A stretch of DNA of 64,000 nucleotides from assembly GCF_024505045.1 (NCBI RefSeq), contig NZ_JANIBM010000007.1:124001-188000 (forward strand), given 5' to 3'. This DNA is from Methylomonas aurea. GTDB taxonomy: Bacteria; Pseudomonadota; Gammaproteobacteria; Methylococcales; Methylomonadaceae. How positions within the stretch are numbered: position 1 is the first letter of the stretch; each line of letters opens with the position of its first letter. Under the pieces are notes generated by a model. The model searched no databases, was not told the DNA's origin, and saw nothing but the letters and a program-made list of their open reading frames with translations. This document shows, piece after piece, positions 1 through 64,000 of the stretch. The position numbers and the translations under genes were made by a program.

Positions 1-1
1 C

Positions 2-820
2 CCGAGCGTTTGCGATGCGCTACCGGCCGAGGTGCTGAACGTCGCCAATAAACGCTGCCGGATCCTGGGAAATTTCGGCGTCGGCTATAACCATATCGAC
101 ATTGCCGCCGCGCGCGAGCAAGGCTTGATTGTGACCAACACGCCCGGCGTGCTGACGGAAAGTACCGCCGATATCGCCATGACCTTGTTGCTGATGACCG
201 CGCGGCGCGGCGCCGAAGGCGACCGCTTAGTCCGCTCCGGCCGATGGCGCGGCTGGTGTCCGACTCACATGATGAGTAGCGACGTCACCGGCGCCACGTT
301 GGGATTGGTCGGCTTCGGCCGCATCGCCCAGGCCATGGCCCGGAAAGCGCACCACGGCTTCGGCATGAAAATTTTGTACGTCAAACCCAGCCCGGCCGAT
401 CCGGAAATCGTCACGAACCTGCAAGCGGTGCGTTGCGAGACGATCGAAGAACTCTTGCCGCAGTGCGATTACGTGTCGCTGCATTGCCCCGGCGGCGCCG
501 ACACCCGGCATCTGATCAACGAACGCCGCTTGAACCTGATGAAGCCCAGCGCGCACTTGATCAATACCGCTCGCGGCGATGTGGTCGACAGTAAAGCCTT
601 GATTCGGGTGTTGCGGGAAAAACGCATTGCCGGCGCCGGCCTCGATGTCTACGAAGGCGAGCCGAATATCGACCCCGGCTTTTTGGAATTGGAAAATGCC
701 GCCTTATTGCCGCATTTGGGCAGTGCCACGATCGCCACCCGCACTGCGATGGGCGAAAAAGTGCTGGCCAATTTGCAAGCGTTTTTCGCCGGCCAGGCGC
801 TACCGGACCGGGTGGTGTGA
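2..820 (+). CDS. D-2-hydroxyacid dehydrogenase (glyoxylate/hydroxypyruvate reductase type), 5'-truncated by window edge
   Basis: The reading frame is open to the left edge (the frame begins at base 2 with P-S-V-C-D-A), so the true start lies outside the window; a GTG at 32 is internal. The protein shows the Rossmann nucleotide-binding stretch LGLVGFGRIAQA, the family signature around INTARGDVVD, and the C-terminal LLPHLGSAT segment holding the catalytic His; the conserved Arg and Glu of the D-isomer-specific 2-hydroxyacid dehydrogenases are also visible. Such enzymes reduce glyoxylate or hydroxypyruvate with NAD(P)H in the cytoplasm. In a methanotroph a role in serine-cycle or glyoxylate metabolism is plausible, but the exact substrate cannot be read from sequence. 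Confidence 0.85.
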   Translation, partial: PSVCDALPAEVLNVANKRCRILGNFGVGYNHIDIAAAREQGLIVTNTPGVLTESTADIAMTLLLMTARRGAEGDRLVRSGRWRGWCPTHMMSSDVTGATLGLVGFGRIAQAMARKAHHGFGMKILYVKPSPADPEIVTNLQAVRCETIEELLPQCDYVSLHCPGGADTRHLINERRLNLMKPSAHLINTARGDVVDSKALIRVLREKRIAGAGLDVYEGEPNIDPGFLELENAALLPHLGSATIATRTAMGEKVLANLQAFFAGQALPDRVV

Positions 821-865
821 GGCCGGCGGCTCGGTACGTCCGGCCCGGGCGCTCGCCGGCGAAGA

Positions 866-1609
866 TCAGGCGGGTTGTTCGCTTCGGCGTTTTTTCAGGC
901 CCAACATGCCGATCACGCCGGCCAGAAACGACCAGACCGCGGCCGGCAGCGGCACCGGCGAGGCCTCCAAATGGTTATCCATCCGCACGTCGGCGTACAA
1001 GCCTTCGGTCTGGCCGGCCGCCAATTCGAAGCCGAACAGGCCGCTACTGCCGGCCCGCACCACGTTCAGCTCATTGAACGCGGTATCGGCCCGGTCATAA
1101 CCTTGCCACAGGCCGTCGCCGTTAAAGAAATCGATAGTGACGGAACTGGAATCGGTCGCCGATCCGGCCGCCGCGCCGAGCAGGTAATCCAGGCGCAAAC
1201 TGATGGCGTAACTGTCGCTGCCGTTATTGCGAAACTCCAAGCCGTACCAAGCCAAATGGTGCGCATCCAGCATACCCTCAGCCAGCGTGCCGCTGACGGC
1301 GAAGGTGTAACTGAAACTGCCGCTGGTGGACAACTCCGGATTGTTGGCGCTGACCAAGCCGCTGCCGTGGATTTGCACTTGCGAATATTCGTCGCCGGGA
1401 TAGGCCGGCGCATCGATCTGCCGGAAGTAGCCGACTATTTCCAGTCCGGATAGATCCCCCGGATTGTTCAGATTGGCGATACCTTCGATGCTGTAGCTCA
1501 GCGCGGCGGAGCTGTTGAAACTGGCGGCGGCATTGGCCGTCTCGGTGGCGGCCAAGCCCAATCCGGCCAATAATGCTAGCGAAACCCTGCTATTGATGGA
1601 ACTCTGCAT
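866..1609 (-). CDS. Exported VPLPA-CTERM protein
   Basis: A 247-aa protein with an N-terminal signal peptide (hydrophobic core to about residue 27, ANAA cleavage-like site) and a C-terminal tripartite sorting tail: VPLPAAVW, a hydrophobic helix, then KKRR. This is the VPLPA variant of the PEP-CTERM signal, which in known systems is processed by an exosortase at the inner membrane. The body is Ser/Gly/Asn-rich and probably beta-structured, with no enzyme motif. It lies downstream of the di-haem peroxidase gene on the same strand, separated by a terminator-like hairpin, so it may be transcribed separately. Function unknown. Confidence 0.85.
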   Translation of the reverse strand: MQSSINSRVSLALLAGLGLAATETANAAASFNSSAALSYSIEGIANLNNPGDLSGLEIVGYFRQIDAPAYPGDEYSQVQIHGSGLVSANNPELSTSGSFSYTFAVSGTLAEGMLDAHHLAWYGLEFRNNGSDSYAISLRLDYLLGAAAGSATDSSSVTIDFFNGDGLWQGYDRADTAFNELNVVRAGSSGLFGFELAAGQTEGLYADVRMDNHLEASPVPLPAAVWSFLAGVIGMLGLKKRRSEQPA

Positions 1610-1642
1610 ATATTAATCTCTACTTGATCATGATGTTCTGAA

Positions 1643-1671
1643 GGCCCGCGCTGCCTGACGCGACGCGGGCC
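1643..1671 (-). terminator. GC-rich hairpin between peroxidase and VPLPA genes
   Basis: GGCCCGCG (1643-1650) pairs with CGCGGGCC (1664-1671) around a 13-nt loop, just after the stop of the upstream minus-strand peroxidase gene and before the VPLPA gene. It lacks a strong U-tract, so it may be an attenuating or stabilising hairpin and not a full terminator. Confidence 0.45.
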
Positions 1672-1699
1672 GCTGTTATCGCAACCGACAATCTACCGG

Positions 1700-3970
1700 T
1701 CAGCGCGCCAACAACTGGTCGAACGGCAACAGCGGATCGGTCGCACCGTTGGCGCCGACCGCAGGCACGACCAGCACTTCATCCTTGGCCAGATCGGCTT
1801 GCAACGAATTGCCGGATACCACCGCCTCGTGGTTACCGACATGGCCGTTCGGCACGATTACCTCCGGATGGTCGAACGGCGCTTTTTCGTAGCGCACCCG
1901 GTCGTCGGTGAAGGTTTTTAGGTAAGCGATCAGATCGGCCCGGTTAGCCGGCGAATTGATCGAAGACGAGATGGTGCTAACCTGAAAGTGCAAATTTTCG
2001 TTATGGAAATTGCCTTGCCGGCCGTAAAACTCGATCACTTGCTCCAGCGTTGCCATACTGCCGTTGTGCATATAGGGGCCGGTCAGTTCGATATTGCGTA
2101 ACGTCGGCACTTTAAAGGCCGCCTTGACCGCCACTCCCAGATTCGCCGCATTGGCTTCATCGCGCGCCGCGCTTGGCGACGGAATAAAGGCCGTCGCCGG
2201 ATCGGCACAGTTTTGGTTGCGCAAGGCGCCTTCGCGGCTGCCATCCGCCTGCACCCCTTCCACGGCGGTGAAGTAATAAGGTTCCGGAAATTCGCTATCG
2301 ATCGCGATCGCGGTGATGAAATCGCAGGCCCGAATATTTCTGACCAGGCTGTCCTTAATGCCTTGCGGACGGTCTTGCAGGTATTGAACATATTGCGAAC
2401 TGAACGACAGCGGGTTGCCGAAATCGTCCACACCGCCGATCCCCGGATCGGCATGCGGATCGGCAACGCCGGTATTTACATAGCCCAAATCCATCAGCAA
2501 GGGCAACACATCGCCGTTATAGTCGCGGGTTACCGGATTGACATACTGGGTCATGCCGGCCGCGTAGGCTGCATTACCCGGTCCGAATGCATTCGGGCCG
2601 TAAGAAATCGGCGTTGCTGCCGGGCCGAAAGTTTTGCCCGCTTCCGGTTTTAACAAAGCTGCGTTGGTCGCCACCGCGGCCAGACTCAAGCTCGGCCCGG
2701 TATGGCATAAATTGCAGTGGTTGTTGAAAAACAAATTGCTACCGCGCTTCAAGGATTGACGCTTAGCGTCGGTTTCGGCGGGCGTGGCACCAACGATGTT
2801 GCTCCAGGTCGGACGCAACCCGGCATCCACCGGACTCAGGTCGAACGGCGACTGGTCCGACACCAAGGTCGACTGGTAAAGCTGCAGCGCCAATCCGAAG
2901 AACATCGAGAAATTGGCCTCCATCTGGTTGTAAGCCGCCTGCCCCGGCGGCGCGCCGAACGGGCCGAGGCCGCTATAAGACCAGTATTTGGCATTGAACG
3001 CCTGCATTACCAGATTTTTATAAGTGGTATTCAGCCCCGGCTGCAAATTGCCGATACTACTCAGACTGTAAGGCCCCAACACGCTATCTTCGTAGTGAAC
3101 TTTTTGGTTTTGCAGCGCCTGCCGCGCCAGCAGCTTACGGCCGATATCCGCCCAAGTCCGTTTCTGGCAACTCATCTCGGTATCGCTCAAGCCGGGTCCG
3201 GTCGCCAACGATGCCAACGACGAATTCTCCAGACGCAGTTTTTCTTTAACCACCGAACGCGAATTGACCTTGACCCAGACTCCGGCGTTCGGATCGCGCT
3301 CGCCCCAAGGGCTGCTGCCGTTGAAGATATTGTTGGCCCTGCCGTCCCAGAAATTGCGTTGGTTGAATACGGCGTTGATTACGGTCGGCGCGTTACGCGG
3401 CTCCACCCGCCGGGTGCCGGTTTGATTGACATGGAACACTTCATCGACGCTACGCGCACATTGGTCGGCATTGCCGCTGAAACGCGACGCACCGCTGAAT
3501 TGTCCGCTGAAGGTACCGGAAGACGCCACGACATCGTCGGTGGTAAAGGTCACGGTACTGAATTTATCCGCAGGATCGGCGACGCGATGCAACGGAAAAT
3601 CTTCCGGGCGCAAGGTGTGGTTGGGTCCGCCGCTGCCGGAAGCCAAGGTATCGAAAGTTTGGCCGCTGGTATTACTGCTCTTCGCACCCGGATTCAACTG
3701 ATTCTTGACCCTGGCATCGGCGCCGGCATGAAAGTGGCAGGAACCGCAGGCCATGCCGTCGCTACCGACGTTCATGTCCCAAAACAGGGCCTTGCCTAAC
3801 GCAATCGCCGCGGATTTATTCACGACAATCGGACTCGAGCCGTCCAGCAAGCCCGGCACCGGCGGCACCGGTACCCGCTGTAACGAGACCGGTACCGGGC
3901 CGTGCGCCGCCACCGGCATCGCCGCTAGTGCGGCAATCAATAAAAAAAGGATTTTCGGAAAAAGGTTCAT
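1700..3970 (-). CDS. Exported di-haem cytochrome c peroxidase-like protein
   Basis: A 756-aa protein with a signal peptide (residues 1-22) and two haem c sites: CGSCH (Cys75, Cys78, His79) and CNLCH (Cys419, Cys422, His423). The C-terminal segment VPTLRNIELTGPYMHNGS is the characteristic motif of the CcpA/MauG family. Typical bacterial CCPs are about 330-350 aa, so this is more than twice the usual length, with long insertions between the haem motifs. It should act in the periplasm or outer envelope, reducing peroxide or oxidising a protein or substrate; which one is not visible. It is paired across the locus with another large di-haem protein at 6177-8297. Confidence 0.85.
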   Translation of the reverse strand: MNLFPKILFLLIAALAAMPVAAHGPVPVSLQRVPVPPVPGLLDGSSPIVVNKSAAIALGKALFWDMNVGSDGMACGSCHFHAGADARVKNQLNPGAKSSNTSGQTFDTLASGSGGPNHTLRPEDFPLHRVADPADKFSTVTFTTDDVVASSGTFSGQFSGASRFSGNADQCARSVDEVFHVNQTGTRRVEPRNAPTVINAVFNQRNFWDGRANNIFNGSSPWGERDPNAGVWVKVNSRSVVKEKLRLENSSLASLATGPGLSDTEMSCQKRTWADIGRKLLARQALQNQKVHYEDSVLGPYSLSSIGNLQPGLNTTYKNLVMQAFNAKYWSYSGLGPFGAPPGQAAYNQMEANFSMFFGLALQLYQSTLVSDQSPFDLSPVDAGLRPTWSNIVGATPAETDAKRQSLKRGSNLFFNNHCNLCHTGPSLSLAAVATNAALLKPEAGKTFGPAATPISYGPNAFGPGNAAYAAGMTQYVNPVTRDYNGDVLPLLMDLGYVNTGVADPHADPGIGGVDDFGNPLSFSSQYVQYLQDRPQGIKDSLVRNIRACDFITAIAIDSEFPEPYYFTAVEGVQADGSREGALRNQNCADPATAFIPSPSAARDEANAANLGVAVKAAFKVPTLRNIELTGPYMHNGSMATLEQVIEFYGRQGNFHNENLHFQVSTISSSINSPANRADLIAYLKTFTDDRVRYEKAPFDHPEVIVPNGHVGNHEAVVSGNSLQADLAKDEVLVVPAVGANGATDPLLPFDQLLAR

Positions 3971-4230
3971 GCCTGCCTCGCAAACCCCTCATGCCTGCAG
4001 CGCCGCAACAGCGAGAGGCGGTCCGCAGGATCGGAGATGGGCCGAACGGTTGCGCGTCGCAGATTGCGCCGGTTCGGCCGAAACTTAAGAATGTGGCGCC
4101 GGCGGCAAACGCAGAAAACTCTGAAGCCGGCTACTTGTTATGTTGGAAACGGCCGCGAACCGGACTGGTTTCGCACAATCGCCACTAGCGATTGGTTGCG
4201 AGAAGAGGCCCGGTTGGCGGTCGCGCTGTA

Positions 4231-5226
4231 TCAAACAGCCAGCGGCTTTTTCCGGCCGAACGCGGTAACGCCGAACAATGCCGAACCGAACAGCCACACC
4301 GCGCCCGGCAGCGGAACCGCACTGACGCCGGTGTTGCTGATGGTCATGCGGTATGCCTGGCCGGCGGCCGTGCCGCAATTCTGGCCGTTGGCGTTATCGT
4401 CCGGACAGCTTCCGGCCCAGCCGATCAAGTAGTAACCTGCCTTCAACCCCTGTAGCGTCAGCATCGCTTCGCCGGCACTCAAGGTGGCGAAACCGGTGTA
4501 GACGTAAGGCGAATTTTCATTGACATTGGCCAATGCTGTGCCGTTCAGCGGATCGCTAGCACCGCCGCCGTACTGGCCAACGTTTCCGGGATTGCTCGCG
4601 CCGGCGAATAGACCTTGAACTTTATCGCCGTCGCCGTTAGTAAAGGAGTAACCGGCATTGGCGTAACCGATCCAACCGTCATGGCCGCTAACCAGCGTAC
4701 CGCCGTTGGATTTCATCCAGCCGTTACTGCCCAGGCTCGGATTGACGCCGACTTCTTTGTCGTGGCCGGCCACTCCGCCATCGGACGGGCCGCGGACCTG
4801 GCTCCATTCATGGCCGTAACCGCCGCCCGTGGCCGATCCGACGACCATAGGCGCAGAGCCGCTGGTCCAGATCGAAAAGCCCGGATAATTCATCGGCGAC
4901 GCGCCGCCGTTTTGTTTCAGATTGACGTTGACGTCGAACCGGGTGCCGGCGGCCAAGTCCGCAGAATTACCGACCTGAAAAATCCGGAACTGTGCGGTGT
5001 GAGTCCAGCCGTAGTTGAAGCCGGTACCGTAATCGGCCCAGGCCCGCTTCGGCGCGTTGCCGGAAACCGTCGCGCTGTCGCCGGCGCCGATCACGCCCAA
5101 GCTTAAAGGACTGATAGCGGCCGCCTGCCCGGAATATGCGGTCATGGCGCCGGCGCCGAGTACGGCAAGAATGGCATGGCGTAAGCTGTGTTGGTTGATA
5201 CCCATCATTTGGATGCCTCGATACAT
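4231..5226 (-). CDS. Exported VPLPA-CTERM protein
   Basis: A 331-aa protein with an N-terminal signal (hydrophobic stretch about residues 13-36) and a C-terminal tail VPLPGAVWLFGSALFG followed by GRKK, the VPLPA type of PEP-CTERM sorting signal. The body is rich in Gly/Asn/Ser, with a Cys pair near the tail (SCPDDNANGQNC), suggesting a disulphide-stabilised extracellular beta-domain. The start at 5226 gives MYRG; a later Met (MMGINQHS) is a plausible alternative. It lies upstream of the di-haem peroxidase on the same strand and divergent from the second peroxidase. Function unknown; a surface or matrix protein is likely. Confidence 0.82.
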   Translation of the reverse strand: MYRGIQMMGINQHSLRHAILAVLGAGAMTAYSGQAAAISPLSLGVIGAGDSATVSGNAPKRAWADYGTGFNYGWTHTAQFRIFQVGNSADLAAGTRFDVNVNLKQNGGASPMNYPGFSIWTSGSAPMVVGSATGGGYGHEWSQVRGPSDGGVAGHDKEVGVNPSLGSNGWMKSNGGTLVSGHDGWIGYANAGYSFTNGDGDKVQGLFAGASNPGNVGQYGGGASDPLNGTALANVNENSPYVYTGFATLSAGEAMLTLQGLKAGYYLIGWAGSCPDDNANGQNCGTAAGQAYRMTISNTGVSAVPLPGAVWLFGSALFGVTAFGRKKPLAV

Positions 5227-5437
5227 GGTTCAAAAATAAGAAATTGCATGATTGCCTGTTCCGGGGCAGTCAGGCCGTCTCCGCACGAGACCCCTGAATT
5301 TCCGCATCCTCCTCACGGCAGGTTTGGCTTTTTCCCGACAGTGATATCGTTTCGCGCTATCACACAAGGCATTAAGCACAATCCATACCTATTTTTTTCA
5401 TTTAAATTTCAATATGTTACAAAATAAATACCAAAGT

Positions 5438-5455
5438 CTGCGGGATATGCCGCAG
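5438..5455 (+). promoter_or_regulatory. 18-bp near-palindrome, copy 1 (putative operator)
   Basis: CTGCGGGATATGCCGCAG: arms CTGCGG/CCGCAG around GATATG. The exact reverse complement occurs 334 bp away at 5772-5789. In the orientation shown each copy is followed by a run of T (GTTTTT here). Two near-palindromic copies in one divergent promoter region are typical of binding sites for a dimeric regulator, but no regulator can be named. Confidence 0.5.
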
Positions 5456-5771
5456 TTTTTGCCGATTTGCGGCCCAAAACGGCAAAATCCGGCAAAAACA
5501 CAATAAAACCAAATTGTTTCAACGCCTTGCGGCCTCCGACCGCTACAGGCCGGATAGCGCTTAAACCGGCTTCCGCCCCGCCTTTGGTTGTAACAGCGGC
5601 CGGTCGCAACGGCGGCCAAACCGCTGCGGAAAGAAGCAACCCCATTACGCTATACGATTGTTTTATATCGATTAATTATCAGAAAAAGCCCAAAGCGCTG
5701 CAGATATCTAACAACCGGAATCGATCTCAGCCGCACAAATAAACACACAAATTATGTGATTTCACTTGTTT

Positions 5772-5789
5772 CTGCGGCATATCCCGCAG
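5772..5789 (-). promoter_or_regulatory. 18-bp near-palindrome, copy 2 (inverted)
   Basis: CTGCGGCATATCCCGCAG, the perfect reverse complement of 5438-5455. The outer arms are the same; only the central base pair orientation differs. Flanks share TCTGCGG..CCGCAGTTT on the written strand. It lies about 390 bp upstream of the di-haem gene start at 6177. Confidence 0.5.
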
Positions 5790-6176
5790 TTTGCAATCGG
5801 CCGCCGCTCCCATTTCCAGGCCGGGTTTCACATGGTGATCCCGAGTGAAGGCGTCGGGAGAAATCGTGCCACCCAATGCCGCAACCCGCTCCGGCTGCGC
5901 GCTTCCGGCCGCGGCCAATCCGGCAAAACGGCACGCCGAGACTGTTTTCGACACCGAAACACCGTTTCGCCGACGCAAGGCAGACAAGCGGATAAAATGA
6001 ATACAACACTTTGATTTAATTGAACTTATCCCAACGCAGGCATGGCTATTGCTTACCGGACTTACCGACTGCCCGCCCCGGCACGGAAATTTGCGGCAAC
6101 CCTTCAGTAAGGCGTTTGCTGCGATTCTTTCGGCCCCAACGCGCAGCGGCTTTGTCAGTTCGATGGTGGATTTAAT

Positions 6177-8297
6177 ATGAAATTACCCTATAAGCGTGCG
6201 TTGGCCTTCGCGGCCGCACTCGGAATCGGATTTATCCTTGCGCCGCAGCCGGATGCGCCGTTTACCGGCCACGGCGACCCCGAAGCTCTAAGCCGGTTGT
6301 ACCAACGCTGGAAAAACGCGCACGAGCAATCCGCTAGTCCGGACACGCTGCAAATCGGCTTGAGCTACTCCAAGGCGCTATCCGCGCGCTTCAGCCCGGC
6401 CGCCGGCCGGCTCCAACTCAATCTACGTACCGGCCTGCTGCAGGCAACGGCGTCCGATTTACCCGAAACAAGCCAATACGAACTCTGGTTATTGGATAAC
6501 CATCAGCAAACCCGGCAACGGCTGCGTATCGGCCGACTAGAGCCGGCAGCGGGCGGCCAACGCCTGACGGTACAACTCGATCCGCAGCAAATGCGCGGAT
6601 TTACGCTGGACGCTGCGGCGATCGTCCAAGCGGGAACGTCTCCTGATAACGGCGGCCTGTTGTTCGGCTCGCCGAGCCTGCTGCAGCGCCTGTATTTCAC
6701 CGAGCACGACTGGCCGGGTGCGACGCTGGCCTCCGCCGGCGACATGTCCACCCCGGAGCGCGCGCCGTTCGAATTTCTATTGCCCAAGACTGCCCAAGCC
6801 GGCAATTTCGGCCGCGGCCCGCAATTGGCGCAGCTAATCGCCCGCGGCCAGAAGATTTTTACCGAAGAGACCTTCGGCGGTAACGGCCGCACCTGCGCCA
6901 CCTGCCACCGCCCGGACAATAACCATACGATCGATCCGAATTACATCGCCAAATTGCCGAAGAGCGACCCGCTGTTTGTCGCCGAGATCAAGCCGGAACT
7001 GGCCGATTTGGAAAAACCGGCACTGTTGCGCCAGTTTGCGCTTTTCGTCGCCAACGCCGACGGCTTCGACCGGCCGCCGGTAATGCGCAGCGCATCGCAC
7101 TTACTGGGTCTGGCCAACACGCTGACCTTCGAACGCGCGGTCAATCCGGGCTACGGTAACGGCGAATTCCCCCAGGACGAAGCCTATTTCAACGACCACG
7201 ATCCTGAAGCGCAGCAGTCCGGCACCCACACCCAAGCCATAGGTTGGTCCGGCGACGGCGCGCCGGACGGCGGTTCGTTGCGCGACTTCGCCAAGGGCGC
7301 GATCAAGCAGCATATGCCGAAAACGCTGGTCCGGGCCGAAAACATCGATTTCCGAATGCCCAGCGAGGACGAACTAGACGCCTTGGAAGCCTATATGCTG
7401 TCCTTGGGGCGCAGCGGCGAATTGGACCTAGGCAAGCTGTATTTCAAATCGCCGCTGGTACAAAACGGCCTGTTATTGTTCAACACCAAAAACAATCCGA
7501 AAGCCGCGGACGGTTCGGTCATTTTCGGCGCCACGGCCAACTGTAACGGTTGCCACTTCAACGCTGGCGGCATCAGTTCCACCACCAACGCCAATCCGAC
7601 CCGTGATACCGGCGTCGAGCGGATGCGCGACCAGTTGCACCATTTGGCCGATCCGACCCTGGCTTACGACGGCGGCTTCGGCCAGATCCAGCAAAACGAT
7701 TGCGGCCCGAATTTCGACGAAATCTGTTTTAGCGACGGTAGCGTTGCGCCGAACGGTACCACCTCGCGGCCGGCCGGACACCACGGTTTGAACCGTTTCA
7801 ACACCCCATCACTGGTCGAGGCAGCCGACACGGCGCCGTTCTTCCATAACAACAGCGTGACGACGCTGGAAGAAAGCGTCGCCTACTACAGTTCCGACGC
7901 CTTCAACAGCTCGCCCGGCGCGTTTACCTCCAGTAAAGCGAATCGGCAGGGCAAATTGGACTCGTCGCAAGTCATCGCCGTAGCATTGTTTTTACGCTCG
8001 ATCAATGTCCTGGAAAACATCCGCAGCTCCAACCTGCTGGACAAAAGAGCCATGGAACAAAACGGCGAGCAAAGCTTGAAGTCAGTGAGATTGGCAATAG
8101 CGGATACCCAAGACGCAGTCGAGGTATTGCAGCAAGCCGTCATCAACCCCTATCCGGAGGCGTTGGCAAAGTTACAGCAGGCGCTGAATCTGGAGACGAT
8201 GGCCGGCAACCGATTTTATCCGGGCAGAATCGGGCTGTTGCGCCAAGCAATTGCGTTAAAGGAACAGGCCCGCAACCTGATGGTGAGCGGCGGTTAG
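6177..8297 (+). CDS. Membrane-anchored/exported di-haem cytochrome c peroxidase-like protein
   Basis: A 706-aa protein with an N-terminal hydrophobic segment (about residues 8-22). Residues about 60-175 form a beta-rich domain without haem motifs. Two c-type haem sites follow, CATCH (Cys240, Cys243, His244) and CNGCH (Cys456, Cys459, His460). The C-terminal FNTPSLVEAADTAPFFHNNS and following TLEESVAYY match the CCP/MauG fold. It is longer than classical CCP and has an extra N-terminal domain. It is transcribed divergently from the VPLPA/peroxidase pair. A role in envelope redox chemistry, peroxide reduction or oxidative protein/polymer modification is inferred from the fold only. Confidence 0.85.
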   Translation: MKLPYKRALAFAAALGIGFILAPQPDAPFTGHGDPEALSRLYQRWKNAHEQSASPDTLQIGLSYSKALSARFSPAAGRLQLNLRTGLLQATASDLPETSQYELWLLDNHQQTRQRLRIGRLEPAAGGQRLTVQLDPQQMRGFTLDAAAIVQAGTSPDNGGLLFGSPSLLQRLYFTEHDWPGATLASAGDMSTPERAPFEFLLPKTAQAGNFGRGPQLAQLIARGQKIFTEETFGGNGRTCATCHRPDNNHTIDPNYIAKLPKSDPLFVAEIKPELADLEKPALLRQFALFVANADGFDRPPVMRSASHLLGLANTLTFERAVNPGYGNGEFPQDEAYFNDHDPEAQQSGTHTQAIGWSGDGAPDGGSLRDFAKGAIKQHMPKTLVRAENIDFRMPSEDELDALEAYMLSLGRSGELDLGKLYFKSPLVQNGLLLFNTKNNPKAADGSVIFGATANCNGCHFNAGGISSTTNANPTRDTGVERMRDQLHHLADPTLAYDGGFGQIQQNDCGPNFDEICFSDGSVAPNGTTSRPAGHHGLNRFNTPSLVEAADTAPFFHNNSVTTLEESVAYYSSDAFNSSPGAFTSSKANRQGKLDSSQVIAVALFLRSINVLENIRSSNLLDKRAMEQNGEQSLKSVRLAIADTQDAVEVLQQAVINPYPEALAKLQQALNLETMAGNRFYPGRIGLLRQAIALKEQARNLMVSGG

Positions 8298-8390
8298 GTC
8301 AGAAGGGCGGAATGCGACGGGATATTGCAGCGCAGGCAGGACTGACACCACCGCCTTGCAAATTCTGCCGCAGCCGATTTTCGGCAGGCA

Positions 8391-8430
8391 TAAAAAAAGC
8401 CGGCGAGGCGCACCTCGTCCGGCTCTCGAA
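8391..8430 (-). terminator. Rho-independent terminator of the VPLPA gene at 8453
   Basis: On the minus strand AGCCGGACGAGG pairs with CCTCGCCGGCT and is followed by a run of seven T. It lies about 25 bp after the stop of the 8453-8956 gene. Confidence 0.75.
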
Positions 8431-8452
8431 GGGTTTAGGCTTCGGCCGAAGC

Positions 8453-8956
8453 TTAAGCTTGAACCAGCGTTTTCCGGCGTCCGGTGTAAAGGAAACCCAA
8501 CAAAGCGCTTGTCATGAACCAGATAGAGGCAGGAAGAGGAACTACAGAACCACCACCTTGATCAGCAGCAGGCTTGATATCGAAGCCGTACAGCAAAACC
8601 AAATTGTTGGAAGGCACGCTTGTTTTGGCAAAACTCAACAAATACATATTGCCAAGCAATGAGCCATTAGCGGCTTCACCCAGCCACTTACCCGCATCCC
8701 AAAGGCCCAATTTAAAGCTGCCGGTAGCAGTATAGCTACCAATACCTGTAAATGAGTAAAGTGGTGCGGCGGTGTTCAAATCAGCATTCGCTGCGAAAAT
8801 ACCGAAAGTTTCAGAGCTCGGTAATCCAAACAGGCTAATTGACAGGAAATTACTATCTCCGTCAGTTGATTCCCAAATGGTACTCGCAGAACTTGCAGTC
8901 GAAACGGCCAACAATAACGCGGCAAGCCAGAGTCTTAAAGATAAAAGCGTTTTCAT
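8453..8956 (-). CDS. Small exported VPLPA-CTERM protein
   Basis: A 167-aa protein with a signal peptide (about residues 1-24, ending SSASTIW) and the C-terminal sorting signal VPLPASIWFMTSALLGF followed by TGRRK. The middle part is a short Ser/Gly/Leu-rich domain with no catalytic motif. It stands alone between converging and diverging neighbours and has its own strong terminator. With the genes at 866 and 4231 it makes three VPLPA proteins within 8 kb, suggesting they are clients of one exosortase-like processing system encoded elsewhere. Function unknown. Confidence 0.82.
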   Translation of the reverse strand: MKTLLSLRLWLAALLLAVSTASSASTIWESTDGDSNFLSISLFGLPSSETFGIFAANADLNTAAPLYSFTGIGSYTATGSFKLGLWDAGKWLGEAANGSLLGNMYLLSFAKTSVPSNNLVLLYGFDIKPAADQGGGSVVPLPASIWFMTSALLGFLYTGRRKTLVQA

Positions 8957-9222
8957 GGATATTCCCCATTAATTAACGTTAACAAACGGCCATCCATCTG
9001 GCCACCTAGTCCGGAGTTGGAGATTTTTCCAAAATAACCGCCTCCGAACCGAGGATGAAAGCCGCAGCCTTCACCCAAAATTAATTATACAAGAAACATG
9101 CCAATAAAATTCAAATATAGATTTCAACGGATTAAGTTTGCCGGATTGAAGCGAATGTAAAATTAGCCGACACTTTTCCCTGTAAATTGAGTGATTAACG
9201 TCTCGGCTGCGCCATTTTGGTA

Positions 9223-9963
9223 CTAATCGCACTCCGCCGCCGGCAGCCGCTGCTGCGGAGCGCCTCCGGCCACGGCCCGGGAGGCGCCGAAACGCACGAA
9301 CAAAGCCTGCCGAGTTTTGCTGCGCTGCCTGACCTCGGCCCGAATACCGCGCGCCGCAAGCTGCTCGCGAAACGACTGCGCCCGGTTCTTCTCGACAAAA
9401 ACGCCCAAAGACAATGCGCCTTTCAGATCGCCTTCCGGAACCATCCAGATGTCGACAACCCCCTTGGCTTGCAACATCATTTTATTGATCCGGGATTGTT
9501 CCGGATCCTTGGCGGCCGGGTAGTAGACTTGATAATCCGCCGGAACCGCCAATTCCCGGTAGTACCGGCGAACCGACAATAAAGATTTACCGTGCAACCA
9601 ACGTTGCAATTCGCTGTCGTCGGCAAACGGCCCGGCTTCGTAACAATGGATCCGGACCGGCTCGCGTTTGACCTGAAGCGGCCGCGGCGGCTTTTTCTCG
9701 GCTGTTTCGCTAAAGCCCACCAGCCGTTGGGGCTGAGCCGGCAAAAGACTATCCAGCCCAGCGAAGCGTTGCAGTTCGGCGGCGTCCCGATCCAGGATGC
9801 GGGAAATTGCGGCGCCGCGCCGCGCCGTATTCCATTCTTCGACCAACAAAATCGGCGGCAGCCCGGATGGCGTATCGGCAGTCTGCGTCAACGCACCAAA
9901 ATGGAGCTCCCAAAAGAAAAACAACACATTGGCCAGACATAGCAGCAAAAAAACCGGCTTCAC
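9223..9963 (-). CDS. Membrane-anchored protein with SPOR-like C-terminus
   Basis: The chosen start is the GTG at 9963, which overlaps the coaX stop (GGTGA); this gives 246 aa starting VKPVFLLLC, an immediate membrane anchor (residues 3-17). The C-terminal part (GVFVEKNRAQSFREQLAARG and following) has the pattern of a SPOR peptidoglycan-binding repeat, and an earlier stretch (IHCYEAGPFADDSELQRWL) may be a second, degenerate one. SPOR proteins bind denuded glycan at division sites. It is translationally coupled to coaX and birA, forming birA-coaX-SPOR. Specific role not determined. Confidence 0.72.
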   Translation of the reverse strand: MKPVFLLLCLANVLFFFWELHFGALTQTADTPSGLPPILLVEEWNTARRGAAISRILDRDAAELQRFAGLDSLLPAQPQRLVGFSETAEKKPPRPLQVKREPVRIHCYEAGPFADDSELQRWLHGKSLLSVRRYYRELAVPADYQVYYPAAKDPEQSRINKMMLQAKGVVDIWMVPEGDLKGALSLGVFVEKNRAQSFREQLAARGIRAEVRQRSKTRQALFVRFGASRAVAGGAPQQRLPAAECD

Positions 9964-10703
9964 CCGACCGTCTCCGATTCGACACAGCAACGTAACAGCC
10001 CTTTGAATACCAATTGCACATCCAGCACCTTGTCCACCGTCAGTTGCTGAGCCACCAGCGTCGCATCGCCCCCGGTCAGTACCAAACGATAATTCTGCTT
10101 TTGGCGGCGCAGCGCCGCTTCGACCAGTCCGGCCGCCGCCCACTGCACTCCGGCCTGGATTGCAGCGTCGGTATCGGTCCCCAGAGCCGTCGCTCCTGCG
10201 CCGGCCGCGACCGGCAAGGCATGGGTGTTAGCCGCCAATGCCTGTGTCATCAAACGTAATCCGGGGCAAATCAGACCGCCTTGGTGGCGGCCGTCGGCAG
10301 CAACGAAATCGACGGTAATGGCAGTGCCGCAATCGACAACACAATTGGCGCCGGGATAAGCATGCAGCGCACCAATCATCGCCAACCAACGGTCGACACC
10401 CAGTTTTTCGGGTTTGCAATAGGCGCTGGTAAGGCCTAACCCCTGCCGGGCCGAGGCCGGTCGCACCCATTTTGCCTCGGGCCACAGGCTTCGCCCGAGC
10501 CGGAACACATCCTCCACGACATCGGGAGCGGCGACGGCCGCCAACCCGATGGCCTCGGGTGCCGCCAATTCGCCCCAAGCTTGGGTTAAGGCAGTAATGA
10601 AATGGGTTTCGCGGTAGTTCAGATAACGGGTCTCGGCGATCCCGCCCTGCTCGGCCACGGCCCACTTGAAATAGGAATTGCCAATATCGACCAGCAAAAT
10701 CAT
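9960..10703 (-). CDS. coaX: Type III pantothenate kinase
   Basis: Phosphorylates pantothenate in the first step of coenzyme A synthesis. The 247-aa product starts at the ATG at 10703, which overlaps the birA stop (ATGA), giving MILLVDIGNS with the ASKHA phosphate-1 motif; LGVDRW (101-106) and DCGTA (124-128) are the other conserved type III motifs. Length is as expected (about 250 aa). A longer frame upstream exists but lies inside birA. The coupling of birA and coaX is common in Gammaproteobacteria. Confidence 0.95.
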   Translation of the reverse strand: MILLVDIGNSYFKWAVAEQGGIAETRYLNYRETHFITALTQAWGELAAPEAIGLAAVAAPDVVEDVFRLGRSLWPEAKWVRPASARQGLGLTSAYCKPEKLGVDRWLAMIGALHAYPGANCVVDCGTAITVDFVAADGRHQGGLICPGLRLMTQALAANTHALPVAAGAGATALGTDTDAAIQAGVQWAAAGLVEAALRRQKQNYRLVLTGGDATLVAQQLTVDKVLDVQLVFKGLLRCCVESETVG

Positions 10704-11728
10704 GACGGTCTGAAACTGACTTCGCCGGACGCGAAGGCTCGTATCTCGCCGTCGGCCTGGCGCAACAGCAGCAAGCCTTGGGCATCGACGCCGGCCACTT
10801 CGCCGTCGAAGCGCTGTTCGCCCAAAAATACGCTGACCGGCCGATGCAGCATGCAGTCGTAACTGCGCCACTCATCCAAGAAATGGGCCAACGTGCGCGA
10901 TTCGAACTCGGCCAGTGCCGGCAGCAAGTGGTTCAGCAGTTCCGCGGTCAACCGGTTGCGCAAAGTATGTGCATCGCCGGCCAGGATAGCCTGCAAATCC
11001 ACCCAGGCCTGGTCGATTGCCGCGGCATGCCGGCCGGGCAAGAACACGTTCAATCCCAAGCCCATTACGGCATGGCAGGGCCCGCCGCTTTCGCCGCCGA
11101 CTTCGATCAATATGCCGGCCAACTTACGCTGCCGCCAATAAATGTCGTTAGGCCACTTCAATCCGACTTCTTCGATGCCCAACGCCCGCAACGCCCGCAC
11201 CGTTGCCACGCCCATGGCCAGACTCAATCCGCTCAAGCCTGCCGGCCCGCCTTGAAACCGCCAGAGTATCGACAGATACACGTTATGGCCGAACGGAGAC
11301 ACCCATTGCCGGCCGCGACGCCCTCTTCCGGCAGTCTGCAGCTCGGCCAGACAGACCACGCCGCTATCGCCCGAGCTGCGCGCGATTTCCAGCAAATGGG
11401 CGTTGGTGGAATGGATACGATCGTGGATTTCGATGCGCTCGAGCAAGGCGGAGGCCTGGTTCGACAAGTGCTCCAGAATCTGTTGCTCCTGCAATAGTTG
11501 CAACGGATGGCTCAGCCGGTAGCCTTTACCGGATACGGCGAGCAATTCGACGCCGACGTCGGCCAGCGCCTGCTGATATTTCCACACTGCGGACCGGCTG
11601 ATTCCCAGTACTTGCGCCAGTTCGGTGCCGGAATGAAATCGGCCGTCGCCTAACAGAGCGATTAGTTGTTTTAGTTTCGGTGCCAGCGGCTTCGCGCCCT
11701 CCGCGGCTCCGCTACCGGATTTGGACAT
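10700..11728 (-). CDS. birA: Bifunctional biotin-protein ligase / biotin operon repressor
   Basis: Attaches biotin to carboxylase carrier proteins through biotinyl-AMP and, with its N-terminal winged helix, can repress biotin genes. Residues about 18-72 form the HTH (GISRSAVWKYQQAL); the ligase core has GRGRRG (134-139) and KWPND (191-195); a C-terminal SH3-like domain follows. At 342 aa it is slightly longer than E. coli BirA because of a polar N-terminal extension. The stop overlaps the coaX start. The bio gene cluster at 34-38 kb is a likely regulatory target, though no operator was identified. Confidence 0.95.
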   Translation of the reverse strand: MSKSGSGAAEGAKPLAPKLKQLIALLGDGRFHSGTELAQVLGISRSAVWKYQQALADVGVELLAVSGKGYRLSHPLQLLQEQQILEHLSNQASALLERIEIHDRIHSTNAHLLEIARSSGDSGVVCLAELQTAGRGRRGRQWVSPFGHNVYLSILWRFQGGPAGLSGLSLAMGVATVRALRALGIEEVGLKWPNDIYWRQRKLAGILIEVGGESGGPCHAVMGLGLNVFLPGRHAAAIDQAWVDLQAILAGDAHTLRNRLTAELLNHLLPALAEFESRTLAHFLDEWRSYDCMLHRPVSVFLGEQRFDGEVAGVDAQGLLLLRQADGEIRAFASGEVSFRPS

Positions 11729-11740
11729 CGGGGACGGCGC

Positions 11741-12325
11741 TCAGGATTCGTTTTTGTCGCGCAATTGCTGTAACTGCTTTTTGATGACATGCTTGATCAA
11801 CAGCTCTCTGTTATCTTCGGTCAGATTGATATATTCCACGCAAATCGCGAACGGCCGCAACGGATTGTCCGCAGAGATATCCTTGCACTGCACGACTCTG
11901 GCGTAGGCGACGATGACCGCCATGCACGAGGTCAGCAACATGCGTAGTTCCAGGATTTCGCCGACCGCTATCGGTGTTTCGTTACTGAAGGCAAGACCGG
12001 TCGCGCTCAGGCTGACTTCGCGGGTATCGTGCTCGGAAAAGTTATCGGTTTGAGCGTTGATCGCCTGCGCAATCAAATTGATTTTGGTGTCGATGATCTT
12101 CAAATACTCAAACATCTCCGGATCGCGCCGCTCCAAGCGCGGTCCCAGCATCCGGGCTTCCTGGGCCAGTACGTCCAGTGCCGAGGACAACGAACAATTG
12201 CTCAATACATCGTTGGAGACATGGCTGGCGGCATCGAAATTCTTTTTGTCGATCACCTTGTGCAACAGATTGATGGTATCGTTGACCCGGAAGTAGCGCC
12301 GTTTTTCTTCAATTTCATCCGCCAT
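11741..12325 (-). CDS. PilZ-domain protein
   Basis: A 194-aa protein. It begins with an RRYFRV segment and a helical N-terminal half. The C-terminal half reads as a beta-barrel (TREVSLSATGLAFSNE, then ILELRMLL) in the pattern of PilZ-like domains: a D/N-x-S-x-x-G-like SLSATG motif is present. PilZ domains bind cyclic di-GMP, but the canonical RxxxR pair is not clearly arranged here, so ligand binding is uncertain. It ends 12 bp upstream of birA on the same strand. Role in motility or surface behaviour is only suggested by family. Confidence 0.68.
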   Translation of the reverse strand: MADEIEEKRRYFRVNDTINLLHKVIDKKNFDAASHVSNDVLSNCSLSSALDVLAQEARMLGPRLERRDPEMFEYLKIIDTKINLIAQAINAQTDNFSEHDTREVSLSATGLAFSNETPIAVGEILELRMLLTSCMAVIVAYARVVQCKDISADNPLRPFAICVEYINLTEDNRELLIKHVIKKQLQQLRDKNES

Positions 12326-12412
12326 GGCGTGTTCGATCCTCTTTAATGGAATTGGAATTTTTAAACGGCAATTCTAGCCGATGCCGCGGCGGCCGGGTGT
12401 AACGCCGGGATT

Positions 12413-12769
12413 TCAATCGGGAACGACAGCGAAAAAACCGGCAATCAAAGCGTTAATTTCGCTGCGGCCGACCAATCTCACCGGCAGGATTAAATCTTCC
12501 GGGGTCAGCCCTCGCTCCTGCAGCGACTCGCGTTCCACACAAAGCTCCGTGACTTCATAAAGCTCTAACGCCTTAAAAATAGCCGAGGTATCTTTCAACG
12601 CCAAACTTTCCGGCTGTTGCCGCGCCAGTAACTGCAATACGCCATCGTCCAGCCACAGTACCGCCACCCGCTGGTCAAAGGCGGCGGCCGTCAACAAGGC
12701 GTCCAGCGTTTCGGACAATCGAACCCCGCTGTGGGGCGGCCGGCGCATTACGAACAAAAACGACTTCAC
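12413..12769 (-). CDS. tusC: TusC/DsrF-like sulfur-relay protein
   Basis: Chosen start is the GTG at 12769, seven bases after the tusD-like stop, giving 118 aa (VKSFLFVMRRPPHSG). The fold pattern matches the DsrE/F family: an N-terminal strand, then a segment with DALLTAAAFDQRVAVLWLDDGVLQLL. In TusBCD the complex relays sulfur from TusA to TusE for tRNA 2-thiouridine; TusC has no catalytic Cys, in agreement with what is seen here. A TusB partner is not evident downstream. Confidence 0.75.
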   Translation of the reverse strand: MKSFLFVMRRPPHSGVRLSETLDALLTAAAFDQRVAVLWLDDGVLQLLARQQPESLALKDTSAIFKALELYEVTELCVERESLQERGLTPEDLILPVRLVGRSEINALIAGFFAVVPD

Positions 12770-12776
12770 GGCAGCC

Positions 12777-13166
12777 TCAAGCAAATACCAGGCAACGGTC
12801 GGCCAGCAACGCGGCTTCCAGCCACTGCCCCAGGCCGGCGATCCGAAATCCGGCCGCCAAATCGTCGTCCTGCTTGCCTTGCCGGCGCGCCTCGTCCGCG
12901 CACAACAAACCACGGCGCTGCGCAGCCGAGATGCAAACGGCCAAGTCGACGCCACGGTCGAGCGCCAGTTCGCTCCATAGCCTGCCGAGCTGGATTTCGT
13001 CTTCCGGCGGACTGGCGTAGCGAAAAGCGTGGTAAACGCCGTCCTTGTAGAAAAATACGCGCACCACATCGTGGCCGGCCTCGAGCGCGGCCAGGATAAA
13101 GCGGTAGGCGCTCAGGCCGGCGTTGCCGGAGCAAGGCCCGGCATTAACTTGAACGGCATATTTCAT
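12777..13166 (-). CDS. tusD: TusD/DsrE-like sulfurtransferase subunit
   Basis: The family-consistent start is the ATG at 13166 (MKYAVQVNAGPCSGN), giving 129 aa; a TTG 27 bases upstream is less likely. Family features: small-residue loop after strand 1, VVRVFFYKDGVYHA, and the conserved Cys in DLAVCISAAQRRG, equivalent to the persulfide-carrying Cys of TusD. It works with TusC in cytoplasmic sulfur relay. tusD-tusC are adjacent, but tusB and tusE are not visible nearby. A DsrE-type role in sulfur oxidation cannot be excluded. Confidence 0.8.
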   Translation of the reverse strand: MKYAVQVNAGPCSGNAGLSAYRFILAALEAGHDVVRVFFYKDGVYHAFRYASPPEDEIQLGRLWSELALDRGVDLAVCISAAQRRGLLCADEARRQGKQDDDLAAGFRIAGLGQWLEAALLADRCLVFA

Positions 13167-13256
13167 CGCACTGTAGAATACTGTCATTGCCAATTGATAG
13201 CCGCATTTTAATACGCAGCCGCCAATCTTGCCTGTTTTGCCGCTGAGCCGTTTGCG

Positions 13257-14744
13257 ATGGAACCAAATTCGATGCCCCCGGTCCGACCCGCCATGAGATC
13301 AATACCCTGCCTACTCGCCCTTGGCTTGAGCCTGTTTTGCCCGCCGCCGCAGGCGTTGGAAATCGAGAAAATCCAGTTGCCGGATATGGGCGATTCCGCC
13401 GGCGCCATCATTTCGCCTCTGCAGGAAAAAGAGTTCGGCGAAGCCTTCTTCCGTAACCTGCATCGGCAGGCGGAGATCAATCAGGACGTCGAGATCCAGC
13501 AATACATCGAGAATATAGGCCGACAGTTGGCGTCGCACAGCGACACGCCGTCCAACCCATTCCATTTCTTCGTGGTAATGGACCAGAACATCAACGCTTT
13601 CGCTGGCCCCGGCGGCTACATCGGCGTCAATTCAGGTCTGATTCTGCTGACCGAAGCCGAAAGCGAACTGGCGTCGGTCATGGCGCACGAGATCGCCCAC
13701 GTCACACAGCGCCACTTGTACCGCTCGATCGAGAAAGCCAGCAAACTGTCGATTCCGACTGTCGCCGCGACGCTGGCGGCAATCCTGATCGGGACCCAGT
13801 CGCCGAACATGGGCCAAGCGGCATTGATGGCGATCCAGGCCGGCAACATTCAATTTCAAATCGACTTTACTCGCGACCATGAGAAAGAAGCCGACCGAGT
13901 CGGCATGCAAACGCTAGCCGAGTCGAATTTCGACCCGCGGGCAATGCCGGCATTCTTCGAAAAACTGCAACAGTCGACCCGTTATTACGGCAAAGGCGTT
14001 CCTGAGTTCTTGAGAACCCACCCAGTCTCGGAAAATCGGGTTGCCGACACCCGCGGCCGCGCCGAAATTTATCCTTACCGGCAATATCCGGATTCGCTGG
14101 CCTACCAGTTGACCAAAGCCAAGTTGGCTGTGGTCACTGCCAAGGACCCCAAAGCGGCGATGCAGCATTTCGCCACATTGGAAATGCAAGGCACCAGCGA
14201 ACAGCGCGCGGTCGCTCGCTACGGCATGGGTTTGGTGCAGCTACAGAATCTGCAATTCGCTGCGGCCAGCCAGATATTCCAGCAGTTGGCAGAACAATAC
14301 CCCAATCAACCCCAATACATCGCGGCGTTGGCCCGCACCGCGAGCGAAAGCCACGATTACGAAAAGGCCGGCAAGTTATACGAAGCCGCTCTGGCCCGGT
14401 TTCCGAACAACGATGCGTTGAAAATCGAGTACACCCGCAGCCTGTTGAAAGGCAGCCGCGCCGAACGAGCCAAACAGGTTCTGCAAAGCCTGTCCGACGG
14501 CCAGAAAGACCAACCCTTTTATTACGAGCTACTGGCGCAGATTTTCGCCGACCTGAAACAACCCGGCGAATCTCACCGCTATACGGCCGAATACTATTAC
14601 GCCAGCGGCGATACCGAATCGGCAATCATGCAAATCAGGCTGGCCAAACAGCAACCCGATCTCAGCTTCCAGTTGCAAGCCATCCTCAACGAACGCTTGA
14701 ATTTTTTCCTAAGTGAGGAAGAAACCCGGCGAGCGGAACGTTAG
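13257..14744 (+). CDS. bepA: BepA-like periplasmic M48 metalloprotease/chaperone
   Basis: A 495-aa protein with a signal peptide (true start may be Met13 at 13293: MRSIPCLLALGLSLFC). Zinc motif HEIAH at 144-148, third ligand Glu211 in EKEADRVGMQ, then TPR-like helices from about 270 to the end. BepA (YfgC) degrades or helps assemble outer-membrane proteins such as LptD. Length and domain order match the family. Monocistronic by position. No ribosome-binding site clearly separates the start choices. Confidence 0.92.
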   Translation: MEPNSMPPVRPAMRSIPCLLALGLSLFCPPPQALEIEKIQLPDMGDSAGAIISPLQEKEFGEAFFRNLHRQAEINQDVEIQQYIENIGRQLASHSDTPSNPFHFFVVMDQNINAFAGPGGYIGVNSGLILLTEAESELASVMAHEIAHVTQRHLYRSIEKASKLSIPTVAATLAAILIGTQSPNMGQAALMAIQAGNIQFQIDFTRDHEKEADRVGMQTLAESNFDPRAMPAFFEKLQQSTRYYGKGVPEFLRTHPVSENRVADTRGRAEIYPYRQYPDSLAYQLTKAKLAVVTAKDPKAAMQHFATLEMQGTSEQRAVARYGMGLVQLQNLQFAAASQIFQQLAEQYPNQPQYIAALARTASESHDYEKAGKLYEAALARFPNNDALKIEYTRSLLKGSRAERAKQVLQSLSDGQKDQPFYYELLAQIFADLKQPGESHRYTAEYYYASGDTESAIMQIRLAKQQPDLSFQLQAILNERLNFFLSEEETRRAER

Positions 14745-14875
14745 TCGAAATATTAGAACTATCTAACACTTTCTAAGCTTTTGTTTAAACTGATCAATTT
14801 CGAGCCGAAACCATTTTTTGTCGAAAAGCGCATTTTTTGTTGGACACCCGATTTTTTTTAAAATACACTTCGCCC

Positions 14876-15067
14876 ACCTTTTACGGAGTGCATTCAACCC
14901 GACAGGGTTGCATCTTTGAGGGGGAGGGAAGCGGCCTGTAAAAAAGGCTGACAATAATAATAATAAATAGTAACTGCTTGACTAAACTGCCGTAAGGCAG
15001 GCGTCCAATATAATAACAATAATAATTACAACAAACAGGACGGGCCCGCGCTGAGCGGGCTTTTTAT
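14876..15067 (+). ncRNA. Candidate small regulatory RNA with its own terminator
   Basis: The 460-bp gap between bepA and rpoZ has no gene, but holds a promoter-like pair (TTGGAC 14840-14845, 18-bp spacer, TACACT 14864-14869) and then a chain of potential hairpins: CAACCC-GACA-GGGTTG near 14895-14910, GCC..GGC around 14934-14948, CTGCCGTAAGGCAG at about 14988-15000. It ends in a clear terminator. Several GGA motifs lie in or near unpaired stretches, which would suit an RsmZ/CsrB-type sponge, but the number is small. The family is not recognised. Confidence 0.35.
15041..15067 (+). terminator. Rho-independent terminator
   Basis: GCCCGC (15044-15049) pairs with GCGGGC (15055-15060) through a GCTGA-like loop and is followed by TTTTT. 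It is almost 300 bp after bepA, which suggests it ends a separate transcript. Confidence 0.85.
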
Positions 15068-15125
15068 TGTCCGTCGCCCTGACTTGATCCCTGCCTCGCA
15101 TCTGGCTTAAGACTTGCTTTTGCCT

Positions 15126-15170
15126 TATAATTCAGCTCTCTCCGCTTGAAGCCGTTGCGGCTTTTCAAGC
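15126..15170 (+). promoter_or_regulatory. rpoZ promoter element and leader hairpin
   Basis: A perfect TATAAT at 15126-15131 is followed by a strong hairpin, GCTTGAAGCCG (15144-15154) with CGGCTTTTCAAGC (15158-15170), in the leader of rpoZ-spoT. The -35 is weak (TGGCTT at 17 bp). The hairpin might be an attenuator or an mRNA-stabilising structure; it has only a short T stretch inside the stem. Confidence 0.5.
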
Positions 15171-15203
15171 CTCAAATCCCATAAACTCGACCAAGGTTTA
15201 ATC

Positions 15204-15443
15204 ATGGCACGCGTGACTGTCGAAGATTGCTTAGAAAATGTAGAAAACCGTTTCAAACTGGTGTTGCTGGCCAGCAAAAGAGCCCGCCAACTGGAAAAAG
15301 GCGCGGATGAATTCGTGCCGCGCGGCAAGGATAAAGATACCGTCGTGGCGCTACGCGAAATTGCCGCCGGCTTCGTCAACGAGGAAAACATCGACCGCCT
15401 GCATCGCTCCAGCTACGTATCGGAAACCCACCTGGAAATCTGA
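15204..15443 (+). CDS. rpoZ: RNA polymerase omega subunit
   Basis: 79 aa beginning [17 protein letters not shown] and containing the helical RRARQLEKG-like region (KRARQLEKG), matching omega. It helps assemble RNA polymerase and forms part of the ppGpp-binding site. It lies 5 bp upstream of spoT, the usual gammaproteobacterial order (gmk is not in front here), so the alarmone target and its synthetase/hydrolase are co-expressed. Confidence 0.96.
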
Positions 15444-15448
15444 GCAGT

Positions 15449-17632
15449 ATGCCCGAGACAGCTGCCAAGCCCACTCCAGCGCTTCCGGCCATAGAGCATC
15501 CGGAAGAAAAGCTGTTGCACCAGCTCTGCGATATTCTGCGCAGCTATCTCGACCAAGAACAAATCAACGATGTCGTCCGCGCCTACCATTTCGGCGCGGC
15601 CGCCCACTCCGGCCAATTCCGTCGGAGCGGCGAAGCTTACATTTGTCACCCGGTTTCAGTCGCGATTACGTTGGCCGGCATGCACATGGATGCCCATGGC
15701 ATCATGGCGGCCATTCTGCACGATGTGATCGAAGACACCCCCATCACCAAGGAACAACTTAGCGAACAATTCGGTTCCGAGGTTGCCGATCTGGTGGATG
15801 GGGTCACCAAACTATCCAAGATCGACAGCCGCTCCCGCGCCGAGGCGCAAGCGGAAAACGTCCGCAAAATGTTTTTAGCCATGGCTCAAGATCTGCGGGT
15901 GATCGTGGTCAAACTGGCGGATCGGCTGCACAACATGCAAACCATGGGCAATATGCCGTTGGACAAAAAGCGCCGGATCGCCAAGGAAACGCTGGAAATC
16001 TACGCGCCGATCGCCAACCGCCTCGGCATGAACGACGTTCGCCACCAGCTTGAATCGCTGGGTTTCAAGGCTCTTTATCCCAACCGTTACGCGGCGATCA
16101 ACAACGCGGTAAAAAAATCGCGCGGTAACCGCAAGGAAATCATCGACACGATCCAGAACGCGATTCAAAACCGGCTGAAAGAATCCGGGCTGGACGGCAC
16201 CGTAGCGGGACGGGAAAAAAACATCGCTAGCATCTACCAGAAAATGCTGAACAAACGAATTTCGTTTACCGACGTGTTTGACGTATACGCATTTCGCATT
16301 TATTGCTCGCAAGTCGACGATTGCTACCGCGCCCTCGGTTGCGTGCATAACCTGTACAAACCGGTACCCGGCCGGTTCAAGGACTATATCGCCCTGCCCA
16401 AAGCCAACGGCTACCAGTCGCTGCACACGATTCTGATCGGCCCTTACGGCGTACCGATCGAGATCCAGATCCGCACCCACGAAATGCACCGCCTGTCCGA
16501 GTCCGGCATCGCCGCTCATTGGCTATACAAGTCGGACAACGACAAAAGCGAGACGATACAAGCCCGCGCCAACGAATGGCTGCGCGACCTACTGGAAATT
16601 CAGAAATCGGCCGGCGATTCGCTCGAATTCATCGACAACCTCAAGGTTGACCTGTTTCCGCAGGAAGTATTCGTGTTTACGCCGAAAGGTAAGATTATCA
16701 AGCTACCGCGCGGCGCTACCGTGGTCGACTTCGCTTACATGGTGCATACCGACGTCGGCAACGCCTGCATTTCGGCGCGGATCGATAAAAAACTGGTGCC
16801 GCTACAAACCAAGCTGGAAAACGGTATGACGGTCGAAGTAATCACCGCCGCCTGGGCCAGACCCAATCCGTTGTGGCTGAATTACGTGATCACCGCCAAG
16901 GCCCGCAGTTGCATCCGCGCCTATTTGAAGAACTTCAACCAGCAGGAAGCCATCAACCTCGGCCGCCGCCTGTTGGAAAAAGAACTGCACAGCCTGGGCA
17001 TTCAATTGGAAAGCGTCGACAACACCCGCATTCTGCAGGTGTTGCAAGTCTTGAAAAAACACTCGTTGAACGAATTGCTGGAAGATATCGGCCTCGGCAA
17101 CCGGATGCCGTTCCTGGTTGCCAAACGCATCAGTCAGACCGACGTCAACGCCGCAGTCAAACTGGACGACAACGAACCGCACCATAAGACCCCGTTGATC
17201 ATCAAGGGCACCGAGGGCATCGTCGTCAGTCTGGCCAAATGTTGCCGGCCGATTCCGGGGGATCCGATCATCGGTTTTTTCAACCCCGGCAAAGGCATCG
17301 TGGTCCACCACCACGAATGCCGCAACAGTAACGAAGTCCGCAAAAAACAAACCACCTGGCTGGATGTGGAATGGAGCCCGGAAGCGAGCGGCGAATTCCC
17401 GGCCGAAATCCGGATCGAGTTGCTGAACCAGCGCGGCTCGCTGGCCACGATTGCCTCGACCATCTCCAGCATGGATTCTAACATCGAGAACATCAACGTC
17501 GTCAGCCAGGACGACCGGGTCTCGGTGGATTTGCTGGTTCTTGCCGTGCGCGACCGCGTGCATCTGGCCAACATCATCCGCAAGTTGAAAAAGCTGTCCA
17601 TCGTTTTAAAAATCACCCGCATCAAGGCATAA
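15449..17632 (+). CDS. spoT: Bifunctional (p)ppGpp synthetase/hydrolase
   Basis: A 727-aa RelA/SpoT homologue. The hydrolase HD domain is intact (His67, His91-Asp92, Glu95-Asp96 in ILHDVIEDT), followed by the synthetase domain ([10 protein letters not shown] segment), a TGS domain ([18 protein letters not shown]) and a C-terminal ACT domain. It makes and destroys the stringent-response alarmone. Intact HD residues favour SpoT and not a hydrolase-dead RelA. It is within rpoZ-spoT-ridA-recG with very short spacers. Confidence 0.97.
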
Positions 17633-17633
17633 C

Positions 17634-18029
17634 ATGAGCAAGGAAACCGTCTCCACGCCGCTGGCGCCGCAAGCCATCGGCACTTACTCGCAAGCCGTCA
17701 AAGTCGACAATACCGTCTACCTGTCCGGACAAATTCCGCTGGATCCGCAAACCATGCAAATGGTCGACGGCGATATCAGCCTGCAAATCCGCCGGGTATT
17801 CGACAATCTGCAAGCTGTAGCCGAAGCCGCCGGCGGCAACTTGAACGACATCGTCAAACTGAACGTGTTTCTGACCGATCTAAGCCATTTTCCGATCGTC
17901 AACGAAATCATGGCGGAATACTTCCACCAACCCTACCCTGCCCGCGCCGCGATTGGCGTTGCCGCACTGCCCAAATCGGCCGGCGTCGAAATGGACGCCA
18001 TTTTGGTTTTACCCAACGAATATTACTGA
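17634..18029 (+). CDS. ridA: RidA-family enamine/imine deaminase
   Basis: 131 aa starting one base after the spoT stop. Conserved YjgF/RidA residues are visible: the catalytic Arg in [12 protein letters not shown] and the end motif VEMDAIL. RidA hydrolyses reactive 2-aminoacrylate and related imines formed by PLP enzymes. spoT-ridA-recG is a conserved neighbourhood in many Gammaproteobacteria. Confidence 0.95.
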
Positions 18030-18078
18030 CCTCGGCGCCGTGCGGCGGAAACAAACGTCCGCCCCGCCCCTAGTACCG

Positions 18079-20181
18079 ATGCCTACCGAACCGCACCAGC
18101 ATCCGGACCCGCGGTCGTTGCCGGTCACCACATTGAACGGAATCGGCGCCCAATCCGCCGCCCGCCTGGAAAAACTCGGCATCCGCCATGTGCAGGACCT
18201 GTTGTTCCACCTGCCGTTACGTTACCAGGACCGCAGCCGGATTACGCCGCTCAACCAATTGCTGCCCGGTATGACGGTCTTGGTTTGCGGCCGCGTCGAA
18301 TTCACCGACCAGATTCAACGCGGCAGAAATAGCGTGATTTGCCGCATCGCCGACGGCGGCGGCGAACTGTCGCTCCGGTTTTTTCATTTCTCGGTGCAAC
18401 AAAGCCAGCAATTGAAGCCCGGCGTACAGATCGGCTGTTTCGGCGAAATCCGTTACGGCTTTGCCGGGCTGGAAATGGTACATCCGGAATACCGACTGGT
18501 CGACGATCCGACGCAACTGATCGAGCAGACGCTGACACCGGTGTATCCGTTAACCGAAGGCGTCTCCCAGTCAGCAATACGCAAAGCCGCCCGCCAGGCT
18601 CTGAGCCTATGCCTGCACAGCCGCGATGCGATAAAGGACTGGTTACCTGCAGAACTGCTGCAAAGCCGAGACTACCCCAGCCTGCAGGACGCACTGCATA
18701 CTCTGCATTCACCGCCACCACAACTGTCCGCGCAGATATTGAGCGGAACGCCGTTACCGGCGTTGCGGCGCCTGGCGTTCGAGGAATTTCTGGCCCACCA
18801 TCTGGCCTTACTGCAAGGCAAACAGGCCTACAAACAATGGCCGGCGCCGGCTCTAAGCCTGGATGGGCAGACCAAACAAGCCTTTCTGGCCGCTTTGCCG
18901 TTTCGGCTGACCGCCGCGCAGCAGCGGGTGGCCGCCGAAATCGAGGCCGATTGCCGGCAAAACCGGCCGATGCTGCGCCTGGTGCAAGGCGACGTCGGCT
19001 CGGGCAAGACCGTGGTCGCCGCGCTGGCCGCACTGGCTGCACTCGCTTCCGGCTACCAGACTGCGATCATGGCGCCGACCGAATTACTCTCCGAGCAGCA
19101 TTTCCGCAATTTCACGCATTGGTTCGCCGACCTGCCGACCCGAGTGCTGTTTCTGAGCGGCCAACTGAAGGGCAAAACCCGGCAACAAACGTTACAGGCG
19201 CTGGCCGACGGCAGCGCCGGGATTGTGATCGGCACCCATGCCTTGTTCCAGGACAGTGTGCATTTTCACAAACTGGGGTTGATCGTCATCGACGAGCAAC
19301 ACCGTTTCGGCGTCCATCAGCGTTTGGCCTTGCGCGAAAAAGGCCAAACCGGCGGTTTGCGGCCGCACCAGTTGATCATGACCGCAACGCCGATTCCGCG
19401 AACCTTGGCAATGCTGCAATATTCCGATTTGGACATCTCGGTGATCGACGAACTACCGCCGGGCCGCAAACCGGTCGCAACCAGCGCGATATCGTCGGAA
19501 CGCCGGGCGGACGTGATCGGCAGGATCGAACATTGGGTCGCTCAACAACGCCAAGCCTATTGGGTTTGTACCTTGATCGAGGAGTCGGAAGTCCTGCAAT
19601 GCGAGGCGGCGGAAAAGACCGCCGCCGCGTTGCGCCAAGCGCTACCCAAGGTACGCATCGGCTTGGTCCACGGCCGGATGAAATCTGCCGAGAAGGACGC
19701 GGTGATGCAGGCGTTCAAAAACCGGGAGTGCGACCTATTGGTGGCTACTACGGTGATCGAAGTCGGCGTCGACGTACCCAACGCCGGGCTGATGGTGATC
19801 GAAAATCCGGAACGGCTGGGACTATCGCAATTGCATCAGTTGCGCGGCCGGGTCGGGCGCGGCAATCAGGACAGTTATTGCCTGCTGCTCTACCAAGCGC
19901 CGTTGTCGCAAACCGGCAAACAACGCCTGGCAATTTTGAAACAAAGCAACGACGGCTTCGTCATCGCCGAAAAAGACCTGGAATTGCGCGGCCCCGGCGA
20001 AGTGATGGGCACCCGCCAGACCGGACAGATTCAGTTTAAAATCGCCGACCTGGAACGCGACCGCGAACTGCTGGAATCGATTCCGGCCGCCGCGCAGACA
20101 ATCGTTCAACATCATCCCGAAATCATCCAACCCCTCATCGACCGCTGGATCGGCCGCAGCCGCCATTACGCCGAGGTTTAG
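18079..20181 (+). CDS. recG: ATP-dependent DNA helicase RecG
   Basis: Start chosen at the ATG at 18079 (MPTEPHQHPDP), giving 700 aa; an in-frame start at 17953 lies inside ridA and is unlikely. N-terminal wedge/OB domain (PLRYQDRSR, then VEFTDQIQRG), Walker A GDVGSGKT (304-311), DEQH box (Asp405), helicase C motifs with QLRGRVGRG, and the RecG C-terminal segment. It reverses stalled replication forks and processes recombination intermediates. Followed 3 bp later by ubiC. Confidence 0.96.
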   Translation: MPTEPHQHPDPRSLPVTTLNGIGAQSAARLEKLGIRHVQDLLFHLPLRYQDRSRITPLNQLLPGMTVLVCGRVEFTDQIQRGRNSVICRIADGGGELSLRFFHFSVQQSQQLKPGVQIGCFGEIRYGFAGLEMVHPEYRLVDDPTQLIEQTLTPVYPLTEGVSQSAIRKAARQALSLCLHSRDAIKDWLPAELLQSRDYPSLQDALHTLHSPPPQLSAQILSGTPLPALRRLAFEEFLAHHLALLQGKQAYKQWPAPALSLDGQTKQAFLAALPFRLTAAQQRVAAEIEADCRQNRPMLRLVQGDVGSGKTVVAALAALAALASGYQTAIMAPTELLSEQHFRNFTHWFADLPTRVLFLSGQLKGKTRQQTLQALADGSAGIVIGTHALFQDSVHFHKLGLIVIDEQHRFGVHQRLALREKGQTGGLRPHQLIMTATPIPRTLAMLQYSDLDISVIDELPPGRKPVATSAISSERRADVIGRIEHWVAQQRQAYWVCTLIEESEVLQCEAAEKTAAALRQALPKVRIGLVHGRMKSAEKDAVMQAFKNRECDLLVATTVIEVGVDVPNAGLMVIENPERLGLSQLHQLRGRVGRGNQDSYCLLLYQAPLSQTGKQRLAILKQSNDGFVIAEKDLELRGPGEVMGTRQTGQIQFKIADLERDRELLESIPAAAQTIVQHHPEIIQPLIDRWIGRSRHYAEV

Positions 20182-20184
20182 CCA

Positions 20185-20748
20185 TTGCCCGACAAGAGTT
20201 TTCTATTTAAACGCCCGCCGCTGTGGTCTGCCCACGAGACCGCGGCACAGCGACGATTAACGCCAGCGCTGCAATCCTGGCTAAACGAGACCGGTTCGTT
20301 GACCAAGCGCTTGCGCGGGATTTACGGCAACCGCTTCGGTGTCGAGTTACTGTTCCACCGCTGGAAACCGGCATTCAACGACGAGTGCCGGCTACTTCAG
20401 TTGCCGCCGGCGCGCTACCAGTTGATCCGCGAGGTTTTGTTGCATGCCGATGGCCGGCCGCTGGTATTGGCGCGTACCGTTTTGCCGGACCCTACCATCA
20501 AGATTGCCCACCGCAATCTGTCTCACCTCGGCAACCGGCCATTGGGGGAAGTGATTTTCGCCTATCCCGACCTTGAACGCCGCCAGCGCCAGTTCAGCCG
20601 TGCCGAACCAAGCCAATGGACGCCTGCCGTACAGACCAGGATCGCGTTGGAACAGGCGGTTTGGGGCCGGCGCACGGAGTATGCCATTCACGGCCATTCA
20701 TTGCTGGTCGCCGAATTTTTTCTGCCTGCGCTGTTGCAAAAGATTTAG
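20185..20748 (+). CDS. ubiC: Chorismate--pyruvate lyase
   Basis: A 187-aa UbiC homologue starting at a TTG three bases after recG, as no ATG/GTG fits. It converts chorismate to 4-hydroxybenzoate, the first committed step of ubiquinone synthesis. Family features include REVLLHADGRPLVLARTVLP and LGNRPLGEVIF, plus the Glu near the C-terminus (VAEFFLP). ubiA is not adjacent. The TTG start may limit expression or may be a coupling start. Confidence 0.92.
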   Translation: MPDKSFLFKRPPLWSAHETAAQRRLTPALQSWLNETGSLTKRLRGIYGNRFGVELLFHRWKPAFNDECRLLQLPPARYQLIREVLLHADGRPLVLARTVLPDPTIKIAHRNLSHLGNRPLGEVIFAYPDLERRQRQFSRAEPSQWTPAVQTRIALEQAVWGRRTEYAIHGHSLLVAEFFLPALLQKI

Positions 20749-20757
20749 GCGACTCAG

Positions 20758-21420
20758 TTACTCGAACAATTTGAAAACCACCGCGGCAATAGCCTCCAAA
20801 ACCTCGGCTTCGCTGCCGGCCCGGTTAGCGGGCACAGCAGAATCGCTGCGAAATGCGGGTTTGGCGGTTTCGGCTCGGGCCTTGGCTTGGCGTTCCGTCG
20901 TCTTTTTTCGATCGAGCAACTGGCCACCGGCCTTTTTCCATTCCAACAAATGACTGATCTGGCCGTTATCCAGCCACACGCCGTGGCCCTTGCAACGGTT
21001 GACGACCACGCCGCTCTGGTAGCCGTAAAGCATCCGGTTCATCAACACCTGGCAAACCGGGCATTTCAAATATTTGACCGGACGATCGGCTTGGTAACGT
21101 TCGCGATTGATGTTTTGCAGCAGAGGCAGATTGAAGTCGGCCACCGGCGCAACCGAGTCTTCCAGCAGCACCTCCAGTTCGCCCGGATCGAAAAACAAGC
21201 CGAAACACTCGGAGCAACGCTCGATATGCAGCGTACCTTCACGGCTCAACGCAACGGTTTGCAGTCCGATTGCGCAGTTAGGGCATTGGCGCTTAACACC
21301 GGCGTCGGCGACGCGAACAGCTTGTCGCCCGAGTAAGTCCATGTCGTTGCGCACGCCGCAATATCGGCACACCTGCGTATTGGCCGGCAACGGCGCCGAG
21401 CATTGCATGCAAAGAGCCAT
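20758..21420 (-). CDS. Multi-zinc-ribbon protein of unknown function
   Basis: A 220-aa protein with CMQC/CRYC, CPNC/CSEC and CPVC plus C-x-G-H-G-V-W-L-D motifs, i.e. zinc-ribbon modules of the zf-TFIIB type separated by helical linkers. The C-terminal 50 residues are charged and low-complexity before a hydrophobic end. It converges with ubiC. It could be a nucleic-acid- or protein-binding adaptor; no enzymatic motif is visible. Confidence 0.75.
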   Translation of the reverse strand: MALCMQCSAPLPANTQVCRYCGVRNDMDLLGRQAVRVADAGVKRQCPNCAIGLQTVALSREGTLHIERCSECFGLFFDPGELEVLLEDSVAPVADFNLPLLQNINRERYQADRPVKYLKCPVCQVLMNRMLYGYQSGVVVNRCKGHGVWLDNGQISHLLEWKKAGGQLLDRKKTTERQAKARAETAKPAFRSDSAVPANRAGSEAEVLEAIAAVVFKLFE

Positions 21421-21615
21421 TAGCGCTCGCTCCGAAAAGGGTTAGCGACCGCAGAATACGACATTTCTGCACGCAAGCCGGCGGATAATTGAGCATCCGC
21501 CGCCATCCTGAACTCAATGCCATCCTCGACCCTCATCGCCACCTCGTCACACTGGAGAACACGCGAATTATTGCGTAATATCGCCGCTCAATTATGGCAA
21601 AAATACGGAGTTGCA

Positions 21616-22143
21616 GTGGCAATCAGAATTTATAAAGGTAAATCTCCCCGGGTAGGTGAACGCGTGTTCGTTGACGATGCCGCAATCGTGATCGGCGACG
21701 TTGAGCTGGGCGATGACGTTTCGATCTGGCCGACCAGTGTCGTGCGCGGCGACGTCGAGAGCATCAAAATCGGTAGCGGCACTAATGTCCAGGACGGCGC
21801 GGTATTGCACGTCTCCCACGCCGGCGATTTTTCGCCGAACGGCCATCCGCTCACTATCGGCCGGGGCGTCACGATTGGCCATCGGGCCGTGGTCCACGCC
21901 TGTACGATAGGCGATTACTGTCTGATAGGCATCGGCGCGATCGTCATGGACGACGCCGAACTGGGCGATTACGTGATGCTAGGGGCCGGCGCGCTGGTGG
22001 CGCCGGGCAAGAAATTGGAAAGCGGTTTTTTATACGTCGGCGCGCCGGCGAAGCAAATCCGTGCTCTGACCGATGCCGAAAAACAATTTCTGGAGTATTC
22101 GGCCAAACACTATGTGCGCTTGAAGAACGATTATCTCGGTTGA
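21616..22143 (+). CDS. Gamma-class carbonic anhydrase-like hexapeptide protein
   Basis: Start chosen at GTG 21616 because CGGAG lies five bases upstream; the ATG at 21517 has no such site and would add 33 atypical residues. The 175-aa product is a left-handed beta-helix with the metal-binding His pattern (LHVSH, then IGHRAVVHACTIG), as in YrdA/CaiE and Cam-type proteins. It is probably a zinc- or iron-dependent carbonic anhydrase-like enzyme; YrdA-like members often show no CA activity in vitro. Confidence 0.9.
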   Translation: MAIRIYKGKSPRVGERVFVDDAAIVIGDVELGDDVSIWPTSVVRGDVESIKIGSGTNVQDGAVLHVSHAGDFSPNGHPLTIGRGVTIGHRAVVHACTIGDYCLIGIGAIVMDDAELGDYVMLGAGALVAPGKKLESGFLYVGAPAKQIRALTDAEKQFLEYSAKHYVRLKNDYLG

Positions 22144-22508
22144 CTGGTTGGATTTGCCGAGTCCGATCGGTACAGCTTGTGCTTGCCGAAATCGAGACCA
22201 GGCCATAATATTGATACGATATTTGTTTGACAAGCCCCGCCACTTGCTTTATTGTTTCGATTCGACACCATTTGACGGATCGAAACGGCCATAAGCAGTT
22301 TCATTGATAAGCACTGCCCCATCCGGGCATTGCCGAGGCAACCGTCTCCAGTACCGCCGTCCCGTAGGCAACTCGTTGCCACGACCACGAACACCCAATG
22401 CGGCTAGTGTCAGAATGCACGGGTCCGCCCTGATGGCGCGGACACCGGTTTTAATAATCGGTTTCGGCACGTTAGAGGCCAAAGCCACAGCTAGCGAGGC
22501 GCAGCACC
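22144..22508. other. 365-bp intergenic region without a recognised gene
   Basis: No protein gene is convincing here. Open frames on the minus strand read through it, but have no family signature or ribosome-binding site. An AT-rich patch around 22205-22235 may be a promoter. One minus-strand frame has a CPDG tetrad reminiscent of a ferredoxin tail, too little to call a pseudogene. Confidence 0.4.
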
Positions 22509-22703
22509 ATGTCACAAGTTACTCAAGAAAAACCGGAAAAAGATAACTTCGTCCTCTACGTCGTCTTGGCCACGGCAGTCGTCGTCGGGGCAATTTTGGC
22601 GGTAAAAATGAACGAGAACGAAAAATTCGCCCCCATTAAAGATCAAATCGCCGAAGAAAATCGGCTGATGAACATCCGCGTTATCGCCAATCGCGAGGAC
22701 TAA
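22509..22703 (+). CDS. Small single-pass membrane protein
   Basis: 64 aa: polar N-terminus, one membrane helix (about residues 14-32, FVLYVVLATAVVVGAILAV), and a charged C-terminal tail. No family is recognised. It is three bases upstream of the Cys-rich secreted protein, so the two are probably co-transcribed and may act in the envelope together. Confidence 0.65.
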   Translation: MSQVTQEKPEKDNFVLYVVLATAVVVGAILAVKMNENEKFAPIKDQIAEENRLMNIRVIANRED

Positions 22704-22706
22704 GTT

Positions 22707-23066
22707 ATGATCAAAACCACTTTCATCGGCAGCCTGTTCGCCACGCTGTTATTGGCTAATCCGGTTAACGCCACCGAATACATTTATCGCGACATTATGG
22801 CGAATACGCTGGCGCCTGAGCATTGCCAAGCCGTATCAAAAGCCAAAGAAAACGCGACGAAAAACTATAACATCGACCGTTTCAGCAAGAAGTTTTGCCA
22901 GTCGCAAGGCTACGGCTGGCATGTCGACGAAGTAAAAAGTGTCGGCAATACCGTCTGCGACAGTTGCGGCAATACTCAGGAAGCCAGATGCCACCAGGAA
23001 GACGTGGTTGTGGCCTGCAAACGCATCAAACCGGGCACGGTAGGCATGCTGCCGGGCAAAGGCTAA
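22707..23066 (+). CDS. Secreted Cys-rich protein of unknown function
   Basis: 119 aa with a clear signal peptide (LFATLLLANPVNA, cleavage about residue 22) and six to seven Cys in the mature part, including CDSCG, consistent with disulphides or metal binding. No family is recognised. It is linked to the small membrane protein before it and followed by a hairpin ending at about 23150. Confidence 0.7.
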   Translation: MIKTTFIGSLFATLLLANPVNATEYIYRDIMANTLAPEHCQAVSKAKENATKNYNIDRFSKKFCQSQGYGWHVDEVKSVGNTVCDSCGNTQEARCHQEDVVVACKRIKPGTVGMLPGKG

Positions 23067-23120
23067 TAGTTGATTCCCCGCGGGACAAACTCTGCAACGT
23101 CCCGGTTTTTCCAACCCGAA

Positions 23121-23156
23121 TGCCGCCGAAATCCGTTTGTTCGGCGGCACGTTTTC
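23121..23156 (+). terminator. Hairpin after the secreted Cys-rich protein
   Basis: TGCCGCCGAA pairs with TTCGGCGGCA and is followed by CGTTTTC. It lies between converging genes and may serve both. Confidence 0.6.
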
Positions 23157-23162
23157 AGGCGG

Positions 23163-23594
23163 CTAAGGTTGCAACCAGTCGATGATATGATCTTCCAGGT
23201 CGGTGACCTGCGATTCCTTGATAGCATAACTGCTGATCGACACCCCTGCATCTCTAACCGAGTCCGCCGAACCGGAAACCAAAGGATGCCAATCCGGCAA
23301 AGGTTGACCGTCAGCCAATAGTCGGTAGGCACAGGTTTTCGGCATCCAGCGGTACTCGGCAAAATCATGCTGCTTCAAATCAAGGCAATCCGGCACCAGC
23401 GTGCAGCGTTCACTGTAACGGGTACAGCTACAAGTATTCAGATCGATCAAGTCGCAGACAACATTGGTAAACGCAATGTCGCCGGTATCTTCATCCTCGA
23501 GTTTATGCAAACAGCACTGGCCGCAATGGTCGCACAAGGACTCCCACTCCTGAGCGGTCATTTGGAGCAAGGTTTTGGTTTCCCAAAATTTCAT
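23163..23594 (-). CDS. ycgN: YcgN-family (UPF0260/YkgJ) Cys-cluster protein
   Basis: 143 aa with CDHCGQCC near residue 22 and further Cys, the CxxCxxCC pattern of the YkgJ/YcgN family, thought to bind zinc or an iron cluster. Length matches UPF0260. It directly follows ftsX on the same strand (3-bp gap). Biochemical role unknown. Confidence 0.88.
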   Translation of the reverse strand: MKFWETKTLLQMTAQEWESLCDHCGQCCLHKLEDEDTGDIAFTNVVCDLIDLNTCSCTRYSERCTLVPDCLDLKQHDFAEYRWMPKTCAYRLLADGQPLPDWHPLVSGSADSVRDAGVSISSYAIKESQVTDLEDHIIDWLQP

Positions 23595-23597
23595 CGT

Positions 23598-24566
23598 TTA
23601 CTGGGGCTTTAGTTGGCGCAGTTGATAATGCAAAACCGCCCAAGAACCCAGCACCGCCAGCGCCGCCGAAATCATCAGCAACAACAAGAACTCGGAAAAG
23701 CTCAAAAACAGCAATTCGAACGAACTATTGTAGAGCGTGGAGAGCTTTTCTACCGGGGACTCCAGAATCAGCAACATGACCGTGACGATCAGCCAGCCCA
23801 AGAAGCCGGAGATAAAACCGAGCCAGAATCCGGTGTACAGAAACGGGCGCTGGATAAAAGCATGGGTAGCACCGACCAGCTTGGAAATGAACACCTCGTC
23901 CTGACGGTTTTGCAATTCCAGGCGAATCGTGTTGCCGGTGATGAAAGTCACGGCAAATCCGAGCAGCAAGCTGACCAAAAGCACACCGCGGCTGGCGATC
24001 AGCATAATGGTTTGCAGCCGCGCCACCCATTGCATATCGACCTGGACGAACTCTACTTGCGGCAATTGCTTGAAATCGGCCATCAATTTCTCGATATCCT
24101 CGCTATGTTCCAGCGCATTCCGCGGTAACACCTGAATCACGCTGGGCAACGGATTGCGCTCCAGAGCGTTTAACGCATCGCTGAAACCGCTATTGGCTTT
24201 GAACTCCTCCAACGCCTGCTTTTTGCTGATGTACTTGACTTCGGCAACGCTCGGGTTTTGTTGCAACTGTTCCATGAGCTTCTGCCCCGCCGCATCGGTA
24301 ATGCCCTCATGCAGGAACAGCGACATTTGGTTACTCGATTCCAGATTGCCGGTCAACTGCTCGACGTTTGCCACGACGATGTAAAAGCTGCTGGCCAACG
24401 ATACTGCAATCGCCAACACCAACACTGTCATCGCCGAGGTGAACGGCGTGCGGGTCAAGCGGCCCAGACTGGAAAACAGGCCGTGGGCATGGTTCAGCAG
24501 ATAGGCCTCAAATAGCTCTACAATACGATTGCCGGCATGTTTACGGCGGATTTGTGTCATCATCAA
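23598..24566 (-). CDS. ftsX: Cell-division protein FtsX
   Basis: 322 aa, four membrane helices: one near residues 43-68, the other three at the C-terminal half, with a large periplasmic loop between TM1 and TM2. FtsEX couples ATP hydrolysis to activation of septal peptidoglycan hydrolases through EnvC or similar partners. It overlaps ftsE by four bases (ATGA). The order ftsY-ftsE-ftsX is the classical one, here with ftsY fused to ctaA. Confidence 0.95.
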   Translation of the reverse strand: MMMTQIRRKHAGNRIVELFEAYLLNHAHGLFSSLGRLTRTPFTSAMTVLVLAIAVSLASSFYIVVANVEQLTGNLESSNQMSLFLHEGITDAAGQKLMEQLQQNPSVAEVKYISKKQALEEFKANSGFSDALNALERNPLPSVIQVLPRNALEHSEDIEKLMADFKQLPQVEFVQVDMQWVARLQTIMLIASRGVLLVSLLLGFAVTFITGNTIRLELQNRQDEVFISKLVGATHAFIQRPFLYTGFWLGFISGFLGWLIVTVMLLILESPVEKLSTLYNSSFELLFLSFSEFLLLLMISAALAVLGSWAVLHYQLRQLKPQ

Positions 24567-25219
24567 CTTGCTACCAAATGGCCTTTGTCGAGCGTCAGCA
24601 CCCGATGTTCCAGGTGATTGATCAGTTCTATGTCGTGGGTCGCGACCAATACCGTCACGCCGACCTGCTTGAACTGCTCGAACATATGCATGACTTCTGC
24701 CGACAAATCCGGATCCAGGTTGCCGGTGGGTTCGTCGGCCAATATCAGTTTCGGTTTGTTGACGATGGCTCTGGCGATGCCGACCCGCTGCTGCTCTCCG
24801 CCGGACAGAGCCAGCGGGTGTTTGCGTTCCTTGCCCAGCAAGCCGACCTTATCCAGTGACGCCCGGACCCGACGCGCGACTTCCTGATGGTTGTAGCCGG
24901 AAACCACCAGTGGCAATGCCACGTTATCGAATACGGTCCGGTCGTTCAGCAATTTGTAGTCCTGAAAGATCAAACCCAGGTTTCGCCGCATATAGGGTAT
25001 TTTCCGGTCGCTAATCCGACTGATATTCTGACCATCCAGAAAGATGTTACCGCGCGTGCACTGCTCCATCATTGCAATCAACTTCAGCAAAGTACTTTTT
25101 CCGGCCCCGGAACGCCCGGTCAAAAACGCCATCTCGCCACGTTGCAAATGAAAACTGACGTCGGTCAAAGCCTCGCCGGCATCCGGATAGCGTTTGCTCA
25201 CGTGTTCGAATTTCAGCAT
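24563..25219 (-). CDS. ftsE: Cell-division ATP-binding protein FtsE
   Basis: 218-aa ABC ATPase: Walker [10 protein letters not shown] (35-43), signature [15 protein letters not shown], Walker [13 protein letters not shown], then the D- and H-loops (VATHD). It partners FtsX at the septum. It begins five bases after the ctaA-ftsY stop, so expression is linked to the upstream fusion. Confidence 0.96.
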
Positions 25220-25223
25220 GGGC

Positions 25224-27197
25224 TCAGTCTTTTACAAACAGCGCATCGACGAAAGTTTTCGCGTCGAAATCCTGCAAATCGTCTATCTGCTCGCCGACGC
25301 CGATAAAACGGATCGGCACCCGCAACTGGTTGGCCAACGCGAAAATGATACCGCCTTTGGCGGTGCCGTCCAATTTGGTCAAGGCGATACCGGTCAGCGC
25401 GACCGCTTCGTTGAATAACCTGGCTTGCGACAGCGCATTCTGGCCGGTGCCGGCATCCAGAATCAGCAACACTTCATGCGGCGCCGATTCGTCCAATTTG
25501 CCCATGATGCGTTTGATCTTCTTCAACTCGTCCATCAAATTGGATTTGGTGTGCAAACGGCCGGCGGTGTCGGCGATCAGCACATCGATGTTCTTGGCTT
25601 TGGCCGATTGCAAGGCATCGAAAATCACCGAAGCAGAGTCGGCGCCGGTATGTTGAGCCACAACCTGAACATTGTTACGCTCGCCCCAAGTCTGCAATTG
25701 TTCGACCGCCGCAGCGCGGAAAGTATCGCCAGCCGCCAGCATCACACTGTGGCCTTGCTGTTGCAGGCGTTTGGCCAGTTTGCCGATGGACGTGGTCTTG
25801 CCGACGCCGTTGACGCCGACCACCAAAATCACGAAAGGCCCTTCCTGTTGCGGAATCCGCAACGGCTGACTGCAGGGCTCCAACAGGGCTTGCAACTGCT
25901 GTTTCAAGGCGGCGCTCAGGGCTTCGCCGTCGCTGAGCTGGTCGCGTTCCAGGTTTGCGGTCAATTGCTGGATAATCTGGCTGGTGGTTTCGATGCCCAG
26001 GTCGGCCATCAACAGATCGGCCTCCAATTGCTCCAGCAAATCCTTGGTAACGGCTTTTTGGCCGAAGGCCAAGCTTCCCAATACACCGCTCAGTCCGCTA
26101 CGCGTCTTTTTCAACTGACCGGTCAGCCTCAGGTACAACGATTCCGGACTGGAAGGCTGCGCCACGACCGTTTCGGCCGCCGGCTCGGGAACGAGCGGCC
26201 ATTCGCCTGGTTCTGCAACCAGTTCGGCTTCGTCGCCCAGGCTGTATCGGCTGAACAGCAACATTGCCAACAAGGGGAGCATCAACAAGGCCGCGAACGC
26301 ATTATGCGCGACCGCCAGCGCTAACGGCAGCGTGTTTTTGACGCCGAAGACGCCGAGAGCGATTTGAATCAGCAACAGCAGACTCAGGGCATTGCCGGCC
26401 ATGCGCACTGGCCTCGGGTAACGTTCAGAGGTCGCGACCAACATCAATGCGCTCAATACCAGAAAGGTAAACCCAGCAAATACCCGATGCACCGCCTGAA
26501 TCGCCATCTTCGCATCGGCAGACAAAGCATCGGCATTGCCGAATAGATCGAATGCGCGTTGGTAATCGGTTTCCGGCAGCCACTGGCCGTTACAACGCGG
26601 AAAATCGGCGCAGGCCAGACCGGCGTAATTGCTGCTGACCCATCCGCCCAAACCGATTTGGGCCAGCAATACCAAAATAGCAATCCAGACAAACCAGGTC
26701 GGTCCGGACTTCGCCGTTCTCGGCGTCAACTGCGGATGCAACCGCAAATAGCTCCAGGCGATGGCCCAGAACGTGGCAAATCCCAACAGTAGATGGCCGG
26801 TGACCACAAGCGGCATGGTGCCGGAGGCAACGGTCCACATGCCCAGTGCAGCCTGAGCGGCAATCAGAAACAATGCCAACCCGCTCCAAGCCAACGCGGC
26901 GGCCCGCTCACTCTGGCGCCAAGCGAATCCGAACCAGACCAGTGCCAAAACGGCCAAGCCGCCCGCCAAATAACGATGTGCCATTTCTTTCCAGGCCTTG
27001 GCGGTATCGAGCGCTTGCTGCGGAAATCCGGCCGCTGCTTCGGCTTTGAATTGCGGACTGTCGCTGACGAAGGCTTTACCGTAGCAGCCGGGCCAATCCG
27101 GGCAGCCGAGGCCGGCATGAGTCAAGCGCACATAGGCGCCGACGACGATGACAAGCAGCGCTAGTAGCGTGCAACACAGGGTTAGTTTTCTGAACAT
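25224..27197 (-). CDS. Fusion of haem A synthase (CtaA/Cox15) and signal-recognition-particle receptor FtsY
   Basis: One 657-aa frame. Residues 1-318 are a complete CtaA: RLTHAGLGCPDWPGC start, multiple membrane helices, and the conserved haem-ligand His (His74 in AHRY, His135, His237 in VHRVF, His298 in AHNAF). Residues about 319-352 are an acidic/Pro-rich linker (EAELVAEPGEWPLVPEPAAE), like an FtsY A-domain. Residues 353-657 are a full FtsY NG GTPase: GVNGVGKTT (461-469), DTFRAAA (491-497), DTAGR (543-547), TKLDG. The CtaA helices would give FtsY a constitutive membrane anchor. CtaA oxidises haem O to haem A for the aa3 oxidase; FtsY receives ribosome-SRP complexes. No internal ribosome-binding site was found at the junction. 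Confidence 0.9.
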   Translation of the reverse strand: MFRKLTLCCTLLALLVIVVGAYVRLTHAGLGCPDWPGCYGKAFVSDSPQFKAEAAAGFPQQALDTAKAWKEMAHRYLAGGLAVLALVWFGFAWRQSERAAALAWSGLALFLIAAQAALGMWTVASGTMPLVVTGHLLLGFATFWAIAWSYLRLHPQLTPRTAKSGPTWFVWIAILVLLAQIGLGGWVSSNYAGLACADFPRCNGQWLPETDYQRAFDLFGNADALSADAKMAIQAVHRVFAGFTFLVLSALMLVATSERYPRPVRMAGNALSLLLLIQIALGVFGVKNTLPLALAVAHNAFAALLMLPLLAMLLFSRYSLGDEAELVAEPGEWPLVPEPAAETVVAQPSSPESLYLRLTGQLKKTRSGLSGVLGSLAFGQKAVTKDLLEQLEADLLMADLGIETTSQIIQQLTANLERDQLSDGEALSAALKQQLQALLEPCSQPLRIPQQEGPFVILVVGVNGVGKTTSIGKLAKRLQQQGHSVMLAAGDTFRAAAVEQLQTWGERNNVQVVAQHTGADSASVIFDALQSAKAKNIDVLIADTAGRLHTKSNLMDELKKIKRIMGKLDESAPHEVLLILDAGTGQNALSQARLFNEAVALTGIALTKLDGTAKGGIIFALANQLRVPIRFIGVGEQIDDLQDFDAKTFVDALFVKD

Positions 27198-27201
27198 GTG
27201 A

Positions 27202-27789
27202 TCAACCGATTTGTGAAATTCTGAGTAACTTGCTCAAGTCGTCTCTGACCTGATATGGATCGTAACCGGGTGCGTATTTCATCATTACGTTGCCCAACGG
27301 ATCCATGATCAGCAGGCTACCATCCGGTAGCGGACTTGGATTTATTGTTGTAAGTTTTTGTTGCAAGCTTGGCGCAGGCGAAACCTTCAGCAGACGGCCG
27401 TCGTCGCGCCACTCGGCCGGCAGGGGCAATTTGTTATCGAATAGCAGTGCCAATCGCCGAATCCTGGCAATGTCCTTACCCATCATCAAGCCGATTTGAT
27501 TGGTCTTATGGAGCGCAACCCGACAGGTTTCGCCGCATTCGCCCGCCACCGGATTGATCAAGACCCAATGTCCTTTCAACTCGCCGATATGTTCCGCGGA
27601 AAAAGGATCGACTCCGGAATACTCCCCGGCGTCCGTAATCAACGGCGGACTGATCAATTCGCCGTGGTTGGTACCTAGGCGGACAATGTCAGGGTGTTTC
27701 GCCAAATACCAGGCAATGCCGAACGGAATCACAGACATTGCGAAAATCACCAAAATGGTGATGCGGTTTTTACGATGTTGTTTATCCAC
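27202..27789 (-). CDS. Membrane-anchored thioredoxin-fold-like protein of the cytochrome oxidase cluster
   Basis: About 195 aa from a GTG at 27789 (the alternative start at 27819 overlaps SURF1 by 38 bases). One N-terminal membrane helix (about residues 12-30 here), then a periplasmic domain with CGETC near the middle and VLINPVAGEC before it. The arrangement recalls SCO/thioredoxin-like copper or redox proteins found between SURF1 and ctaA in Gammaproteobacteria. Likely aids Cu or haem handling during oxidase assembly; exact role unknown. Confidence 0.72.
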   Translation of the reverse strand: MDKQHRKNRITILVIFAMSVIPFGIAWYLAKHPDIVRLGTNHGELISPPLITDAGEYSGVDPFSAEHIGELKGHWVLINPVAGECGETCRVALHKTNQIGLMMGKDIARIRRLALLFDNKLPLPAEWRDDGRLLKVSPAPSLQQKLTTINPSPLPDGSLLIMDPLGNVMMKYAPGYDPYQVRDDLSKLLRISQIG

Positions 27790-28528
27790 GATATGTTTTG
27801 CGGCTACTGTGCCAAACAAACAGCACGGTTAAGGTCAATGCTAAACCGAACCATTGTACTGCATAGGCCCGGTGTTTTTCAGGCGGGATCGTTACCGCGG
27901 TCTTCCATTCGCGGCGATAGCCCGCGGGCTGATCCGGATTCAACTCGATTTGGTAATCCGCCACGGCGTAACCCAATTTCGCGGCCACCAATCGGGTATC
28001 GATCACTTGCACCCTCACCGGCCAACTATCGCCGGGAACTTCGGCGCCCTGTAAGCGGATACCGGGCTCGGGGAAACGATTGATCCTCCCCTGCACCTGA
28101 TCGACTGGGTCGGCAATGCTCAAATCGGGTACTGTGTCGCGCGACCCGCCCATTGCGACCCAACCCCGGTTTACCAATACGGCGGCCTGGCCGTTGCCGG
28201 GTAGAAAAGGCGTCAACACCAAATATCCCGGCTTACCGTCCATCACCTGATTGTCGAGCAAAATCTGATGTGCTTGATCGTAATGTCCGCGCAAACTCGC
28301 TGGGCGGTAACGGTACTCCGCCGCATCGATCAACACGTCGCCGTTCAAGTCCAGAGTCGGAGCGAACAGAGCAGCCTGTTGCGCATCCAACAAGGCTTGC
28401 TTTTCCACTGCACGCCGCAATTGCCAAAAACCCAAATTGCATAGCAAGGCCAGCAACACCAAGTAAGCCGTGAATATCGGCCAACCGAGCCGCAACTCGA
28501 CGCCGAAGGCATTGAATTTAATCACCAT
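27782..28528 (-). CDS. SURF1-family cytochrome oxidase assembly protein
   Basis: Start chosen at Met12 of the longest frame (28528, MVIKFNAFGVELRL), 248 aa. SURF1 features: N-terminal helix with GFWQLRRA, central VNRGWV, and a C-terminal helix (WFGLALTLTVLFVW) preceded by YAVQW. Shy1/SURF1 helps place haem a in subunit I. It is between the oxidase block and ctaA. Confidence 0.9.
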   Translation of the reverse strand: MVIKFNAFGVELRLGWPIFTAYLVLLALLCNLGFWQLRRAVEKQALLDAQQAALFAPTLDLNGDVLIDAAEYRYRPASLRGHYDQAHQILLDNQVMDGKPGYLVLTPFLPGNGQAAVLVNRGWVAMGGSRDTVPDLSIADPVDQVQGRINRFPEPGIRLQGAEVPGDSWPVRVQVIDTRLVAAKLGYAVADYQIELNPDQPAGYRREWKTAVTIPPEKHRAYAVQWFGLALTLTVLFVWHSSRKTYRG

Positions 28529-28605
28529 TTTCCCAACCGTTACCCCGCTATTGGCAAGCACACGCTATTCGCCGACAATGATTATTTTTACCCGGTTCCG
28601 CCGAC

Positions 28606-28866
28606 ATGCTCATCAAAATCCTCATCGTTGCCGCATTTATCGCCATTATCACCAGCCTCGGCTCCGCCCTGTTCCATATCGTCAAACATAAAGACGACGA
28701 GGATTCGAAAAAGACTGCAAGGGCCTTAACCGTCAGGATTGGCGTGTCGTTGGGCGTGTTTATTTTGCTGTTTATCGCCTTTGCCACCGGCCTGATCCAG
28801 CCGCACGGCATAGGCACACGCATGCATGGCGCTCCAACAACGTCGACCAATCCATCAGCCCCCTGA
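28606..28866 (+). CDS. Twin-transmembrane protein (DUF2909-like)
   Basis: 86 aa with two helices (about 4-26 and 47-66) separated by a charged loop KHKDDEDSKKTAR. Proteins of this kind are consistently located by cytochrome oxidase genes. It runs opposite to its neighbours and ends at a strong shared terminator. Function unknown. Confidence 0.78.
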   Translation: MLIKILIVAAFIAIITSLGSALFHIVKHKDDEDSKKTARALTVRIGVSLGVFILLFIAFATGLIQPHGIGTRMHGAPTTSTNPSAP

Positions 28867-28873
28867 TTTCGAA

Positions 28874-28912
28874 CAAAAAAAAAGCGCGATCCGAAAAGAC
28901 CGCGCTTTTTAT
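28874..28912. terminator. Bidirectional terminator
   Basis: AAAAAGCGCG..CGCGCTTTTT hairpin with an A-tract on one side and a T-tract on the other; it can stop both the plus-strand twin-TM gene and the minus-strand coxC operon. Confidence 0.8.
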
Positions 28913-28928
28913 TAAGTGGCGATTGGAT

Positions 28929-29804
28929 TTACAGCAGGTAAACGAACACGAACAAGCCTAACCAGACCACGTCGACGAAGTGCCAGTACCAGGCAGCGGC
29001 TTCGAAGGCAAAATGGTTTTCCGGGGTGAAGTGGCCTTTCCAGCTTCTGAACAAGACTACCGACAGGATGATCGCACCAACGCAGACGTGGAAACCGTGG
29101 AAACCGGTCAACATGAAGAAGGTCGAGCCGTAGATGCCGGAGCCCAAAGTCAAACCCATTTCGGCATACGCTTCATGGTACTCGCTGGCTTGGAAGGCCA
29201 CGAACAAAAAGCCCAAACCGACGGTCGCCGCCAAGCCTTTGATCAATTGGCTACGATTTTTCGCCAACAAGCCGTGATGGGCCCAGGTGCAGGTCACGCC
29301 GCTGGTCAACAGAATCAGCGTGTTCAGGAACGGCAAACCGAATGCGCCCATCGGTTCGAAATCGCCGCCGACTTTGCCGGGGCCGTTGGTGGGCCAGACA
29401 GCCTGGAACGCAGGCCACAATACATCGTGAGTGGAACGGCCCGGACCGCTGACGGCGCCGGTTTCGCCCAACCAGGACACCGACAGGTTACGGGTGTACC
29501 ACAACGCGCCGAAGAAAACGGCAAAGAACATCACTTCCGAAAAAATGAACCACATCATACCCATACGGTAGGAAATACCCACGCCGTGGTTATACATGCC
29601 GGACTCGCTCTCGGTGGCTTGCAACGCAAACCAGGCCCCCAGCATTGCAATGAAAACCAGCAAGCCGGTAATCATCATGCCGGAACCGGCCGAATTACCG
29701 TTCAAATAATTGGCAAACCCCGCCAGCGTCAGCATCAAGCCGGCGGTCGCCATCACCGGCCACGTGGCTTTATGCGGGATGTAATAAGCTGTGTTTGTCG
29801 ACAT
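28929..29804 (-). CDS. coxC: Cytochrome c oxidase subunit III
   Basis: 291 aa, seven helices expected, with the family motifs WRDVVRE-like pattern replaced here by WHFVDVVWLGLFVFVYLL at the C-terminus, and ITSGVTCTWAHHGL-like segment. Part of the aa3-type terminal oxidase that reduces O2 to water while pumping protons; subunit III supports proton uptake stability. Last gene of the coxB-coxA-ctaG-coxC operon. Confidence 0.95.
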   Translation of the reverse strand: MSTNTAYYIPHKATWPVMATAGLMLTLAGFANYLNGNSAGSGMMITGLLVFIAMLGAWFALQATESESGMYNHGVGISYRMGMMWFIFSEVMFFAVFFGALWYTRNLSVSWLGETGAVSGPGRSTHDVLWPAFQAVWPTNGPGKVGGDFEPMGAFGLPFLNTLILLTSGVTCTWAHHGLLAKNRSQLIKGLAATVGLGFLFVAFQASEYHEAYAEMGLTLGSGIYGSTFFMLTGFHGFHVCVGAIILSVVLFRSWKGHFTPENHFAFEAAAWYWHFVDVVWLGLFVFVYLL

Positions 29805-29818
29805 AACCTTCCCCTTTG

Positions 29819-30364
29819 TTAATTTTCAGAATTTTCAGTAATTTCAAAAAAAGTGTAAGACAGCGTAATGGTTTTATAGCGCTCCGGCAGCTTGGGATCG
29901 ACCACCAGACGCACGGTCATATTTTTTTCTTCGTTAGGCTCGAAGATCTGCTCCAATTCGCAAAAGCAAATCACTTTGGTTACGTAATCCTTGACCTGGC
30001 CCGGCGAATAAGTCGCCACCGCCCGCACCTTCAAGCGCCTGTCGCTCAGATTCTTGGCATAAAAGCCCACCGAGTAATACTGCCCCGGATGCACTTTCAA
30101 GCTCGGCGTCTCGGCCTTGAACGCCATCGGCACCGACCGGTTCAACGACGTCAGGAACTCCATCGTCACCTCGCGGTTTTGCTCGGGCTGGAATGCCGTT
30201 TCCTGTTTTGCCACGGTCTCGACTTTGGCGTTCTGCCCTACCAAATCGCATAACACGTTGTAGAGCGGAACCAGGGCGTAACCGAATCCGAACATCATTG
30301 CGGCGAACAAAACCAGCTTCACCGCCAAACGAGTATTTTTTTTATCTAAACCGTCGTCGCTCAT
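29819..30364 (-). CDS. ctaG: Cytochrome c oxidase assembly protein CtaG/Cox11
   Basis: 181 aa with one N-terminal membrane anchor (VKLVLFAAMMFGFGYALVPLYNVLCDL) and the copper-binding CFCE motif in KVICFCELEQIFEPNE, preceding a beta-domain. It delivers Cu(I) to the CuB site of subunit I. It overlaps the upstream 32-aa gene by four bases (ATGA). Confidence 0.95.
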   Translation of the reverse strand: MSDDGLDKKNTRLAVKLVLFAAMMFGFGYALVPLYNVLCDLVGQNAKVETVAKQETAFQPEQNREVTMEFLTSLNRSVPMAFKAETPSLKVHPGQYYSVGFYAKNLSDRRLKVRAVATYSPGQVKDYVTKVICFCELEQIFEPNEEKNMTVRLVVDPKLPERYKTITLSYTFFEITENSEN

Positions 30365-30459
30365 TGCGACATGGCCTTCATGACCGCGAACACGTAGATG
30401 GTTATCGCAATCACCGCCAGCACCACCGCCGTCAAAATATTTTTCTTTTTAATATCCAT
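30361..30459 (-). CDS. 32-aa cytochrome oxidase small membrane protein
   Basis: ATG at 30459 with GAGGAG six bases upstream; the product is MDIKKKNIL then one helix (TAVVLAVIAITIYVFAVM) and a short KAMSQ tail. The TGA overlaps the ctaG ATG. Its position between coxA and ctaG matches the small assembly proteins seen in other proteobacterial cox operons. It is too short for usual gene calling, yet the ribosome-binding site and the overlap argue that it is real. Confidence 0.85.
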   Translation of the reverse strand: MDIKKKNILTAVVLAVIAITIYVFAVMKAMSQ

Positions 30460-30527
30460 GTTGCTCCTCGAGACGCTCCACCGGTAATTTCCCGATGGAG
30501 CAGTCAACCGGCGTCGCTAAGACCGAA

Positions 30528-32144
30528 TCAGAAATGCTCGGTCGGAATTTTTTCCGGTGGAGTGGTAAAGGTGTGGTAAGGCGCAGGCGAAGGCACGGTC
30601 CATTCCAGACTGTGCTTGCTGGCGTCTTCCCAGACTTCGTCGCTGACTTTCTCGCCGGTTCCGCCGCGAATCGTGTCGATCACGATGTAGACGAACAACA
30701 ACTGGCTGAAACCGTAAATGAAGGCACCGATACTGGACACCATGTTCCAGTCCGCAAACTGCACCGCGTAATCAGGAATCCGGCGCGGCATGCCGGCCAA
30801 GCCCAGGAAGTGTTGCGGGAAGAACAGGATGTTGACCGAAATCGCCGACAACCAGAAATGCAATTTGCCGATTTTCTCGTTGTACATATTGCCGGTCCAT
30901 TTGGGCAACCAGAAATAACCGGCGGCCATCAGGATGAAGACTGAGGCCGGTACCAACGTATAGTGGAAGTGGGCAACGATAAAGTAAGTATCGTGGTATT
31001 GGAAATCCACCGGCGCCACCGACATCATCAAGCCGGTGAAACCGCCCATCGTGAACAACACGACGAACGCGATCGAAAACAGCATCGGCGTTTCGAAAGT
31101 CATCGAGCCTTTCCACATCGTGGCGGTCCAGTTGAAGACTTTTACCCCGGTCGGAATCGCGATCAACATCGTCGCGTACATGAAGTACAACTCGCCGGCG
31201 ATCGGCAGACCGACAGTAAACATGTGGTGAGACCAAACGATGAACGACAGGAAGGCAATCGCACCGGTCGCATACACCATAGAAGCGTAACCAAACAGCG
31301 GTTTACGGGCGAATACCGGAATGATGGTCGAAGCCACGCCGAAGGTGGGCAGAATCATCACATACACTTCCGGATGACCGAAGAACCAGAAGATGTGTTG
31401 GTATAACACCGGGTCGCCGCCGCCGGCTGCATCGAAGAAACTGGTATCGAAGAATTTATCGGTCAACAACATGGTTACCGCACCGGCGAATACCGGCATG
31501 ATCGCGATCAGCAGGAATGCGGTGATCAGCCAGGTCCAGACGAACAACGGCATTTTCATCAGGGTCATGCCGGGAGCACGCATGTTGAAGATGGTTGCGA
31601 TTACATTGATCGCACCCATGATCGACGAAATGCCCAACATGTGTACCGAGAAGATCGCAAACGGAAACGCTTTTCCGGTTTGCAATACCAACGGCGGATA
31701 CAAAGTCCAACCGGCGGCAGGCGCACCGCCTTCCATGAACAACGTGCTGGCCAGCAATAAAACGCCGGCGACCAACATCCAGAAGCTCATGTTGTTCATC
31801 CGCGGCAACGCCATATCCGGCGCACCGATCATCATCGGAATCATCCAGTTGGCCAGACCGACGAAAGCCGGCATAACCGCACCGAACACCATCACCAAAG
31901 CGTGCATGGTGGTCATCGAGTTGAAGAAATTCGGATCGACGAATTGCAATCCGGGCTCGAACAACTCGGAGCGGATGATCAGCGCCATGGTACCGCCGAC
32001 GAAAAACATCGCCAGCGCAAATACCAAATACAGGGTACCGATATCCTTATGGTTGGTGGTGATTATCCACCGTAAGATGCCCTTCTCCGGGCCGTGATCG
32101 TGGTGATCGTGATGATCATCATGTTCAGCTACGACAGCAGTCAT
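30528..32144 (-). CDS. coxA: Cytochrome c oxidase subunit I
   Basis: 538 aa, 12 helices, with the haem-copper signature: [10 protein letters not shown] (CuB and Tyr region), later [12 protein letters not shown] for the haem a/a3 ligands. The N-terminus is His-rich ([11 protein letters not shown]), a possible metal-binding tract. It is the catalytic subunit of an aa3-type oxidase. Located between coxB and the small 32-aa gene. Confidence 0.96.
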
Positions 32145-32197
32145 GTTTTATACCTCAGCAAAAATTAGAAAATGAGTTCAATGCGTACATCAACGAA

Positions 32198-33328
32198 TTA
32201 CTCATCATCGTCCCATTTGGGTGTGATTTTGTTGGGCTGAATTTCATCACCCACGTTGTTGCCCAGTGCCGGAGCGTTTCTGATGTAGGTGATCAGCTCG
32301 GCCAACTCGTTATCCGGTAATTTGCGGAAGGCCGGCATTTTGCTGGTACCGGCTTGGATGAAGCCGATCAATTGGTCCATGTTGCCGGTAACTTTGGCAC
32401 TGCCCCTCAAAGCTGGAAACCAACCCGGAATGCCATTGCCGTCGATCTGGTGGCAGGCCACGCAGTTTTTCAGATAAACCGATTCGCCGTGAGCCATCAG
32501 CGAGTTACGGGTTTGGTCGCTCAAATCGGGAGCTTGGTTTTGCTTGTCCAGAGTTGCTTTAACCCAGGCGTCGTATTGGTCCTGCTCCATCGCAATTACG
32601 ACTACCGGCATAAAGCCGTGGTCGCGGCCGCACAATTCGGTACATTGGCCGCGATAGGTACCGGGCTTGTCGACGTAAGTCCAGGCCTCGTTGACAAAAC
32701 CGGGGTTGGCATCTTTTTTCCAGCCCAGTTCGGGAACCCACCAAGAATGGATCACGTCGGCCGCGGTAAACAGGAAACGGATTTTCTTTTTGACCGGAAC
32801 CACCAACGGTTTGTCGACGTTCAACAGGTAGTTAGGTACCGAACGCGGGTCCATGGAACTGACGCGGTGGACTCGTTCACTGGCTTCGTCCAGATGGCTT
32901 TCGAAGTGAATGCCGTTGTCCAGGTACTCGTAATCCCAGTACCATTGCTTGCCGGTCACCTTGATCGACATTTCCGATTCTTGGGTCCGGTCCAGGTCGA
33001 CCACGGCTTTGGTCGCCGGAATCGCCATACCGACGAGGATCAGAGTGGGGATGATGGTCCAGATGATCTCGACCGTGGTGTTTTCATGGAACTGCTCGGC
33101 TTGATGGCCTTTTGATTTGCGGTGGTGGTAAATCGAGTAAAACATCGTGCCGAATACCGCGATACCGATAAAAACGCAGATCCACATGATCAACATGTGC
33201 AGGTCGTACAACTCGTTACTGAGCTGGGTCACGCCTTTCGTCAGATTGAGTGTGTAGTCCGCATGCGCCGATCCGAGCCCTAAAGCCATCAGAACCGGAC
33301 ATGCGAGCAGTTGCTTAGTTTTCTTCAC
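32198..33328 (-). CDS. coxB: Cytochrome c oxidase subunit II with fused cytochrome c domain
   Basis: Start GTG at 33328 (VKKTKQLLACPVL) following a GGGGG tract; longer frames upstream are unlikely. The 376-aa precursor has a signal peptide, two helices, a CuA domain (CTELCGRDHGFM, with QWYWDYEY), and a C-terminal cytochrome c domain with CVACHQ and Met ligand region (KMPAFRKL). The caa3-type architecture allows direct electron entry from a soluble cytochrome or within the subunit. Confidence 0.95.
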   Translation of the reverse strand: MKKTKQLLACPVLMALGLGSAHADYTLNLTKGVTQLSNELYDLHMLIMWICVFIGIAVFGTMFYSIYHHRKSKGHQAEQFHENTTVEIIWTIIPTLILVGMAIPATKAVVDLDRTQESEMSIKVTGKQWYWDYEYLDNGIHFESHLDEASERVHRVSSMDPRSVPNYLLNVDKPLVVPVKKKIRFLFTAADVIHSWWVPELGWKKDANPGFVNEAWTYVDKPGTYRGQCTELCGRDHGFMPVVVIAMEQDQYDAWVKATLDKQNQAPDLSDQTRNSLMAHGESVYLKNCVACHQIDGNGIPGWFPALRGSAKVTGNMDQLIGFIQAGTSKMPAFRKLPDNELAELITYIRNAPALGNNVGDEIQPNKITPKWDDDE

Positions 33329-33509
33329 GGAGCAGCCCCCATTGGTAGTTATAAACTTGTATGCGTTATATCGTTGTAATCTTGTCGCCCGACACCGAAC
33401 AGGCAACAAATTCCTTTTACAGATAATTGTCATAAATAAACTGGGCAATTTTAACCCATGACTCCCCGGCAGACCAGAAGAGCTTTTCCCGTTCGTATCC
33501 GATGAATGC

Positions 33510-33546
33510 AAAAAAGGCTTGCGGACATCGCTGCCCGCAAGCCTTC
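33510..33546 (-). terminator. Rho-independent terminator of bacteriohemerythrin
   Basis: On the minus strand AAGGCTTGCGGG pairs with CCGCAAGCCTT, followed by TTTTTT. It is 31 bp after the stop of the 33577-33972 gene. Confidence 0.85.
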
Positions 33547-33576
33547 ACGGCATTGCTACCGAATATTCCGGTTGAC

Positions 33577-33972
33577 TTAACTTAGCACTTCTGCGTAGGC
33601 CTTGTCATAAGTCGGAATATGGTTGTCTAGCCAACCCTTCACCATTTGCCCCACCTCGTCGGTCACTTCGGCTTCGCCGGCATGAAATTTTTTCTGCAAA
33701 TCGGCGCAAATACCGACCAGTGCGTCGTGTTCGGCCTTATGCCGCTCGTAACCGCCGAAACCCTTGGCCTGCATTTCCTTTTCCTCGTGGGCGAAATGGT
33801 CGACTACATAAGCGATCAACGCATCTAGAGAAGCACCGACGGTTGCCCGCGGCGCGCCGCCGGTTGCTTCGTCGTACAACTTGTTCAACAAGCCGAACAG
33901 GGTTTGATGCTCTTGATCTGCAAAGCCAACGTTGGTGCCGTATTGTCCTGCGGTCCAAGTGATTAAAGCCAT
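33577..33972 (-). CDS. Bacteriohemerythrin
   Basis: 131 aa with the di-iron ligand pattern of hemerythrin: an N-terminal His (DQEHQTLF), HFAHEEKEM, HKAEHDAL and a C-terminal NHIPTYDK. Binds O2 reversibly; in methanotrophs a bacteriohemerythrin is known to supply O2 to particulate methane monooxygenase. Position beside cytochrome oxidase fits an oxygen-delivery role, an inference from context. Confidence 0.93.
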   Translation of the reverse strand: MALITWTAGQYGTNVGFADQEHQTLFGLLNKLYDEATGGAPRATVGASLDALIAYVVDHFAHEEKEMQAKGFGGYERHKAEHDALVGICADLQKKFHAGEAEVTDEVGQMVKGWLDNHIPTYDKAYAEVLS

Positions 33973-34026
33973 AAAACGTCTCCTGGTTATAGTTGTAATG
34001 GAGCCGTCATTCTCAACATCCGCGGA

Positions 34027-34722
34027 TTAATTTTCTTGATGCAGATCAATATTTTGCCAGGTTGGCAGCCGCAACTCGCTTGACAAGAACTCGAAATCAC
34101 GTGCTTTCGAATAGGGCAAGACCCCAAGTAACGGCACCGACAGCGCAGCCTGCAAATACGCCACATTTTCGGCAAAGTAGGGCATATTCTCGACGATTTG
34201 CACGCCAATCCAACCGGCGCAGCGCAAGCCGGATTCAGCGATGGCCTGCAACGTCAAACGCGCGTGGTTCAGGCAACCGAGCCTGATACCGACCACGACC
34301 AGCACCGGCAAACCCAATATCCGCGCCAAGCCGGCATTATCCAAAGTGCGGCTCATCGGTGAATACCAGCCCCCCGCTCCTTCGACCAAAACGATTTGAG
34401 CGCGCTGCTGCAATTCTTGAAAAGCAACCAAGATCTTTGCCGGCTCAACGACTTGTTCGCCGCAGGCCACATGCGGCGACACCGGCTGTTCGAAGGCATA
34501 AGGATTGACCAACTCGTATTCAGCGTCGACCGATGCATTTTGCATCAACAGCAAGGCGTCTTGGTTTTGCAACTTGCCACCGCATCGCTCGCAACCGGCA
34601 GCCACCGGCTTCATTGCCGCGACCGAATAGCCCTCGCGCCGAAAACGGCGCAATAATGCGGCAGTGGCCCAGGTTTTACCGATATCGGTATCGGTCCCGG
34701 TAACAAAATATCCGATCTTCAT
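34027..34722 (-). CDS. bioD: Dethiobiotin synthetase
   Basis: 231 aa with the P-loop GTDTDIGKT near residue 8 and LVEGAGGWYSP, family motifs of BioD. Closes the ureido ring of biotin using ATP and CO2. Last gene of bioB-F-H-C-D, overlapping bioC by four bases. Confidence 0.95.
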   Translation of the reverse strand: MKIGYFVTGTDTDIGKTWATAALLRRFRREGYSVAAMKPVAAGCERCGGKLQNQDALLLMQNASVDAEYELVNPYAFEQPVSPHVACGEQVVEPAKILVAFQELQQRAQIVLVEGAGGWYSPMSRTLDNAGLARILGLPVLVVVGIRLGCLNHARLTLQAIAESGLRCAGWIGVQIVENMPYFAENVAYLQAALSVPLLGVLPYSKARDFEFLSSELRLPTWQNIDLHQEN

Positions 34723-35504
34723 CGCATCGCTCGTAGATAAATAATTTCATAACTCGCAACAATCCCGCCGCCGGCCATTGCCGCTTCGTAATGGGCAATC
34801 ATGCTTTGTAACGACGTCCGACTGGTTGGCCGGGGATTACGGTAAGTACTGACGTTGTGCGCGCCGATTCCTTTCAACTCGAGCATCAGCGCCATGACTG
34901 ACGGATATGACTGGGTGATTAACTCGGTTTCCAGTTCGAACCGGCTCCAACCGGCTGCAGCCAGAAACCGGCCAATCTGCTCGATACTGTAAAACTCGTT
35001 GACGTGAACGAAATCGTCGACTTGGCTCCACGCCGCCTTCAATTCCGCCAAGGTGCACGGACCGAAAGTCGATAACACCAAACAACCGTCGGCGCACAGC
35101 ACTCGTCGGCAATCGCCTAGCAACGCGCTCAAATCCCCACACCACTGCACTGCCAAATTGGAATAGATCCCGCCGATACTGCCATCCCGGAACGGCAAAC
35201 GCTCGGCATCGGCACAGACGTAAGCAACCGGCAAACCGGCGCAGTTTCGCTGCGCGGCTTGCAACATCGGCACGGCGATATCCAGCGCCACGGCAGCCGG
35301 TACCCGGCTAACCAAATGCCGGGTCAGAAATCCGGTACCGCAGCCGATATCCAACAGCGGCCGGGACTGGCCGACGCAGGGAAATTTTGCCAACAAGGTC
35401 TCGCCGACCCGGCGCTGCAGACCCGCTACCGCATCGTAACCATCGGCCGCGGCGGCAAACGACTGCCGGACTTTGGCCTTGTCCAACAACGCAGAATCAG
35501 TCAT
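34719..35504 (-). CDS. bioC: Malonyl-ACP O-methyltransferase
   Basis: Start taken at 35504 ([20 protein letters not shown]), 261 aa, overlapping the bioH end by eight bases. SAM-binding LLDIGCGTGFLTRHL, then VALDIAVPML. It methylates malonyl-ACP to start the pimelate chain of biotin. Confidence 0.93.
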   Translation of the reverse strand: MTDSALLDKAKVRQSFAAAADGYDAVAGLQRRVGETLLAKFPCVGQSRPLLDIGCGTGFLTRHLVSRVPAAVALDIAVPMLQAAQRNCAGLPVAYVCADAERLPFRDGSIGGIYSNLAVQWCGDLSALLGDCRRVLCADGCLVLSTFGPCTLAELKAAWSQVDDFVHVNEFYSIEQIGRFLAAAGWSRFELETELITQSYPSVMALMLELKGIGAHNVSTYRNPRPTSRTSLQSMIAHYEAAMAGGGIVASYEIIYLRAMR

Positions 35505-36258
35505 CGCCCAGCACAATATCGGCCAAAGCTTGCGGATGGGTGAGAAACGGCACGTGCCCGGCGCCTGGTAACACCTTCATCTGCAACGCCGGCTGCAAAT
35601 TCCGCAATGCCGTCGCCGTCGCTACCGGCACCAAAGTATCTTTATCACCCTGGATCACCCGTATCGGCAGCGTTAATGCCGCCAAGCTATCGCGCGCATC
35701 GTGCTGCTTCAGAATCCGCAACCCGCCCTGCAGCGCGCCGAAATCCGGCGCGTCGCATTCCGAGATACTCTGCTTCAGTTGTTGCAACACGGTTTTGGCA
35801 TGCGGCAACCCCTGCACTTGCAAGCCCAAAAACCTTTGCAGCGTCTGTTTAGAGTCGCTACTCAGCAATTCGGCAAAACTGTCTAGCACCTCGGGCTTAA
35901 CTCCCGGCCAGCCGGGTTCGCGGACAAAACGCGGATTACCCGCCAACAATGTTAAGGAACGGACCCGGTCGGGACACTCGGCCGCCAGATTGATGGCGAC
36001 CGTCGCGCCCAACGACCAGCCCAACAAATCGAAACTCGGTACCGGAATCGCCGCTAGCAAGGCCTCGACGATGGCCGGCATTTCGAAACGAGCTAACGGC
36101 GCACTACGCCCGTGTCCCGGCAAATCCAGACAAATTACTTGCCGCTGCTCCGCCAACTGCCGGGCGAACTGGCGCCAAATGCCGCTGTGCATGGCCCAAC
36201 CGTGCAGCATCAGCAACGGCCGACCGTGGCCGTAGGTTTCGCAATGGATGCCGCTCAC
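35497..36258 (-). CDS. bioH: Pimeloyl-ACP methyl ester carboxylesterase
   Basis: 253-aa alpha/beta hydrolase with nucleophile elbow GWSLGA and C-terminal Asp/His ([21 protein letters not shown]). It removes the methyl group from pimeloyl-ACP. Pairing with bioC in one operon supports the assignment over a generic esterase. Overlaps bioF start by four bases. Confidence 0.93.
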
Positions 36259-37415
36259 CGCAACACCTCACCCAACGCCGCCAGTAAGGCATCGACCTGC
36301 TGCAGACTGTGGTGCGCGGTAAATGTGATACGCAAACGGGCGCTACCGGCCGGCACGGTCGGCGGCCGAATCGCACCGACCCAAAATCCCAAATCCGCCA
36401 ACTCCCGGCTCGCAACTAGCGCGCGACCACTATCGCCGACCAACAGCGGCTGAATCGCCGTGGCTGACGCCATCAGCCGCAAGCCCTGTTGTTCGGCACC
36501 GCGGCGAAAATGGCCGACCAAGGCTTGCAACTGCTCCCGCCGCCAGGATTCGGCTTGCAGCAACCGCAAGCCGGTGCGGGTGGCTTCGGCCACCGCCGCC
36601 GGCAAGGCCGTGGTGTAAACGTAAGTTCTGGCTTTTTGCATCAGATACTCGATCAATTCTGCGGAACCGGCAACGAACGCGCCGAAGGTGCCGAACGCCT
36701 TTCCCAGTGTGCCGACCAAGATCGGCACGTGCTCGGCGGAAAGACCGAAATGCTCCACCACGCCGCCGCCGTTGCGACCCAATACACCGAAACCGTGGGC
36801 GTCGTCGACCAGCAATCCGGCTTGATATTTGTCCGCCAATCGCGCCAAGTCGGGCAAAGGCGCCACATCGCCATCCATACTGAATACGCCGTCGCTGACG
36901 ATCAGCACCCTGCCCTGGGTCCGATCAAGCTTGACCCGCAGATCGTCGGTGTCTGCGTGGCGGTAGCGTTGAAACCGGGCACCGGACATTAAGCCGCCGT
37001 CCAACAACGAAGCATGGTTGAGCCGGTCCTCCAACACGCAGTCGCCGCGTCCGACCAAAGCTGAGATGGCTCCGAGATTGGCCATATAACCGGTCGAAAA
37101 CAGCAAGGCCCGTTCCCGTCCGGTGAACGCGGCCAATTCCTCTTCCAAGGCGTGATGCGCCGAGCTGTGGCCGCAAATCAAATGCGCCGCGCCGCTGCCG
37201 CAACCGTAGCGGTCGGCGCCGGTCTTGAATGCCTCGACCACGTCCGGATGATTGGCCAACCCCAGATAATCGTTGCTGCAGAAATTCAGCAAGCGGCGGC
37301 CCTCGACCTGCAATTCGACCGCCTGCGGCCCGTCGACGACGCGCCGGCGCCGATACAGATTTTGCTGCTCTAACTGCTGCAGGCTCGCGGAAAAATCGTA
37401 AAACCGATTCGACAT
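36255..37415 (-). CDS. bioF: 8-amino-7-oxononanoate synthase
   Basis: 386-aa PLP-dependent alpha-oxoamine synthase: [12 protein letters not shown] at the N-terminus, [15 protein letters not shown], and the PLP lysine in [10 protein letters not shown]. Condenses pimeloyl-ACP with alanine. Its start lies within the bioB stop (one-base overlap). Confidence 0.95.
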
Positions 37416-38401
37416 CAGGCGTAGCTGGAGCCGCCCATCCGCACGCCCAAGCGAGCGAATAATTGCTTATCCTGGTTGGTCATCGGATTGTCGGTGGTCA
37501 GCAACTTATCGCCGTAGAAAATCGAGTTGGCACCGGCCAGAAAACATAAGGCCTGCATCTCGTCGCTCATTTGCGTACGTCCGGCCGACAACCGCACTCG
37601 CGAATGCGGCATCATGATCCGGGCCACGGCTACAGTGCGCACGAATACGATCGGATCCAGCTTTTCGGTACCGTGCAGCGGCGTGCCCTGCACTTGCACC
37701 AACATATTGATCGGCACGCTTTCCGGGTGCTTGGGTAAATTGGCCAACTGCAGCAGCAATTTGGCGCGGTCGGTTTCCGACTCGCCCATGCCGACGATAC
37801 CGCCGCAGCAGACGTTGATACCGGCATCGCGCACCCGCTCCAGCGTATCCAATCTATCCTGGTAAGTGCGGGTGGTAATGATTTCAGAATAATAATCTTC
37901 CGACGTGTCCAGATTGTGGTTGTAGTAATCCAAACCGCCTTCTTTCAAAGCCTGGGTTTGCTTGTCGGTCAACATGCCCAGCGTGACGCAGGTTTCCATG
38001 CCCAGCGCTTTGACGCCCTTAACCATTTCCACCACCCGTTCGATATCGCGATCTTTCGGACTACGCCAGGCTGCGCCCATGCAGAAGCGCGATGCGCCCT
38101 CGGCCTTGGCCCGCTGCGCAGCCTGCAATACCGCGTCGACCGGCATCAGAGCTTCCGGCGCCAAGTCCGAATCGTAGCGCGCGCTTTGCGGACAATAACC
38201 GCAATCCTCCGAGCAAGAGCCGGTTTTGATACTCAACAGACTGCTGACCTGGACTTCGTTCGGATCGAAACAGGAGCGGTGTACGGTTTGCGCCTGAAAT
38301 ATAAGATCGTTGAACGGCAGGCCGAACAAGGCTTCGACTTCGTGCAATTGCCAATCGTGGCGTACGGCGACCGGTTCCAAGGGTTTTTGGCTGGCGGACA
38401 T
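37415..38401 (-). CDS. bioB: Biotin synthase
   Basis: 328-aa radical SAM enzyme with [11 protein letters not shown] for the 4Fe-4S cluster, YYNHNLDTS, and GICCGG-like [10 protein letters not shown]. It inserts sulfur into dethiobiotin. First gene of bioB-F-H-C-D, divergent from comF; the intergenic region is short (71 bp) and holds the promoter. bioA is not in the window. Confidence 0.97.
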
Positions 38402-38472
38402 TCTGTTACTCTCCGAAAAATAGTTAGCGAGGCCGGGGCGTTACCGCCACTTATCAACCCAATAGTAAAAAA

Positions 38473-39174
38473 ATGGTAAACAACTGGCTTAAGATTATAC
38501 AACGAAAGCTGGTGCCGCCGCGCTGCGCATTATGCGGCGACACCGGCTTTGCCGATTTCGACTTGTGCGCGGGCTGTTTGGACGATTTGCCGCGCAATTT
38601 GCGCTGCTGTTACCGCTGCGGCGAACCGTTCGAGAGCGAGATTGCTCTGCCCAGTTTGTGCGGGCGCTGCTTGAAACGCTCGCCGCAGTTCGACGAGACC
38701 TATGCGCCGTATCTGTACCGTTACCAGATGCCCTACCTGATCGGCCAGTTGAAATTCGGCCGCGATTATAAAAATGCGCGCCTATTGGCCCTGCTGCTCG
38801 GCGAACATATTGCCGCCGATGCCGAATTGCCGGAACTGCTGCTGCCGATGCCGTTGCATCCGCACCGGTACCGGGAACGCGGCTTCAACCAGTCGATCGA
38901 GATCGCCCGCCATTTGGCGCGGCGTTTCGAGCTACCGCTGGATTTGTATAGCGTAGTACGCAGCCGGGACACCTTGCACCAGACCGGCCTGCCGGCCAAA
39001 CAGCGGCGCAAGAACATGCGCGGTGCATTTCGTTTGCAGAAATCGCTAAAAGCTGACCATGTGGCAATCGTCGACGATGTGATGACCACCGGCGCAACCG
39101 CTTCGGCCCTGGCCGGTGTACTGAAGCAGGCCGGTGTCGGCCGGGTGGACGTTTGGGTCTGTGCCCGGGCTTAA
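38473..39174 (+). CDS. comF: ComF-family phosphoribosyltransferase-like protein
   Basis: 233 aa with zinc-ribbon Cys pairs (CALCG, CAGC, CYRCG, CGRC) and a PRTase end with VAIVDDVMTTGATASAL (PRPP loop). Resembles ComF/GntX, linked to DNA uptake. Its TAA overlaps the stop of the converging MinD-like gene (TTAA at 39171-39174). Confidence 0.88.
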   Translation: MVNNWLKIIQRKLVPPRCALCGDTGFADFDLCAGCLDDLPRNLRCCYRCGEPFESEIALPSLCGRCLKRSPQFDETYAPYLYRYQMPYLIGQLKFGRDYKNARLLALLLGEHIAADAELPELLLPMPLHPHRYRERGFNQSIEIARHLARRFELPLDLYSVVRSRDTLHQTGLPAKQRRKNMRGAFRLQKSLKADHVAIVDDVMTTGATASALAGVLKQAGVGRVDVWVCARA

Positions 39175-40802
39175 CGGTCCATTGATGCCGGCGGCGCAAA
39201 CGGTAAAGTTTTGTCCTGCACGGTTTTGATCGCGGCCAACAGTTTTTCGCGGCGCGAGCAGAGCGACTGGAAACCGTGCATCAAGATTGCAAACTCCTCC
39301 TGCAGGTTCTGTTGGTCCACCGCCATTGCATTCAACGCTTCGACGGTGGAATTGAGTAACAGCTCGTACTGGTTTTGGTAAGGACGTTTGAAGCGGGCCT
39401 GAAACGCGTCGCGTAATTTCTGCAGCAGATCTTCGAAACGTTGCTCGGTGAATTCTTCGCTGGTAATGCTTGCCAACAAAACCTGCTCGGCGTCGAACGG
39501 ATCGCATTGGTAAGCCTGCCGGAACGCGGCGCGTAACTGTTCGATCGCATCCCGGTGCTGCTCCGGCTGGTCCTGCACCTGGGCTAGCAGGCGCGCCACC
39601 GCTTCAGGCAGGTTGTACATCGGTGTCTGATGATGCATTGCATACAGCGCATCCAAGGTGGCAGCCAATTCCAGCAAGCGCGGCGCGGCATAGTTTTCGG
39701 CTTCCAACCAGCGGTAAAACAGCGCCTTGAACGCCTGCGGAAAGGTACCGAATTGCTCGTAATAGGCTTCGACGAAGGCACCGGTAAACTGCTCCAAAAC
39801 CGCCTGATCCAGGGCTTGGCTTTTGATGTCCGCCAACAGGCGTTGCGGCGAATCGCAGCCGGCCGGCACACTACGCGCGCGAACCGCACCGCGCAAATCA
39901 AACTGGGGTTCGGCGGCGCCAGCGATTTCCATGGTTGCGGCTGAAGCCGGGGGAACCGGCGCGGCTGTCAGCAATCGCAGCCAATAATCCGCCAATCCCG
40001 GCGCCTCGCGGTCGCTGCCGATATGCTTGACGATGTTGTCGGCCAACGAAAACAAACAGCGGCTGGCCGGCGAATTGGCGGCCAGATCGATCACCGTCAT
40101 CTGCAAAGCCACTGCCTTGGGTACATTCTCGTCGCGGACGACGAATCCGCCGTATTCGACTTTTTGTTTTAGACATTTTTCGCTGACCGCAGCGAACCGC
40201 CGGTAAGTTTCGGTCGCCGTCGGATAATCGGCGGCCTGGTTGACCACAACCCGCAAACTGCCCCGGTAATTTCTGGCATTCAACGCTTTCAGCAACGAAA
40301 AGCTGTCGGTCAATGCGGCCGGGTCGGCGCTGACCAACAAAAACGCGTATTTGGCTGCCTCGACAAATTGCAATACCTTTTCGGTCAGGACGGCCGGCAG
40401 GTCGATGAAAAAATAATCGTATTGGCCTTCCAGTTCCCGCACGATCCGATCCAGATTCGAGCGCTGGTCAGGGGCCATAGGCCTGCCGAGCAAGATTTGC
40501 GCGCCAGGCAATATCGCCACGCCTTCGTGGGTTTTGACGATCGCTTCCGCCAACGTCTTCTCGCCGTCGGCCAGTTGTTCCAAGCCGAACGCCGGCCTCA
40601 ACCCTAGCAAGTTACCGGTATTGGACAGCCCGGTATCGGCATCGATGATACAGACGCCGGCGCCGCGCGCAGCCAGCGCCGCGGCCAGATTGCCGACCAG
40701 ACTGGATTTGCCGACTCCGCTCTTGCCGCTGGCGAACACCAGCACGCGCGGCGTTTTGCGGAGGATGCTAGTATCCTGCAATTCTGAAACTGGACTTTCC
40801 AT
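39171..40802 (-). CDS. MinD/FlhG-like P-loop ATPase with long C-terminal extension
   Basis: 543 aa. Residues about 18-280 are a MinD/ParA-like ATPase: deviant Walker A GKSGVGKSS, DADTGLSNTGNLLG, and a switch motif in DYFFIDLPAVL. Residues 300-543 are an unrecognised helical domain. FlhG-like proteins place flagella or chemoreceptors; MinD relatives set division or pilus sites. No flagellar gene is nearby, and the partner is not visible. Function inferred only as a membrane-related spatial regulator. Confidence 0.78.
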   Translation of the reverse strand: MESPVSELQDTSILRKTPRVLVFASGKSGVGKSSLVGNLAAALAARGAGVCIIDADTGLSNTGNLLGLRPAFGLEQLADGEKTLAEAIVKTHEGVAILPGAQILLGRPMAPDQRSNLDRIVRELEGQYDYFFIDLPAVLTEKVLQFVEAAKYAFLLVSADPAALTDSFSLLKALNARNYRGSLRVVVNQAADYPTATETYRRFAAVSEKCLKQKVEYGGFVVRDENVPKAVALQMTVIDLAANSPASRCLFSLADNIVKHIGSDREAPGLADYWLRLLTAAPVPPASAATMEIAGAAEPQFDLRGAVRARSVPAGCDSPQRLLADIKSQALDQAVLEQFTGAFVEAYYEQFGTFPQAFKALFYRWLEAENYAAPRLLELAATLDALYAMHHQTPMYNLPEAVARLLAQVQDQPEQHRDAIEQLRAAFRQAYQCDPFDAEQVLLASITSEEFTEQRFEDLLQKLRDAFQARFKRPYQNQYELLLNSTVEALNAMAVDQQNLQEEFAILMHGFQSLCSRREKLLAAIKTVQDKTLPFAPPASMDR

Positions 40803-41023
40803 AATAATATGGCAATCGGAACGGTAGCGGCCGGCAATAGGCGATTCGATGATATTCGGACAATTCGGCCCGGCATTGTACGCCGAATCCGATAATTCCC
40901 AATTGGCTAAATGGACGATTCAAACCGATGGGCCATCGCCGACCAAACGCCACGGTCGCCTAGACGGCATTTGCCGCGAGTCTTCACGTATAATGCCGCG
41001 ACCCGCAACCTAACCGAAACGCC

Positions 41024-41560
41024 ATGACCACGCCACGCCTCGCCTGGGCTATCACCGGCTCCGGACATTACATCGAAGAATGCCTCGAATTCATGCTGAC
41101 GTTGGATAACGTCGATCTTTACCTGAGCCAGGCCGGCGAGGAAGTGCTGAAAATGTATGGCATCAAACTGGACGATATCCGCGCCAAGATGCCGATTTAT
41201 CGGGACAAAGCCGCTTCGGCACCGCCGGTGGGACTGTTTTACAAAGGCTATTACCACACCTTCGTAATGGCGCCGACCACCTCCAACACCATCGCCAAAT
41301 GCGTGCTCGGCATCGCCGACTCTTTGGTGACCAACTTGTACTCGCAAGCGGGCAAATGCCGGATACCCAGCATTGTCTACCCGTGCGATACCGCGCCGGA
41401 AATCGAGACCACCGCGCCGGGCAAGAAAAAGTTCATGGTCTATCCGCGCCCGGTCGACCTGGAGGCTACCGATAAAATTCGCAGCTTCCCTTACACCCAA
41501 GTCGTCGACGACGTCCAACAACTGATCCTGGCGGTAAACACCCGCCTGGCCGGGCTATGA
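41024..41560 (+). CDS. Flavoprotein of the H4MPT/archaeoflavoprotein type
   Basis: 178 aa with flavin-binding signature ITGSGHYI at the N-terminus and TTSNTIAKCVLGIADSL, as in the HFCD/AfpA/dihydromethanopterin-reductase-like family. In methylotrophs such flavoproteins are linked to tetrahydromethanopterin synthesis. The ATG of the next gene overlaps this stop, so they work together. Substrate not proven. Confidence 0.78.
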   Translation: MTTPRLAWAITGSGHYIEECLEFMLTLDNVDLYLSQAGEEVLKMYGIKLDDIRAKMPIYRDKAASAPPVGLFYKGYYHTFVMAPTTSNTIAKCVLGIADSLVTNLYSQAGKCRIPSIVYPCDTAPEIETTAPGKKKFMVYPRPVDLEATDKIRSFPYTQVVDDVQQLILAVNTRLAGL

Positions 41561-42951
41561 GCGAAAAAATCCTGTTCATCACCGGCCGCCTGGCCGAAAA
41601 ACAGGTCCGCCAGGTGCTGGAAAAAATGCAGCCCGACTTTTATTACAAGGTACATGTGATGGGCGTGACGGTCGCGGCACTAATCACCGCGGAAATGATC
41701 GCTCGCCGGCTGACCGACACCGGCGGCGCCGACCGTATCGTGATACCGGGCCGCTGCCGCGGCGATCTGGACATGCTGTCCCGGCATTACGGCATTCCGG
41801 TCGAGCGCGGCCCGGAAGAGATCAAGGACTTGCCGCAACATTTCGGCATGGCTGCGCACCATTACGACCTGAGCCAATACCAAACCAAAATCTTCGCCGA
41901 GATCACCGACGCGCCGAATATCGGCGTCGATGCCGTAGTCGAGCGCGCGCATTACTACAAAGCCAACGGCGCCGACGTAATCGATATCGGCTGCCTGCCC
42001 GGCACGCCATTTCCGCATCTGGCGGACTGCATCTCGACTTTGAAGCAGGAAGGCTTTTACGTCAGTATCGACTCGCTGGAAGACGCCGACTTGCTGGCCG
42101 GCGGCAAGGCAGGCGCCGATTACCTACTGAGCCTGACCAATAAGAGCCTGTGGATTGCCGATGAAGTGGCGGCAACGCCGATCCTGATTCCGGAAGTCCA
42201 CGGCAATCTCGCCACACTGGATCAAGCCATCGAGACCTTGAGCGCCAAAAACCGCGCCTTCATCGTCGACCCGATCCTGGACCCGATCCATTTCGGCTTT
42301 ACCGAATCCATTGTCCGCAATTACCAGTTTCGCCAACGCTACCCGGACATCGAAATGATGATGGGCGTCGGCAATCTGACCGAACTGACTCACGCCGACA
42401 CCTCCGGCATCAATGCCATGTTGTTGGGCATTTGCTCGGAACTGAACATCAACCACATCCTGGCTACCGAGGTCAGCAAACATGCACGGCGAGCGATCAA
42501 GGAAGCCGACGTGGCGCGGCGCATGATGTATGCCGCCAAACAGCACAATACGTTGCCCAAACATATCAGCCCGGACTTGATGACGGTGCACGAGACTGCG
42601 CCGTTTCTGAACAGCCGCGAAGAAATCGAAAGTCTGGCGGCGCAAATCAAAGACCCCAGCTACCGAATCCAGGTCAGCAGCGACGGCATCCACATTTTCA
42701 ACCGCGACGGCCTGCACAGCGCCACCGACCCGTTCGATCTATACCCGAAACTGCAGGTCGAAACCGACGGCGGCCACGCTTTCTATCTGGGCGTCGAATT
42801 GGCCCGTGCCGAAATCGCCTGGCAACTGGGCAAGCGTTTCACCCAGGACCAACCCTTAAGCTGGGGCTGCGCCGCGCAAGGCGCCGAGCCGGCCGTGGAC
42901 TTGCACACTTTCAAACCGGCCGGCAGCACGCTGAAAAAACACGAGGAATAA
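41557..42951 (+). CDS. Dihydropteroate synthase-related protein (H4MPT-associated)
   Basis: 464 aa. The centre resembles DHPS in a TIM barrel (NGADVIDIGCLPGTPFP, VSIDSLEDADLL, VDPILDPIHFG). N- and C-terminal regions beyond DHPS are present. Dihydropteroate synthase-like proteins of this length occur in H4MPT gene clusters of methylotrophs. Forms a two-gene unit with the upstream flavoprotein. Role inferred from context. Confidence 0.78.
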   Translation: MSEKILFITGRLAEKQVRQVLEKMQPDFYYKVHVMGVTVAALITAEMIARRLTDTGGADRIVIPGRCRGDLDMLSRHYGIPVERGPEEIKDLPQHFGMAAHHYDLSQYQTKIFAEITDAPNIGVDAVVERAHYYKANGADVIDIGCLPGTPFPHLADCISTLKQEGFYVSIDSLEDADLLAGGKAGADYLLSLTNKSLWIADEVAATPILIPEVHGNLATLDQAIETLSAKNRAFIVDPILDPIHFGFTESIVRNYQFRQRYPDIEMMMGVGNLTELTHADTSGINAMLLGICSELNINHILATEVSKHARRAIKEADVARRMMYAAKQHNTLPKHISPDLMTVHETAPFLNSREEIESLAAQIKDPSYRIQVSSDGIHIFNRDGLHSATDPFDLYPKLQVETDGGHAFYLGVELARAEIAWQLGKRFTQDQPLSWGCAAQGAEPAVDLHTFKPAGSTLKKHEE

Positions 42952-42960
42952 GGGGGCTCT

Positions 42961-43671
42961 ATGGCCAGCCAAACTGCGCTCCTGATCCTGATTGCCATAC
43001 TCAGCGCGGTAATGCTCTGGTTATGGCGGCACTGGCGCCGCGCCGCCCGCGCCGATTTCATTCGCCGCTACGCCTTCCCTGCCGGCCTATTCGAAAAATT
43101 GCAGAAGCGCCGGCCGCAATTGGCGCGCAAGGATTGCGAATTGACCGCCCGCGCCTTGCGCCAGTTTTTTCTGGCTTATCTGCATGGCGGCCGTAACTTC
43201 GTGTCGATGCCGTCGCAACTGGCCGACGACTTGTGGCACGAGTTCATTTTGTATACCCGGCATTACGAGCAATTCTGCCGCCAAGCCTTCGGCGGCTTTC
43301 TGCACCACACGCCGGCCGTAGTGTTGAGCCGGAACCGCCAGACCAATGCTGGCCTGCGCCGAGTCTGGTGGCAGTGCTGCCGGGAGGAAAACATCAACCC
43401 GAGAAAACCCAGCCGGCTACCGCTCCTGTTTGCACTGGACAGCAAATTGCAGATCGCCGACGGTTTCAGCTACGTGGTCGATTGCCGCGGCCAGATCGCC
43501 CGCGCCGGCGACGACGGCCGTAGCGGCACGCCCTACTGCGGCGCCGACTTCGCCGACAGCAGTTTCGACGGCGACACCGACGGCTTCGGCGACGATAGCG
43601 GCAGCGGCGACAGTGGCGGGGATGGCGATTCCGGAGGCTGCGGCGGCGGTTGCGGAGGCGGCGGCGACTGA
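42961..43671 (+). CDS. GRDP-like protein with Gly/Asp/Cys-rich tail
   Basis: 236 aa: one N-terminal membrane helix, a domain with the glycine-rich-domain-protein motif DDLWHEFILYTRHYEQFC, and a low-complexity C-terminus rich in Asp/Gly/Ser ending GGCGGGCGGGGD. Function unknown. It starts nine bases after the DHPS-like gene, so is probably in the same transcript. Confidence 0.68.
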   Translation: MASQTALLILIAILSAVMLWLWRHWRRAARADFIRRYAFPAGLFEKLQKRRPQLARKDCELTARALRQFFLAYLHGGRNFVSMPSQLADDLWHEFILYTRHYEQFCRQAFGGFLHHTPAVVLSRNRQTNAGLRRVWWQCCREENINPRKPSRLPLLFALDSKLQIADGFSYVVDCRGQIARAGDDGRSGTPYCGADFADSSFDGDTDGFGDDSGSGDSGGDGDSGGCGGGCGGGGD

Positions 43672-43913
43672 TTGCCGGCAGCGTTGCGCTATGCGCCGGA
43701 CGCAGTTCAGCGCCGGTTTGTCGGTTTTGACCTGTCGCAAACCCGACAACCCATTCTCCCGCTATAGCCGCAGCCCGCGGCCGGCCAGGGTTGTACTTCT
43801 GGTATCGGACTTGCTAATCAAGTCCTGACCACCACCACTTTTGCCACGATGAAACCGAGATTCGCTGCTGTCCATTCGGCCATAGCCCTCCGACCAACCT
43901 CGGAGTCAGGACT

Positions 43914-44276
43914 ATGCTAGAACCGACCCTGAAACTCGCCGTTGCCACTAAAGACGGCATCTCGATCAACGAACATTTCGGCCACGCCAAAAAATTCGGC
44001 ATCTATAACGTCGGCGAAAACGGCTGCCAGCTCCTGGAAACCCGCGACGTCGATAATTATTGCCTGGGCCAGCACGCCGACCAATCGGCGATGGCCGGCA
44101 TCCTGGAAACGATCAAGGACTGCCACGCCGTTTTCGTGGCCCGCATCGGCGACGGCCCGACCGCGAAAGTCAACGCGATCGGCGTCCGTGCGGTCTCCGC
44201 ATACGCCTATGCGGCAATCGAGGAATCGCTGCTGGATTACGCCCGACGCAACGCCGCCGGCGAGGATATCGGATGA
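43914..44276 (+). CDS. NifX/NifB-C-terminal-like FeMo-cofactor family protein
   Basis: 120 aa with the family pattern VATKDGISINEHFGHAKKF and FVARIGDGPTAKV. NifX/NafY relatives bind FeMo-co precursors; standalone members occur outside nif clusters with unknown roles. Coupled by ATGA overlap to the next gene. No nitrogenase gene is in the window. Confidence 0.82.
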   Translation: MLEPTLKLAVATKDGISINEHFGHAKKFGIYNVGENGCQLLETRDVDNYCLGQHADQSAMAGILETIKDCHAVFVARIGDGPTAKVNAIGVRAVSAYAYAAIEESLLDYARRNAAGEDIG

Positions 44277-44644
44277 CGCCGGAACATGTCGCAGCTTGGA
44301 CGTCATCGCATGCCTTGACGCCGATTCAGATCGATTGCGCCGTGACGGTGATGTTGAAAATCCTGGACGGCAAATGCAAGATGCCGGCGCAGGAAAAAGT
44401 CGTGATGGAGTTGCTGTACGACCGGATCAAACATCTTCCCGGCCAATTGCTGGACCGCAGCATACACGCGTTAATCGCGGCGGCGCGCAACGCCAATGAT
44501 GCCGAGGCGCTGAAAAATGTGATCTACGAAAAACGCCTGCTAGCCGAAACCGCGATCTCGCGGCCGGTGATGAAAGGTTTTAAAGCGATGATCCGCACCG
44601 AAGGTTTGCTGCCGGCGAAAACCGCAACCGACAGCGAGGACTAA
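44273..44644 (+). CDS. Conserved hypothetical, coupled to NifX-like gene
   Basis: 123 aa, helical, no membrane segment; a central YDRIKHLPGQLLDRS and Ala-rich helix. ATG at 44273 overlaps the upstream stop. Not recognised. The coupling suggests it acts with the NifX-like protein. Confidence 0.72.
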   Translation: MTPEHVAAWTSSHALTPIQIDCAVTVMLKILDGKCKMPAQEKVVMELLYDRIKHLPGQLLDRSIHALIAAARNANDAEALKNVIYEKRLLAETAISRPVMKGFKAMIRTEGLLPAKTATDSED

Positions 44645-45480
44645 ATGCCGCCCGCGCTGAGTGCCGGATAGCTGAACAGCAAAAAGTGCAGACAATTCAG
44701 AGCAAAGTGGCTCAGGATCGCGGCTTCCAAGCGGCTGCTTGCCAGATAGGCGCTGCCGTAACCGATACCGGCCAGCGTCGCCAATCCGGCGTAAGTCCAG
44801 CCGCCCGGCAGATGCTTCCAGCCGAACAGAACCGCCGCCACTACAATCGCCCACTTTTCGCCGTGGCGCGAACGCATCAACCACCGCATCAAGCCGCGCA
44901 GTAACAAACCTCGGAAAAAGGCTTCCTCGACCAAACAGGTCGACAATAAATTGCCCCAGGCCCACAGCCAAAACAGCTCGCTCCATTTCGGCTGCCAGCG
45001 TACAAACTCCAGAGCCAGCGATGCGCCTAAAACCGCGATCATCGTCAGCAACAGAATCAGCAACACCCGTTTCCCGAGTTGCCGCCATTCGTCGACGTTG
45101 CGCAGGCGGTGCCGCGTGCAACCCAGCACGCAAACGCCGAGCAAAATGCCGTCGAAGTTCAAATACTTGCTATACGGCAAAGAATCCGGACCGAAGCGCC
45201 AATCGGCGATGACTTCAGGATTGGCGAACCCCGGCAACCGATGAAATATCAACCCGGTAGCAACGATGAGCGCGACCAGCCAGGCCAGAGTCCGCCAAAA
45301 CCTGGCCAGAGCAACACGTTCGGCCAGCAGCAATCCGGCCGCCAACAGCACAGGCCACAGCAACGCCACCGGCTGCAGGATACGGCCGTAGAATCCGGCC
45401 GCAATCGCCGCGGCTAAGGTCAACGGCGTCAGCCAGGGCTTGCCGGGCTGCCAAAAGCCAAGCACGGCAAGACTCAGCAA
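44641..45480 (-). CDS. CPBP-family intramembrane metalloprotease
   Basis: 279 aa with several helices and the motif EEAFFRGLLLRGL (Glu-Glu ... Arg) plus downstream FALNCLHF, typical of CPBP/CAAX proteases. Start is a TTG at 45480, uncertain; upstream in-frame codons reach back to the radical SAM gene without ATG/GTG. Located just downstream of that gene. In PEP-CTERM systems CPBP proteins can be linked to exosortase, but this is not specific. Confidence 0.8.
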   Translation of the reverse strand: MLSLAVLGFWQPGKPWLTPLTLAAAIAAGFYGRILQPVALLWPVLLAAGLLLAERVALARFWRTLAWLVALIVATGLIFHRLPGFANPEVIADWRFGPDSLPYSKYLNFDGILLGVCVLGCTRHRLRNVDEWRQLGKRVLLILLLTMIAVLGASLALEFVRWQPKWSELFWLWAWGNLLSTCLVEEAFFRGLLLRGLMRWLMRSRHGEKWAIVVAAVLFGWKHLPGGWTYAGLATLAGIGYGSAYLASSRLEAAILSHFALNCLHFLLFSYPALSAGGI

Positions 45481-45527
45481 CCCGTAAGTCCAAAAAACAT
45501 CGGCGTCAAATACACCACTCAGCCGAC

Positions 45528-46604
45528 TCAGTCGAAAAAATCGAAACTCATCTGCCCGCTCGGGTCGGGTTTGCGGAACACATCGCTACGCAATGCCGGC
45601 AAGGCGCGGTCCATGCCCAGTTTCTTGCAGATCAAGCCAAAGCGCTGGGCAATCAGATCGGCGTAAGAGCCGCTGCCGCGCAAGCGCTGATGGAACGCGG
45701 CATCGTAGGGCTTGCCGCCGCGGCTGTCGCGGACCCGGTTCATGACATGCTCCGCTTTCAGCGGAAAGTGGTGTTGCAGCCATTCTTCGAACAGCTCCGC
45801 GGTTTCCAGCGGCAGGCGCAGCAGAATGTATTCGGCACTGAGCGCACCGGCCGCGTGCGCGGCGGAGACGATTCGCTCCAATTCGTAGTCGGTCAATACC
45901 GGAATCAACGGCGCCACCATTACGCCGACCGGCACGCCCGCCTCGCGTAAGCGCGCCAAGGCGTCCAGCCGGCGTTGCGGTGCCGAGGCGCGCGGCTCCA
46001 GGGTTCTGGCCAGACTCCGATCCAAGGTCGTGACCGACAGGCATACCGAGGCCAAACCCTGTTGCGCCATCTCGGCCAAAATATCGATGTCGCGTTCGAT
46101 CAACGCCGACTTGGTGACGATACTGACCGGATGCCGGGTCTCGGCCAGCACTTCCAATATGCCGCGCATGATGCGCTGCTGGCGTTCCAGCGGCTGGTAG
46201 GGATCGGTGTTGGTGCCCAAGGCCAACGGCGCACACCGGTAATTGCGCTTGCCCAGCTCTGCCCGCAACAATTCGGCGGCATTGGGTTTTACCAGGATTT
46301 TGGTTTCGAAATCCAAGCCCGGCGAATAGCCCAGGTAAGCGTGGGTCGGCCGGGCGAAACAATAAATGCAGCCGTGCTCGCAGCCGCGATAGGGATTGAT
46401 GGAACGGTCGAACGGAATATCCGGCGAATCGTTATAGGTGATCAGCGATTTGCTGTTATCGACGACGATTTCGGTCGGCAGCGGCGGCAGATCGTCATCC
46501 AGGCAGCCCCAGCCGTCGTCCTCGGCTTGGCCGCTTTGCTTCTCGAACCGGCCGGCGGCATTGCTGATGCTGGCGCGGCCTTTGTAAATCAGGGGTTTGG
46601 ACAT
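45528..46604 (-). CDS. PA0069-family radical SAM protein
   Basis: Start chosen at 46604 (MSKPLIYKGRASISN) because GGAG lies six bases upstream; 358 aa. Contains CEHGCIYCFARP, the radical SAM cluster motif, and NPYRGCEHG. The PA0069 family's substrate is unknown. It is divergent from the double-glycine peptide gene at 46871, but the family is not a known RiPP maturase. Confidence 0.88.
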   Translation of the reverse strand: MSKPLIYKGRASISNAAGRFEKQSGQAEDDGWGCLDDDLPPLPTEIVVDNSKSLITYNDSPDIPFDRSINPYRGCEHGCIYCFARPTHAYLGYSPGLDFETKILVKPNAAELLRAELGKRNYRCAPLALGTNTDPYQPLERQQRIMRGILEVLAETRHPVSIVTKSALIERDIDILAEMAQQGLASVCLSVTTLDRSLARTLEPRASAPQRRLDALARLREAGVPVGVMVAPLIPVLTDYELERIVSAAHAAGALSAEYILLRLPLETAELFEEWLQHHFPLKAEHVMNRVRDSRGGKPYDAAFHQRLRGSGSYADLIAQRFGLICKKLGMDRALPALRSDVFRKPDPSGQMSFDFFD

Positions 46605-46870
46605 GGTTTGCTCCGCAAAACCGCGTACGGCGCTAAGGTTGTCGATCGATGCCGGCATTATACCCGGCGCGGTAGCCGCCGAAACCGGCTGCGAGCGGGC
46701 GCAACCCACCAGGGAAAAATTGCACCGGCGACCGGTGAAATAATCGATAGTTCGGCACCGGCCGTTTGCTTAGAGTGCGAATGGGCGCGGCGCAGCTCGG
46801 TCCGGACAAAGCCCGCAGCCAGCCGCGCTTGTGCCCTATTTCCATTGGCTACCGCAACGAGGAGACCGCC

Positions 46871-47053
46871 ATGCACCGACCGCTTAATCCCGCATTTAGC
46901 AAAGCCGGCACCCTGATCGCCGAACACCAGCTCCAGCGAATTTCCGGCGGCGAAACCGCGATCAGACCGGCGCCGCAGATTCCGCAATACGTGCCGTTAT
47001 CGCAAAGCCATCCCAAAGTCGAACGCGACCTGCCGCGGGTGTCTTACCAATAA
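46871..47053 (+). CDS. 60-aa peptide with double-glycine-type leader
   Basis: ATG at 46871 preceded by GAGGAG. The product starts MHRPLNPAFSKAG and has the stretch LIAEHQLQRISGG: hydrophobic residues at -12 (Ile), -7 (Leu), -4 (Ile) and Gly-Gly at -2/-1, the pattern of double-glycine leaders. The putative core is ETAIRPAPQIPQYVPL followed by a charged tail ending RVSYQ, Pro-rich and without Cys. A strong terminator follows 47 bp later. No C39 transporter is visible, so export or processing is unproven. Confidence 0.55.
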   Translation: MHRPLNPAFSKAGTLIAEHQLQRISGGETAIRPAPQIPQYVPLSQSHPKVERDLPRVSYQ

Positions 47054-47098
47054 ATTTCCGCCCGGCCGGGTGCCCCCCTGTACCGGCCGGCCGGCTCT

Positions 47099-47142
47099 CC
47101 CGCGGCGCTCGGACTGACGCTCGAGCCGCCGCGGCTTTTTTA
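47099..47142 (+). terminator. Terminator of the double-glycine peptide gene
   Basis: CCGCGGCG (47100-47107) pairs with CGCCGCGG (47127-47134), followed by CTTTTTT. Confidence 0.85.
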
Positions 47143-47422
47143 GCGTCCAATCCACCGCCGCCAAACCGCTAATTGTTCATACCCAGCCTTGGCAGTATCG
47201 GCCGCCACACTCCGCAATAAAGCGCGATATTTCGTAAATCGCGCGACATCTCGTAGCCCCCCTCTGTCGCCCGCGCCAGCCAACCGCCATAAAAACTCTG
47301 CAAAACCAATGACTTGGTCTTCACCGGCAGGCTTGGCACGCGCTTTGACTATCGATTATGGAAACCCATTCGGGCCCGACCCGACCCATAACGACTTCGC
47401 CAAAACACAAGAGGAAAACCCA

Positions 47423-48361
47423 ATGAAAACCGTCAGATCGCCTAATTCGGCCCACACCAAGCCTACAGCCCATCCGGGCAACCACCGCTCCGGCACCGCT
47501 AAAAGCCTGGTCGCCGCCATCGCATTGCTATTGGGTGGCCACATCGCCCCTGCCCAAGCCGCCAGCTTCGATCCGAACATCGTCATCAAAGGTTCGGCGG
47601 AATTCGACAGTACCGGCTCGCCGTTCGAGCCGATCAACGCCAGCCAAAGCGGCGAAATCACTCGCATCATGGCCGGAATCGCCACTACGACGACATTGAA
47701 CGGTGCGGCGATAAACGGTGTCGACCCGCTCACCGGCACGCTGACCAGCATTGGCGACGGATTCGGCATCAAATTCAATGCCAATGGTAGCGCCGGGACC
47801 GAACCTTCGGTCGTCAACTCCTTGTTCGGCGATTACTCGCTGTCGCTGCAGAACAACTCCACCACGGACGCCTTCCTGGTCAATCTGAGATTCGAATTCA
47901 GCCAACAAGTCGACACCACCGACTCCGTCAAATCCAATACCGATAACGGCGAATTCGCCCATGCCCAAGTCGCGTTGCATAAACAAGACGGCAGCGAACT
48001 GCTGTTCGCCAGCGCGCTGTCCGATACCCAATTCGGCAACCAGCAATTCCTGTTCACGAACAATCTGGTGAATTCGGCCAGCGGTTTGGGCGGCAAGTTG
48101 AGCGACAGCGGCTTCCTGATTCTGTCCTTCCTGTTGAATCCGGGCGAGCTGCTGCAATTGGGAGACGGCAGTCCCGAAGTGTTGTTGCGCGGCGCAGCCG
48201 ATTCCGGTTTGTTCTCCGGCGAAGTCGCAACCCTGCTGACCGTCGATTCGGTAGTCAGGCAACGCACCGAAACAGTGCCGGAACCCGAAACTTTGCTGTT
48301 GACCGGCATCGGCTTGGCTTCGCTATTGGCGTCGCAACGCCGCAATCGCGCTATCGCCTAA
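47423..48361 (+). CDS. Exported PEP-CTERM protein
   Basis: Start at 47423 (MKTVRSPNSAHTKPT) after GAGGAAAA; 312 aa. Signal peptide with an unusually long polar N-region, core near residues 25-40, cleavage at PAQAAS. C-terminus has VPEPETLLLTGIGLASLL then QRRNR, the canonical PEP-CTERM signal. A beta-rich body (NSTTDAFLVNLRFEF). Followed 31 bp later by the tail-collar protein gene. Confidence 0.85.
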   Translation: MKTVRSPNSAHTKPTAHPGNHRSGTAKSLVAAIALLLGGHIAPAQAASFDPNIVIKGSAEFDSTGSPFEPINASQSGEITRIMAGIATTTTLNGAAINGVDPLTGTLTSIGDGFGIKFNANGSAGTEPSVVNSLFGDYSLSLQNNSTTDAFLVNLRFEFSQQVDTTDSVKSNTDNGEFAHAQVALHKQDGSELLFASALSDTQFGNQQFLFTNNLVNSASGLGGKLSDSGFLILSFLLNPGELLQLGDGSPEVLLRGAADSGLFSGEVATLLTVDSVVRQRTETVPEPETLLLTGIGLASLLASQRRNRAIA

Positions 48362-48392
48362 TTCGTTAACCCAGCTTTTTGAGGAAACCGAA

Positions 48393-49061
48393 ATGACTAC
48401 ACCATGCAAAAAATCATTACTGAAACTGGCCCTGATCGCCGCTGCCGGCTTACCCATGTCCGCTTCGGCCTGCGGCGCCGAGCCGTTCCTGGGTGAAGTG
48501 TGTACCTTTGCCTTCACCTTCTGCCCGCGCGGCTACCTGCCGGCCGACGGCTCCTTGCTACCCATCGCTAGCAACACCGCTTTATTCTCGTTACTGGGCA
48601 CGACTTACGGCGGTGACGGCCGCAGCACCTTCGCCCTACCCGATCTGCGCGGGCGGAATCCGGTCGGCACCGGCCAAGGCCCGGGGCTGGCCAACGTGTT
48701 CAACGGCGAAGAAGGCGGTGCCGAACAAGTGGTATTGAATATCGCCCAATTGCCGGCGCACAACCATGCCGCCAGCACCAATGTCCAAGTGACCGGCACC
48801 ATCAACGCCGTCAATGCGGCCGGTAATACCAGCAGCCCGGCCGGTAAAGTGCTGGCAGCCTCATCCGCCCGAGACAACATTTACTCCGGCAATGTCGCCG
48901 GCGCCAGTTCGCCGCTGGCCCCCGAAGCCCTGACCGCATCGGCCACCGCGACCACATCCATCGGAATCGCCGGCAGCAATCAGCCGGTGCCGGTGCGCAA
49001 TCCCTACGTAGGTATGACGTATTGCATCGCGACCTCCGGCATTTTTCCTTCCCGAAACTAA
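48393..49061 (+). CDS. Exported phage-tail-collar-domain protein
   Basis: 222 aa with signal peptide (LALIAAAGLPMSASA) and a Tail Collar domain: CPRGYLPADGSLLPI, TYGGDGRSTFALPDLRGR, and C-terminal PYVGMTYCIATSG. The domain is found in tail fibres and also in MdpB-type chromosomal proteins. Probably a surface protein. The terminator downstream marks the end of a likely two-gene unit with the PEP-CTERM gene. Confidence 0.85.
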   Translation: MTTPCKKSLLKLALIAAAGLPMSASACGAEPFLGEVCTFAFTFCPRGYLPADGSLLPIASNTALFSLLGTTYGGDGRSTFALPDLRGRNPVGTGQGPGLANVFNGEEGGAEQVVLNIAQLPAHNHAASTNVQVTGTINAVNAAGNTSSPAGKVLAASSARDNIYSGNVAGASSPLAPEALTASATATTSIGIAGSNQPVPVRNPYVGMTYCIATSGIFPSRN

Positions 49062-49110
49062 ACCGAAAATCCCAACCACCAACCCGGTCGAACCGGTAAC
49101 CCGACAAAAC

Positions 49111-49153
49111 ACAACTTGGCCCCTGGCAGCACGAGGGGCCAAGTTAATTTTCC
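49111..49153 (+). terminator. Terminator after the tail-collar gene
   Basis: AACTTGGCCCC pairs with GGGGCCAAGTT around an 11-nt loop and is followed by AATTTT. Confidence 0.85.
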
Positions 49154-49183
49154 GCGGCCGGATTTCAATTTAAGGAGATGATC

Positions 49184-49639
49184 ATGAGCTATTTAGTCGT
49201 AAACATTTGTGCGGATACCACGGCCAACGCGGAAACCTTGACAGCATTGCTGGCCGGCAAGCCTAACGAAGTCGGTTTTGAATTTTGCGATCTTTCCCAA
49301 AAAGACACGTTCGATGGGTACAAAACGCACATCAACCAAGCCGCAGTCTATATCGTCGGCCACGGCTCGCTGGGTAAGGAAGAGGTGGTCGATGAGCAAG
49401 ACCGCGGCATAGTCAATATCGCCGACATCATGCAATGGTGCGCAAAATACGGCGCGGCCGCGGTGATAGACACTTGCTGCTACCCGGAGCAACGTTTGGC
49501 CAAAGTCAAAGCGTTGAATCTAAAGGTACCTTACCACTGCAAACAAGACCTCAAAAAGCCGGTCACGCCGGGCATTTGCAGGAAGGACACCGTGCCCGGA
49601 TTTCTGGCGGCACAGGGGATCAAACAAATGTACCCGTGA
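49184..49639 (+). CDS. Small cytoplasmic protein with caspase-like His/Cys motifs
   Basis: Start at 49184, six bases after AAGGAG; 151 aa. No signal peptide. AVYIVGHGSLG and AAVIDTCCYP resemble the H-G and D-x-C sites of the caspase/CHAT fold, strand followed by His-Gly, then strand followed by Asp-Thr-Cys. The protein is short for a caspase domain (usually about 200+ aa), so activity is uncertain. Isolated between a terminator and the polysaccharide-lyase unit. Confidence 0.6.
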   Translation: MSYLVVNICADTTANAETLTALLAGKPNEVGFEFCDLSQKDTFDGYKTHINQAAVYIVGHGSLGKEEVVDEQDRGIVNIADIMQWCAKYGAAAVIDTCCYPEQRLAKVKALNLKVPYHCKQDLKKPVTPGICRKDTVPGFLAAQGIKQMYP

Positions 49640-49989
49640 AAATTGCCGGTTCGAGGCGTATAAAATGCAGACGCTTGGGAGGTAATTGCCCTATAGCCGG
49701 AGCTCCATTTCAAATATTGGCGTAAATCCCTTCGCTATGTGCCGGCTAACGGGCGAGCATCGCGAACCTGCAGGAAACGGCGGCTTCGCCGATGCTATCG
49801 GCTTGGGAGAGACGGCTTTAGCGGTCGACGCCTACCGGGAGCGATTGGTAATATGCCGCCGACGGAAGCGGAGACAGGCCCGTCGGCAACCTTCCCTGGT
49901 CGGCAACGGCCCGGTCGGTCGACGCCGGCGCCTTTCGCGGTCCATCGGGCGACGAATAAAGCTTAGAAGTTCGGAAGGCAGGCAACTCT
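49640..49989 (+). promoter_or_regulatory. 350-bp leader region with hairpins upstream of the propeller-lyase unit
   Basis: No gene is convincing. The region has potential hairpins, e.g. GCCGACGG pairing with CCGTCGGC near 49857-49887, and GGCGGCTTCGCC near 49780. A TATAAA patch lies at about 49659. It may be a regulatory 5' leader, but none of the riboswitch classes known to me fits. Confidence 0.4.
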
Positions 49990-51174
49990 ATGTGGCGTAA
50001 GGCAGTTAAATATTACTTTTCTTTTTTCAGTGCCTTATTCCATTTGGGCATAGTGCTTGCTCTGGGCTTTTACCTGACCAATAAAATCACCCACCATTGG
50101 CGTTGGCAAGTTCTGGTTCACGCAATGAAAGGCAGGATTGACGATAGCGCGGTCTACCCGATTAACAGCCGCGAGCAACTCGCAGCTTTGCCGTCGAGAG
50201 TGTGGACCAAAATCGACCAACAGCAACCCGATGCCGAAGCGCGTTTCGAGCGCCAGCCGACCGCGACTTGCGCCTTCGATAAAAAACGCAACCGCCTGTT
50301 GGTATTCGGAGCCGAAGTCAACGAAAACCCGCCCGATAATGCTATCCATTATTTCGACTTGACCAAACTTCGCTGGGAAAATGAGTACGAAGCGGACCCG
50401 TTATCCAGCTATTTTTTGGATAAGTCCGGATTTCTGGTGGCCGGATTTAATTTAAACCATCCGCCGGCGATGCAGGTATTCGGTGCCGGCGCATTCGACG
50501 AGAAAAACGATCAACTGGTCATCGCCAGTAGCGTAAAAAGGGAATTCTATGAAACGCGGCTGCCTAATATTCCGATTCACGAAAGCGTAAATCCGACCTG
50601 GAACTACGATTTTGCGCTAAAACGCTGGCATGCCGAAGCCAACGCAACCGATTTCCGCACCTACAGCGTCGCATACGATGAAGATCGCAATGTGGTAGTC
50701 GGTTTTCAACCCTACCATATCGGCGAATGGAACGGGCAAACCAAATCCTGGCAGAAAGTCGGCAATGCGACCTACCCGGCATGGAATACCAACGCCGTTT
50801 ACGATTCGGTTAATCGCGTGTTTCTATTGTTTGGCGGCAGTAATTTGAGTAATGAGGTCCATAGTTATCAGGCGGGCAGCCAAAAATCGGTCAAAATGCC
50901 CACGCCGGGCATAAAGCCGCCCGGCCGGGCTTCGGTCCCGTTGGTTTTCCATAAAGGTATCGGCAAAATGGTGGCGATTATCGACCAGGATAATTATGCG
51001 GAAACCTGGACCTACGACTATCGAAAAGACGAGTGGCAGCATTTGAACGATATTAAGTTTCCTTATAACGTCGGCATGAATTATTGTTTAGAGTATGACT
51101 CGCGAAATAACATCATGTTATTCGTCTCCAGCCCGCCGATGGAACAAACCGCTGTTTGGGCTTTACGCTTATGA
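49990..51174 (+). CDS. Membrane-anchored kelch/beta-propeller-like protein
   Basis: 394 aa with an N-terminal membrane helix (about residues 8-30) and six or so repeated blades (e.g. ATCAFDKKRNRLLVFGAE, NAVYDSVNRVFLLFGG, YCLEYDSRNNIMLFV), i.e. a kelch-like propeller outside the membrane. Overlaps the lyase start (ATGA). Likely binds the same polysaccharide or positions the enzyme. Confidence 0.78.
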   Translation: MWRKAVKYYFSFFSALFHLGIVLALGFYLTNKITHHWRWQVLVHAMKGRIDDSAVYPINSREQLAALPSRVWTKIDQQQPDAEARFERQPTATCAFDKKRNRLLVFGAEVNENPPDNAIHYFDLTKLRWENEYEADPLSSYFLDKSGFLVAGFNLNHPPAMQVFGAGAFDEKNDQLVIASSVKREFYETRLPNIPIHESVNPTWNYDFALKRWHAEANATDFRTYSVAYDEDRNVVVGFQPYHIGEWNGQTKSWQKVGNATYPAWNTNAVYDSVNRVFLLFGGSNLSNEVHSYQAGSQKSVKMPTPGIKPPGRASVPLVFHKGIGKMVAIIDQDNYAETWTYDYRKDEWQHLNDIKFPYNVGMNYCLEYDSRNNIMLFVSSPPMEQTAVWALRL

Positions 51175-53600
51175 CCAGATTCATGCGCAACGGGCTTTTT
51201 TACCTGACATTTACCGGGCTGCTAGTTCACCTGTTCGTGGCCTACGGATTTTGGGGATTGCAACGCGCGGAACATCTTTCCGCCAGACAGGTTTTGGTCA
51301 AAGCGACAGAACAACTTAATATTGATAATCCAATATTATCCAAGCTATTAGCGCCGGATATAAAATACCTAAACTTTCCTTTTGACGGCGAGATCAAGCA
51401 AAGCCATCCCCGCATTTTGTTGCCGGAATTAAGCAGTTGGAATAATCGGGGCGTACATTCGATTATCTCGGACCGAATCGAGGTTTTTAAACGCGAAAAT
51501 ATTTACTACTCGAACGGATGCGGCGATAACTCGCTGATGCCTGCCGTGGTTTGTTGGCTGTCGACCAATAATACCGACGCGATAGCGGACATCAAACGTC
51601 AGTTATTGAACTTCGAATTGAATAAACCCACCGCCGACACCACCTACAGCAACGGTTGGGAATTGGCGCTGGCTTACGACTTGGCCTATCCGCTGTTGAC
51701 CGACGCCGAGAAGAACCAGGTCGAGACCAAAATATTGGAAGCGCTGCGAGGCACGTTGGCCAATCTGGACGAGGATTTTGCGTCGTTATGGCACGGCAGA
51801 TCCACTCACGCCGCAATCGCTTGGCTCTGCGCCATCGTGTTGTCGGAACAATATGTCGACGATCTGGAGTCTTATCGGCGCCGGGCTCAGGCTCATTTCC
51901 TGAATGCCGCAGAGGGGCTGGCCCACACCGAAGCCTGGCCAGATGGCTACAACTATTGGATTCAAACCCGTGCATTCTATTTTGCATTGGCGGCATCGGC
52001 CTATCGGAACGGCCTGGATCACGCCAACAACCAGGAACGTATCAAGGACATCGTGAAAAGGGTCGGTTATTGGCATATTTACGCGACTCGGCCGGATAAT
52101 CGCATCGAAGGCTACGGCGACGAGGGGTCGCGGATCGACTTGAAAGACGAGACCAAGCGGGTAATAGACCTGATGGTACAAATGACGCACGATCCGGTAT
52201 TAAACGGTTATGCCAAATATCTGGGTAAATTGCATCGCGACAGTTACTATTCGGGTTATGCTTGGGGCATATTATTATTTAACGACCCATCGATTCCTGC
52301 TGTTGGCGACGGTACCTTAGCGTCGCTGGGTAAATATTTAAAGGAAGCGGAAATTTTTGGCAGAGACACGGTAAATCAAATTTATATTAGAAACGGCTGG
52401 GAACCGAACGATACCTTTATTTCGTTCAAGGCCGGAAACTCCTACGGACACCACGCCCATTACGACGCCGGACATTTCACGATATTCAAATCCTCGCCGC
52501 TAATTACCAACAGCAGTACCTATAACGGGTTTTTCCGCCCGCATCGGCTTAATTATGCGATTCGGACGATTGCTAAAAACAGTTTGATCATCGAAAAGCC
52601 GAACGAAAAGGTCAGACCAAATCGGTTTTTCCCTAAAAACGTCGCCGATGGCGGCCAGCGATTGACGCAACCGACCGGGAGTTCGATAGTCAGCATCGAG
52701 CAATGGCTCGAAAATTACCAGAAAGGTTTGCATCTGGAAGGCGGCCAATTACTGAAATTTGCCCGCCGCAATAATGAATATGTTTTCGTTTCGGCGGACT
52801 TGACCGCGGCCTATAACAACTCCGTCTACGACGACAACGGCGATGGCGGCAAAGTCCGCCAGGTTATTCGCAAATTGGTTTATCTACCGACGGAAGACAA
52901 ACTCGTTGTGTACGACACCATTAGCAAAACCAAACCGGAATATGTCGGCAAGTGGATTATTCATTCGGTAAACAAACCGGAGATGGCCGACATCAAAGTA
53001 TTGAAAGGCTCCCCTGACAACGGCATATTGGAAAGCCGCTCGAAAGATATCGAAATAAAAAATAATAACGGCTTTTTGAAAGTCAATATTTTATTGCCGA
53101 GCGATGCCTCGACGCGTTTAGTGGGTGGCAGAGATTACCAATACTATGTCGAAACCGACGGCGACGATACGGTATTCGACGGCGAAAATTTTGTTAACGG
53201 CTCTTCGGCGGATTCATGGCACGACGTCAGTCGCTGGCGAGCCGAATTGTTATCGAATAGCAGCAGTAACGACACCGAATTTCTAGTCTGTTTGGCGCCA
53301 TCGGTCGACAAACCGGTAACCGAAGACGTGCGGAAAATCAGTTCTAAAAATGGCAATGCCCATGGAGTGCTGACAAACGATGCGTTAATCGTATTTATCC
53401 GGGAATCGGCAGCTATGGACGACATCGTTTTCGATTATGTAGACAAGTCCAAAATTATTATCGTCGGCCTGCCTGAATATAGAAATGTCGCTATTCGCAT
53501 CGGCAATAAAAACTTGTTTCAGGGAATAGCCAAGGATGGAGCGGTTTTCTACGACAACCCGAGCTCGGCATCCGGCCAGGTCGAAATCGGCATGAATTAG
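51171..53600 (+). CDS. Heparinase II/III-like polysaccharide lyase (membrane-anchored)
   Basis: Start at ATG 51171 overlapping the upstream stop; 809 aa. N-terminal membrane anchor, then an alpha/alpha toroid (AWPDGYNYWIQTRAFYFA), a central GHHAHYDAGHFTIF with the His/Tyr used by heparinase II/III lyases, and a beta-sandwich C-terminus. It probably cleaves uronate-containing exopolysaccharide in the envelope. The substrate is unknown. Slightly more AT-rich than the core genes around it. Confidence 0.82.
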   Translation: MTRFMRNGLFYLTFTGLLVHLFVAYGFWGLQRAEHLSARQVLVKATEQLNIDNPILSKLLAPDIKYLNFPFDGEIKQSHPRILLPELSSWNNRGVHSIISDRIEVFKRENIYYSNGCGDNSLMPAVVCWLSTNNTDAIADIKRQLLNFELNKPTADTTYSNGWELALAYDLAYPLLTDAEKNQVETKILEALRGTLANLDEDFASLWHGRSTHAAIAWLCAIVLSEQYVDDLESYRRRAQAHFLNAAEGLAHTEAWPDGYNYWIQTRAFYFALAASAYRNGLDHANNQERIKDIVKRVGYWHIYATRPDNRIEGYGDEGSRIDLKDETKRVIDLMVQMTHDPVLNGYAKYLGKLHRDSYYSGYAWGILLFNDPSIPAVGDGTLASLGKYLKEAEIFGRDTVNQIYIRNGWEPNDTFISFKAGNSYGHHAHYDAGHFTIFKSSPLITNSSTYNGFFRPHRLNYAIRTIAKNSLIIEKPNEKVRPNRFFPKNVADGGQRLTQPTGSSIVSIEQWLENYQKGLHLEGGQLLKFARRNNEYVFVSADLTAAYNNSVYDDNGDGGKVRQVIRKLVYLPTEDKLVVYDTISKTKPEYVGKWIIHSVNKPEMADIKVLKGSPDNGILESRSKDIEIKNNNGFLKVNILLPSDASTRLVGGRDYQYYVETDGDDTVFDGENFVNGSSADSWHDVSRWRAELLSNSSSNDTEFLVCLAPSVDKPVTEDVRKISSKNGNAHGVLTNDALIVFIRESAAMDDIVFDYVDKSKIIIVGLPEYRNVAIRIGNKNLFQGIAKDGAVFYDNPSSASGQVEIGMN

Positions 53601-53621
53601 TATCAAGTTCGCTGGACCGCT

Positions 53622-54221
53622 TCAAGCCGCTTCCGCCACCGATTTCCGGCAATTTTCCAGCAATGCGTAATAAGGGCGCAAAGCGGCCATCAACGCTCGG
53701 TAAATCGTAAAAGCATCGGTCGGATCTTTCCGTTTCAGCTCGGCGATTTCGGTCAAAAACCGGTACAGCATTTTGACGAAATTCTCGATCGTCATCGCCA
53801 GCCAGGCGTCGTTAGTGATCCATTTGTCGATGAACTCGTCCAACCGCGCGAATGTGGTTTTCAGCAGCGGATAGGCGGTTTGGGTCTCCTTGAATTCCCG
53901 CAGCAGCATGTATTCCAGGTAAGCCTGTTCGGACGCCAGCCGCGGCCGGTTGGTAATACTGAGGTAATTGGCTTTGTATTCGGCATAGGCGGCATCGTAC
54001 CGATTGCAAAATTCGGTTTCGTTGCCGATTTCCAGCCAAGGCCCCACCACTGCCGCCGTTACGGCGTAGCACTCCCCTATCGCATGGCCCATTTTGTCGA
54101 ACTGTTCGACGAAGGCGGGTTTGGCCAATTCGCCCTTGATCAGCGTTTCGATCGCGGCCAACTCGCTTGCCGTGACGCAAACCGTGGCCAGTTCCTTGGT
54201 TAATTTAAGTTCGATTGCCAT
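53622..54221 (-). CDS. Conserved hypothetical helical protein
   Basis: 199 aa, rich in Tyr/Phe/Leu helices, no membrane segment or signal peptide, no recognised motif. An alternative reading is a small accessory protein of the polysaccharide unit, but it is on the opposite strand. Confidence 0.55.
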   Translation of the reverse strand: MAIELKLTKELATVCVTASELAAIETLIKGELAKPAFVEQFDKMGHAIGECYAVTAAVVGPWLEIGNETEFCNRYDAAYAEYKANYLSITNRPRLASEQAYLEYMLLREFKETQTAYPLLKTTFARLDEFIDKWITNDAWLAMTIENFVKMLYRFLTEIAELKRKDPTDAFTIYRALMAALRPYYALLENCRKSVAEAA

Positions 54222-54281
54222 AGTGCCGTTACCCGATTCCGCTATCTGAATAAAGCCGATGTATTGTCGCGCCCTGGCCCG

Positions 54282-54617
54282 TCACGCGGTCAAATCGACG
54301 ATTTCGGCAACGCAAGCGTTGTCTTTGACGGTGTGCAGCGCGTTATCGAACACCATGGCCGAGCTGTATAAAACGCTTTTGACGATGATGTCGCCCTTGG
54401 TATCTTTGATGACGAAGAAGGTATCGCCCTCGGGCACCTTGCCGGCGGCTATCTGGTGGCTCATCAACGAACCGGTCCGGACTTCCTTAATGGCCTCCAG
54501 TGCTTCGTCCTTGTTGCCGTAATCGGCGCTCATCAAAATCAGCTCGCCTTTACCGTTCAAAAAATGAAAGAAATACTGGTTGTCGTCGTTGGTTTTCAGT
54601 TCGAATGTGGCTGGCAT
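54282..54617 (-). CDS. YegP-like DUF1508 protein
   Basis: Start at 54617 (MPATFELKTND) with GGAG upstream; the in-frame TTG at 54629 sits on that site. 111 aa, with the DUF1508 repeats (FHFLNGKGELILMS and FFVIKDTKGDIIVKS). Function of the family is unknown. Confidence 0.85.
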   Translation of the reverse strand: MPATFELKTNDDNQYFFHFLNGKGELILMSADYGNKDEALEAIKEVRTGSLMSHQIAAGKVPEGDTFFVIKDTKGDIIVKSVLYSSAMVFDNALHTVKDNACVAEIVDLTA

Positions 54618-54629
54618 GGGCTGCTCCAA

Positions 54630-55042
54630 AAGTTAACGCTGGGATTAAACGGGTCGCCGGTTAAAATTCAGCCCTTCGCTGGCTTGAATACCGTTGCAGC
54701 AAACCTACTGCCGGACAATCGAAGGGTTGCAGGCTGCCCCCAGTAGCCGGCAGCAAGCCTTATGCCAATAAAAACCCTTTTAAAATCAGTCGCAAAGCCA
54801 ATGTCATGCCTCACATTGTCGGTTTTGCCACACAACATCGACGCCGATTTGCTCACTGCTGCAGTGAAATGTTCGGCCAATATAAGAAACGGCTTGGCAG
54901 CAGGCGCCAGGCATCGGGCCGATTACTCAACCTAAGCAGAACGATCTAACCCGCCGCGGCGCTCCGCATCGCAAGCTTCGGCGTTAGACGCAGCACCGAT
55001 TCGGCTTTATCATGCCCCCTCCGCCAACCCGCAAAATCGCCC
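54630..55042. other. 413-bp intergenic region, no feature recognised
   Basis: Open frames exist but none has a ribosome-binding site or family signature. I see no hairpin-plus-T terminator and no REP-like repeat in it. Confidence 0.5.
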
Positions 55043-56326
55043 ATGACCGAAGCCACCATCACCTGCCCCAATTGCAGCACCGCCGTGCCGCTGACCGAAT
55101 CGCTGGCCGCGCCGCTGATCGCCGCGACACGCAAACAGTTCGAGGAACAGATCAAACAAAAAGACGCCGACATCGCCCAGCGCGAGCAAGGCCTGAAACA
55201 GCAGCAACAGCAATTACAGGACGCCCAACGCGAACTGGAAAACCAGGTCAAACAACAAGTCGAGAAACAGCTACAAACCGAACGCCAGCGCGTCATCGAA
55301 GAAGAAAGCCGCAAGGCCAAACTGGCGGCCGCCGCCGAGCTGGAGCATAAAAACCGCGAACTGGCCGACCTGACCGAAGTATTGAAAGTCCGCGACGCCA
55401 AACTCGCCGAAGCCCAACAAGCCCAGGCCGAACTGATCAAAAAGCAGCGCGAACTCGATGACGCCAAACGCGAACTGGAACTGACCGTCGAAAAACGGGT
55501 GCAGGACAACCTGAGCCAAGTCCGCGATCAGGCCAAACGCGAAGCCGAGGAAGGATTGAAACTGCGAGTGCTGGAAAAAGACCAGACCATCGCCGCGATG
55601 CAGCAAAAAATCGAGGAACTCAAACAAAAAGCCGAGCAAGGCTCGCAGCAACTGCAAGGCGAAGTCCAGGAGCTGGAACTGGAAAACCTGTTGCGCGCCA
55701 AGTTCCCGTTCGACAGCATCGAACCGGTCGCCAAGGGCGAATTCGGCGGCGACGTGTTGCAGCGCGTCGCAGGTCCATCCGGCACCCCGGCCGGCAGTAT
55801 CTTGTGGGAATCGAAACGCACCAAAAACTGGAGCGACGGCTGGCTGGTGAAACTGCGCGAAGACCAGCGCGCCGCCAAGGCCGAACTGGCCGTCATCGTC
55901 AGCCAGGCCTTACCCAAGGACGTGGAAACCTTCGACGTCATCGACGGCGTCTGGGTCACCGGCCCGCGCGCCGCGTTGCCGGTCGCGACCATACTTCGCC
56001 ATACCCTGTTGGAAATCGGCCTGGCCCGCCTCGCCGCCGAAGGTCAGCACGGCAAGACCGAAATGGTCTACCAATACCTGACCGGCCCGCGCTTCAGGCA
56101 ACGGGTGGAAGCCATCGTCGAAGCCTTCTCGACCATGCAGGAAGACCTGGACAAGGAACGCAAAGCCATCCTGAAACAATGGGCCAAACGCGAAGCCCAA
56201 ATCGAGCGAGTCATGAACGCCACGGTGGGCATGTACGGTGATTTGCAGGGGATTGCCGGCAAGTCCTTGCAGGAAATAGAGGGCTTGGAAATACGGGCGT
56301 TGGGGATGGATGACGACTCGGATTAA
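55043..56326 (+). CDS. DUF2130 coiled-coil protein
   Basis: 427 aa: N-terminal ITCPNCSTAVPL zinc-ribbon-like segment, a long Gln/Glu/Lys coiled coil (about residues 30-210), then the conserved DUF2130 C-terminal domain (SILWESKRTKNWSDGWL, NATVGMYGDLQGI). The C-terminal part has a nuclease-like ESKRTKNW segment, suggesting a PD-(D/E)XK-type core; not proven. Confidence 0.85.
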   Translation: MTEATITCPNCSTAVPLTESLAAPLIAATRKQFEEQIKQKDADIAQREQGLKQQQQQLQDAQRELENQVKQQVEKQLQTERQRVIEEESRKAKLAAAAELEHKNRELADLTEVLKVRDAKLAEAQQAQAELIKKQRELDDAKRELELTVEKRVQDNLSQVRDQAKREAEEGLKLRVLEKDQTIAAMQQKIEELKQKAEQGSQQLQGEVQELELENLLRAKFPFDSIEPVAKGEFGGDVLQRVAGPSGTPAGSILWESKRTKNWSDGWLVKLREDQRAAKAELAVIVSQALPKDVETFDVIDGVWVTGPRAALPVATILRHTLLEIGLARLAAEGQHGKTEMVYQYLTGPRFRQRVEAIVEAFSTMQEDLDKERKAILKQWAKREAQIERVMNATVGMYGDLQGIAGKSLQEIEGLEIRALGMDDDSD

Positions 56327-56352
56327 GCCATAGCCCTCTGTCGTCCGGCTTC

Positions 56353-56470
56353 TGGTTCCCAAGCTCCCGCTTGGGAACCCCGGTCTTGGCAGTTCCAGCT
56401 TCCAGTCTGAATGTGGATAGGAAGCTGGAGCTTCCGAGATAGCATTCTCAAGCCGGAGCTCGGGAACTAG
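56353..56470. repeat. REP-like composite hairpin repeat, copy A
   Basis: Hairpins GTTCCCAAGCTCCCGCTTGG.. (56355-56378), GGAAGCTGGAGCTTCC (56420-56435) and a third degenerate one (to 56470). Same architecture as copy C. Lies between the DUF2130 gene and mazE. Confidence 0.85.
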
Positions 56471-56530
56471 AGATTTGACGTTAATTCACGACCACGTTTA
56501 TACTTACGTTTAAACATTTGGGAGCAGTCC

Positions 56531-56785
56531 ATGACCGAAGCCATACTCGACATCAAACAATGGGGCAATAATCTCGGTGTGCGTCTGCCGGCGGCCATAG
56601 CCAAGGCCGCGCATTTGCACAACCATCAACGGGTAAGGATTTCCGTGGAAGACGATAAAGTGGTCATCACGCCATTGGCCGAAGAAGTTTTGACGTTGGA
56701 GCAGCGCTTGGCCCGCTTCGACCCCGAGCGGCACGGTGGCGAGGCGATGGCGAACACGCAAGCGATAGGCGCCGAACGTTGGTAG
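56531..56785 (+). CDS. mazE: MazE/AbrB-type antitoxin
   Basis: 84 aa with a SpoVT/AbrB fold (LDIKQWGNNLGVRLPAAIAKAA) and an acidic tail to bind the toxin. Overlaps mazF by seven bases. Confidence 0.9.
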   Translation: MTEAILDIKQWGNNLGVRLPAAIAKAAHLHNHQRVRISVEDDKVVITPLAEEVLTLEQRLARFDPERHGGEAMANTQAIGAERW

Positions 56786-57180
56786 CCCGCAAGGAAACGG
56801 CGGTTTGGGTGCCGGAACGGCAAGACATAATCTGGATCGATTGCAATCCTCAGGTCGGCCAGGAAATGCGCGACATTCATCCGTTTTTGGTGCTTTCGCC
56901 GCGCATTTTCAATGAAAAAACCTCGCTGGTGATCGGACTGCCGATGACGACCGCCGCCTACAATGCCGACAATCCGCTTGCGGTAGCGGTCAGCAAAGCC
57001 GGCGGCCGCAAGACCGGACAAACCAGCTATGTGCTCTGCCACCAACCCAAATCCTTCGACTGGCGTTTGCGTCAGGCCAAACCGCATCCTCTCAAATCCT
57101 TGCCGGGCGATGCGTTCGCTCAGGTTTGCGAGCGGTTGAATCAGATTATTCAAATTGCAGGTGATGATGAGAGAGCCTGA
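56779..57180 (+). CDS. mazF: MazF/PemK-type endoribonuclease toxin
   Basis: 133 aa from a TTG at 56779, the only start giving the full fold. PemK features: PERQDIIWIDCNPQVGQE, HPFLVLSPRIFNEKTSLVIGLPMTT. Cleaves mRNA when unpaired from MazE. Confidence 0.88.
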   Translation: MVARKETAVWVPERQDIIWIDCNPQVGQEMRDIHPFLVLSPRIFNEKTSLVIGLPMTTAAYNADNPLAVAVSKAGGRKTGQTSYVLCHQPKSFDWRLRQAKPHPLKSLPGDAFAQVCERLNQIIQIAGDDERA

Positions 57181-57195
57181 GCGCTCTAGGCTCTG

Positions 57196-57219
57196 GTTCC
57201 CAAGCTCCGGCTTGGGAAC
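57196..57219. repeat. REP-like single hairpin, copy B
   Basis: GTTCCCAAGCTCCGGCTTGG.. perfect-stem hairpin, identical arm to copies A and C. Sits between mazEF and parDE. Confidence 0.85.
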
Positions 57220-57291
57220 TAGAAGAAGCTTGCGTTTGGCGTAAGCCGCTACCTATATTAATATCTAATACACCTTATCGGGAGCGAAATC

Positions 57292-57537
57292 ATGGCCAGA
57301 AACACTTCCGTCACCTTGGGTGACCACTTCGATAATTTTGTGCAGGAAAAAATACAGCAAGGTCGTTTCTTATCGGTTAGCGAGGCCGTCCGCGCGGGTT
57401 TGCGCAAGCTGGAAGAAGAGGATCTTAAGCTACAGGCATTAAGAGCCAAACTGCAAGCCGGCGAAGACAGCCCGTTGCAGGAGAATTTCGACGAAGAGCA
57501 GTTTCTGGTTTCGATGCGAACAAAACACAGCCAATGA
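57292..57537 (+). CDS. parD: ParD-like antitoxin
   Basis: 81 aa RHH-type (SVTLGDHFDNFVQEKIQ, FLSVSEAVRAGLRKLEEED), ParD/CC2985 family. Overlaps parE by four bases. Confidence 0.88.
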   Translation: MARNTSVTLGDHFDNFVQEKIQQGRFLSVSEAVRAGLRKLEEEDLKLQALRAKLQAGEDSPLQENFDEEQFLVSMRTKHSQ

Positions 57538-57830
57538 AGCCAAGCTATCGCATCAGGCAACTGGCGGCAGAAGACCTGGAACGAATTTGGCTCTATAGCT
57601 TTCAGCAATGGGGTGCCGAACAAGCCGACCACTACTTACGCGCTCTTTTCGACCGTTTCGCCTGGCTTGCGGAACACCCCAAGCTGGGCAAGGCCCGCGA
57701 CGATATAAAACCCGGTTATTTTTGCTTTCCCGAAGGCCGACATTTAATTTTTTATATCGCTACCGATACCGGCATAGAAATCATCGGCGTGCCCCACCAA
57801 AGCATGGATGTGATTAATCATGTTGGGTGA
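57534..57830 (+). CDS. parE: ParE-like toxin
   Basis: 98 aa RelE/ParE fold (YRIRQLAAEDLERIW, HPKLGKARDDIKPGYFCF). ParE toxins poison gyrase. Confidence 0.88.
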   Translation: MKPSYRIRQLAAEDLERIWLYSFQQWGAEQADHYLRALFDRFAWLAEHPKLGKARDDIKPGYFCFPEGRHLIFYIATDTGIEIIGVPHQSMDVINHVG

Positions 57831-57865
57831 AGTGAATAATGGCATTCGAGGATTCTATCTGGTAT

Positions 57866-57984
57866 CTGGTTCCCAAGCTCTGGCTTGGGAACCCCGGCCT
57901 TGGCAGCTCCTCCTTCCAGCCTGTTTGTAAATAGGAAGCTAGAGCTTCCGAGATAGCGTTCCCAAGCTGGAGCTTGGGAACCAG
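57866..57984. repeat. REP-like composite hairpin repeat, copy C
   Basis: Three hairpins: 57869-57892, GGAAGCTAGAGCTTCC (57934-57949) and 57958-57981; the outer ends CTGGTTCCC and GGGAACCAG are inverted repeats, so the unit itself is palindromic. Between parE and the GHKL gene. Confidence 0.88.
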
Positions 57985-58019
57985 TAAATGTCTAAACGTT
58001 AAGTCCAAGAGGTCATAGA

Positions 58020-59783
58020 ATGAGAAAAGTCGCCTTTCAGGTTGATACACGATTGGCCAAGTTACTTTCCGAAAACTATAGGTCTTCTGAAAGAGCCATA
58101 AAAGAGTTAATTGATAACGCTTGGGACGCCGATGCTGAACTGGTTTCAGTTACCTTTCCAGAGCCACTGACTGACAACCCTGTGATTATTGAGGATAACG
58201 GATCGGGAATGACCGAAGAAGAATTACTTCGGGAATATTTATTTATCGCAAGTGATAGAAGAAGACGACGTGGCGATTACACATCTCTAAAACACAGAAA
58301 AGTAAAAGGCAAAAAAGGCATTGGAAAATTCGCAGGTTTAATGGCGGCAAAAACAATGATGCTGGAAACTTGGACTAGAGGTAAAAAGTATTCTTTCACT
58401 TTAACTACCTTGGATTTAGAGGCTTCTGAAGACATTGAAAAGCTTCCGATTAATCTCGATATGGAAAATTGCGATGCAAACTTACACGGAACGCGAATAT
58501 CATTAAGCGATTTACATCAATCTATGGCGTTTCCCAATCCCGATAAGTTTCGGCAGATTTTGTTGCAAGATTATGGTCGCGAGTCAGATTTCGAAATAAT
58601 CGTAAATAAAAAATCGCTCGGTGTAGATGATATTAGTGGCACTTATACAAAGCACATGGCAACCCTGCCAAATTCAGGAAATATCAAGCTAGAACTCACT
58701 GTTTCCAATCAAAAAGGTAAACTTAAACAACCGGGTATTTGTATCAGGGTTGCTGGAAAAGTGGTTGGAAAACCTGAATTTTTTGGCCTTGATACCGCTG
58801 AAGATTTCCCGTCAAAGCTGCTTGATAAAATATACGGCGAAATCGAAGTCGATGGATTGTTTAATCATGTAACAGCCGACTGGGGAGCAATAGTCGAAAA
58901 TAGTGAGCTATATGACGAAGTTCGACGCTATGTCGAACCCATCATCAGAGAAAAAGTTAAAGAAGAATATGGGCGAGATATCAATTTAGCCCAAGCACGG
59001 TTACAAAAACGCATTAATGACCGGTTATCATCACTTCCTGAATACAAGCGCCAATACGCGGACAAAGCTATTAAAGCAATTTTGGGCAAATATTACGGCG
59101 AACCAGAATCAAAGATGGAGCCAATTGTCTGTGTAATACTTGACGCTTTGGAGCGAACCGATTATCGCACCGTACTTGATTATATCCATGAAGCCGAACA
59201 TTCCGACATTGCCAAACTTGCAGAGGTTTTAACGGAATTCGGATTAGCCGAAATAGCTCTAATTGGGGAACAAGCTAAAAGCCGATTAGAATTTTTGAAT
59301 CGTTTTGAACAACTATGCCAAGATGTAAACACTGATGAAAAACTAATTCATAAAACTTTAGAAAAAAGCTTATGGATATTCGGTGTTGAATACACCATGT
59401 TTAGCAGCAATAAAACACTAAAGCGTCAAATTGAAGATTATCTAGGGAAAACCTATACAGGGAAGCGTAAAAATAAACGTCCTGATTTAATGCTGAACGT
59501 AAACTTTGCCAACGAGTACTTGCTTATCGAATTCAAGCGCCCAAGCCATTCACTTACTCATAAAGACTATCAACAAGCTACAGCATATAGGAATGATTTT
59601 GTGCAATATACCAAATCGGACATCAATGTGCTTTTAATTGGCGGCAAACGCGGAAAAGACTTGCCTCCACTTCATATTAAGGAACCAAATACTAATATAA
59701 TGATTTTCGATGAAGTAATTTCTAATTCACGAAATCAGCTTAATTGGCTGTTAACCCAGCTTGGTGGCGATATGCATGCGTAA
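58020..59783 (+). CDS. GHKL (HSP90/MORC-like) ATPase with C-terminal PD-(D/E)XK-like nuclease motif
   Basis: 587 aa. GHKL motifs: N-box ELIDNAWDADAE (Glu29, Asn33, Asp36), G1 DNGSGM (59-64), G2 KGKKGIGKFAG (about 97-106). The C-terminal domain shows RPDLMLNVNF (Asp489), LLIEFKRP (Glu504, Lys506) and DYQQATAY (Gln518-519), the spacing of a PD-(D/E)XK/Shedu-like nuclease. The gene is visibly more AT-rich than its surroundings and flanked by repeats, so probably acquired. Proposed role: phage defence. No helicase or methylase partner is present. Confidence 0.8.
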   Translation: MRKVAFQVDTRLAKLLSENYRSSERAIKELIDNAWDADAELVSVTFPEPLTDNPVIIEDNGSGMTEEELLREYLFIASDRRRRRGDYTSLKHRKVKGKKGIGKFAGLMAAKTMMLETWTRGKKYSFTLTTLDLEASEDIEKLPINLDMENCDANLHGTRISLSDLHQSMAFPNPDKFRQILLQDYGRESDFEIIVNKKSLGVDDISGTYTKHMATLPNSGNIKLELTVSNQKGKLKQPGICIRVAGKVVGKPEFFGLDTAEDFPSKLLDKIYGEIEVDGLFNHVTADWGAIVENSELYDEVRRYVEPIIREKVKEEYGRDINLAQARLQKRINDRLSSLPEYKRQYADKAIKAILGKYYGEPESKMEPIVCVILDALERTDYRTVLDYIHEAEHSDIAKLAEVLTEFGLAEIALIGEQAKSRLEFLNRFEQLCQDVNTDEKLIHKTLEKSLWIFGVEYTMFSSNKTLKRQIEDYLGKTYTGKRKNKRPDLMLNVNFANEYLLIEFKRPSHSLTHKDYQQATAYRNDFVQYTKSDINVLLIGGKRGKDLPPLHIKEPNTNIMIFDEVISNSRNQLNWLLTQLGGDMHA

Positions 59784-59841
59784 ATAGATTTTCTGGTTTT
59801 TGGCCCCCAAAATCCAGCTTCCGTTCCACCTTCCCCAACCC

Positions 59842-60477
59842 ATGACCCGCAGCCGCTACCGAGTCCTACAAAACTCCAGCCCGCATTTTCTGACCGCGAC
59901 GATCAACCATTGGCTGCCGCTGTTTACCCGGCCGGCAACAGTGAATATCGTGCTGGATTCCTGGCGGTTTTTGCAGCTCGTAGGATGGGTAGAGGCAACG
60001 CCGAAACCCATCAAAATTAAAGCAACAAGACCCAACCCGATTGATGGGTTTCGCTAGCGCTCCACCCATCCTACAAAATTGGCCTGCTTTCCGTTGTACG
60101 ACGGTTACGTAATCCTGGAAAACCACTTGCACCTGATTGCCGCGTCGCCGGATTTGAGCAAGGACATACGGCGTTTTAAGGCTTATACCGCCAAGCAAAT
60201 CATTGCCTATCTGCAGCAAAGCAGCTCGAGGCGGGTGTTGGAGTTATTGGCGTTGCTGAAGCGGCCGCATAAGATCGAGAGCGAGTATCAGGTCTGGGAG
60301 GAAGGTAGTCATCCGCAGTTGATCGCAAGCGAGGCGGTGATGCGGCAGAAGCTGGATTACATTCACCGCAATCCGGTTGAGCGGGGTTATGTGGATTTGC
60401 CGGAGCATTGGCGCTATTCCAGCGCGCGAAATTATGCTGGGTTGGAAGGTTTGATAGAGGTGGTTCGGGACTGGTGA
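59842..60477 (+). pseudogene. REP-associated tyrosine transposase (RAYT/Y1), disrupted by a palindromic element
   Basis: The N-terminal part (MTRSRYRVLQNSSPHFLTAT) and the C-terminal part (GYVILENHLHLIAA with HUH His pair, then Tyr in YTAKQIIAY) are in two pieces because a 95-bp palindrome at 59980-60074 interrupts the frame. Both parts are otherwise intact. RAYTs are thought to mobilise REP-type hairpins; REP-like copies C and D flank this gene. Confidence 0.82.
59980..60074. mobile_element. 95-bp palindromic MITE-like insertion
   Basis: GTAGGATGGGT (59980-59990) and ACCCATCCTAC (60064-60074) are perfect inverted ends; the arms extend to about 33 nt each (GAAACCCATCA / TGATGGGTTTC). It interrupts the RAYT gene. 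Confidence 0.85.
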
Positions 60478-60485
60478 TTGGGTCG

Positions 60486-60534
60486 GGAAGCTGGAGCTTC
60501 CTGGCGGTGGGTTACCAAGCTGGAGTTTGGGAAC
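60486..60534. repeat. REP-like hairpin repeat, copy D
   Basis: GGAAGCTGGAGCTTCC (60486-60501) and GTTACCAAGCTGGAGTTTGG.. (60511-60534), a slightly degenerate form, immediately after the RAYT stop. Confidence 0.8.
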
Positions 60535-60575
60535 TAAAGGGTCCGGATCGGGATCGACTCGCTTTAGCGTTTCAC

Positions 60576-60780
60576 GCCGCCTGATCCACCAACTCCAGTG
60601 CTCTAAACACTGAGCAGTGGATAAACACATTCACCAGTTGCTCGATCAATTCGTCCGCCACCGGCAGTGCGAATTGTTCGGTCATCACTTTCCAGATTTT
60701 GCGACGAGCGGTGCCGTGCCGCGTGTGGTAGCGAATCGTCGCGATTTAATGACGTCGTCGATCTGGTCGCCCCGGTTGGC
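60576..60780 (-). pseudogene. Decayed 3' fragment of the AAA+ ATPase gene
   Basis: The sequence starts GCCGCCTGATCCACCAACTC exactly like the end of the intact AAA gene at about 61852 and continues with the segment coding for the helix before the C-terminus, but about 95 bp are deleted near 60630 and more differences follow. It is a partial tandem copy. Confidence 0.8.
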
Positions 60781-61114
60781 CTATTCCCAAACTGGGGGCG
60801 AAAGGATCAGGGCAAGCGTTTATGCGCCACCCCCACTCAAACGCTTAACGCTGGACCAAGCCCTTTGTCGCAAACTCATCCGCCTGTCGGCCGGATTGTC
60901 GGCAAAATCACCAAGCGCAAGCCCGCAAGGCCCAGATCATTCGGCTGCTTTTTGAAGCCGGCAGCGAATCGGCATTGACAAAGCCAGCCGAATTTCAACG
61001 CTTGCCGGTATCCGGAAAGACTTCCCGCGGCCGGCTCGCGTTGCTGCCGTTACAAGCCTACGAGTGGTTTACATTTTGCTTCGTTAAATGGACACCGTAA
61101 TCCGAGGTTAAACC
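60781..61114. other. 334-bp region with gene remnant, then flavodoxin promoter
   Basis: An open stretch on the plus strand reading R-K-A-Q-I-I-R-L-L-F-E-A-G-S-E-S from about 60923 ends at a TAA near 61100; upstream the frame is shifted, so it looks like a frameshifted remnant of an unrecognised gene. The last 100 bp lead to the flavodoxin gene. Confidence 0.4.
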
Positions 61115-61660
61115 ATGAACAAAATTGGCATTTTCTACGGAACCGAACAAGGCATGACCGAAATGATGGCTCAAGTCATGTATCGCGTGCTGGGCGACGA
61201 TATCGCCAGCGAACCGATCAATGTGAATCGGGCGTCGGTCGCCAAGCTGTTAAGCTATAAAGCCTTGATTTTGGGGATGCCCAGCTACGGGGTCGGCGAA
61301 ATCCCCGGTCGCACCACCGGTAGCGAAGAAGGCAACTGGGAGGAGTTTTTGTTCCGGCTGGACGAAGCCGATCTGTCCGGCAAACGTATCGCCTTGTTTG
61401 GCTTGGGCAATCAGCAAAAATACTACGACCGCTTCGCCGGTTCCCTAATTCATTTGTACCACTACGTGGCCGGCTACGGCGCCGAGGTGGTCGGCGCCTG
61501 GAGCACGGCCGGCTATCACTTTACCCATTCCAACTCGGTGGTGGACGGCAAATTTGTCGGCTTGGTGCTAGATCACCACAATCAACCCGAGATGACGAAA
61601 TCGCGGATTCTGGATTGGCTGGATCAAATCAAACCGGCGCTGCTGGAGAAGCTGAATTAG
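61115..61660 (+). CDS. Flavodoxin (long-chain, NifF-like)
   Basis: 181 aa with FMN-binding FYGTEQGMTEMMA, PSYGVGE and FGLGNQQKYYDRF. Electron carrier; NifF-like flavodoxins donate electrons to nitrogenase, but no nif structural gene is in the window. GAGG upstream of the ATG. Confidence 0.92.
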   Translation: MNKIGIFYGTEQGMTEMMAQVMYRVLGDDIASEPINVNRASVAKLLSYKALILGMPSYGVGEIPGRTTGSEEGNWEEFLFRLDEADLSGKRIALFGLGNQQKYYDRFAGSLIHLYHYVAGYGAEVVGAWSTAGYHFTHSNSVVDGKFVGLVLDHHNQPEMTKSRILDWLDQIKPALLEKLN

Positions 61661-61847
61661 TAATTCTTCTATTGAATAGCCTTTCGCTTTTATGCCCTTG
61701 GGCTCTGAACCTGCCCAAGGGCGCACTCAATGAGGCTTCAAGCAGCGGGCTGGCAGCCAGCCGGATGTCGAACGCCACCGGTGCGCCGCGCGCCGCTGCG
61801 AAAAGACACGACGCTCTATCAACGCTGGCGAGTAAGCTAAACCGTAA

Positions 61848-63554
61848 TTAAGCCGCCTGATCCACCAACTCCAAACCCCTAAACACCGAACAACGGATAA
61901 ACACGTCCAGTGTCGGCGCCAGTTGTTTTTGCAGGCAGAACTTGGCGACCAGTTTGGTCAGGCCCTTGATGTCGCGGCCGGAGGCGCCGGGGAACAGGTC
62001 CACCAGTTGTTCGATCAATTCGTCCGCGACCGGCAGCGCGAACTGTTCGGTCATCACCTTCCAGATTTTGCGGCGGTCGGCGCTGTTGGGCGAGTGGTAG
62101 CGGATCATCGCGATGCAGCGGGAAATTATGGCTTCGTCGATGTCGTCCACCCGGTTGGTGGTCAGGAACAGCAAGCCGTTGAAGTATTCCAGCACCCGCA
62201 GGAACACGCCGACCACGGCGTTGGAGGCCAGATTGTCGGCGCGTTTCTTGATGTAGACGTCGGCCTCGTCGATCAGCATCACCGCACCCCAGCGCTGGGC
62301 GCGGATCAGGGTTTCCTTCAAGGTTTTCTCCATTTCGGCGACGTTCAAACCGAGCTGGCCGGAATGCACCCGGTACAGCGGCCGCTTGATGATCTCCGAA
62401 TAGACCTCCGCGGTCAGCGTCTTGCCGACGCCGGCCGGTCCGGCGCATAGCACCGTGGTGCCGCCGGATTTGCCTTCGACAATGTCGTCCATCAGCATGT
62501 CCATTTCGGCGGTGAGGATGTCGATCAGGTCGGTCTGTTCCGGCGGCAGAATCAGCTTTTGCTTCAGTTCCGGCTGGTAGACGTAGGGCTGTATGTCGTC
62601 GACGTGGACCCAAACGTGGTGGTGCAATTCCAGATGAAACAGCAGGATGTAGCCGTGTACCGGCAATTCGGTGAACAAGCCCTTGCCGACCTCGGCCTTG
62701 GCTTTTTCCATCTGGCTCTCGGTTTTGCTGTCGTAGCGCATGCTTTTGCCGGCCTTGCGCAGATAGGTGCCGAAAATGTCGCCGGAGGCCTCCAAAGTCA
62801 GCGCCCGGTCGCTGAGGATGTTTTCGTCGTTAACCAAGCGACAGGCGCCGCCGCCGGACGACAGCACCACGGTATTCTTGCGGGTCCAGTCGTTGCTGCG
62901 GTGGCTGGCAGTCGGATCTTCGGCGTAGATGCCGGTGCCCCAGCCGGAGAATTGCTCGCCGTAACGGCCGCGCCAGTCGAAATAACGGCCGGCGGCTTCG
63001 TCGTAGCTGGCGATCAAATCGGCGGTTTCCTTTAAATAGCCCTTGCCGGCGAAGATTTCCGGGATGGTTTTATGGTCCAGGTCCTTGCCGCGGATGATCA
63101 GGGTTTCGATGGCGATCTTGCCCTTGCTGTTGGCTTTTAACTCGATCAGGATGCGGCCGGCTTCTTCCTCGCCGGGCGGCGTGTAATCGACCCGGGTGAT
63201 CAAATAGGCTAGCGTTCTACCGCCATGCTCGACATGAAACAACCAGCCGCGAATCGCGCCGTCCAGCAAGTAGCTGGCGATGTCGGGCAGCAGTTTTTCC
63301 AGATCGTCCGGGCCGTAGCGGCGCTGGTCGTCGCTCAAGGCTTGCTGCAAGGCGGTCAGCAGTGCGGCTTGTTGTTGCAGGCTCTCGCCTTGCTGGGCGT
63401 AAATGCCGGCCAAGGTTGCCATCTCGGCGCTGCTGAGTTGGTCGTAAAACACCTGTGCCTTGCTGCCGAAGCGCAGTTGCTCGCTCAGTCCGTTCAAACG
63501 CGGGTGAGCAGCCAACAGTTGCTGCAAGTGCGGTTTTTCGATGGATAATTTCAT
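61848..63554 (-). CDS. AAA+ ATPase with N-terminal unknown domain
   Basis: 568 aa. C-terminal AAA core: Walker A GPAGVGKT, Walker B VMLIDEADVYI, sensor LTTNRVDDIDEAI, then an arginine-finger-type ISRCIAMIRYH. Residues 1-330 are an uncharacterised alpha/beta domain. Follows the Fe-S protein by three bases; probably remodels a protein complex. Its 3' end has a degenerate copy 1.1 kb away. Confidence 0.82.
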   Translation of the reverse strand: MKLSIEKPHLQQLLAAHPRLNGLSEQLRFGSKAQVFYDQLSSAEMATLAGIYAQQGESLQQQAALLTALQQALSDDQRRYGPDDLEKLLPDIASYLLDGAIRGWLFHVEHGGRTLAYLITRVDYTPPGEEEAGRILIELKANSKGKIAIETLIIRGKDLDHKTIPEIFAGKGYLKETADLIASYDEAAGRYFDWRGRYGEQFSGWGTGIYAEDPTASHRSNDWTRKNTVVLSSGGGACRLVNDENILSDRALTLEASGDIFGTYLRKAGKSMRYDSKTESQMEKAKAEVGKGLFTELPVHGYILLFHLELHHHVWVHVDDIQPYVYQPELKQKLILPPEQTDLIDILTAEMDMLMDDIVEGKSGGTTVLCAGPAGVGKTLTAEVYSEIIKRPLYRVHSGQLGLNVAEMEKTLKETLIRAQRWGAVMLIDEADVYIKKRADNLASNAVVGVFLRVLEYFNGLLFLTTNRVDDIDEAIISRCIAMIRYHSPNSADRRKIWKVMTEQFALPVADELIEQLVDLFPGASGRDIKGLTKLVAKFCLQKQLAPTLDVFIRCSVFRGLELVDQAA

Positions 63555-63557
63555 GCA

Positions 63558-63998
63558 TCACTCCTGTGACGGTAAGGCAAGACAAAGTAATTCGGATAAA
63601 TGCAGCGGCTTGCTGAAACCGCCGCCGACGATTTGTTCGCGGCAGGAAAAACCGCTGCCGACCAGCAGCGCGTCCGGCTCGGCGCGCAGTGCCGGGAACA
63701 AGGCCAGTTCGGCCATTGCCTGGGCGTCGGCGTAATGCTCGGCTTCGACGCCGAAGTTACCGGCCATGCCGCAGCAGGATGATTCGATCAATTCGAACGA
63801 CAACTCGGGGATTTGCTTCAGGATTTTGCGGACCGATTTGATCGAGCCGACCGCTTTTTGGTGGCAATGGCCGTGCAGCAACACGCGGGATGGGTGCGGA
63901 ATGGCTTGAAAGGCCAAAGTCCAGCGCTTGGCGCTTTGCTCACGGACGATGAATTCTTCCAGCAATACGACTTTTTCCGCCAATTTCCGCGCCGATTC
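63558..63998 (-). CDS. Fe-S oxidoreductase, C-terminal part (cut by window edge)
   Basis: The frame is open to the right edge; visible parts are HGHCHQKAV and SCCGMAGNFGVE, the CCG domain of GlpC/GlcF/LldE-type proteins. Probably the C-terminal end of a lactate/glycolate dehydrogenase-type oxidoreductase, a subunit or a large fused FAD/Fe-S protein. Confidence 0.8.
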   Translation of the reverse strand, partial: ESARKLAEKVVLLEEFIVREQSAKRWTLAFQAIPHPSRVLLHGHCHQKAVGSIKSVRKILKQIPELSFELIESSCCGMAGNFGVEAEHYADAQAMAELALFPALRAEPDALLVGSGFSCREQIVGGGFSKPLHLSELLCLALPSQE

Positions 63999-64000
63999 GC

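Follow-up and report, generated by a model that had tools for sequence, protein, structure and literature searches.

The gene under study lies on the forward strand at 58020..59783 of the window, as we call the whole 64-kb stretch of DNA that was analysed. It starts with ATG and encodes, without internal stop, a protein of 587 amino acids in which a GHKL ATPase is joined to a nuclease, of the kind described as paraMORC3 or GHKL-Shedu (short clade). The other genes of the locus are on the same strand. Upstream, the locus is bordered by a DUF2130 gene (55043..56326; Pfam DUF2130, 6.9e-81), which is followed by a MazE-like gene and a MazF/PemK toxin gene (56531..57180; MazF detected by Pfam at 1.3e-23, MazE named from its position and sequence), and by a ParD and ParE toxin-antitoxin pair located between REP elements (57292..57830; Pfam, 3.2e-25 and 1.2e-17). 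The downstream border is a RAYT-like gene, encoding a REP-associated Y1-type transposase (59842..60477) and named from its REP context together with a sub-threshold Y1_Tnp match (0.042) of the copy found in another genome of the genus, G002. In the window this gene is broken at about 59981-60100, where an insertion of ca. 102 nt introduces a stop.

Six REP hairpins, allowing up to 3 substitutions, were found in the window, all of them between 56355 and 60534. They comprise a doublet at 56344..56470 (palindromes at 56355-56378 and 56444-56467), a single hairpin at 57196..57219, a second doublet at 57858..57984 (57869-57892 and 57958-57981), 39 nt upstream of the GHKL-nuclease gene, and a degenerate hairpin at 60511..60534, 37 nt past the RAYT gene. 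The GC content of the GHKL-nuclease gene is 0.391, below the minimum of 0.478 observed among the other 1764-nt windows of the 64 kb (1173 overlapping windows; mean 0.565, sd 0.032), and its GC3 is 0.34, versus 0.55-0.80 in four neighbouring genes. The initial annotation had described an island of toxin-antitoxin systems and repeats and a gene with a base composition unlike that of its neighbours, and both descriptions hold, the former through the Pfam identification of MazF (PemK family), ParD and ParE and the grouping of the hairpins.

Two matches above cut-off to the Pfam family AMO (PF02461, methane/ammonia monooxygenase subunit) were detected in the genome and none in 14 control genomes. 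Since, in addition, the nearest relative of the protein, 78% identical, is found in a Methyloglobulus MAG, the host is probably a methanotroph.

Domain architecture and predicted structure

The N-terminal part of the protein, residues 1-205 (58020..58634), was assigned to a GHKL ATPase domain based on the Pfam family HATPase_c_3 (residues 22-158, E 1.6e-27, 96.6 bits against a cut-off of 25), on invariant columns of an alignment of 28 proteins, including this one, and on a model that matches MORC2, TRAP1 and MORC3. The motifs E29..N33 (58104-58118), D59-x-G61-x-G63 (58194-58208) and GKKGIGKF (residues 97-104, 58308-58331, with residue 98 variable), as well as G157, are located in this domain. 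Columns E29, N33, D59, G61, G63, K96, G97, K99-F104 and G157 are invariant and constitute the Bergerat-fold ATP site. An S5-like transducer module (residues about 207-290, 58638..58889) follows, recognised by the secondary structure and fold of the model and by near-invariant columns, K247 among them; the name S5 for a module after GHKL is taken from PMC2292703. The full-length model then places a helical stalk or linker at residues 296-434 (58905..59321).

Residues about 438-580 (59331..59759) constitute a PD-(D/E)XK nuclease domain of the Shedu type, identified from profile matches, invariant columns and the model. It includes E440 (59337), R487-P488-D489 (59478-59486), E504-x-K506 (59529-59537) and Q519-x3-Y523 (59574-59588), and the columns invariant in the 28 aligned proteins are E440, H444, W452, R487-D489, E504, K506, Q519, Y523 and R524. 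Residues E440, D489 and E504-x-K506 correspond, by motif, to the E-D-ExK set described for paraMORC3. The Q-x3-Y motif is one of RecB/Cas4-type nucleases. The Pfam family SduA_C (Shedu) matches residues 438-521 with E 2.8e-5 and 24.8 bits, below its curated cut-off of 27, and matches 27 of the 28 aligned members at E<=0.01; the PADLOC SduA/DUF4263 models also match the C-terminus (E 1.7e-4).

A model of the full-length protein, based on 25 alignment rows, had a pLDDT of 78.7; confidence was high for most of the ATPase but low for the stalk (mean pLDDT 49-64 per ten-residue block from residue 321 to 410). In structure comparisons, in which rows differing by no more than 1 Z were treated as tied, the modelled N-terminal 320 residues matched best MORC2 (5of9, Z 17.4, rmsd 10.2 over 280), and the ATPase alone matched TRAP1 (5tth, Z 17.0, rmsd 2.9 over 173). 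Because the ATPase part filled the Foldseek and VIA lists obtained with the whole model, the last 174 residues were modelled separately with AlphaFold2 (22 rows, pLDDT 85.6). Upon re-alignment by VIA of Foldseek's own candidates, the best match of this model was 8ti9, the B. cereus Shedu nuclease domain (Z 12.6, rmsd 2.7 over 141), followed by the E. coli SduA entries 8ps5 and 8ps4 (Z 10.8 each) and by 8ti8 (Z 10.3), and then by the non-Shedu proteins EndoMS (Z 9.7) and BspD6I (Z 9.5). Foldseek alone gave no match to the C-terminal model at E<=0.001, its best being 2vld at 0.011, and placed the first Shedu chain, 8ps5, at rank 20. When the sequence of the nuclease domain was compared with the PDB, only Shedu entries were retrieved up to E 10 (0.043 and 0.21); a profile of the domain retrieved 8ti8 at 6.7e-4, 8ti9 at 4.3e-3 and then, at 0.015, a coiled-coil chimera, which is taken for a chance match.

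These results bear out the initial annotation in its proposal of N-terminal GHKL motifs, whose ATPase residues are intact here and invariant in 28 of 28 proteins, and of a Shedu-like nuclease at the C-terminus, for which the four Shedu entries were the best structural matches; moreover, the residues that it had named, Asn33, Glu504 and Lys506, are invariant in all 28. The structure prediction, which could have contradicted that proposal by showing no nuclease, rendered a Shedu fold. The features of type I-D Shedu, i.e. the PD-(D/E)XK catalytic residues, the N-terminal GHKL ATPase with its conserved motifs and, as predicted by modelling, the C-terminal Shedu (DUF4263) nuclease fold, are thus found together in this protein.

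Relatives and comparison with known systems

A search of genome contigs for relatives rendered 29 loci, of which at least six are broken or truncated (L011, L012, L014, L024, L029 and L031); interrupted copies are common among defence genes. In addition, six near-full-length relatives were found on plasmids (42.6-52.6% identity) and two clade members on viral contigs. The 28 proteins aligned, including that of the window, are 38-78% identical to the latter; the six interrupted or truncated loci, the plasmid copy L049, L019 (incomplete N-terminus) and the plasmid matches H4 and H5 were left out, while the early-ending L010 was retained. In a tree built by a quick method with 39 rows (40 were given, and one 41-residue fragment was dropped), a branch with an SH-aLRT of 99 separates the 28 short proteins, of 545-593 amino acids, from the long forms, several of which have long branches, about whose meeting the tool warned. 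The short clade spans Pseudomonadota, Planctomycetota, Verrucomicrobiota, Myxococcota and others, and phyla are mixed within the tree, a Desulfuromonadales row appearing among gamma- and betaproteobacteria. No orthologue was found in the 36 other genomes of the genus, where the matches are distant (24-35% identity over the matched parts), and at the class level only one of 369 sampled genomes, this one, gives a match at 1e-40. Since only two partial matches, each covering 26% of the query, were found in 50,697 phage records, and two clade members on viral contigs, the possibility of a mainly phage-carried gene was rejected. The AT-rich composition of the gene, its presence in one of 37 genomes of the genus and its location in a slot that holds other cargoes in relatives are signs of a recent acquisition.

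The architecture is that described for paraMORC3 by Iyer, Abhiman and Aravind (2008), a family that, according to PMC2292703, combines GHKL, S5 and a C-terminal nuclease with E-D-ExK motifs, is patchily spread, and includes in proteobacteria and bacteroidetes a subset of standalone genes for which distinct functions were suggested. According to the same authors, strict MORC proteins bear a GhXhhpXXRhl motif in the S5 domain, and most MORC/paraMORC families are tied to R-M operons, unlike the present gene, at whose locus no R-M operon was seen. A tested single-gene system with a GHKL N-terminus is V. cholerae VcSduA, a type I-D Shedu protein (Nat Microbiol 2025) that, as stated in PMC12137116, protects E. 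coli from T1-like phages and V. cholerae from X29. This activity was lost in both the E27A (ATPase) and the K557A (nuclease) variants, and growth curves were interpreted there as direct phage targeting with host survival. From the description of VcSduA given there, both proteins are products of a single gene with an N-terminal GHKL part (motifs I-IV), a clamp-like middle and a C-terminal PD-(D/E)XK DUF4263 nuclease, and the Glu and Lys residues essential for defence in VcSduA correspond, by our own motif-based assignment, to E29 and K506. Regarding the Shedu SduA proteins of B. cereus and E. coli (8ti8, 8ti9, 8ps4, 8ps5), the nuclease fold is the same, but a match to the GHKL part was found in none of them; E. 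coli EcSduA is reported in PMC12904381 to be a homotetramer whose N-terminal clamp binds DNA ends and which nicks at a fixed distance.

The distance between those Glu and Lys residues amounts to 477 residues here (E29 to K506) and to 477-481 in the short clade, versus 530 in VcSduA (E27, K557, from the residue numbers published) and 506 and 516 in the long forms measured. As the spacing in VcSduA is ca. 50 residues longer, and as the identity of this protein to the long form of its own genome is 22%, VcSduA would be a relative but probably not an orthologue. Orthology is unsupported by the spacing, and for this reason we place the protein as a GHKL-Shedu member in a separate, shorter clade. 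Six long-form, paraMORC3-like proteins of 643-653 amino acids were inspected, from this genome (C6), the phage PhiR44_1, Rhizobium, Agrobacterium, Tritonibacter and Acinetobacter plasmids. By alignment they have the same domain order, with ca. 22-24% identity to this protein (PhiR44_1 excluded); three of the six loci are beside a cytosine methyltransferase, and one is in a DISARM-like cluster.

Putative function and alternative explanations

Taken together with these comparisons, the protein very probably functions as an ATP-gated DNA nuclease, encoded by one gene and belonging to the paraMORC3 / GHKL-Shedu kind, which protects the cell from phages or other DNA that enters it. A role in defence is supported, by analogy, by the tested relative VcSduA, by defence genes near some of the relatives and by the contents of the slot, in which other genomes carry, among other cargoes, known and candidate defence systems. 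The initial annotation had put forward a candidate standalone GHKL-nuclease defence protein. Its single-gene character stands, as an architecture with no conserved partner, but a defence protein of this kind is not new, being already known as paraMORC3 / type I-D Shedu. By analogy with MORC, MutL and Hsp90, the binding of ATP would dimerise the GHKL heads, upon which the stalk and S5 modules would close around DNA; once a feature of the foreign DNA had been recognised, such as a free end or unusual topology, the C-terminal nuclease would be able to cut, and hydrolysis of ATP would reset the clamp. Self DNA would be spared if the host chromosome does not have the recognised feature. Consisting of a single polypeptide with two recognisable active sites, and having no methyltransferase linked to it, the protein would be a simple system in which to study the gating of a nuclease by a MORC-like clamp, a question that also concerns the eukaryotic MORC proteins.

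An all-versus-all comparison (BLASTP, 1e-8), with the window included and some flanks being short, identified no neighbour family in more than three of 35 loci, so that, as in type I-D Shedu, no conserved partner accompanies the gene. The 122 nearest neighbours (up to 1300 amino acids) from 33 loci were then considered with PADLOC, 119 of them being scanned after three rows of L048 were dropped. Models of type I R-M subunits, GajB, SngAB, pAgo, MADS and BREX appeared among the best 25 of 239 families matched at 1e-15. When ten large immediate neighbours were scanned singly, three matched defence models (Gabija GajB at 1.5e-263, a type III REase at 7e-121 and a type I specificity subunit at 1.1e-90) and the other seven gave no PADLOC match at 1e-15.

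It is very unlikely that the protein is a BbrUII/HgiDII-like type II restriction enzyme with its cognate methyltransferase encoded elsewhere or absent. The NCBIfam model of these enzymes (NF050001) matches at 1.3e-44, and PADLOC REase_II models match all 28 family members, in this protein over the ATPase part at the N-terminus (1.9e-15); moreover, as indicated above, three of the long-form relatives adjoin a cytosine methyltransferase. However, what is shared with BbrUII/HgiDII is the GHKL part, the best stretch being residues 25-205 rather than the full length, the score (152.9 bits) is far under the cut-off of 550, and the nuclease fold is, according to the model, Shedu-like instead. Neither was an adjacent methyltransferase partner found, cytosine-methyltransferase motif IV being undetected in the 4 kb around each of 35 loci of the short clade (the window is not among them) and in the window between 50000 and 64000, in a scan that misses some such genes: it detected two of the three methyltransferases annotated beside the long forms (two of six loci, versus three of six by annotation) and is therefore incompletely sensitive. 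On the grounds of the NF050001 score and of this lack of a C5 motif near relatives or in the window, a restriction enzyme with its own methyltransferase was rejected. R-M neighbours do occur, since an N6/N4-methyltransferase-like motif was found near seven of the 35 short-clade loci.

A MutL-like ATPase-nuclease of repair or recombination, with a housekeeping role, would be in line with the GHKL-S5 architecture, with weak matches to MutL models (best 1.3e-6) and with the distinct functions suggested for standalone paraMORC3 in PMC2292703, but it was rejected as highly improbable because of the rare and patchy distribution of the gene: only this genome carries it among the 37 of the genus and the 369 of the class (1e-40), the tree mixes phyla, copies are found on plasmids and on contigs catalogued as viral, and at least six of the 29 loci from genome contigs are broken or incomplete. 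The broken state of many relatives and of the adjoining RAYT gene would fit a recently acquired, non-functional passenger; against this, the present copy is intact and retains every catalytic residue, and we consider such a passenger very unlikely. That the protein might act together with the upstream ParDE or MazEF in a composite system, as its effector or as an accessory component, suggested by the common strand and by the ParE stop lying ca. 190 nt upstream, is hardly credible and was rejected, as a REP doublet separates ParE from the GHKL-nuclease gene, no neighbour family recurs in more than three of 35 loci, and MazF and ParE share the slot with quite different cargoes, toxin-antitoxin pairs and cargoes co-occurring independently.

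The cargo slot in the genus

The defence reading of the GHKL-nuclease gene is in keeping with what occupies the same place in related genomes. The common order of the slot is DUF2130, optional MazEF, optional ParDE, REP, cargo, RAYT and REP. DUF2130 was detected in 18 of 37 genomes of the genus (at 1e-60), and in 13 of these a RAYT of the slot kind, sharing 71-100% identity with the G002 copy in the matched pieces, lies within 10 kb downstream; no such RAYT was found within that distance in the other five (G006, G008, G013, G015 and G028). With the slot of G012, in which only a remnant of DUF2130 is left, this makes 14 slots in the 37 genomes. They hold 11 types of cargo without mutual BLASTP matches at 1e-3, and it is this change of cargo, while the borders stay, that is the unusual part of the slot. 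Besides the GHKL-Shedu gene of this genome, the cargoes are DRT8 in G002 (2.1e-132), HEC-01A and HEC-01B in G023 (1.2e-196 and 7.6e-97), a PDC-S49/KAP-like protein in G012 (1e-19 over 180 of 579 residues), a caspase-like protein in G024 (2.4e-6), an M78/RmrA-like pair in G035 (weak match), a P-loop protein in G011 and G025, and an AAA pair in G005, G034 and G036; those of G020, G009 and G031 gave no defence match or other useful match. The GC content of the cargo (0.32-0.53) is lower than that of the upstream flank (0.50-0.59) in all 14 slots, in G036 and G034 by only 0.03-0.04.

When the window was compared with the 13 other slots, the homology on the left ended at the end of a REP in seven: at 57219, the end of the single hairpin, for G020, G002 and G025; at 57984-57988, after the second doublet, for G011, G031 and G012; and at 56470 for G009. 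In G035 it ended inside a REP doublet, and in the remaining ones after MazF or DUF2130 (G005, G034 and G036; G023 and G024). Of the exact REP palindrome, with its four-base spacer, the genome (4.8 Mb) has four copies, none of which lies outside the slot, and allowing up to 2 mismatches five of 10 places are in the slot. Throughout the 37 genomes, 25 of 47 exact copies fall in the ca. 72 kb of slots, counted from the start of DUF2130 to 60 nt past RAYT; the exact copies of G005 and G012 are all outside the slot.

It is conceivable, and we propose it only tentatively, that this is an exchange slot bounded by REP and RAYT that takes up mostly single, AT-rich and often defence genes one at a time, the palindromes of the locus driving exchange either as recombination anchors or as transposase substrates. 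If so, the slot would represent a chromosomal defence hotspot operated by its REPs and a domesticated single-strand transposase, with neither an integrase nor a phage in charge, and, should the mechanism hold, REP/RAYT biology would be linked to the turnover of defence genes. Literature searches on RAYT/REP with defence and on Methylomonas with defence systems retrieved no title on a RAYT-bounded defence slot, which, as subscription journals are mostly uncovered, is weak evidence of absence. The reading of the protein is well supported and its type is ordinary; the REP/RAYT slot is the fresher part of these results. Unknown systems could also be sought at this site in the genus, since no clear defence match has been obtained so far for at least five of the 11 cargo types. 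With regard to the position of the repeats, in eight of the 14 slots no more than 90 nt separate the cargo from an upstream REP, and in 10 a REP follows RAYT by 36-39 nt; that REPs adjoin a RAYT gene is expected from RAYT biology.

The DUF2130-RAYT slot and its downstream flank

Throughout the genus, genes encoding a DUF2130 protein and a REP-associated Y1-type transposase (RAYT) border a variable slot, the copy of which in the window lies at 55043-60534. A comparison of the slot in the window with those of 13 other loci (L065-L070, L082-L084, L086, L087, L089 and L090) rendered 11 mutually unrelated cargo types for the 14 slots, including DRT8, HEC-01 and PDC-S49. Exact REP palindromes were found four times in the own genome, in all cases inside the slot.

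The RAYT gene of the window (59842-60477) is broken by an insertion of ca. 102 nt that carries a stop codon. The inserted stretch is also present in a same-genus relative, G020, which lacks the 5' part of the RAYT gene. Between RAYT and a flavodoxin-like gene, the region 60576-60780 resembles the 3' end of an AAA-ATPase-like gene (61848-63554), with 58 nt matching at 83% (61852-61909) and a match that extends further when traced via G020; judging from this similarity, the region is a degraded partial copy of that gene.

Long forms of the GHKL-nuclease protein

A second, long GHKL-nuclease protein of 653 aa is also encoded in the own genome (L004, contig C6 of G000, 7197-9158). Its gene cluster looks like type I DISARM, with members that, named from their sequences alone, would be an SNF2-like helicase, a large adenine methyltransferase and a DUF1998-type helicase. 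Other long-form, paraMORC3-like genes adjoin a cytosine methyltransferase gene, namely those of Escherichia phage PhiR44_1, which has P2-type gene names (L050), and of Rhizobium and Acinetobacter plasmids (L076, L077), and these constitute an R-M-coupled branch of the paraMORC3-like family.

Other relatives

The Aliidiomarina relative (L011, 6035-9035) is split, with matches to residues 1-255 and 243-587 flanking ca. 1.2 kb that is probably a mobile insertion. Within the short clade, two proteins with 70% and 42% identity come from contigs that IMG/VR catalogues as viral (L051, L052).
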